A stretch of DNA of 47,935 nucleotides from Eremomyces bilateralis CBS 781.70 (taxonomy: Eukaryota; Ascomycota; Dothideomycetes; Eremomycetales; Eremomycetaceae). The translations under genes and the position numbers were made by a program. Shown piece by piece: positions 1 to 47,935 of the stretch. How positions within the stretch are numbered: position 1 is the first letter of the stretch; every line of letters starts with the position of its first letter. Below the pieces are notes generated by a model. That model saw nothing but the letters and a program-made list of their open reading frames with translations. It was not told where the DNA came from and did no database searches. The DNA is taken from contig NW_022985082.1 in NCBI RefSeq assembly GCF_010015585.1, positions 251,060 through 298,994 on the forward strand. The letters run 5' to 3'.

Positions 1-12772: not shown

Positions 12773-15181
12773 ATGGCCCGCTCTACGCATGTCCAAATGG
12801 ACGATGAAGCGAATGGCCAACAAATGGATATTCACCAAGCCAAATCCGTGGCCGAAATCCAAGCCATCCTCTCCTCCCTCCAGCGGCGCGAGGCATCCGT
12901 CACGAGTCGCCTCAACGCCCTCGTCGCTTCGCAAAAAGACCTCTCCCGCGAACTCGGCCGCCTCGACCTCTCCCGTGCCCAGCTCGGCGCTCAGGTCGTC
13001 AACACCCGGTCCATCAGCAATGGCATGCTCGCCGCCGCTGCCTCCACTGCCAGCCGCATCTCCAGCGCCGTCACCCGCCTCGACCAGGAGCAGGCCAACG
13101 TCAAAGCCACGCTCGCCGTCGTCGACCAGGTCGCCGAGCTGAAAGCCTGCGTGCTGGGCGTCAACGGCTCGATGGGCGCCCCCCAGGACTGGGAGATGGC
13201 CGCGACGTATCTGCACCGCGCGGCGAAAATCCCGGCCGACGTCGTCGATGGCGCGTTTGCCGAGGAGATCGTGCCGACCGCGGAGGTGCCCGATGCGCCG
13301 CGGGTGACGCTGGATGCGGCGGCGGCGTCGCTGTGCGCGCTGTTCTTGCGGGAGTTCGAGAAGGCGGCGGCGGAAGGCGACGGGGCACGGATCACGCGGT
13401 TTTTCAAGCTGTTTCCGTTGATTGGGAGGACGGAGGTGGGGCTGAATGCGTATGGTCGCTACGTGTGTCAAGGGGTGGCAGCAAGAGCGCGGCAGAATAT
13501 GGGTGCGGGCGTGCAGAAGAAAGATGGGTTCTTCTATGCCAGCACGTTGACGAAGTTGTTTGAGCACATTGCGCAGATTGTGGATGGGCATGAACCGCTG
13601 GTGGAACGACATTATGGAGTGGGAATGATGGTCACCGTCATTGAGCGACTTCAGGTCGAGGCGGATGTTCAAGGCGGCATTATCCTCGATACCTGGAGTG
13701 AAGAACGCGTTATCGACCGAAAGTTGACCGACATCAAGTCATACGCGTACTCGTTCCTTGTTCAAAGCTTCTTGCCTACCCAGCGACCATCGATGGGACC
13801 TCCACGGTCCGGCTCTCCGGCGATCAAGGACGGGGCAGTTGCAGGACGGTCAAGTGAAGATGAAGGGGTCGATATGAAAGAGGTTGACCAGCTCCTCAGC
13901 GAATCGGCTGTGATGATGGGAAGATGGGCGTTGTACGCAAGGTTCTTAGCCTCCAAGAGTCCCGAGCAGGGTGAGTCGGAAGAAGAGACTGTGCTGAAGA
14001 TGCCGGATTTCCTAATCACGAGCCATCTACACAAAAAGGTGATCAATATCCTGATCGATCCCTTCAATGCCATGACGACCTTCTTCTTCCGGCGATCTGT
14101 CGAGAAGGCTTTCCAATTGGACGAACCTCCACAGGATTTATCGTTGTCCCTGCAGAGGCCTTTGCCAGGAAACGCACCGTTCATCACGTCCGCGGTCGAC
14201 GATGTCATGTACATTGTCAACCAGGTCATTCAGCGCTCGTTATCTACCTCACAACGCAGCGTCATAGCCAACGTAATCCCTACGCTCGCTCGCGTCCTCG
14301 GCTCCGATTTCGTCGGCGTGACCACGCGCAAAATGCGTGACGAATGCTACCCGAAAGCCGCCATTGCCGGCGCGTTACCCCCCGAAGACAAGATCATCGC
14401 CTTCATCCTTCAAATCAACAACCTCGAAGTCTCTATCGACTACATAAAACGAATCATCAGCTCCCACCTTGCCTCCCACCCCTCCAACGCCGACTCCCCC
14501 CCCCAAGAAGGCGCCCAAATCCACACCCAATTCCCCTTCGGCAACGACGCCACCTTCGTCATCCAGCAGCTCAAATCCCTTGAATCCAGCTTCACCACCA
14601 AATGCCACGACCTCCTCACCGACGGCCTCAACGTACTCTTCCACCAAGTCATCAAACCCCGCATCCGCCCCATCCTCCTCGAAACCTTTCGCGACGTCGC
14701 CTACGACCCCCCCTCCGCCCCTCACCCCACCTCTCCCCCGGCTGCCTCATCCTCTCCCACTGAAGATGACCCCGCCCACCAGGTCCGCGAACGCTTCACC
14801 CGCGCCTACACCGCGCTCCTCCGCCCGCTCCTCCGCCTCCTCCCCTCCACCGCCACCACCCCCGGCAGCCCCACCGACCGCCTCCTCTCGCTGACCACCG
14901 AGTACCTCGCGACCGCGCTGGAGAAGCGCGTGTGGGGGCTGCACGGGCGGGTGACGCCGCTCGGGGCGGTGGGGCTGGAGCGGGACGTAGGGGCGATCGT
15001 GGCGGAGGCGACGAGGGGGGGGAGGTATGGCTTGCGGGACGGGTTTGCGCGGTTGGGGCAGTTGGTGATGGTGGTGGGGATGGATGAGGAGGAGTGGGGG
15101 GAGGTGGGGGAGGAAGGAGGGGTGGAGTGGGTGTTGGATGGGGAGGAAAGGAGGAGGGCGAGGGGGATAGTAAGGAGGTGA
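12773..15181 (+). CDS. COG4: COG4, conserved oligomeric Golgi complex subunit 4
   Basis: Lobe A subunit of the COG tether that mediates retrograde vesicle docking within the Golgi. Single exon, 802 aa, from ATG at 12773 (MARSTHVQMDDEANG); the frame is open 65 codons upstream but without an ATG. An N-terminal coiled coil (residues about 20-125, heptad-like with LxxL and Q/E/R) is followed by the family block ITRFFKLFPLIGRTEVGL and GRYVCQ, then by the helical-rod region. The middle carries a Ser/Glu-rich insert near residue 350. Codon choice changes abruptly twice from C-ending to G-ending (near 13190 and near 14900). The 3' end is very G-rich. Convergent with SRC1. Confidence 0.95.
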   Translation: MARSTHVQMDDEANGQQMDIHQAKSVAEIQAILSSLQRREASVTSRLNALVASQKDLSRELGRLDLSRAQLGAQVVNTRSISNGMLAAAASTASRISSAVTRLDQEQANVKATLAVVDQVAELKACVLGVNGSMGAPQDWEMAATYLHRAAKIPADVVDGAFAEEIVPTAEVPDAPRVTLDAAAASLCALFLREFEKAAAEGDGARITRFFKLFPLIGRTEVGLNAYGRYVCQGVAARARQNMGAGVQKKDGFFYASTLTKLFEHIAQIVDGHEPLVERHYGVGMMVTVIERLQVEADVQGGIILDTWSEERVIDRKLTDIKSYAYSFLVQSFLPTQRPSMGPPRSGSPAIKDGAVAGRSSEDEGVDMKEVDQLLSESAVMMGRWALYARFLASKSPEQGESEEETVLKMPDFLITSHLHKKVINILIDPFNAMTTFFFRRSVEKAFQLDEPPQDLSLSLQRPLPGNAPFITSAVDDVMYIVNQVIQRSLSTSQRSVIANVIPTLARVLGSDFVGVTTRKMRDECYPKAAIAGALPPEDKIIAFILQINNLEVSIDYIKRIISSHLASHPSNADSPPQEGAQIHTQFPFGNDATFVIQQLKSLESSFTTKCHDLLTDGLNVLFHQVIKPRIRPILLETFRDVAYDPPSAPHPTSPPAASSSPTEDDPAHQVRERFTRAYTALLRPLLRLLPSTATTPGSPTDRLLSLTTEYLATALEKRVWGLHGRVTPLGAVGLERDVGAIVAEATRGGRYGLRDGFARLGQLVMVVGMDEEEWGEVGEEGGVEWVLDGEERRRARGIVRR

Positions 15182-15759
15182 GGGGGTCGGATGGTAAGGT
15201 TGCGATGTGGATTGGATTTGTGAAGGTGATGGGGTGGTGAGCATATGTAGAGTTCCTTGCCATAGTAACTTCCAATATATGGCAGTCAATTTCCGTCAGC
15301 ACCTCAAGTGAATATGAGTTGGAATAATAAGGTATTTAATGACCACTTCAACGTGTAGGCCCGGTAGGGGTCGGACCGATTGACGTCGCATAGATAAGTA
15401 ATACAAACGTGGGAAGACTTTACCCTGAACAGACATAAACATAGGCATTAACAGCATGATGGAAAATGGTTCCATTATCCTACTCCAAATTTCCCTAACT
15501 ATTCATACCTTATTGTTTAGCGCATAAGCTGTTTACAATGGAGTACGTCGGCTGGGTATGCTAATCGGGACATGATGTATGAACTGGTTGGATTGGTTCT
15601 GATATGATTAGTGACTAGGTACAGTTGGTATCGATCAATAGAACAACAACAAAGGAAATTCATGCGTTCGACTCGTTGCCTGAACCACCGTCCTGGATAT
15701 AATCAATGTCCGAAACCGCATCCCAATGAACGCCATGTGCGCAACTAGACAACCCTCAA
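15182..15759. other. 3' region between convergent COG4 and SRC1
   Basis: About 580 bp of more AT-rich sequence holding both 3' ends. No gene, repeat or RNA structure recognised. Confidence 0.5.
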
Positions 15760-17948
15760 TCAGTAAATCGGCCGTCCCTCATCCCAACGCCTCGCCTCAG
15801 CCGGCGCGCCATTCGTCTGATCCTCCCAATGTACACTCGGGCTCTCATTCCTGCTCGACCGCCCCTCCAACGGCCCCAGACTAAACCTTCCACTCGCCCT
15901 CTTCTCCGTGTTCCTCGCATCTTCAATCGCGCCCGTCCACTCCCACACCTTGCTAATATCGCCGTGCCGCGTCTCCTTGGTCGTCGGCCGCACGTTCGAG
16001 TTGTTCTCCACCTTCTTCTGCACCTTCTCCCACAGCTTGCCGCGCCGCGTCGCCGAGAACTCGTCGCGAAGGAGGTCGTCGCGGAGCTGCACCATGCTGA
16101 GATACGCGTCGGGGTGCGCGCGCTCATCGTACGCGTTGAGCGAGGCTTGGTTCGCGAGGCGGTCCATCGCCACGCGCGCGAGCTGCTTGGCTTTCGCTTC
16201 CACGTTCTTCTGGTACTGCACGCGGTGCCGGGCGTAGAAGCCAGAGGAGACCGTGAGGAGGAAAATCACAACTTTGAGAAGATGTCGCGCCACTTGCTGT
16301 CGAAACCATCGTCGGGCAGCGCAGCTGACAGGGAGTCGGGCGAGGGAGTTGCTGGAGAGGGTGCGTCCTTTGGTTCTGTAGGAGAAGCAACGAGTCTGGT
16401 CAGTGTCAGATTTACAACAAGGTTTTGTACCACAGGGCACGGGGATTTATGAGAGGAGACTTACCCATCAGTTCCGACCGCAATTTCATCGCGACTGAGG
16501 ATCTCAGGGATCGCACCGGAAAATAGATCGTCGAACTCGGCATCGCTCATACCACCTCGCTTCTTGCGCATGCGGCTAACCTCTTTCTTCAGCTCCTCCT
16601 CAGATATCTCCGGTGACTTTTGATGTTTGCCCTGCTCATCGACAAGCTCGCCACACTCGAAGGCGGCGTTACGCTCTCGCATTACCTCCACGGCTCGATC
16701 CGCAACCGCCTTGACCTTCCGTGCTTGCAGGCCATCTGGCTCACAGCTGGGAGGAATCGGCACCAAGCCGCCTAGCGACAGCGGATGTGGCTTCAGAACG
16801 AACCCTTTCTCGCAAGTCGTCTCCAGATTCTCGTAGCACAATGCGTGGTGCGGACATGGTTCGCAATGGAGGAGGTTCTCCCGAACCGCCTCGGGAACGT
16901 GAACACCCGCCAGTTCGGTGGCAGGCTCTTTACCAATCCCGCAGTAACCAACCTGCATTTTCTCTTCACGCCATAAGTGGAAAAGCCCCGCAAACAGGGC
17001 GAGGAATATGGTCAAAATGGAAAGGCCGCCCGCTGTGCTCGACGTACTGCGCTCCCGCGGTCGTCTCGCGACGCGCAGTTGGGGGCTTTCCGATTCGGCT
17101 TTGACAAGATCCAGTGTCTCTTCCGGTGTGAACTCTTCGCCTGCCTCAACCACTGGCTCCGACTTGCGATTCTTCACTCGGGGAACAGGCATCTCGAATG
17201 TAGTCCTGGTGGGAACGGAATATCCATCTTCATGAAATGGCAAAGCAGGCGTGGTTACGCGTCTCTTGTCGCCACTGCTCTTCCTTTTCGCTCTCTGCTC
17301 GCCATCCAGTGTCTTCCTCGTTCGACTCCTGGACGCCGTTCGTGGCGCCGAGGGCGGAGAGCTGCCACCACTTTGAAATGGATTTTCAGCGGAAAACGGG
17401 CTATCGTCCCCAAGCTTGCTCCACATGTCTGGCTCAGGATCTTCGGTTTTCACATTCGGGACCTCGCTCTTGCGTGTTCGTCTTTGCTTCGGTTTCTCGA
17501 CTTCCGACTCTGTTTCCGACCGCGCATGTTTGCTCGATGGCCGTTTGCCCGGTGTTTTCCCCGGCGTTTTCCTCGGAGTCTTTCCTGGAGTTTTTCCCGC
17601 TGGTTCCAACGTATCGGGTTCAGCGCTGCTCCTAGTGGTGCGTCGGCTGGTGCGCGTCGCCGGAGACGGCTTCGGGGGAGGAAGCATTTCCCCAAGCTCA
17701 TCGTCGTCGGCCGTACTCGCTTGACTGGATGGGACATCGATGATCCCTTTCGATGATCGTTTCGCGGTTTGTCGTGACTTTAGAATCTTGCCTGCTTGTG
17801 GCGTAACATTGCTTTTGAAGAGCTCTACTAGCTGTGGCTTCAGCGCTCCAGATGGATATTGCACATTGTGTTCCACCAGAATCCCGCGGATCTGAGGGAC
17901 AGTGAGTTTCGATGGGTCGAAGGACGGTGAGAGGTATTCGTCCGCCAT
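15760..17948 (-). CDS. SRC1: SRC1/HEH1 (Man1-like) inner nuclear membrane protein
   Basis: Integral inner-nuclear-membrane protein with HeH (LEM-like) and MSC (Man1-Src1p C-terminal) domains; family members organise rDNA/telomeres and help surveil nuclear pores. Exons 16465-17948 and 15760-16375, intron 89 bp (GTAAGT...CCTACAG), 699 aa. HeH helix-extension-helix at about 15-48 (LTVPQIRGILVEHNVQYPSG). A basic nuclear-targeting-like stretch with four KTPG/KTPR repeats at about 118-135. First membrane segment about 307-326 (LSILTIFLALFAGLFHLW), then a Cys-rich luminal region (CEPCPHHALCYENLETTC), second membrane segment about 527-545, then the MSC winged-helix part with DAYLSMVQLRDDLLRDEF and DISKVWEWTGAIED. 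The phase of the intron is fixed by the join GTDG-TKGRTL, which preserves the second membrane segment. Confidence 0.92.
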
Positions 17949-19230
17949 GGTGAAGTGAGTGAGAGGTAGATGTGGCGGGAGGGGTGATTGTTTTGATGAT
18001 GACGTCGCGGATTGCTCTCACGCTGTGGTGAAGAGACTACCAGATGCAGGACTAATCAAACCGCAAAGGGCAAAAAGGATCCAATGAAATATGCACGTCC
18101 ATAGAACTGGAGCAGTCAGATTGGAGGATGAAAGATTGATTTCCTCTGTGGACAAGAATATTCATAAACAAAGAACGATAATACCGGTAGCGTTGGAGGA
18201 AGAAGCTTGGACGCGATGTTCTGCCGCTAACTGAACACCGAACAGTCGCTTGGACCAATCAATCGTCAGTTCTGCCTGGACCCCGTGACCATGACCCTCA
18301 GATCACGTGTTTTAATATCACGTGGGAGCTTTCTGATCAAAATCTCGTCGATTGACATTATGATTCTCTCTTCCACTTCCAACTATGACGGAAATCATTC
18401 AAGTTTGCAATTGCATATAATCGACTTATGGAGAGCATCCGAACCTACTATCAAAGGATCGTTATGTCCACATATCAACCGAGTGGATCATCCTAGAAGT
18501 GTGAATTTGCACCTCTCCTGGGTACAGGTATGTTCTGGCAGTGCCTTCACATGGGGTTTCAGTCCTCTCCGAGTCCAATTATTTCCTAAGCCATTTCTTC
18601 CTTCTTTTCCAGAGTCATTTCCTTCATTTCCTGGTCTTCATATGGCGGGTCAAGTTCGGTACAGCATGGCCCCCCTCCGCGTCCAATCCTTGTTCAGCGT
18701 AATCTATCTGGGATCAAGCAGCAATTGAGACGTCCTTGTATTATGGCCAAATCCCCATGATCTGTAGCTCCCATTGGCCATCTAGCGAACAATCGAGGTT
18801 CATGGAAGATCAGAAACAGGACTAACCCGGATCGGCTTATATCCAACCTGTCTTGCGATAACAATCGTGACTTCCTGACCAGATGGCATCCTTCTATACT
18901 TTTTCGAACCTGGTTGATCTCGTTTCTAGCTCCTAGGGCCGTCGCAATGGGTATTTCCCAATTCTGGCTTGGTGAATGGTTTTCTACACATCACGCCCCC
19001 CAATTTCGGGGGAGCCAGGATCAAACTCCACAGTTGTATCCCCGGCAGCTCGGCCTCCGCTACAAATGGAGCGAAATGTCCTCTGCACGATGGTAATTCA
19101 ATTACAATGCGCAGGACTTAGGTACGATGAACTTCTCCACCAATAAGCACCAATGGGTCTGAACCTTCCCGGCTTCGTTCCCGTTATGGTACGATGAGTA
19201 AATTGTTGCTCGATAGAGCGAACAGTATGT

Positions 19231-19293
19231 CCTGGGCCTTGGTTTGCAGAACCGATCCGTATGCCCTAGGCTTTGGTCTGCAGAGCCGAACCG
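19231..19293 (+). repeat. Two-copy 29-bp direct repeat in the GH6 promoter
   Basis: Copies at 19231-19259 and 19265-19293 share 24 of 29 positions (core GGTTTGCAGAACCG versus GGTCTGCAGAGCCG). They directly precede the TATA element of the cellobiohydrolase gene. The arrangement suggests a duplicated activator or repressor site, but the factor is unknown. Confidence 0.6.
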
Positions 19294-19298
19294 ACAAA

Positions 19299-19305
19299 TA
19301 TATAT
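19299..19305 (+). promoter_or_regulatory. Candidate TATA box of the GH6 gene
   Basis: TATATAT lies 80 bp upstream of the start codon and right after the duplicated 29-bp element. Position and sequence fit a TATA-dependent, inducible promoter. Confidence 0.5.
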
Positions 19306-19385
19306 CATCTCAAGCCTTCAGTTTGGTTCCTGCTGCGCGTAAACATTTAGTTATTCCTTCAAATTCCTTCTAGGCAGATCTCATC

Positions 19386-20762
19386 ATGAAGACTTCACTC
19401 TTTTCAGTGGCGACCGTCTTTGCCTCTGGTGCAGTTGCTGTGGCCCTTCCAGAACCTAGGCCTGAGCCTACGGCGGCTCCATCTCCAGTTGCAGTTGAAG
19501 CTTCCACTACGACGGCTGCAGTTGAAGGCAACCCTTTCGCTGGCTACGAGCTCTACGTCAACCCATACTACTCATCGGAAGTGCATTCTATCGCTATTCC
19601 TTCCCTGCAAACCGGCGGAAAGACAGCACTGATCCCGAAGGCATCTGCGGCGGCGAAAGTACCGTCTTTCGTTTGGCTGTATGTCTTCATCACAAGGAAT
19701 AGTTAAAAAGCAGCGCTAACTCGGAGCTGCAGTGACACACAGGAGAAGGTATCTTCGGTCAAAGGATATGCCGAAGAAATACAAAAACAGAACGCTGCTG
19801 GCCAAAAGGTGGCCTTTCCATTGGTGGTCTACAATCTTCCAGATCGTGATTGTGCGGCCCTCGCTTCCAACGGAGAGCTGGCTATCGCGGATGACGGAGT
19901 GGAGAAGTACAAGGCTTACATTGACTCTATCGTCACCGAAGTCAAGGCATTCTCTGATTTGAGGTTCATCCTGATCATCGGTATGTACATATGCTCTGGG
20001 CCTTTTGCTCCGGCTAACGCCTCGAAGAACCGGATAGCTTGGCCAACTTAATTACAAACCTGGGAACCTCCAAATGCGCCGGCGCGGCCGACGCCTACAA
20101 GGAGGGTATCAACTACGCGATCAAGAACCTCGCACTCCCAAACGTCTCCATGTACCTTGACGCTGCACATGGCGGATGGCTTGGATGGCCAGCGAATCTC
20201 TCTCCGGCCGCGCAGCTATTCGCCCAGGTATACAAAGACGCGGGAAGCCCACCACAGCTCCGTGGGTTGGTTACAAATGTTGCGAATTATAACGCGTTCT
20301 CCATTGCCCAATGTCCTTCATACACTCAAGGTAACGAGAACTGCGATGAGAAGAAGTACATCAACAGCTTCGCTCCAGTACTTAAGGAGAATGGCTTCCC
20401 CGCGCAATTCATCGTCGATACTGGTATGTGACCCCTTCTTGATTGATATATTCCTTTCACTAACCATACACCTAGGCCGCAACGGAAAACAACCGACCGG
20501 ACAACAGATTTGGGGCGATTGGTGCAACATTAAAGATACCGGCTTCGGCGCCCGCCCTACTGCTGAGACCGGCGATCCACTTGTCGATGCCTTCGTCTGG
20601 GTCAAACCCGGCGGGGAGAGCGATGGCACATCGGATAGCTCTGCTACCCGCTTCGATGGAAAATGTGCATCCGGGTCGTCGCTGACGCCGGCACCAGAGG
20701 CAGGGAATTGGTTCCAAGCCTATTTTGAACAGCTGTTGACGAACGCTAACCCTCCCTTGTAA
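19386..20762 (+). CDS. GH6 cellobiohydrolase (CBHII-like), secreted
   Basis: Inverting exo-cellulase releasing cellobiose from the non-reducing end of cellulose. Exons 19386-19678, 19733-19980, 20028-20423, 20476-20762 give 407 aa. A signal peptide (MKTSLFSVATVFASGAVAVA) is followed by a short Pro/Thr-rich stretch. There is no family-1 cellulose-binding module. Catalytic-domain blocks: NLPDRDCAA with D137 (equivalent of Trichoderma Cel6A D175), IIEPDSLANL with the general acid D183 (D221), LDAAHGGWLGWPAN, GLVTNVANYNAF, GKQPTGQQIWGDWCN and VKPGGESDGTSD with D362 (D401). The conserved Cys pairs appear present (C138 with AGTSKC-type Cys; GDWC with GKC). YNLPDRD replaces the common YDLPDRD. All introns are GT-AG, 47-54 bp. 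The promoter has a TATA box and a duplicated element. Confidence 0.96.
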
Positions 20763-21233
20763 CTGTACATTCTTACAACTACTCAGTATTACCAGTCGAA
20801 TAGTGGCGGTCTATCACTGCTTACTCGAGACATGAATAAAAGCCTTTTCTTGCTGTGGTCAGTGGTGCAATTGCTGTGGTGAAAATTTTTACTATCGTGG
20901 AAATTGGTTAGAAATCCTCGGAAATCAGTGATTTACAATACACTGAGAACATCCTACAATGAGGTGATATCTATCGTGGTTGCAGGATTTCCTATTTCGT
21001 CATCTCCGGGCTCCGTAGGTAGTTGCATGTAATCTACATGAAAGCACGAAATTAAGCCTTCTGTCTCAACCAGGTACGGAAGTTCCATTCAGGATTGCCC
21101 CTGTCAATATGACTTGCTAAAAGTCGATATCTGAATATGGCAACCGGAAATATAGAGAAAGTCACTATGTATTCGAGCCATGTGTTCCCAGCTGCATGCG
21201 TACTGAAAAGAACTGGTCGTTCGAAACCTCAAA
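20763..21233. other. Spacer between GH6 gene and PL20 pseudogene
   Basis: About 470 bp holding the GH6 3' end and the old PL20 promoter. No further feature is supported. Confidence 0.4.
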
Positions 21234-22291
21234 ATGCTCACCAAACACCTCCTATCCCAGGCGATTTTCGGCGCCGTTGCCTCCGCAGGTAACTTACTTT
21301 CTAGAAGTTCTCCTTTTAAGTAATTGACTAAACGTACCGCAGGCACCCTCCTCTAGGACGGCCGCTTCAACGACCTCACCAGCTCCGCTAACCTCTCCAA
21401 ATGGTCCTAGTCCAACCAAGTCGGGCCCTTCCAATATTACATCCACGGCACCGGCGACTTGACGAACTACGTCAACCTATCTCCGGACTTCAAGAACCCC
21501 GCAGATACGGCGTCGACGCAGGGCGTCAAGATCACGCTGGACGCGACGGCGAAATGGAACAGTGATATGTGGCAGACGGGGCTGATTCCGCAGACGAAGG
21601 CGGCGATTAATTCCGGGAGGGTGGGGTATCATTTTAGTATGAAGCGGACGGAGTTGAATCCTCCGAATGCTGAGTATGAGCATCAGGTGAACTTTTTGTA
21701 GGTGTTGGGTTGTGAGCATGGATGAGAGAAGCAGGCTAATGGAAACACAGTGAAAGCCACTTCACGAAGATGAAGTATGGTTGGGTAGTACGTATTTGAG
21801 CACGGCGAGATGGGAAACACGGAGATGGCTAATGACTTGATAGATGGGGAACAAGGGACGTCGAATCCCAACTTGCAGTGGATGATCGGTGGCCAGGGCA
21901 AGTGGAAGACGGAGTTCACACCCGATGCGTGGTATAACTTTGCTTATGACATTGTACGGTCTGCCCTTCTTAACGTTCCCGAATTGCTATCCTGACCACA
22001 TGAGCAGGACTTCGGGACCCAGACAGTTGATTTGTACGCATCCACCGGCGCCGACCCACTAAAGGTCGTAGTTCCACCGCAGTCTGCTTCCACATCTTTA
22101 GTACGTATGATCCCGACGAATATCGCCAGACCGTCCCTGAAAGATCTTAGAATGGTGCGGATTGGCATCTGGGTGTCCTGCGGCTTCCACGTGGAGGATC
22201 CTCGGACACCGCTCCAGAGGACTGGTATTTCAGTGGCGTGTACGTCGAGAGTGGCGAGATCACGACGTCCATCAGCGGCCCTTCAGCGTAG
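21234..22291 (+). pseudogene. PL20 glucuronan lyase pseudogene (host gene)
   Basis: Remains of a secreted polysaccharide lyase family 20 gene. Six exons can be traced: 21234-21288, 21343-21697, 21751-21787, 21844-21953, 22008-22100, 22151-22291. They encode a signal peptide (MLTKHLLSQAIFGAVASAG) and family blocks NYVNLSPDFKNPADTAS, GVKITLDATAKWNS, GYHFSMKRTE, EQGTSNPNLQW, ADWHLGVLRLP and EDWYFSGVYVESG. Two in-frame TAG codons (21354-21356 and 21408-21410) stand where family members have Trp, both explained by TGG to TAG. The exon 3/exon 4 join is also out of phase by one base, possibly through loss of one base at the donor. Other splice sites are still good, so the death looks recent. The neighbour on the same strand is the live GH6 gene. 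Assembly error is the main alternative. Confidence 0.87.
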
Positions 22292-22375
22292 GATATTAGA
22301 CGTCCGCGTAGGACGACCAAAAATCAGCGTAGCATATCGCGCTTTGATGCCACTGTCATGCTCGTTCCTAGAATT

Positions 22376-23230
22376 TCAAGGAGTAGGCCCATGACCTTGT
22401 AGCCACCGTATCCAAGTGCCGTCCGCCCACGTATCGCCCATTTCCTGCGCCAACATCGCCGCTGTTCGTCCTTCTGTGTCTTTTAGGGACCGAATATCCA
22501 CCTTGCCATCCTGCCTCGGTCTCGTAATGTCATACTGCACCGCCAATGCATGCACCTCGTCCGGAAACTCTTGAAGGTCCAGCGTGGATGCCAAGTAGAG
22601 CAGTAGACACACGATCCGTCTGCTTCCACTGGCCACAGCGGCATGGAGCGCCGTCTGGAGATCGCCAAGGGTGTCCTGGTAGCGGAGTATGTCGATTGGC
22701 TGTCCTGATTCCGCGCCGGCAGTTGCGCTGCCGTCCTCTTCATCCACGCCTTCGTCATCGTCCTGGAGCATTTCGATTAGGTCGTCAAGGTTCTCGTCAC
22801 CACCGCGGCAGAGTTCAAGAAATGCATGTGGTTTCCGCTCCTCCGGGTAGGTCCGCAAATAGGCTTCTTCAGCAAGTAGAGGGAGGATATCGAGGTTTGC
22901 TTGTAGTCCGCCTTCATTGTCGAGGTTGACCAGGAGTTGTTCGCCGCCCTGACCGTTCGTGGAGGTAATCGGAGCGGAGCATTTTGGGCAGGTGTTGTAC
23001 GTATAGGAATCGAGGAGGCATTGCCTGTAGATAGACGTTGGTAATTGCTCGGTCAAACAGATTGAGGGGGATTACCAATGGAACTTGTCTCCGCATGCGA
23101 GTAACTCTACGGAGTCCGGCACTGTTGTGGTGGCTCCTCCGGTACTGGGTCCAGCTTCTTGCATTTCTTCATCCGAGTCCGGCTCGATCTCGAGGATTAG
23201 AGGATTCTGGCAGGCAGAACAGACATCCAT
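22376..23230 (-). CDS. RING-like zinc-finger protein with ankyrin-like helices, uncharacterised
   Basis: Exons 23076-23230 and 22376-23024, intron 51 bp (GTAATC...TACAG), 267 aa. The N terminus has the Cys/His pattern MDVCSACQNP, then ACGDKFHWQC, then NTCPKCSAP, a RING-like CxxC / CxxxxHxxC / CxxC arrangement completed only by joining the two exons. It is followed by LDNEGGLQANLDILPLL and AYPEER-like helices, an acidic linker (DDDEGVDEEDGS), and ankyrin-like pairs (TALHAAVASGSRRIVCLLLYL, then KDTEGRTAAMLAQEMG). This matches a conserved but uncharacterised ascomycete family. A ubiquitin-ligase-like or scaffold role is only a guess. Its stop lies 84 bp from the end of the PL20 pseudogene, tail to tail. 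Confidence 0.8.
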
Positions 23231-23709
23231 CTTAGGAACTGACTCGAAGATTTGTATAATCTGGAATAGTTCAATGATCTAAACGAAATATATTCAATTC
23301 TGAATACTATTGGGCGGAGTTGCTACAGTATGGAGGGGTGTTGATATGCCAAAAATTTAAATTGTCAAAAATCATCTCATCCCCTGGTGACATCAGCTCC
23401 ACCATGAACTGAAATAAGAATACGTTACCCTATTCATCTGCAAAACAATGGCAGAATTATTCAACAGGCACATATTAATAAAATCGTCAAAAAATGGGAG
23501 GCTGTATGTTCAAGTCTGTAAATTTGAGACCATGATAGCCTTACTATCTAACGTCTCATATGATCATGGTTGAAGCAAAATCGAATTTCTGTGAATCCCG
23601 TCTCGTCCTTACTACAATCGCTAGTTCCAACCCAAGTGTCGCCAAATACCAAAATGCTAAGGAATGGCTCTAGCGTGCATACGCCGTCGATCGTTCAAAC
23701 AAATTCTGT
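23231..23709. other. Intergenic region 5' of the RING-like gene and 3' of the TRP-like gene
   Basis: About 480 bp, rather AT-rich. It must hold the promoter of the RING-like gene. No other feature recognised. Confidence 0.4.
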
Positions 23710-25869
23710 CTAGCGCAATGACCTCCCTCCGTATCCTCCCATCTCGATATCTGGAAGTCGTGGCTCCCGGTCCCGGGGTGGGCTGACTGCTCGGCCTGTC
23801 CCAACGCTTGCAGCGTCCTGGAGAAGCACTTCCCGGCTGGCATCCCGACTGTGGCCAAATGCAGGGCCGAAGTTGAACGTGTCGCTAGCAGGGAGCGGCT
23901 CATAGGAGGTTTTTCCGTTGAACTTCTTGGCTTCGTTGGGGTCCATGAGAAGAGAGTTGCGGGGGTCGAGAGGGGTCAGGTTATCGAAGTCGCGGTTGAT
24001 TTTTTCTGTAAGGAGTTCGGTTAGCGGGATCTAGGGGGAGAATTGCAGTTTGGGCTTACCTTGTTCTTTGCGCTGCTTTCGGTGCGGGTTCGCTTTGCAC
24101 ATAAGCACAATGGCGTTGATAGCGATCAGGATGGCCAAAGCACCAGTCAGAACACCTTGCACCACGACAAGGACGACGCCGGTGACTGTCTGGGTAGTCT
24201 GAGTGACGCCAAGCTCCTCCACGAAGATCAGAATGCAAACAACTGAAGCCACCCTCACAACCTGGATGATGATGTTGATCCAATTGCTTGACTTCAAGGT
24301 AAACGGTCTCGACCAGAGCAAGAGGATAAGCAGCAGGGCTTCGACGATGAGCTGACCACTCGCCTGGACCAATCCATTTCCCGACGCTCCGGCAATAATG
24401 CAGCCTTTCACGAACATGTAGATGATCAAAGGAATGAACATCCACCACCAACCCTTCTTGTAGTTCTCGTAGAAGATGTTGTACTTCACCCAGGTGTTTT
24501 TGTCTTCATAAAGGCCGGACACGTTGCCCTCGGCCTTCTTGTACTTGCGTGCAACTTGCCAGATTCGGAATGTGAAGAATGCCAAAATGAGTGTAAAGAT
24601 TCCAAGTGTCACACCTGCGAGAACCTTTGCGGCCCAGGAATCGCCGCTGGTAAACTGATACACGCAGTACATCGTCCAGATACCGTAGAGCAACAGAATG
24701 AGTGAAGTAATCGCCTTGCTAAGAGTGATCCAGTATCGCTTCCGGAATCCTTCAAGCTTTTTTGGAAAGGTTCCGAAAAGGGCCCAAATCTCCAGGATGA
24801 CCTTGAAGAGCAGGATGGCAACGGTAATGGCACCGATGACGCAGGCAAAGATCAGGAGGACGGTCATGAACGTATTGGTTTTCGGAATGGCGAGCGACTC
24901 GGCGAATGCCTGGATACCCTCGACCGAATGGATAGGCTTGTCTTCGGCTTCCGTCCCGTTGCTGGTGGTGTTCGCGGCCGAGATCTCAGTATTAACCTCA
25001 CGTGCGTAGAGAAAGACATTCTCAATAGCACGTTTGGTCATATTGCCGCTTGGATAAACCAACGTGACATTCCTCAGAAACGCGATCGAGTTCTCGGTCA
25101 AGTTTCCGCCCGTCCTCCCGCGGAAGTTGTCGATCGTGCTTTGGAGCCCGTCCCAGGTCACCAGACCGGTGCTGAACCCGAAATTCTTCGAGAAGCTTCG
25201 GTAGACGCCTGGATATTGGACCGAGAGCATGCCGTTCATGGCCATCGACTGGAACCAACCGACAGTTTCAAAGAAAGTTGGGCTGGGTGCTCCACTACCA
25301 GCACCTGAGCCACCTGCAAGGGCGCTGGCACCCGAGAGAAGGAGTGCAGCTCCAGCGATGCCGGCAGCAACGTATGGGACCGCTGGTACGTCCAACGATT
25401 TGCCATTGCCAACCGTTGACTGGATGCATGCCAGATCCTGTCCGCCTTCCATTGTCTTCAGCTCCAGCTTCGCCTTGCCATCCAGGTTTGGTATGGAGAA
25501 TGCTATTGATGGAATCTGATCGGCATATTCAGAAGGAATATTCTGGGTGCCAGATGCTGTGAATGTGCCGGATGGAATTGGGCATAGTTGCTTGACATAG
25601 TTCTCTTTCTCGCACGGGTTGAAGTCTTTCTTGTATACTTCTACTCCGTATGCCGTGACGGTCAAGGCGGCCGTCACGTTCTGCTCTTTAGCACTTGTTC
25701 CAGCAACATCGAAGTCCACAGTTCCGGTGACTCGGTTATACTCGATGTTTAACTTCTCGACCTTGATATCGGAGCTGTCAAAACATGTGCTATAACCATT
25801 CGTGCGCAGTATATCGTCAGCTCGAGCAACTAGCGGCAAGGCCGCTAGAGCCCATAACGATCGTCGCAT
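23710..25869 (-). CDS. TRP-like flavin carrier (FLC-type) membrane protein
   Basis: Member of the fungal TRP-like/ML-domain family (yeast Flc1-3), linked to FAD transport into the ER, cell-wall integrity and calcium homeostasis. Exons 24060-25869 and 23710-24005, intron 54 bp (GTAAGC...CTTACAG), 701 aa. Signal peptide MRRSLWALAALPLVARA, then a luminal ML-like beta domain to about 160 with Cys pairs (STCFDSS, NPCEKEN, KQLCPIP, DLACIQS) and N-glycosylation sites (NVTAAL, NLTENS, NMTKRA, NTTSNG). Then about nine membrane helices, including MTVLLIFACVIGAITVAILL and SLILLLYGIWTMYCVYQF, with the motif KKGWWWMFIPLIIYMFVKG. The cytosolic tail ends in a Gly/Arg-rich stretch. Start is the first ATG and gives a proper signal peptide. 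Confidence 0.93.
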
Positions 25870-28800
25870 TTTGAACCCTCGGGGTTCGGATGTGAAGCAA
25901 GGACTCAGGGACGATCCTCAGATGGAAGATCCAATTTTATACACGATTGTCGAAGATTTGCGCTGGAATGGACGACCAGACGCGGTTTCGATCGAAATGT
26001 GTTTTTGCAAATAGTTCGATGAAATTGTGATTAAAAAGGGCAGTACCGCAAAGGATCAACCTTGGCTGCGCGTCCGGGAGAAGTCGTGGTAGGATAGAAA
26101 CGAAGGATATATAATAAAGGCCTAAAGAAACGATGGGTTAGATGAAATGGCCGAACGAGTGACCAGATGGAGAGTGGACAATGAAACGCAACGCAACGAG
26201 AGTATTTAGTGAGTGCTGGGTGTGAAGTGAGAAGGAAAAGATGCAGGATGGAGTGTCTCAAGTCCGAAGACAGAACAGGCTCGGAAGGAGATGAAGCCAG
26301 GAGACTGGATGGCGCCCCTAGGCAGGGCCGGGTGCCAGCAAACTGATCCAAGCGGGTTTCCGTGGCCTGGACCGGATTGGCCATCGCCGCCAAATGTTGC
26401 ATTTGTGGGGAGGGTGACTTGGTTGAGCTCCAGGAGTATGGGTCACTTACTTACTCAGGGTTAAGGTTTCAACTTTGACTCGTCGGACGTAGCGAACGAT
26501 GTGAGGGGTCGAGGTAAAGCGATCGTAAATTCGTGAGACGGAACAGGAAAACAGACAGGATGGAAGAAGACCAGAACTGTCGCAGGACTATCGTCCTTTT
26601 GAGCTTATGGTTACACCAATGTTGCTTCCAGCTTCTGATTCAGGTGGTGTGCTGGCTGGACGGAGGAAGAAAACAAGGCACACGACTAAAAGCCCTGAAC
26701 AGCCGCCACGCACGCCACGGGCGCAGCCTGTAACGGACTACCCGTAGGCTGGAGCGCAACTAAATCTTAGTGAGACCCCGGTGCGGTCCCTTTTCCGTGC
26801 TTGATACCCACTCATGGATGCTCTCCAGTAGTATTGACGCTCCATTCCGACAACAATGATATGCGCGCCCAAAATCTCATGTTTCCGAAATATTGCACCC
26901 AAAATCTCTATCCGACTCTTCATGAGGGACATCGAGCGGAAAGAAAAGAGCCTCAAAGAACAGCGAGCGTTCTATTTTTGTTGTGATCAGTTGGGCAGGT
27001 CACCAGCCGTTTGGACGGACACGAGGTGCAGCCAGCTGGTTCGAGTCCAGGATGGGCTCTATTCGTCAATTCTCCGAACGTGATGCCTGATTGCCTCCTG
27101 TTGAGCGATTCAGCTGAGCAAGGAAAACCACATTCTGCAAGTCAACTCGAAAACTTGGTGTTGAGTGTGGCAGTGCATCCTGAATTTTCAACGGCGCCAT
27201 GTTAGGGAGCTTCGATAGTTTGATCGAGCCCCAGTTCTAAGAATAGTCCACTACCCAAGACTAATAAGGCTCTCTTATTTGCCAACAAGACTCGACTTTA
27301 AAACGCTGACGGTGGACACTTGGGTGCGCGGCCTTAGGGCAGGCCGTGCTATCCAATAGTTTTGCCCCACTGTCCCCATCGGAACTCGATAATTAGTCTC
27401 GATACGGCGGTGATCGCGAAGCGGCGAAGGTGGATGCATTGATGATTGATGATTGATCAGCCAGTTCAGACTTCTGAGCGATCCAACTTGAACGTTGGAA
27501 TCTCCATTGTTCTATGACGATTTGACGATGATATGCTTGTAAAGATACAAAATCGGTAATGATTTCGTCGATTGACGTTCGCTCATTGTTCTAGAATCTG
27601 GATGTCATTCGCGATCTCCTGGAAGGCCGGCACAGCGCGATCGTCGGAAGGTCTTCATCCAGTGTTATAAACGGTATAATATTAGTTAAGTTAGTTAGAC
27701 GAAAATTTGTTAGAAGTAATGATATCATTGTTTGAAGGATGTATCGGTGGGACGGAGTGTAAGCAAAACATGCCCTATGTGCGAATGATGTTGCCGACAG
27801 TTACCCATCCCTCCCATCCTGTTTGTTTATCTATTCGGACTTCAGAGTCACACAACGGAGCCTGCTTTGTTTGCTTATGGAAGTCCGTTGAACGGTAACT
27901 CGTGGTCGGGAGAATTGGTGCTACCGCCATGGATGATAGGGAGAAACTGAGTATAAAGAGTGTCTATACAAAAGAACCATTGTCTCGTTTCTCGCATCTG
28001 GTTCTGTTCCAAGTAGGGTGGTTGAATTTCAGTAATTTATATAATAATAAGAATCAATTTAACGTACTATCTGGATCCCTTTCGGGTCTATGAGCACGGC
28101 ATTCTATCTGGTCTGCCGCGGGCAAAAGTTTCCCCGTAGCCCTGAGGCTGCGGGTACATAAAATCCCGCCTCCTCCCTTTAGTAGACTATCTCAAACGTT
28201 TCAGTAATTTATATATATTTCTTCGGATGACTGATAGAATTTAAATTATGCATATAAATTGCTTCTTTCCGAAATTTACGCTAGTCCTATTTTGGCTTGG
28301 TTAGATTAGATATTGGTGCCTTGCAGCCTTAGGCACCAAAACCGAACTCCGTGAAACTCCTCAAAATCTCACCATCTTAACTCTATCTCCGCCATCCAAA
28401 TTAGTAAACGAAAGCTTGGCATGAAATATTTCCAGACCTCCGGAAATCTTTCATGAAAATTACAAGAGCAATAGATTTCATTGAAATCTTTCACCCACCC
28501 TAGTTCCAAGAGTTAAATAGCATACTCCGTACTGGAAATCCGATTGAAGTTCATGAAGCATCAATCATCATCTCAACAGTCGCTTTGAATAGCATATAGC
28601 GCTATGCTCCAACGAAGCTCGCATTGGTAAGCACCTAGTCATCGACGTTTGCTTGCAACGATACTGTTGCTTTCTATCCTGGCTAATTGATGTACATAGT
28701 AGTACAAGATAAGCGACATGGAGATTGACGTAGGTGGTACTAGGATAGTGATGTTGATCGATGATCAATCATCAATCTGAACAGTAAATGGCGTTTCATG

Positions 28801-29759
28801 TTTGGTTGTGCAGACCAGAGATACGTACCTGACTCCATTTTCCGCTGATTTTCACATCGTGCACTGAGGCTTCTGATTTCTGGAAAACCGACTTCTAGCA
28901 ATATCTTCTTGCTTTGAATGATAAACAATGCTCCGTTCGAAGAGAGCCGGGTAATGGTGATTCATGAGTAATGTTTGAACTCGCCTTAATAACCATCATC
29001 TAATCCTAATGACAAACCGACCCCCAGTCTCGTGTGTCGAAAATGGTTTCTTTATATCCTTCATGGCACTATTTCAATATTCAAAGTCTTTGCTAAAGCT
29101 CTAGTCGATGTTCTTCGCGTTGTCTCTTCACAAATCCTTTTCACTTGATCGTACCTTGATGGCCTCGAAGGGACCCTCCAGACTCCAACACAAGCCATGC
29201 ATTTTCAAGCAGTCATGAACAATGTTGCGTTCAACCTCAAAAGGTCGCAATGACCATACCATAGAACAGGGAGGGCATCGATGCCCGGACCTCCCTAATT
29301 CAAGCCATGGGAGCAAGCCATAAAAGATTTCCTGGACTCTATCACGGCGCCAGAAGAGCCATGTCGTACTTCAGAATCTAGGGTATCTGGTATTCCATCC
29401 TTGTATGGGAATCATCCAAAAGCCGGTCTGAATCCGTCTGAACGGTGCTCGCGAATTCATGGAATTAGCGGAGGCGCAGTGAGTACAGGTAACTCAACTT
29501 TAATAGACTCCTCTGTGTCGGGGATATTGTGGTACATGAAACTGTAATGCAGCTATGCCGTGAAATAGCTACTGGATGGTTGACGATACGCCTATTGCGA
29601 CCGCTTAAGATTTTAGATTTGGTGCTTGGTAGTGGTTCTAGGCCGCATGATCATGGCGTGCTGGCGATATTTTTGCTTAGGAGGCGCCGAATCCGACCGT
29701 CTAAAGGAAACCTAGGCATATACAGACTGTACGTTTCGGCGCCACTCAATTCAGCCAAC
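25870..29759. other. Large gene-poor stretch
   Basis: Nearly 3.9 kb without a supportable gene. The first ~600 bp are the promoter side of the TRP-like gene. From about 27200 on the DNA becomes more AT-rich and patchy, as in decayed intergenic or old repeat sequence. A 9-bp hairpin is at 28133-28154. A 16-bp inverted repeat (GATTGATGATTGATCA at 27444-27459 and its complement at 28762-28777) is low-complexity. No tRNA or transposase frame seen. Confidence 0.4.
28133..28154. repeat. Hairpin (9-bp stem, 4-nt loop)
   Basis: CCCGTAGCC, loop CTGA, GGCTGCGGG: eight Watson-Crick pairs and one T-G pair. It stands out by GC content from AT-rich surroundings. Function unknown. Confidence 0.45.
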
Positions 29760-30188
29760 ATGACTACAAGTCACACAGATTTATTCGCCGAATTCACCTA
29801 CAGTGAGCGCGACCGTCTCCTCGGTGAGATAGCACAGATTTGCGAGGGTTGGTGCTCGACACGCGTACCTGGTTCGACCCCGACGATTACTCCCACGATG
29901 ATATCACCATCAGCTTTAGGAACCGGAGCAAGTGGAGCGACGGCAATTGTCACTCAAGGTTCCGGGGAATCGTCCCAAACGAATGCGGTGACAGTGACGG
30001 TTACTCAGACCGCCGGCGCAAGTGGAACTTCGGCTGCGAATGCATTCAGTGCGGATGTATATGGTGGAGGCTATTTGATGCTTCTCGTGTCGTGGACTTC
30101 AGCCACTTTCTTGGTCCGTACTCTGATTCCATCCTCTAAATGGAGAGAAATTCAGGCTCAAATGCTGGATTATGATAATGGAAAGTGA
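29760..30188 (+). pseudogene. Possible remnant or exon of a Ser/Thr-rich, surface-anchored protein
   Basis: From ATG at 29760 the frame gives 142 aa: a short N-terminal part with ICEGWCSTR, a long Thr/Ser/Gly-rich part (SALGTGASGATAIVTQGSGE, then TVTVTQTAGASGTSAANAFS), then a hydrophobic segment GGGYLMLLVSWTSATFL. The low-complexity region followed by a hydrophobic tail is the layout of fungal GPI-anchored or single-span wall proteins. There is no signal peptide in this frame, and residues continue past the hydrophobic segment, so it may be a decayed gene or a last exon whose 5' part I cannot find. Confidence 0.3.
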
Positions 30189-31001
30189 GGCTAAGAGATT
30201 GAGATTTTGGCTCCAATCAAATAGAGCAATGCAGATTTCGATTCCGGCCAAGATTGTGGTAAGGTCGAACAGATTCGCATCGTGACTTTTGATGTCCATG
30301 GAACACTTTTTGTGGCGTGATGTGGGAAATTCGCAGGGTCTGGAAGGGACTCTACATCTGTACCAGACCCTTAATGATAAGCCAGTGCCGCAAAATTGAG
30401 TGGACCATGTATGAAGTCTCCAATTAGTTCAATAAATCTAGAGATGGTTGACGATGCAATTGTTGCTGATCATTCCGGATGTTTTGAGCCGCCCATAAGC
30501 GAAATTGGTAGTAACTAGGTAGCATCATCGTGATGACGAAACTTGGATGCCGACGCAACACGACAAATCGCAACGCCGATATGATTCTATCTTCATCTGA
30601 TCCCTTCTTTATTCGGAGAGTGAGCATTCCTTTCGGTACTCTAACCCCGGAGCTAGCTATGCCCTGTACCAAAAGATCTACGCGTCTACGGACGCGCCTC
30701 CATTTGTGATGTCACTCGTATCATCTGACAATCCAACTTCCAATGACTCTGAGGCGGCTACAGAGGCGGCTCGGAGATCTACATTTTGTAAGATTTATAA
30801 GGCACTCTGCGCAATGGTATTCACAGGGAGGTACAATGACTAGATATAATATTCTAAATCACTACTACTTATCAGAATTTACCACAGATCAATATTTACC
30901 ACCCTAAGTCATCCAGTCAAACCCCGAATATCACCTACAAATCGGAATAGTTGCAATACTTGTTCGCATTTACTCGAAGAGCTTGGATTGAATCTCAAAG
31001 T
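30189..31001. other. Region upstream of the SDR gene
   Basis: About 800 bp. It should contain the SDR promoter. No coding exon is supported; a minus-strand frame at 30424-30672 has no features. Confidence 0.4.
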
Positions 31002-31829
31002 ATGCATGAGGGAACCGGTAGCAAACGGTTCCGCGATTTCAACCTCGAAGGGGGCGTCTTCATCGTCACTGGCGGCGCCCAAGGCCTCGGTCTGGTGATG
31101 GCCGAGGCGCTTGTGGAGGCCGGCGCAGAAGTCCATTGCCTGGATCGGCAACCCGAGCCCGATGATGAGTTCACCGTCGCGCACGAGCGCATCGAGAAAG
31201 AATACGGTGGAAGTCTGCACTACAGCCAAGTGGACGTGCGAGACGTCAAAAACCTCGACGAGACCATCGGCAGGATTGCCGCGCGGAAAGAACGCCTGGA
31301 TGGGCTGATTGCCGCCGCTGGGGTACAGCAGATCACGAAGGCAGTGGACTATACCTTTGAAGATGCGCAGAAGATGTTGGCGATCAATTACACGGGCCTA
31401 TTCATGACGGCGACGTCGGTGGCCCGAGCGATGATGAAGTACAAGTGCCGCGGGCGCATCTGTCTCATCGCCAGCATGTCTGGTCTGATCGCAAACAAAG
31501 GGCTGATAACGCCTGTCTACAACAGTTCAAAAGCAGCGGTCATCCAGCTTTCGCGCTGCCTAGCGATGGAGTGGGGGAAGATCAAGGAAGATGGGACTGG
31601 TGGAATCCGAGTGAATTGTCTGAGCCCGGGACATATCATCACACCGATGGTGGAGAAGAACTTCGAGGAGGTGCCGGGTCTGAAAGAAAAGTGGGAGTCG
31701 GAGAATATGATGGGACGTCTGAGTCAACCAGAGGAGTTCAAGAGCGCCGGACTGTTTCTCTTGAGCAATGCAAGTAGTTTTATGACTGGGCAGAACTTGG
31801 TTATTGATGGAGGCCATACGGCTTGGTAG
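31002..31829 (+). CDS. Short-chain dehydrogenase/reductase (sorbose reductase/arabinitol dehydrogenase-like)
   Basis: Cytosolic NAD(P)-dependent oxidoreductase, classical SDR fold, 275 aa, no intron. Start is ATG at 31002 (MHEGTGSKRFRDF); the frame is open upstream but without an ATG. Cofactor motif TGGAQGLG at 23-30, acidic D48 after beta-2 (CLDRQ), VDVRD near 77-81, catalytic S158/S160 region (LIASMSG), Y173 and K177 (YNSSK), and the C-terminal block MTGQNLVIDGGHTAW. The usual N-A-G after beta-4 reads AAAGV here. Closest in layout to polyol/sugar SDRs such as Sou1 and Ard1; the substrate cannot be told. A perfect 10-bp inverted repeat starts 8 bases after the stop codon. Confidence 0.92.
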   Translation: MHEGTGSKRFRDFNLEGGVFIVTGGAQGLGLVMAEALVEAGAEVHCLDRQPEPDDEFTVAHERIEKEYGGSLHYSQVDVRDVKNLDETIGRIAARKERLDGLIAAAGVQQITKAVDYTFEDAQKMLAINYTGLFMTATSVARAMMKYKCRGRICLIASMSGLIANKGLITPVYNSSKAAVIQLSRCLAMEWGKIKEDGTGGIRVNCLSPGHIITPMVEKNFEEVPGLKEKWESENMMGRLSQPEEFKSAGLFLLSNASSFMTGQNLVIDGGHTAW

Positions 31830-31836
31830 ATTGAGT

Positions 31837-31859
31837 CAGAAACGATTTGATCGTTTCTG
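31837..31859 (+). terminator. Perfect 10-bp inverted repeat just 3' of the SDR gene
   Basis: CAGAAACGAT, loop TTG, ATCGTTTCTG, 8 bp after TAG. As RNA it would be a stable hairpin in the 3' UTR. It could influence stability or 3' processing, or be a palindromic binding site; eukaryotic genes do not need such a terminator, so the class label is a convenience. Confidence 0.4.
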
Positions 31860-32221
31860 TGTGTACAGGCACTAGTGAAATTGGCTTCCACCCTAGCGCC
31901 AAATAATTTCTTTACAATGGTTTAACAAGGCTCTTATTATGGTACCAAGACTAGTAGTTATACATGCGGTTAGACCAGTCAACTCTCCCTTAACGCACCC
32001 GTCCTGAACGCACATACACCCTTCTAATAATACTGCATGTTTTCCTAAAGCGCAATATTATATTCGCCACTAGAGGAAGATACTATAGGTAGTTACCTAG
32101 AATGATAGCTAACTAAGGAATCATGAATTTCAAAGCAGTGCTAGTACTCAATCATTAATTACACCATTTAAAGAAAGTATAAGAGTATGTCTTATCACAA
32201 AGGAGATAGGTCGGGAGGAGG
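31860..32221. other. 3' region between SDR gene and WD40 remnant
   Basis: About 360 bp of AT-rich sequence between two convergent units. Nothing recognised. Confidence 0.45.
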
Positions 32222-33159
32222 TTAAGAAAGATTATAACCGGCGTCCCATAGCCTGACCGTCCCGTCCTCAGATGCCGACGCCAGCGTCTTGCCGTCCGGC
32301 GAGAAGGCCACGGTCCTGACCCAGCTCGAATGGCCCTCGAGCGTCTGCAGTAGCGAGCCCGACCCGGCGTCCCATAGCTTGCCAGTCCTGTCGTCAGATG
32401 CCGATGCCAGTGTCCTGCCGTCCGGCGAGAAGGCTACAGACACGACGCAGACGAATGGCCCTTGAGTGTCTGCAGCGCCGCGCCCGACCGGGCGTCCCAT
32501 AGCCTGATCGTCACGTCGTTAGATGCCGACGCCAGCGCCTTGCCGTCCGGCGCGAAGGCCACAGCCCTGACCCAGGTCGAATGCCCCTCGAGCGTCTGTA
32601 GCAGCGCGCCCGACCTGGCGTCCCATAGCTTGATCGTCCTATCGTGAGATGCCGACGCTAGTGTCCTGCCGTCCGGCGAGGAGGACACGGCCGCGACATC
32701 ACCCGAATGGTCCGTAAGCGTCTGGAGCTCCGCGCCCGAACCGGCGTCCCAAAGCTTAACGGTCCCGTCGTCAGATGCCGATGCCAGCGTCCAACCGTCC
32801 GGCGCGAAGGCCACAGCCCGAACATTGTCCGAATGGCCCTTAAGCGTCTGCAGCAGCGAGCCCGACCCTCCGTCCCATAGCCTGACCATCCTGTCGCGCG
32901 ATGCCGACGCCAGCGTCCTGTCACCCGGCGAGAAGGCCACGGCCCTGACCCAATTAGAATGGCCCTTGAGCTTCCGCAGCAGCACGCCCGACCCGCCGTC
33001 CCATAGCCTGACCGTCCTGTCGTCAGATGCCGACGCTAGAGTCCTGCTGTCTAGCGAGAAGGCCACGGCATTAACCGAGCCCCATTGGCCCTTGAGAGTC
33101 TGCTTACTATGGTCTCTGCCTTGCTTCAAGTCCAGTAAGAGGTCATGTATCGAGGGCAT
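32222..33159 (-). pseudogene. Seven-repeat WD40 array, frameshifted (NLR-sensor-like)
   Basis: Seven tandem WD40 units of 42 residues (126 bp), each built on the pattern LKGHSxxVxxVAFSPDGxTL then ASASxDxTVRLWD, enough for a full propeller. Five units are in frame from ATG at 33159. In unit 6 one base is missing between GHS and VAFSPDG (17 instead of 18 nt, around 32438-32455), giving a stop at 32434; the remaining units continue in the next frame to 32222 and end in DAGYNLS. Such near-identical 42-aa repeats, varying mainly at a few surface positions, are typical of the sensor part of fungal NWD/HET-D/E-type receptors. No HET or NACHT domain is found upstream, so this looks like a detached, broken sensor. 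A short independent WD40 protein before the frameshift is the alternative. Confidence 0.85.
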
Positions 33160-34735
33160 TGTGACTATAACCCTTTCTAGTGTCCTGAGACGTGATCAAC
33201 TCAACCACTAGTGTTACCGAGAGGGTTGGACGGCTACAGCGGCCTTAGCGATGTATATTTTAAAGATCGTGTTGTTGGTGGAACTTAGAAGATAGGGTCG
33301 ACCCGACATTGATACGTTGACTGACAAACCGCCTTGCTCTGAGCCTCTGACTCATTTTCTTCTTATTGGCGTCACGTGGCTGACGAGTCTCTCAGTCGAA
33401 TTTGTGTTCGTACAGTCCTGTTACAGCTCAGCAAGATTTCGGTCTGACCAAAGCAGAATATAGGACTGTCGAGTTCTATAGAGAATCAGAAGCATTCGAA
33501 GAAAGCGGTATCATTTTATCCCATTTGTTAGAGATTGTTGTTTTACCTACATATAATGGTGAATCTCAAAATTTGGCAAATCTACAGACAGCCAGACTGA
33601 TTTTGGACGCATGTAGTAATTCCTCCGAGAACCTTGGAATGGTTAATTGACCAATACTGAACTTTCATACAATAGATAGCTTAGGCGAGTTCAAATACAT
33701 ACATAGTTCGATTGGTCTAACTTCGTAGGTACTAGCTTCGGCAAAAAAATTCCTTGGCAAACTATTGAAAAGAAGTTTTGCGGTGCTAGGCGGAAGCCGA
33801 TTTTGCTAATGACTGTATCATCGTTCTTGAAGGTTGCAAATTGCAAATCGCAAATCCAATTTTGATGTCTATGAAGTTGTTGTCACGTGGAGTGACAAAC
33901 AGTTGTGGAGACGATTGAGAACTTTTGGCGAATCTTTCGTTGACATACCACTAACCACACAGCATTACAGTAGTTATGGCATCGGAATGATTTAAGGGCG
34001 AACCATCAAAATGCCATTCCATACTGCAGATCGGGAACCCATATCCTGATTCGGCTTCCTTAGACGCTGGAAGGAGATCTGTTGTGGATGATACGTGCCG
34101 AGAGACCAACTTGAAATTCTCCACTCCTCCACGTTTTCCCCAGAAACCGGTGGCTATCCATATCCGGGGACCGAATCGCATTGTCTCGAAGGTGGATCCA
34201 TAGGATATTGTAAGCCCTCGGCGGCTCGGCCCCTCCATATGACCATCTGATATCGCGGGGTGCGGCTTACCTGATGGCTACTTTGCATGAATGTCTCTTT
34301 ATACGAAGAGATGGCGAGGTTCAGGACCCAAATTCTTGTGGTGCCACGATCCTATCTCGCTTTCCGAACTCGCCTACAAATCTTTGAGTTGTATCATTCT
34401 TATTTACAAGCCCTTCGGTGCATTTGAACCGAAAACAACCGGGTGAAAGAGTAAATTCTTCTCTAGCGTGCTACATGGACAGAGTTCCGTCTTTCCCGTC
34501 TTACCGAGTTAAGGTATTGTGCGTCTTCGGCCTCCAATCAGAATGGTCTCCCCTCAGTCTGACTGGAAACCTTTAGATATATTTCTGCCATGAGACTTTT
34601 CCTTCTTCAATTGGGTTTGCAAGAGTTATTTCCAAGTCAATAGGATTGTATTCTGCATTTCCGCGCTAGAAGTCCGTTGTTTGCAATGTCATATCAGTCC
34701 CGTCGGTACCATACCCAATAACTCGCAGGTAAACC
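33160..34735. other. Intergenic region between WD40 remnant and MFS gene
   Basis: About 1.6 kb. A CACGTG box lies at about 33374-33379. No NACHT or HET frame is found here that could have preceded the WD40 array. A minus-strand frame at 33951-34238 is listed separately. The last few hundred bases are the promoter of the MFS gene. Confidence 0.4.
33951..34238 (-). CDS. Possible orphan small protein, 95 aa
   Basis: ATG at 34238 to TAG at 33951. The peptide has a balanced composition, with blocks TMRFGPRIWIATGFWGKRGG and FPICSMEWHFDGSPLNHSD. No family recognised, no signal peptide, no supported introns. It may be a lineage-specific gene, an exon or chance. Confidence 0.22.
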   Translation of the reverse strand: MEGPSRRGLTISYGSTFETMRFGPRIWIATGFWGKRGGVENFKLVSRHVSSTTDLLPASKEAESGYGFPICSMEWHFDGSPLNHSDAITTVMLCG

Positions 34736-36542
34736 ATGGATACAACCATTACAAGTTTACCGAAGTCTGTAGAGGACCAAGGAGCGATCCTTACCAAGCT
34801 CCGCAGTCGAGATTCTACCGCACCTCCTATCGATCCCGAGAAACCGTCCACCCAAGAGAGCAACACAAGTACCCTTGACAAGTTCGACGGCATCCAAGGC
34901 AAAGACCTCGAAGCAGGATACGGGGAATTCTGTCCACAGAAAGAAGCCAAACCCACCGAAACACGCATTGAACGCTTGTCAATATCCCCTTCAGACGATG
35001 ATACCCCCGACAACCCGAACCTGGTGGCATGGGACGGGGTAGACGATCCGCAAAACCCAATGAACTGGCCTAACTCTCGGCGTTGGAGCCACATCGGCAT
35101 CGTCAGCGCTCTCACGTTCTTTGTTGGGCTCTGTTCGTCAATGTTCGCCCCCGGCGTCCCGCAACTGATGCGGCAATTCGACTCCACCAACGAAGCGCTC
35201 GGATCATTCGTGGTGACCGTGTTCGTCCTTGGCCTCGCTGCAGGGCCCGTTGTCTTTGCCCCTCTGTCGGAGTTGAAAGGACGGTATATTGTGCAGCATA
35301 TTGGGACAGTGGGGTTCACCGCATTCACGATTGCGTGTGCATTGGCACCCAATATGGAGGGCCTGATTGTTATAAGGTTATTTCAAGGGATCTTCGGGTC
35401 GGTGGGGATCACCAATGGAGGAGCAATCATCTCCGACATTGTCAAACAGGAGGAAAGAGGCGTGGCGCTCAGCATGTATTCGTATGGCGTGCTCTTCGGA
35501 CCTATTATTGGCCCCATCGCTGGAGGTTTCCTGAACACCGCCAAGGGATGGCGCTGGGTGTTCTGGGTTCTCAGTATATGCGTAAGCTCACCATACCTCT
35601 CAAACAACGAATCCTCGAATCTGATTTACCGTAGCTGGGCGTCATCACCTGTCTCTCCTTCCTGATTTGGAGAGAATCCTACGAACCATTTCTCCTCCGC
35701 AAAAAAGCCGCCAGGTTACGGCAAGAGACAGGCAACCTAGCCCTCCGCTCGGAGTACGACTCCGATCTCCCTCCCCGCGTCCACTTCGCAAGGGGGATCG
35801 CCCGAGCGATATGCATGCTCATTTTCTCACCCGTCGTCCTCTCTCTCTCCATCTACACCGGCCTCGTATACGCGTACTTCTACCTCCTATTCACCACGTT
35901 CACGTCCATCTTCTCCGGCATCTACAACTTCAGTACTGACATCGTCGGCCTTTCGTTCGTCGGCGTCGGTGTCGGTTTCCTCATTGGCCAGATCGCCTTC
36001 TCGAACATCAGCGACCGATTGTTGAAAAGTCTCGCGGCGAAGCGCGGGGGCGGATTCAAGCCGGAATATCGCATGCCGCCGTGCCTGATTGGCGCTGTAT
36101 GTATTCCCATCGGTCTCTTCTGGTACGGGTGGGCAGCCCAAGCACGTGCACATTGGATCGTGCCGCTCATTGGAACTTCATTTGTAGGACTGGGAAATTC
36201 GATCATCTTCGTAAGTGGAACCCCAGCTCACGAATCCCCTACCCACGGTAGACGCTTCGTTCTCAACTCTTCTAACCCTTGCAGATGAGCATCACCACTT
36301 ATACCATTGACGCATATGGCATGTATTCCGCCTCTGCACTCGCAGCAAACACGGTAACCCGATCCATCATGGCTGCCGTTCTCCCGCTCGCCGCACCCCC
36401 CATGTACGCGGCGCTTGGTATCGGGTGGGGCAATTCCCTGCTCGCATTTTTGGCGATAGCCATGATGCCAGTACCGTGGCTGCTGTTCAAATATGGCGAG
36501 CGGTTACGGAGGGTGAATGTCGAGAAGTTCACGTACATTTGA
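34736..36542 (+). CDS. MFS transporter, DHA1-like (drug:H+ antiporter type)
   Basis: Twelve-helix major facilitator of the fungal multidrug/polyamine DHA1 group. Exons 34736-35581, 35635-36210 and 36285-36542, introns 53 and 74 bp, both in phase 0, 559 aa. A hydrophilic N terminus (about 95 residues) leads to the group signature WDGVDDPQNPMNWPNSRRW before the first helix. Further blocks: APGVPQLMRQF, the motif-A-like PLSELKGRYIV, RLFQGIFGSVGITNGGAIIS, GVLFGPIIGPIAGGFL and KGWRWVFWVLS. A central loop (ESYEPFLLRKKAARLRQETG) separates the two bundles. The last exon carries TIDAYGMYSASALAANT. Substrate unknown. Its frame is intact. Confidence 0.95.
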
Positions 36543-38065
36543 TGTGGCATCGGGGGGTAGATTTTGTGAGAGACGACGGGCAGATTCCGTGTCGTTAGAT
36601 CACGTATCATGATGGATGATGGGTTATGATATAGGAATATAGAAAGGTACACGCAAAATGCAATGGCGTCGAGGGGGGGAATGTCTTTTTACTAGGTATA
36701 ATGTGTCTCCCGGCGGTATTGAACTTTCAACGGTACATACCCTCGAGAAGGACTAGCAGCTGGGAAACGAGGATGGAGGGAGGTATCGTATTTCAAGAAC
36801 AAAATACATGAGAAGACCTATTCAAGAAGCGTGCCCGTTCCTCGTTTCTAATTATGTTTCCCCTGGGTCTATCGCAGGCCTCCCTCCACGATGGGGCTCT
36901 GACGGTTGATGACGCCACCTTGACTACCTATTGACCTACCTCTCTACTCAATAATCCTTACAGTACGATTCGGGCAGGATGGATGGTATGCTAGCTCCTA
37001 ACCACCGCAGTCTGCGTTCGGTCTCATCCTGCTATACTCAGAGCTATCAGTCCCACAGGACCATCTTCTTCAGTTCGACGAACGTATGTTGAGCCGTGCG
37101 AAGACCACCAGCCCTACGAATTCGTCGTTGAGAGACCAACTCCTCTCTCATAAGCATTTCCAGCTGAAGAGACCATCCGAGGACCTTGAATTGCATTTGA
37201 TTTTGCAGACTCTTGGGCGTCCAAACCTAAGAGACCTTTATAGAAGATGTTAAAGCCGGGAGGATCGAGCATCCAGTGTGGAGGTAGATGGTTAAAACCG
37301 GGGGGATTATGGCAGTCAAGCGTAGACAGCCCACCTAGTACACACGTATTGCATGTAGATACCGAGTATTGATAGAAACTGTAAACAATGAAATGTGATA
37401 TTTTGGAAATGGGTTGAATATAAAATATATTGGCAGCGTTGGCTCTTTGAATCGTTTGTGTTATGACTGAAACTTCCGGGAGCAGACCATGTAGTAAATT
37501 AGGACCTTATATAACTTCATCATGAAGATAACGGGGCTAATATGGGGCAAGCGTACACATTACCAGTAAGTATTCAATAAGCCGAGACGAAACTACGGCA
37601 AAGTGCACTCTTACTGTCGGCCATGATCGAATTGCCGTTGCCTTCGCAGAGAGTTCACGATCGAACGATGATGGCGTGACCCAAGTAAGTTCCATCGCCC
37701 GCCTCCGGCCCCGTTACCAATCACCAGTCACATCCCGTCGCATCAGATCCGTCTTCAAATAGCATCATTCCGTGCATTGAAATATCGTATTTGATTTCAT
37801 TGTTCTTGATGGAAGATGATGTACCGAAGCCACCCATATCTTTTCCAAGAAAAAAGTATGTACACAAATTTCGAAACCGCGCCCCGACTCCGCCAAAGAT
37901 TGAGCGAAGTGTTACGAAAACGGGAGAAAATAATTAGCGCGTCTCGCAACGAGCATTACGGAAGGTGTTCGTCATTTTTCTTTCCCTGGACGAGCATTCT
38001 GAATGATCAGCTGCTAACGTCGCCCACTACACCCGTGCGCAGGCGGGAATCTGACCATTTCCATT
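36543..38065. other. Intergenic region 3' of the MFS gene and 3' of ISU1
   Basis: About 1.5 kb between two 3' ends, longer than expected for a convergent pair. No coding exon or repeat element stands out. Confidence 0.4.
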
Positions 38066-38891
38066 TCAAGCCGCCGCAGCGGACGCACCCTCCGTTACCC
38101 TCTCGACCTCGATCTTTGGCATCGCTGCTCCCGTGCCACCTAGATCCGACACCTTGGCGTTGGGGTTCTTGGAGTAATAATTCGAGATGGCAGACTTGAT
38201 GGCGTCTTCGGCGAGCATGGAGCAATGAACTGCATGCAAATCAGCCTTCATCCAGACAAAAGAACTTCCTCATTCCTCGAGGCCCATAAAAACCCCGTCC
38301 TCGAGGTTCCGAATGGAAAATTAGTTACTTACGCTTCACAGGCGGCAAACACAACTCCTTCGCAATCTCCGTATTCTGGATCTTTGCCGCGTCCTCTAGC
38401 GTCATGCCACGCACCAGCTCCGTCAGATAGCTGCTCGACGCGATGGCCGAACCGCAGCCGAACGTCTTGAATTTCACCTCCGAGATGGTGTTGTCCGCGG
38501 GGTCGACGCGGATCTGCAGCTTCATCACGTCGCCGCACGCCGGGGCGCCGACCAGGCCGGTGCCGACATCGGCGTCGTTCTTCGGCATCGATCCGACGTT
38601 GCGGGGGCGGCTGTAGTGGTCGAGGAGTGATGGGGGGGTTAGCGGAGCGTTCGTGATAGAGAATATAAAAAAAGATGGGAACCATTCAAAGTTGATCTCC
38701 AGGGGGTTTTGATGGATGCTTGATGGTGTCGAGGGTCAAAGGGTACACTTATCTTTCTCATGATATGACCGCCGTGACTCGATCATCGGCGCCGCAGCAG
38801 CGACGCGATGTGTCGAGGAGATGGATGGACGAGCGGTGGAGAGAAGGGCGCCGGCCCGCTTCGGGGCGACGGCGAGGGCTCTGCGCATCAT
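38066..38891 (-). CDS. ISU1: ISU1, mitochondrial Fe-S cluster scaffold
   Basis: Scaffold on which Nfs1/Isd11 assemble the [2Fe-2S] cluster in the mitochondrial matrix. Exons 38753-38891, 38333-38626 and 38066-38229 give 198 aa. The presequence (MMRRALAVAPKRAGALLSTA) has Arg/Ala/Ser and no acid. Then SYHEK-VLDHYSRPRNVGS (V47 spans the first junction), CGDVMKLQIRVD, KTFGCGSAIASSS and the Ssq1-binding LPPVK followed by LHCSMLAEDAIKSAI; the three cluster Cys are all present. The first intron (38627-38752, 126 bp) starts ATAAGT and ends CTAACCCCCCCATCAC, i.e. AT-AC; the second is a normal GTAAGT...TGCAG. A GT-AG reading of intron 1 would delete the invariant LDHY. The start could be either of two adjacent ATGs. 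Confidence 0.95.
38627..38752 (-). other. AT-AC intron in ISU1 (U2-type, non-canonical)
   Basis: The exon ends AAAG, the intron starts ATAAGT and ends GCTAACCCCCCCATCAC, and the next exon begins TCCTCGACCAC. Joining gives GTC (V47) and the family motif HEKVLDHY. The 5' site differs from the consensus GTAAGT by one base, and the branch site CTAAC is of U2 type, not the U12 TCCTTAAC. There is no AG between the branch site and the AC. Confidence 0.8.
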
Positions 38892-39486
38892 GGCGCCGTG
38901 TAGGTATGCGTGGACCGGGTTCGATGAGCGATGGGATCGGTAACTATTCGTGGGGTGAATTGAATTTCGTCGTGGTCGGGAGGTGTAGGTGGTGATGGAG
39001 GTGGTGATGTAGGATATCAAAGTGATGTTTGAGGTTGGGTGGTGGAAAAAGGTGAATGGGCGGATTACCTCATGAGCCTTGGCTGGAGTGACTGGACGCA
39101 GTTTCTGTGGCGAATCACCCCGCCGAATTACGTTTTAGTGGGGACATTCGCGTCACGTGGATACTGGATTGGTGTTTATCGCCGACTCGGCAGATCCTAT
39201 CACCGAGGTTTAGCGGAGTGTCCGCGGAGGTGGTATTCCTTTGTATACAGATATCACTGCGTGCCTGGTGTCCATGTCCTTTGTACTCGAGGCATCCACC
39301 CATGTTTTCAATGGCCCTGGTGGATATACATGTACGACAATCCGAAAGGAGGTTGGCCCTCATCGGCTCCTCATGATGCATGTCTATCGGAAGACAACCC
39401 CGAGCGAACGGTCTGTCCCGTGCTCTAAGCCTAAACTCCATGAATGCGCTATTGATGTCATGCTATGCAATCGAAGCGTCCCGTGC
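38892..39486. other. Region between ISU1 start and UBP14 stop
   Basis: About 600 bp that must include the ISU1 promoter. Open frames at 39039-39501 have no protein features. Confidence 0.4.
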
Positions 39487-41891
39487 TTAAACCCTCCGTA
39501 AGAAATAGACGTATGCAAACTTCTTCATCTCATCCGCGTCGACCGCCTGCGCGACCTTCTCATCATTGAAAAGCACCCAAGCGGACTGCGACCCTTCCGG
39601 AAGCGCTTTCTTCACGAAAGCTACGTAATGTCTGATATACTCCGTTAGCGAAATTTCATCGATGGAAATTTGTATGGCGACATCACGTACCCAGCGTGGA
39701 TCGAAGACCCCTTGTGGCAGACAATCGACTCCAGCTTAAAGTTCGCGGGCGTCTCTGCACTGCCAGCGAGTGGCTTGTCACCCGTCGGTGCATTCTCCTC
39801 TGCAACCTCGTCCAATACACCGGGGTCATCGAGGTGGGAAAATGCCCATTCGGCGGCGAGATTCACATCGCCGTTGGTCTCCTTCAACGCCTTCTTAGCA
39901 AGCGGCCCTTCAACACCGAGTGCCGCCAACATCTCCACCGAGGCGGGATCGGCGGCGGGGCTGGATGAATTGCCGCCGACGTTCAACGGCTGGTTGATCG
40001 CGTCGTCTTCCATGTGTTCCATCAGCCAATTCAGCGCGGCTTCGGCGTTCGTGTTCCCGGTGGCGTGCAGCGCGTGTTCGCATTGAACACGCGGGAAGCC
40101 CATCGTTTCGAGCACGGTTAATGCTTCTTCGTTAGGGACGAATTTCGGGGTCCTGTCGGCATCTTCGGGTAGGAGCTCTTCGCCGGGCTGGAGTCCTGGG
40201 GATAGGTATTGGTCGAGCGTGATGGCCTCGTCCTCGACGATAACGGGGACGTCGTGCTTCGTGGGAACCCAGTTGACGAGACCGAACCGCCGAGCGTTGA
40301 TCGCCAGCGTGGTTGGGAGGGTTTTGAAGAGGGATTGTTTGGTGAAGCCGTCCTTGCTCTGGCAGGCAGGGCAGGTTAATTCGACGGTTTCAGGGGCGGT
40401 GAACAGATCGAGGCACTCTTTCAGAGTAACCGGCTCATAGGTCTCCTTATCTTCGGATGAGGCGTTCGCTTCTCGGGGGACTTTTCGTATCGGTACCGGA
40501 ATCGAAATGTTCTCTTGCTCGTCGACCTTATATCGCACCTTCTTGCATGCATTGCATTGAAGCTTCTGCTCCATCGCGAATCGGAAAATATCCACGGGAT
40601 TCCGAAGCGGAGCATCGTGTTTCGATTTGCCGATCATCTCAAACAGGTGGAGAAGGTATTCGAACGAATCTTGCTGCCTCATCGTGGAGAACTCTTCGTG
40701 TCCTTTCCCAACCAGGGATTTGAACATGGCTGGGGCGAGCCCTTTCTGCCAGGTCACTTCCTCGGACCCCTCCGGTACTTTGACATCCTTGTCTGGGTTC
40801 GAGTATCGGCCGGAAAGCAAGCCGTCTGCGACCTTTCTCATTTGAGTCTCGAAGTCTTCGGCGGGTTTCGAGGTCGATGTCGGTCCCGATACCTGATTGA
40901 AGTACCGCTCCTGAAACTCCGGCATGGCGAACAACGCCTGCAACGAGCTGTTCATATAACAGCTGTTTCCCAGGTTCTTCAGCCCCGTGAACCCCTTCCC
41001 AAACACCGGCTTGATCTCCTTCCCATCCTCGGTTGTCATCGAGAACTCCCACCGCAAATTCTGCTCAATCTGCATCTCCGTCAGGCTCTTCTCCGTCTTC
41101 TGTCGATCCGCAATGTTGATCCCCCAGTGCGCCAGATGCTCCGTGAGCTTCGGGTCTTTCCGCTCGTCGTCACACGCATAGCAGTAGATGTCTGCCGTCC
41201 CGTCCGCCGTCAGCGACCCCAGCTTGACCGCCACTGCATGCTTCGTCGCATCCGTGTGCGCGAGCCCGTGCGAGTTCCCACCCCCGCCTCCAAACTGCGC
41301 GCGTCCGCACCCCAGATTGCCGCACGTTAAGCACAGCCAGAGGTTCTCGTTCAGTTCGCACATCGAGCAGTGCCCCAGATCCTGCGAATCGATCGCCCGC
41401 GGCGGTTCCTGCTCTAGGAATGCCGTATGGTCACAGATCGTCAGCTCCTGCTCCCACGCCTTCACTTCCTCCTGCTTCGCGAACGTATTGGCCCTCAACA
41501 CCGCGTTCACCACCTCCACCAGCGCCCCCTGCGAGCCATCCACATTCTCCACCCTGCACTCCAGGCACCTCACCTGCGTTGCCGTGTCATACCGATCCGC
41601 CTCCGTCTCCGCCGAGATGGCAAGCTTGGTGAGCTTCTGCGGCGGCTCGTCGCGGTCGACGACTTTCCTCGTCCGTTTGATATTGAGGACTAGGGGGTGC
41701 TTGGACGTCTCATAGTGGAGTTTGTTGTGTTGCCGGTCGCCTGCACAGCCGCCGTTGTAGCAGGATAGGCAGACGTCGAGCCCGGCGGGGTCGTCGATAC
41801 TGTCGAAGCAGATGGTGCAATCTTCGCGATAGACGGATTCGCTGGGGCGAGGAGGACGGAGGGAGGAGGAGGAGGCATGAGGGCATGCCAT
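39487..41891 (-). CDS. UBP14: UBP14/USP5-type ubiquitin-specific protease
   Basis: Deubiquitinase that disassembles free ubiquitin chains (isopeptidase T). Exons 39691-41891 and 39487-39631, intron 59 bp (GTACGT...CTAAC...ATCAG), 781 aa. A cryptic N-terminal zinc region (CTICFDS, CLSCYNGGC) is followed by the ZnF-UBP at about 175-240 (CSMCELNENLWLCLTCGN, GCGR). Catalytic Cys311 lies in NLGNSCYMNSSLQ, QQDSFEYLLHLF follows at about 406, two UBA domains are at about 587-627 and 650-688 inside the catalytic domain, and the His box GHYVAF (H735) plus WVLFNDEKV come from the last exon. The domain order is that of USP5. The His box is split by the intron, which fixes the junction. Start is the only suitable ATG (MACPHASSSS). 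Confidence 0.96.
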
Positions 41892-42384
41892 TTTGGGTTG
41901 ACTGGAATTGGAAAGGAAATGGGTGTCTGGTAGGTTGTTTGACGGATTTTCTAGAATGTATTGTTTCCGGAAGCTTCAGTTTGTTTTGAGTGATCTCATA
42001 AGTTACATGTATGGGTTGGGTGGGGTAGCGGGGTGAGGCGCCGAGGCTACAAGGCAACGTCACATTCTGATAGATTCAAATCTGCTTGTTTTTCTTGTCC
42101 AGTCCCGCAATGTGAACTCAATGCGAACTCAATGCAAACGGTTCTTTCAAATATCAAACTTTTTATTATTAAGTATCCAATATTTTCATGGTATCTAACG
42201 GATGAAATCTAAGATGTATCTAAGACTCGTATCTAAGGAGTCTTCTATCGCTCCCAGATCGACCAAAACCGCTGAAAGGGATAAGAGTGCTTCATCAAGC
42301 AAATTATTATAAGATGCCCTCCAAAAGTTGCGTGGAAAGGTATCTTCTTCAAGTCGCCACTATACTCCAGAATATGCATTTCCT
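41892..42384. promoter_or_regulatory. UBP14 promoter region and MFS 3' end
   Basis: About 490 bp between the UBP14 start and the stop of the next minus-strand gene. No further coding sequence. Confidence 0.4.
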
Positions 42385-44151
42385 TTATTTCTTGACCTCC
42401 TCCTCTGCAGGCTCGCCGGCATAGGCAAACCTGGACTTCGTCCTGACCTTCGCTCCTCTGTAGTAGAAGAAGAAGGGGATGATACAACATGCACAGCCCA
42501 GGAATGCCAGGAGGGTGGTCGCCCACTGGTATCCCATACCAGCGTACATTTGATTGGTGAAGAGCACTACAGCAGCACCGCAGAATGATCGGATCAACGT
42601 CTTTGCGGCCATGGCGCTGGCAGCCTGGTGGGTATACGAATCAACTGGAGCATTGTTAGCATCGTTCAACACGATCATCGTTTCAGTACACTTACCAAGA
42701 TAATTGTTCGCAGAGTTGTACAGGAAGATGAAGCCGAATCCGACAGGGAGCCCAGCTAGACATGGTCCCACCCAGGTCAATCGCGGATATGAAGTCCAGG
42801 CGAAGATGAAGAGGCCGATTGGAATGAACCAGCAAGACAACATCATGGGAATCAACCGGACCTCCGGGGGAGGCCTGTTGTTGTGCTTCCGGCACAACTT
42901 GATGTAGTGCTTGTTGACGAGGGGGCTCATCGCCGCGCTGAACATGACACCCGCTGCCAGTGGAATGAACATCAGACCTGTCTGCCATGGTTCCCAACCC
43001 TTACCCTCTTCGAAGACAATGGGGTATGCCACGAAGAAGACGTAGAGGAGCGAGTACAAGAGGGACATGTATAACGAGATGAACAGGACGATCGGTTCGA
43101 GGAAGAGCAGTTGCAGAGGCCGGATGAGGAAGATCCGCATCTGCTGGGAGAATGGTCGCGTGTCCAAATCCTGCTCGGTGACATATTTGTTGTCCCCCGT
43201 TTCCTTCCGCAGCTTCTTCGCTCTCTTTTTGAGCAACGCCGGGGTATATGTTTCGGGGACGAAGAAGGCCATGACGATCCAAATCGCGCCGGTAATGATC
43301 AGCTGGATGTAGTACAACCATCTCCATCCGAGCGGGACGAGGAATCCACCGATCAGCGGACCGATCGCAGGGCCAATGAACGGAGCAGCAGAGAAGAAAG
43401 CCATCGGGACGCCCCGTTCCTCCGCCTTCCAGATGTCGGCAAGCGTCCCGGCGACCAGTGTCATGGGAGCCGAGATCGCAATACCGCCGAGCGCACGTCC
43501 AACCAGCAGGGTTTCGATGTTCTTCGCCACTGCGCAGGGGATGATGAATATGACAGACAAGCCGAGCGTCACCGTGTATACAGGCCACCGTCCCAGCTGC
43601 TCGCTCAGCGGCGCGAAAGCCAGCGGCCCCACACCGAACCCAACGACGAACAACGAGATGGCGAGCAGCGACACGGTGGAACTGACGCCGAACTCCTTTT
43701 GGGGGCCCTTGACGTCCGCTGTGATGACGGAGCTGTCCAACGCGACCACGAACGCCGAGAGCGCCACCGCCATCGTCACCCACCACTTCTTCCATTTCGG
43801 CCAGTTCTTCGGGTTCTCGGGGTCGCCGACCTTCCAGGTGACGAGCTCGTATCGTTCGATCTGCCCTGTTGCTTGGGATCGCACTTCTTTCAGCATGTGG
43901 CCCGCAGCCGTTTCTTCGGTGTACTCAGTGATGTTGGCAGTGTCGTTGAGGACTCGTGATGGGAGGTTGAGGAGGTCGCCGCCGTCGGGGTCATCCATTG
44001 GACGGTGGACGACATTGGTGGCTACCGAGCGGATTGGTTCGAGGTGAGGGTCGTGATGTGTGGTGGTGGTGGGGGACACGGGGCGTGAGGCCTTCTCAAG
44101 GTCTGTGGTAGTCCAAGACTCCGTATCAGATGAATGATTCTTGGAATCCAT
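42385..44151 (-). CDS. MFS transporter, DHA1-like, second copy type
   Basis: Major facilitator of the fungal multidrug/polyamine group, 571 aa. Exons 42696-44151 and 42385-42644. The 51-bp intron (GTAAGT...GCTAAC...CCAG, 42645-42695) is a multiple of three without a stop and interrupts NNYL-VDSYTHQAAS, so an intron-retained reading would add 17 residues in a membrane helix. A long hydrophilic N terminus precedes the signature WKVGDPENPKNWPKWKKWW. Further blocks: SSVITADVKGPQKEFG, PLSEQLGRWPVYTVTL (motif A), GRALGGIAISAPMTLVAG, AAPFIGPAIGPLIGGFL, GWRWLYYIQLIITG and the C-terminal-half loop FLIRPLQLLFLEPIV. Start chosen at 44151 (MDSKNHSSDT, context CACCATGG); the frame continues five codons upstream only to a TTG. 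It is a distant paralogue of the 34736 gene. Confidence 0.95.
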   Translation of the reverse strand: MDSKNHSSDTESWTTTDLEKASRPVSPTTTTHHDPHLEPIRSVATNVVHRPMDDPDGGDLLNLPSRVLNDTANITEYTEETAAGHMLKEVRSQATGQIERYELVTWKVGDPENPKNWPKWKKWWVTMAVALSAFVVALDSSVITADVKGPQKEFGVSSTVSLLAISLFVVGFGVGPLAFAPLSEQLGRWPVYTVTLGLSVIFIIPCAVAKNIETLLVGRALGGIAISAPMTLVAGTLADIWKAEERGVPMAFFSAAPFIGPAIGPLIGGFLVPLGWRWLYYIQLIITGAIWIVMAFFVPETYTPALLKKRAKKLRKETGDNKYVTEQDLDTRPFSQQMRIFLIRPLQLLFLEPIVLFISLYMSLLYSLLYVFFVAYPIVFEEGKGWEPWQTGLMFIPLAAGVMFSAAMSPLVNKHYIKLCRKHNNRPPPEVRLIPMMLSCWFIPIGLFIFAWTSYPRLTWVGPCLAGLPVGFGFIFLYNSANNYLGKCTETMIVLNDANNAPVDSYTHQAASAMAAKTLIRSFCGAAVVLFTNQMYAGMGYQWATTLLAFLGCACCIIPFFFYYRGAKVRTKSRFAYAGEPAEEEVKK

Positions 44152-45108
44152 GGTGAGGAAACCCAAAGCTGCTAGTGTGTGACGATCCTCTAGAATAATT
44201 GAATGGAACTAGATGTAGCTGGAGGACATATCGGTACCCACGAAGGGACGCCACATAATATATATACTCCATGCTGCAGTTCTTTCGGAGAGAGTCGTAG
44301 ATTGTTCGGAAGGGAATTTGCCGACTGTAACCTTATATTGAATGGAGAAGTGGAGGCTATTTGGAAACCCTTTGCCACCTTCTCATGCTACAATCGTAAA
44401 AGGGATCTCCCGACTTTCGGTCCCAACCAGCGCCAGCCTTACAAGATACATGAACACCGCGACCGAGACCTTCGTCTTCTAGCATTTCCCTCCGAGATTC
44501 CCAATCGGTTAATAGACCTCGATACATTCAAACAATTGCAATTGATTAGTGTTGACCATGATAAATTCCCAATTCCTTACCTACCTGTTGGGCCAAACTA
44601 TGACACCAACAAATGAAGTCATGGAGTCCGGTGCGTATCCCCGAACCTGCCCCGAAAATCCGAGCTATACCCATCCCAATCCCGAGCCTAGAAATTTCCA
44701 CGCGACGCTGCCGTCGTTCCGATTTTCAATGGAACATCTTAAGTCAAAATATCTGTCAAATACATAACCGCGACCCCGTGCGTGATGATTCTGGTGAACA
44801 GGTTTTATCGATGCGGTCGAGATCCGACCCGGGGCTGGAAATGCGGAAGCAGTCCGCGACTACGCGAGCATCCCTACCGTGGAATCCGACGTCAACAGAT
44901 CAAAGATTCGTTCATCATGGGAAGCTTTCATTAACACGGTCCATTTTGGGTGGCTTTGGGATGATATGGAAGCTTCGATGTTGAGAATAGTGTCCTCTCT
45001 TCTGGCCTTAGATGCACTTATGGTACCGGGAGAGGGGTCTCAGGACTCAGGAGTAATCCTATTATTGTCTCTGTAAATCACGGCGAGTGCTGCTTTAATC
45101 ATCGGGCA
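44152..45108. promoter_or_regulatory. MFS promoter region and 3' end of the C48 protease gene
   Basis: About 960 bp. A TATATATA stretch at about 44259-44266 lies about 110 bp upstream of the MFS ATG and may be its TATA element. The plus-strand frames at 44203-45076 lack features. Confidence 0.4.
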
Positions 45109-47460
45109 TCACAACCCAAGGACCAGGGCGAAATCCTGCTTCTCTCTGTACCTTTTCCTAGACTGGTCCACCATGATATCAACCTGATGCCTAGCTGCTT
45201 CAGCCTCTCGGTTCTGGCGCTCTTGATCTTCTTTAGCTCGCCTTAGGTCGGCAGCCGCCGCGTCCATAAACTGCTGCAGCTCATACGCCGCGTGACAGCC
45301 GCGCTCTCGGGCTTTGCGGTTATGCATCCTCGCCTTGACATGTTGGATTTGAGCGCTCAACTTGTGCACCAGCGATTCCAGTTCGCCGGTTGGGAATAGC
45401 TTGGTAAGGTTTGGCCGAGACCGCTCGTCTATATCCTCCGAGATGTGCCGAACATTCAGAGCCTCCTCGAAATGTCCGCGGGCTTCAGTGAGCTTTGAAA
45501 GCACGATACCGAGACGTTCTTCGGTCTCCTTGGGTGCCATTCGATCGAAGCTGCAAATTCCATTGAACACTTTTTGCATCTCAACAAGGTAGGAACTTGG
45601 GCTTTGTCCTAGCTGATTGCCCGGAGCGGCTCGCTGCTCCTTAGCCACTGAAGATCGGCAGAAATCCTTCACATATGCCAATGTAAGTTTGGAGTCTGAC
45701 AGCGCTAGGTGCAGCAAAATGCGCCAATGGCTCACGTGAAACGTCGTGGGCATAGGCAGTGAGCACGCCTGGTGGAGTGCAGCAGCAACAACGTACACGC
45801 CGCAATCAGTATGGCTATTCTGCCGTGGACCCTACCGTTGGTGAGCTCGGTCGAGTCAAGTGCAGGTTACGCAAGACTAACCTTGAGTTCTTCCACCGTC
45901 CAACCTTGACTCGTCCAATCGTGACCGATTGCAACGACCAGCTTGACGGCTAGTCGCTTCATCCCCTCTACCATGTTACGATCATGTAACGGATCGTAAA
46001 CGGTTGCCTCGCATTTTTCGACGTTAAAAAAGATGAGAATCCAATGCCCTGGCACATAGAGAGGGAAGCATGCTTTACGCTGCTGGGGCTTCCAGGTATA
46101 GCTGACATTTAGGCGCCAAAGTTCGGGATCCATGGGTAGTGACGGCATCGTTATTAGGCGGACTTCTTCGGGCAGGAACGTCCGTAGCACGACATTCATG
46201 ATATCGTCGTTTAAGAGGCAACCCGGCCTTAGTAGGTCGAAGACGCTAGGAGACATCTGAGCTTCTCCTGCATTAGTGACCTGCCAGTTGCCCGCCATTG
46301 ATCCGTTCGGAGCTCCCAACCCCTCCGCGGAGCCGATAGAAGGACCTCGTCGGGATGTATCTGAAGCGGAGGGCGGACGTGTTGGCGGTATAATCTTCGA
46401 GGCTATCTGTTGGTCCGGCTCACTGTCGCTTAGGTTGAATGGAACCTCGCTGTAACTTTCGTCATTGGGATGAAGTCCAACGAGAGCGTCACGTCCTGGT
46501 ACATTCCGCAGCTGGTTGCGAGGACGCTCCACGACAGTATTTGTGCTCTCCACATCGTTATAACCAATCCTCTGCCTCTTATGCGGACGATGTAAGTCGA
46601 CCCTACGCGGGTCGAGCGGAAAAGTGTTGGAACCGCCTGCCCGAGTGTTGGTCATGCGAGGGCTAAGTGGGAACGTGTAACTATGACTTACCTGCATCCG
46701 TAGCGAAGTAATCTCCCGATACCTTTGTGCTGTCTCCGTCACTCCACGATTCAGGTTCTTCAACTCCCGGCGTCTCCTCGATGCTGTAATACCCTGCCTC
46801 AGAATTCTTTTTGGGATCCGCATCACGCCGGATCGCTCTTCCTCCGTGGCCCGTGGCCTCGTCTTGAGTCTTTCCATTCCTCTCGTCGACCATCGGGGTA
46901 TCTTTCGCTGAACGTGCACGGCGTCTGCTAGGACTGCGTCCGATGATCTCTTGGAAAGCTTTCTCAAACTCCCATGGCTGCCAATTTTTGTGGATGCTCA
47001 CACCCCTCCCACCCTTTCCCGCTTTCCGTTGCGTTCGGAAAGACTGGATGGTCTCATAGATCGTTCCCCACTCCTTATTCGTCGTTGTTATCAGTTCACA
47101 GAGGCATGTCATGATGTTCTGAGAAAATGCTATCTGCGGTTCGAAGTGGTCGAAGAGCTGATCCGAATCCAGTCCATAGGAGCTGTTCTTGATTTCTCTG
47201 AAATAAGGGCCGACCACTCCCAGTGTCGCCTCAACCATGCAGATATGGCGCCTGACACGGTCATCTTTGAGGCATCGTAGTAGGTCCACATGCTCGATCT
47301 TGGCTTTCTGTTTGGCTTCGGAAATCAGTGCAAAGACTCTTTCGAAGTGACCTTGGGCGTCGCCGCGGGCAGCCTCTTCTTCGAGACTCTTAATTAACTG
47401 CCTGAGACCTAAGGTCATCTGATTGTTCAGGAGATCTTCTACCTCCTGCAATAGTGTCAT
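45109..47460 (-). CDS. Ulp1-like C48 cysteine protease with helical N- and C-terminal extensions
   Basis: Cysteine protease of the SUMO/Ulp1 class. Exons 46692-47460, 45882-46636 and 45109-45831 (introns 55 and 50 bp, the second with the donor GTTAGT), 748 aa. The N-terminal ~170 residues are helical (MTLLQEVEDLLNNQMTLGLR), then a long Ser/Arg/Pro linker with basic stretches. The protease core has LLNDDIMNVVLR, H454 in VPGHWILIFF, D471 in VYDPL, and Q512 with C518 in GPRQNSHTDCGVY; this catalytic set is complete only when exons 2 and 3 are joined. After the core come about 200 residues, ending in an Ala/Glu/Arg-rich coiled coil (ELQQFMDAAAADLRRAKEDQ). The exact acceptor of intron 2 could be nine bases further on. 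The target (SUMO or other) is unknown; Ulp1-like genes are often amplified accessory genes in fungi. Confidence 0.85.
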
Positions 47461-47935
47461 TGTGTCGGTGGCTGGCTCAGGTTCGGCACATATCCAGCAA
47501 CGGGGACCATTACAGCGTGCACCAACTTAGTCCTCGGAAGTAGTGTATATTGACCCCGTAAGGTTTAGGTAGAAAGATTACTCCAGTTCATTAAGGGAAC
47601 AGTATGAGGAAGGTCAGCAAACTAGGGATTGTAGAAGTGTAAACAAACTTAAGGTATGTATGAACTGCGGTTGAGGGTCTGACTTGGATACAAGGATAAG
47701 GTGGATCGTGAGATTACAACCAATGGGCACTTCTTCAGTATTTCCTCTACATTTCTCCAGTACTCCAAGCAAAGAAATGTGCACGTGACCTCACACGTAC
47801 TTCATGAACACGGGTGAAGCTCCTTTCACACCCTGCTGTGCTCCATTCACACCCGTACCCCGCTCCATTTACACCCTACCTGGTCACATGACATACCAAT
47901 CCCTTAGAATATCTGATGCAGATGGGCAAATATAA
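47461..47935. promoter_or_regulatory. Upstream region of the C48 protease gene
   Basis: About 475 bp to the window edge. It contains CACGTGAC (47782-47789), the palindrome TCACATGA (47884-47891) and a three-copy repeat at 47819-47882. No coding frame. Confidence 0.4.
47819..47882 (+). repeat. Three-copy ~21-bp tandem repeat
   Basis: Copies at 47819-47839, 47840-47861 and 47862-47882 share GCTCCWTTYACACCC followed by a variable 6-7 bases. It lies about 360-420 bp upstream of the C48 protease ATG, between two CAYGTG-like palindromes. Confidence 0.6.

Follow-up and report, generated by a model that had tools for sequence, protein, structure and literature searches.

The question raised by the ISU1 gene of Eremomyces bilateralis CBS 781.70 is whether an essential gene may carry, as its first intron, a stretch of DNA that begins with AT and ends with AC and, if so, which spliceosome would remove it. 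The gene lies within the window, by which we mean the whole stretch of 47,935 nucleotides, at G000:C16:251060-298994, that was analysed. In the reading that we defend here, and that we hold to be very probable, the 126-nucleotide stretch between the first two coding exons of ISU1 is an AT-AC intron that is spliced by the U2-type machinery and has been inherited across Dothideomycetes, and gene models restricted to GT-AG ends yield proteins with a spurious insert.

The ISU1 gene and its deposited protein

The initial annotation had recognized the gene as ISU1 from its sequence, and this identity was borne out. The protein matches the NifU_N family (PF01592) with an E value of 4.5e-51, it displays the HE-V-DHY...PRNVG block of the ISU1/IscU scaffolds, and its best solved relative is 5t0v, described as 'Iron sulfur cluster assembly protein 1, mitochondrial'. 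A search of the genome (26.6 Mb, 62 contigs) with exon 2 found a single copy. The parts of the gene and its splice signals are collected in Table 1, together with two U1-like genes discussed below.

Besides the start ATG at 38891 there is a second in-frame ATG at 38888. Exon 1 codes for residues 1-46 of P0001, the deposited protein of the same strain, and contributes one base more, the G of a split valine codon. Its 3' end reads CATGAGAAAG, with 38753 as its final base, and the 5' end of exon 2 reads TCCTCGACCACTAC, with 38626 as its first base. P0001 (198 residues) is identical, at every residue, to the translation obtained across the AT-AC ends, so that the deposited gene model already splices at these ends; presumably, that model rests on RNA evidence. 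A 776-residue open frame adjoins ISU1 on the minus strand of the window (39645-41975); we take it to resemble UBP14-type ubiquitin-specific proteases.

Table 1. Coordinates of ISU1, of its proposed splice signals (positions in the window) and of the U1-like genes (positions in the genome)
Feature	Position	Strand	Remarks
ISU1 gene	start ATG 38891 to stop ending 38066	minus	
ISU1 exon 1, coding part	38753..38891	minus	presequence to HEK
Proposed AT-AC intron, 126 nt, phase 1	38627..38752	minus	ATAAGT...ATCAC
Proposed 5' splice site ATAAGT	38747..38752	minus	U1-like 5' ends pair except +1
Proposed branch site CTAAC	38638..38642	minus	branch A at 38639
Proposed 3' splice site ATCAC	38627..38631	minus	
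ISU1 exon 2	38333..38626	minus	TC of Val, LDHYSRPRNVG ... LPPVK
ISU1 intron 2, 103 nt	38230..38332	minus	canonical GTAAGT...CAG
ISU1 exon 3, through stop codon	38066..38229	minus	
U1-like gene L004	G000:C2:825516-825649		
U1-like gene L005	G000:C32:60915-61073		

Choice of the splice ends

Which ends would keep the protein intact? Pairs of the types GT-AG, GC-AG, AT-AC, AT-AG, GT-AC and GA-AG were enumerated, with donors from 38800 to 38641, acceptors at least 40 nucleotides further, down to about 38560, and the requirement that the frame be kept to the normal C-terminus. Among the frame-keeping pairs tested, 38752/38627 alone restores HEKVLDHY: joining 38753 to 38626 gives SYHEK-V(G/TC)-LDHYSRPRNVG. 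This upholds, for the pairs tested, the original claim that an AT-AC splice is the sole way to keep the motif. The same enumeration contains the canonical alternative that had been put forward with it, GTGTAC at 38748 to CTACAG at 38611, which does keep the frame and yields HEKDNRPRNVG, without VLDHYS. When intron 1 is left unspliced, the reading frame ends after HEKDKCTL.

The donor motif is not rare in itself. GATAAGT occurs six times in the window for 4.39 expected, and six times or more in 25 of 100 shuffles; the motif is thus at chance level, and the case draws its weight from the conservation of the protein, from the gene model as deposited and from the homologues. Folding of the RNA of intron 1 revealed nothing unusual (z = 1.42; 186 of 200 shuffles fold equally well or better). 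That the AT-AC intron is spliced in vivo we infer from the deposited model together with cDNA-like contigs of relatives.

Inserts at the junction in homologous proteins

Three protein searches listed 287 homologues, P0001 itself among them. With the intact protein as the query, 120 proteins were listed, 115 with a normal junction and five with an insert (Dothideomycetes sp. NU459, Glonium, two records of Venturia inaequalis, and Coniosporium); these five inserts, an unbiased sample, all begin with D and end with L. The other two probes contained the junction HEKDKS..LDHY, and the 44 extra inserts that they brought in form a sample biased to inserts. A pattern test on the 287 listed proteins found 232 intact and flagged 55. 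In 49 of them HEK is followed by an insert and then by [LI]DHY. The remaining six are P0121, a false call in which VIDHY is present, P0206 and P0207, which begin within the intron, and P0191, P0221 and P0248, where HEKD is present and LDHY lost. It had been expected from the sequence that gene finders, left to their defaults, would predict the damaged protein. This does not hold for E. bilateralis, where P0001 is intact, but it does for many relatives, HEKD being found in 52 of the 287 listed proteins, a count enriched by the insert-bearing probes.

Aspartate comes first in all 49 inserts and leucine comes last in all 49, and HEKG was met in none of the 287 listed proteins. In phase 1 after a G, an AT donor makes GAT, hence Asp, and a GT donor makes GGT, hence Gly; in the same way a final intron C makes C/TC, hence Leu, and a final intron G makes G/TC, hence Val. 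Read in this way from translated codons, the introns of the relatives would begin with A, followed by T or C at base 2, and would end with C, the base before it being a third codon position that is unreadable from proteins. The second residue is K in 30 inserts and N in six, which fits an ATAAGT donor, M in seven (fitting ATATGT), D in three and E in one (fitting ATGAGT), and T in two (fitting ATACGT); isoleucine, which would be expected at this place from the U12-type ATATCC, occurs in none of the 49. Just before the final leucine, 45 inserts have A, S, P or T and the other four L or V, so that the third-last base of the intron would be C or T. Six residues before the end of the insert, 16 of the 48 distinct inserts (41 are at least eight residues long) show Leu-Thr, at a position that would fit CTNAC at a distance of 12 nucleotides, as in the E. 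bilateralis intron.

Could these inserts be true residues, or unrelated slips of annotation, with the AT-AC intron private to Eremomyces? The relatives are known from proteins alone, and their inserts differ in sequence and range from four to 46 residues in length, which speaks for such a view. We nevertheless hold it to be unlikely, because of the constant D and L at the extremities of the inserts and the lack of HEKG among the listed proteins, because the branch-like Leu-Thr stands at a fixed offset in 16 of 48, and because Phyllosticta citriasiana has both forms, P0124 with an insert and P0064 intact, with the same sequence outside the junction. The initial annotation had asked whether AT-AC was conserved or the outcome of a recent change at both ends; judged at the level of proteins, the AT-AC intron is probably conserved.

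Taxonomic spread

Among the 52 HEKD proteins, 28 named genera are represented, together with a Dothideomycetes species that has no name; 41 of the 49 inserts are in named records, which span 25 genera plus a single unnamed species. A look-up confirmed Coniosporium, Glonium, Venturia, Phyllosticta, Aureobasidium and Neocucurbitaria as Dothideomycetes. We take 27 of the 28 HEKD genera, these six among them, to belong to this class.

Xylographa is the sole named Lecanoromycete with an insert. Its nearest named neighbour in a tree of the core protein, a tree too weak for placing it, is Coniosporium, a Dothideomycete, so that contamination is possible. Inserts that end with NPL before LDHY are found in P0247, P0251 and P0275; in the same tree, too weak for placing these as well, they are nearest to Blastenia, a lichen fungus of the Lecanoromycetes whose own listed protein is intact. 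These three may be Lecanoromycetes that carry the same intron. Since intact proteins are uninformative on the ends of introns, other classes may carry the AT-AC intron too.

Relatives of IscU were also seen in IMG/VR viral contigs, at 80 loci at least (598 confirmed stretches), with at most 70% identity to the fungal protein among the loci listed. None of these listed loci is as close to E. bilateralis ISU1 as fungal proteins are, and one DNA pattern for the ISU1 intron, sought among the viral contigs, gave 0 matches.

Intact twins and read-through

Would the cell use the canonical pair after all, and make a protein with HEKDNRPRNVG? The sites are there, the frame is kept, and relatives have similar deposited models, for example Didymosphaeria HEKDKSPFTHHY. 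This is very unlikely, knowing that P0001 of the same strain is intact, that the motif is kept in 232 of the 287 listed proteins, and that two damaged models are equalled, outside the junction, by intact copies that look like cDNA.

These copies come from a comparison of 43 damaged models, namely the 44 flagged proteins that are named minus P0250, with 71 intact proteins from short contigs in the table of the intact query. Apart from the junction, P0136, a damaged model of Botryosphaeria dothidea, agrees at all 193 positions compared with the intact P0027, which lies on a contig of 1,173 bases. The damaged P0240 of Neocucurbitaria equals the intact P0088 at 189 of 189 positions (1,295 bases), and P0135 of Parastagonospora agrees with P0070 at 187 of 188 (972 bases). 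Altogether two of the 43 damaged models have an identical intact twin, and 11, including those two, have a twin at 97% identity or above; for Xylographa the closest intact short-contig protein is at 77.6%. Considering their source and the shortness of their contigs, the short intronless copies are probably cDNA.

Read-through at the second intron provides a control. Three proteins from environmental contigs, P0122, P0206 and P0207, read through into intron 2 as VKCEY, consistent with a GT donor; read-through thus reveals GT where GT exists. All three belong to a Venturia-like fungus, and P0122 crosses intron 1 in frame, with no stop.

Splice signals and type of spliceosome

The intron had been described at the outset as U2-type rather than U12-type, and its signals agree with this. 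In the genome of E. bilateralis, U2 (138.4 bits) and U6 (85.9 bits) are both above the cut-off of their families, and two U1-like genes are found, at 60.4 and 55.9 bits, both below the Rfam cut-off of 69.5. Both begin with ATACTTACCTTG; their first 12 bases are identical and the sequences diverge downstream. Against the donor AAG/ATAAGT the U1-like 5' ends form eight of nine pairs, from -3 to +6, with +1 alone unpaired. The donor has G at +5, a feature of U2-type donors. Branch sites of the CTAAC type are the fungal U2-type consensus; here, the branch A lies 12 nucleotides upstream of the last intron base. The canonical intron 2 of the same gene has the same bases at +2 to +6 (TAAGT) and a similar size (103 against 126 nucleotides), whereas intron 1 differs from canonical GT-AG introns by its A at +1 and its C at -1.

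A U12-type intron, removed by the minor spliceosome, would have the same AT-AC ends, and the distance of 12 nucleotides falls within the optimum of 11-13 nucleotides that passages of PMC3584512 give for the branch site of such introns. This explanation is nonetheless hardly tenable. The donor of ISU1 is ATAAGT, and those of the relatives would be ATAAGT-, ATATGT-, ATGAGT- or ATACGT-like, in place of the ATATCC of U12-type introns. U12, U6atac, U11 and U4atac (RF00007, RF00619, RF00548, RF00618) had 0 matches in the genome, in a search that had no positive control and in which the tool's own controls were silent too; nor did the PDCD7 family match, again with no positive control. The absence of the minor spliceosome from the E. 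bilateralis genome is thus only indicated. The part of PMC10639083 that we cite describes minor introns as completely absent from Dikarya, and an excerpt of PMC2846911 has U12 splicing lost in Ascomycota and Pezizomycotina.

Finally, it is extremely improbable that errors of assembly or sequencing mask an ordinary GT-AG intron, for although two base changes would be enough, they must have occurred separately at A+1 and at C-1, and similar errors would be needed in the many genomes behind the 41 inserts of named records.

Mechanism and origin

Splicing of an AT-AC intron by the U2-type machinery might proceed as follows. The major spliceosome would remove intron 1 of ISU1 in spite of its ends, U1 pairing with AAG/ATAAGT except at +1 and U2 binding CTAAC, with A at the first and C at the last intron position as substitutes for the usual G and G. 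During the second splicing step the two end bases of an intron contact each other, and in yeast genetics A-C can replace G-G there. If a change at a single end is harmful, the intron would stay locked as AT-AC. The same position, phase and ends would have been inherited across Dothideomycetes, perhaps also in Lecanoromycetes. Gene models bound to GT-AG would move the ends inward, leaving codons of the intron in the protein as a false insert. What we witness is probably an AT-AC intron of the U2 type that is old, sits in an essential gene and is frequently mis-annotated; its age, like its exact ends in the relatives, is what we infer.

The AT-AC ends themselves might be a fossil. It is possible, if rather doubtful, that a U12-type AT-AC intron of early fungi acquired a U2-type donor, kept its AT-AC ends and its branch distance of 12 nucleotides, and was then locked because a return to GT-AG needs two simultaneous changes. 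The intron would in that case come from the ancestor of Dothideomycetes, and might be common to Lecanoromycetes. Human ISCU probably has alternative first exons that splice in immediately ahead of VVDHY, in which case the position of the intron would be old. The optimum of 11-13 nucleotides for U12-type introns, again from passages of PMC3584512, counts for this origin, and a path from U12 to U2 that keeps AT-AC, although rare, is proposed for sodium channel introns in the text cited here from Lin et al. (PMC2831892). The same portion of that work also provides points against it: all 87 U2-type introns in its conversion clusters are GT-AG, and the change of the ends is usually thought to come first in the conversion.

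Known AT-AC introns and the meaning of the ISU1 case

AT-AC introns of the U2 type (AT-AC II) are already known. One of them, intron 21 of the human gene SCN4A, likewise combines AT-AC ends with a U2-type donor, G at +5 and the major spliceosome, as set out in part of PMC2831892. By contrast, the ISU1 intron is short, fungal, located in the gene of a mitochondrial Fe-S scaffold, apparently traced through several orders of Dothideomycetes, and found in a lineage reported to be without the minor spliceosome. Caenorhabditis elegans, in the account that we draw on from PMC3033335, has 59 AT-AC introns, at least 42 of which are thought to be real and probably U2-spliced, while U11, U12 and U4atac seem absent, as in the present fungus. 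AT-AC introns without a minor spliceosome are therefore not new, but the ISU1 intron belongs to another kingdom and to another gene, and the account of C. elegans is silent on whether individual introns are deeply conserved. With U12-type AT-AC introns, it has in common the end dinucleotides and the branch distance. For fungi the sources differ: AT-AC is a minor non-canonical class according to sections of a study of 130 fungal species (PMC7072748), while in human fungal pathogens it makes up 0.09-5.19% of the splice sites in RNA-seq, by the figures quoted from PMC6176087. The AT-AC intron of ISU1 is not named in the literature searched, the scope of which lay outside supplements, preprints and most subscription journals. 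What would be new is the ISU1 case, an intron that, from the protein sequences at hand, is apparently deeply conserved.

With reference to the biology of splicing, U2-type AT-AC introns are rare, and one kept across many genera would be a natural test of the pairing between the first and last bases of introns. Situated in a lineage reported to have no minor spliceosome, the ISU1 intron also bears on the fate of U12 introns. It exposes a recurrent error of annotation, for which the signature HEKD...L[LI]DHY offers a simple screen of damaged models, and the same logic could reveal further hidden AT-AC introns.
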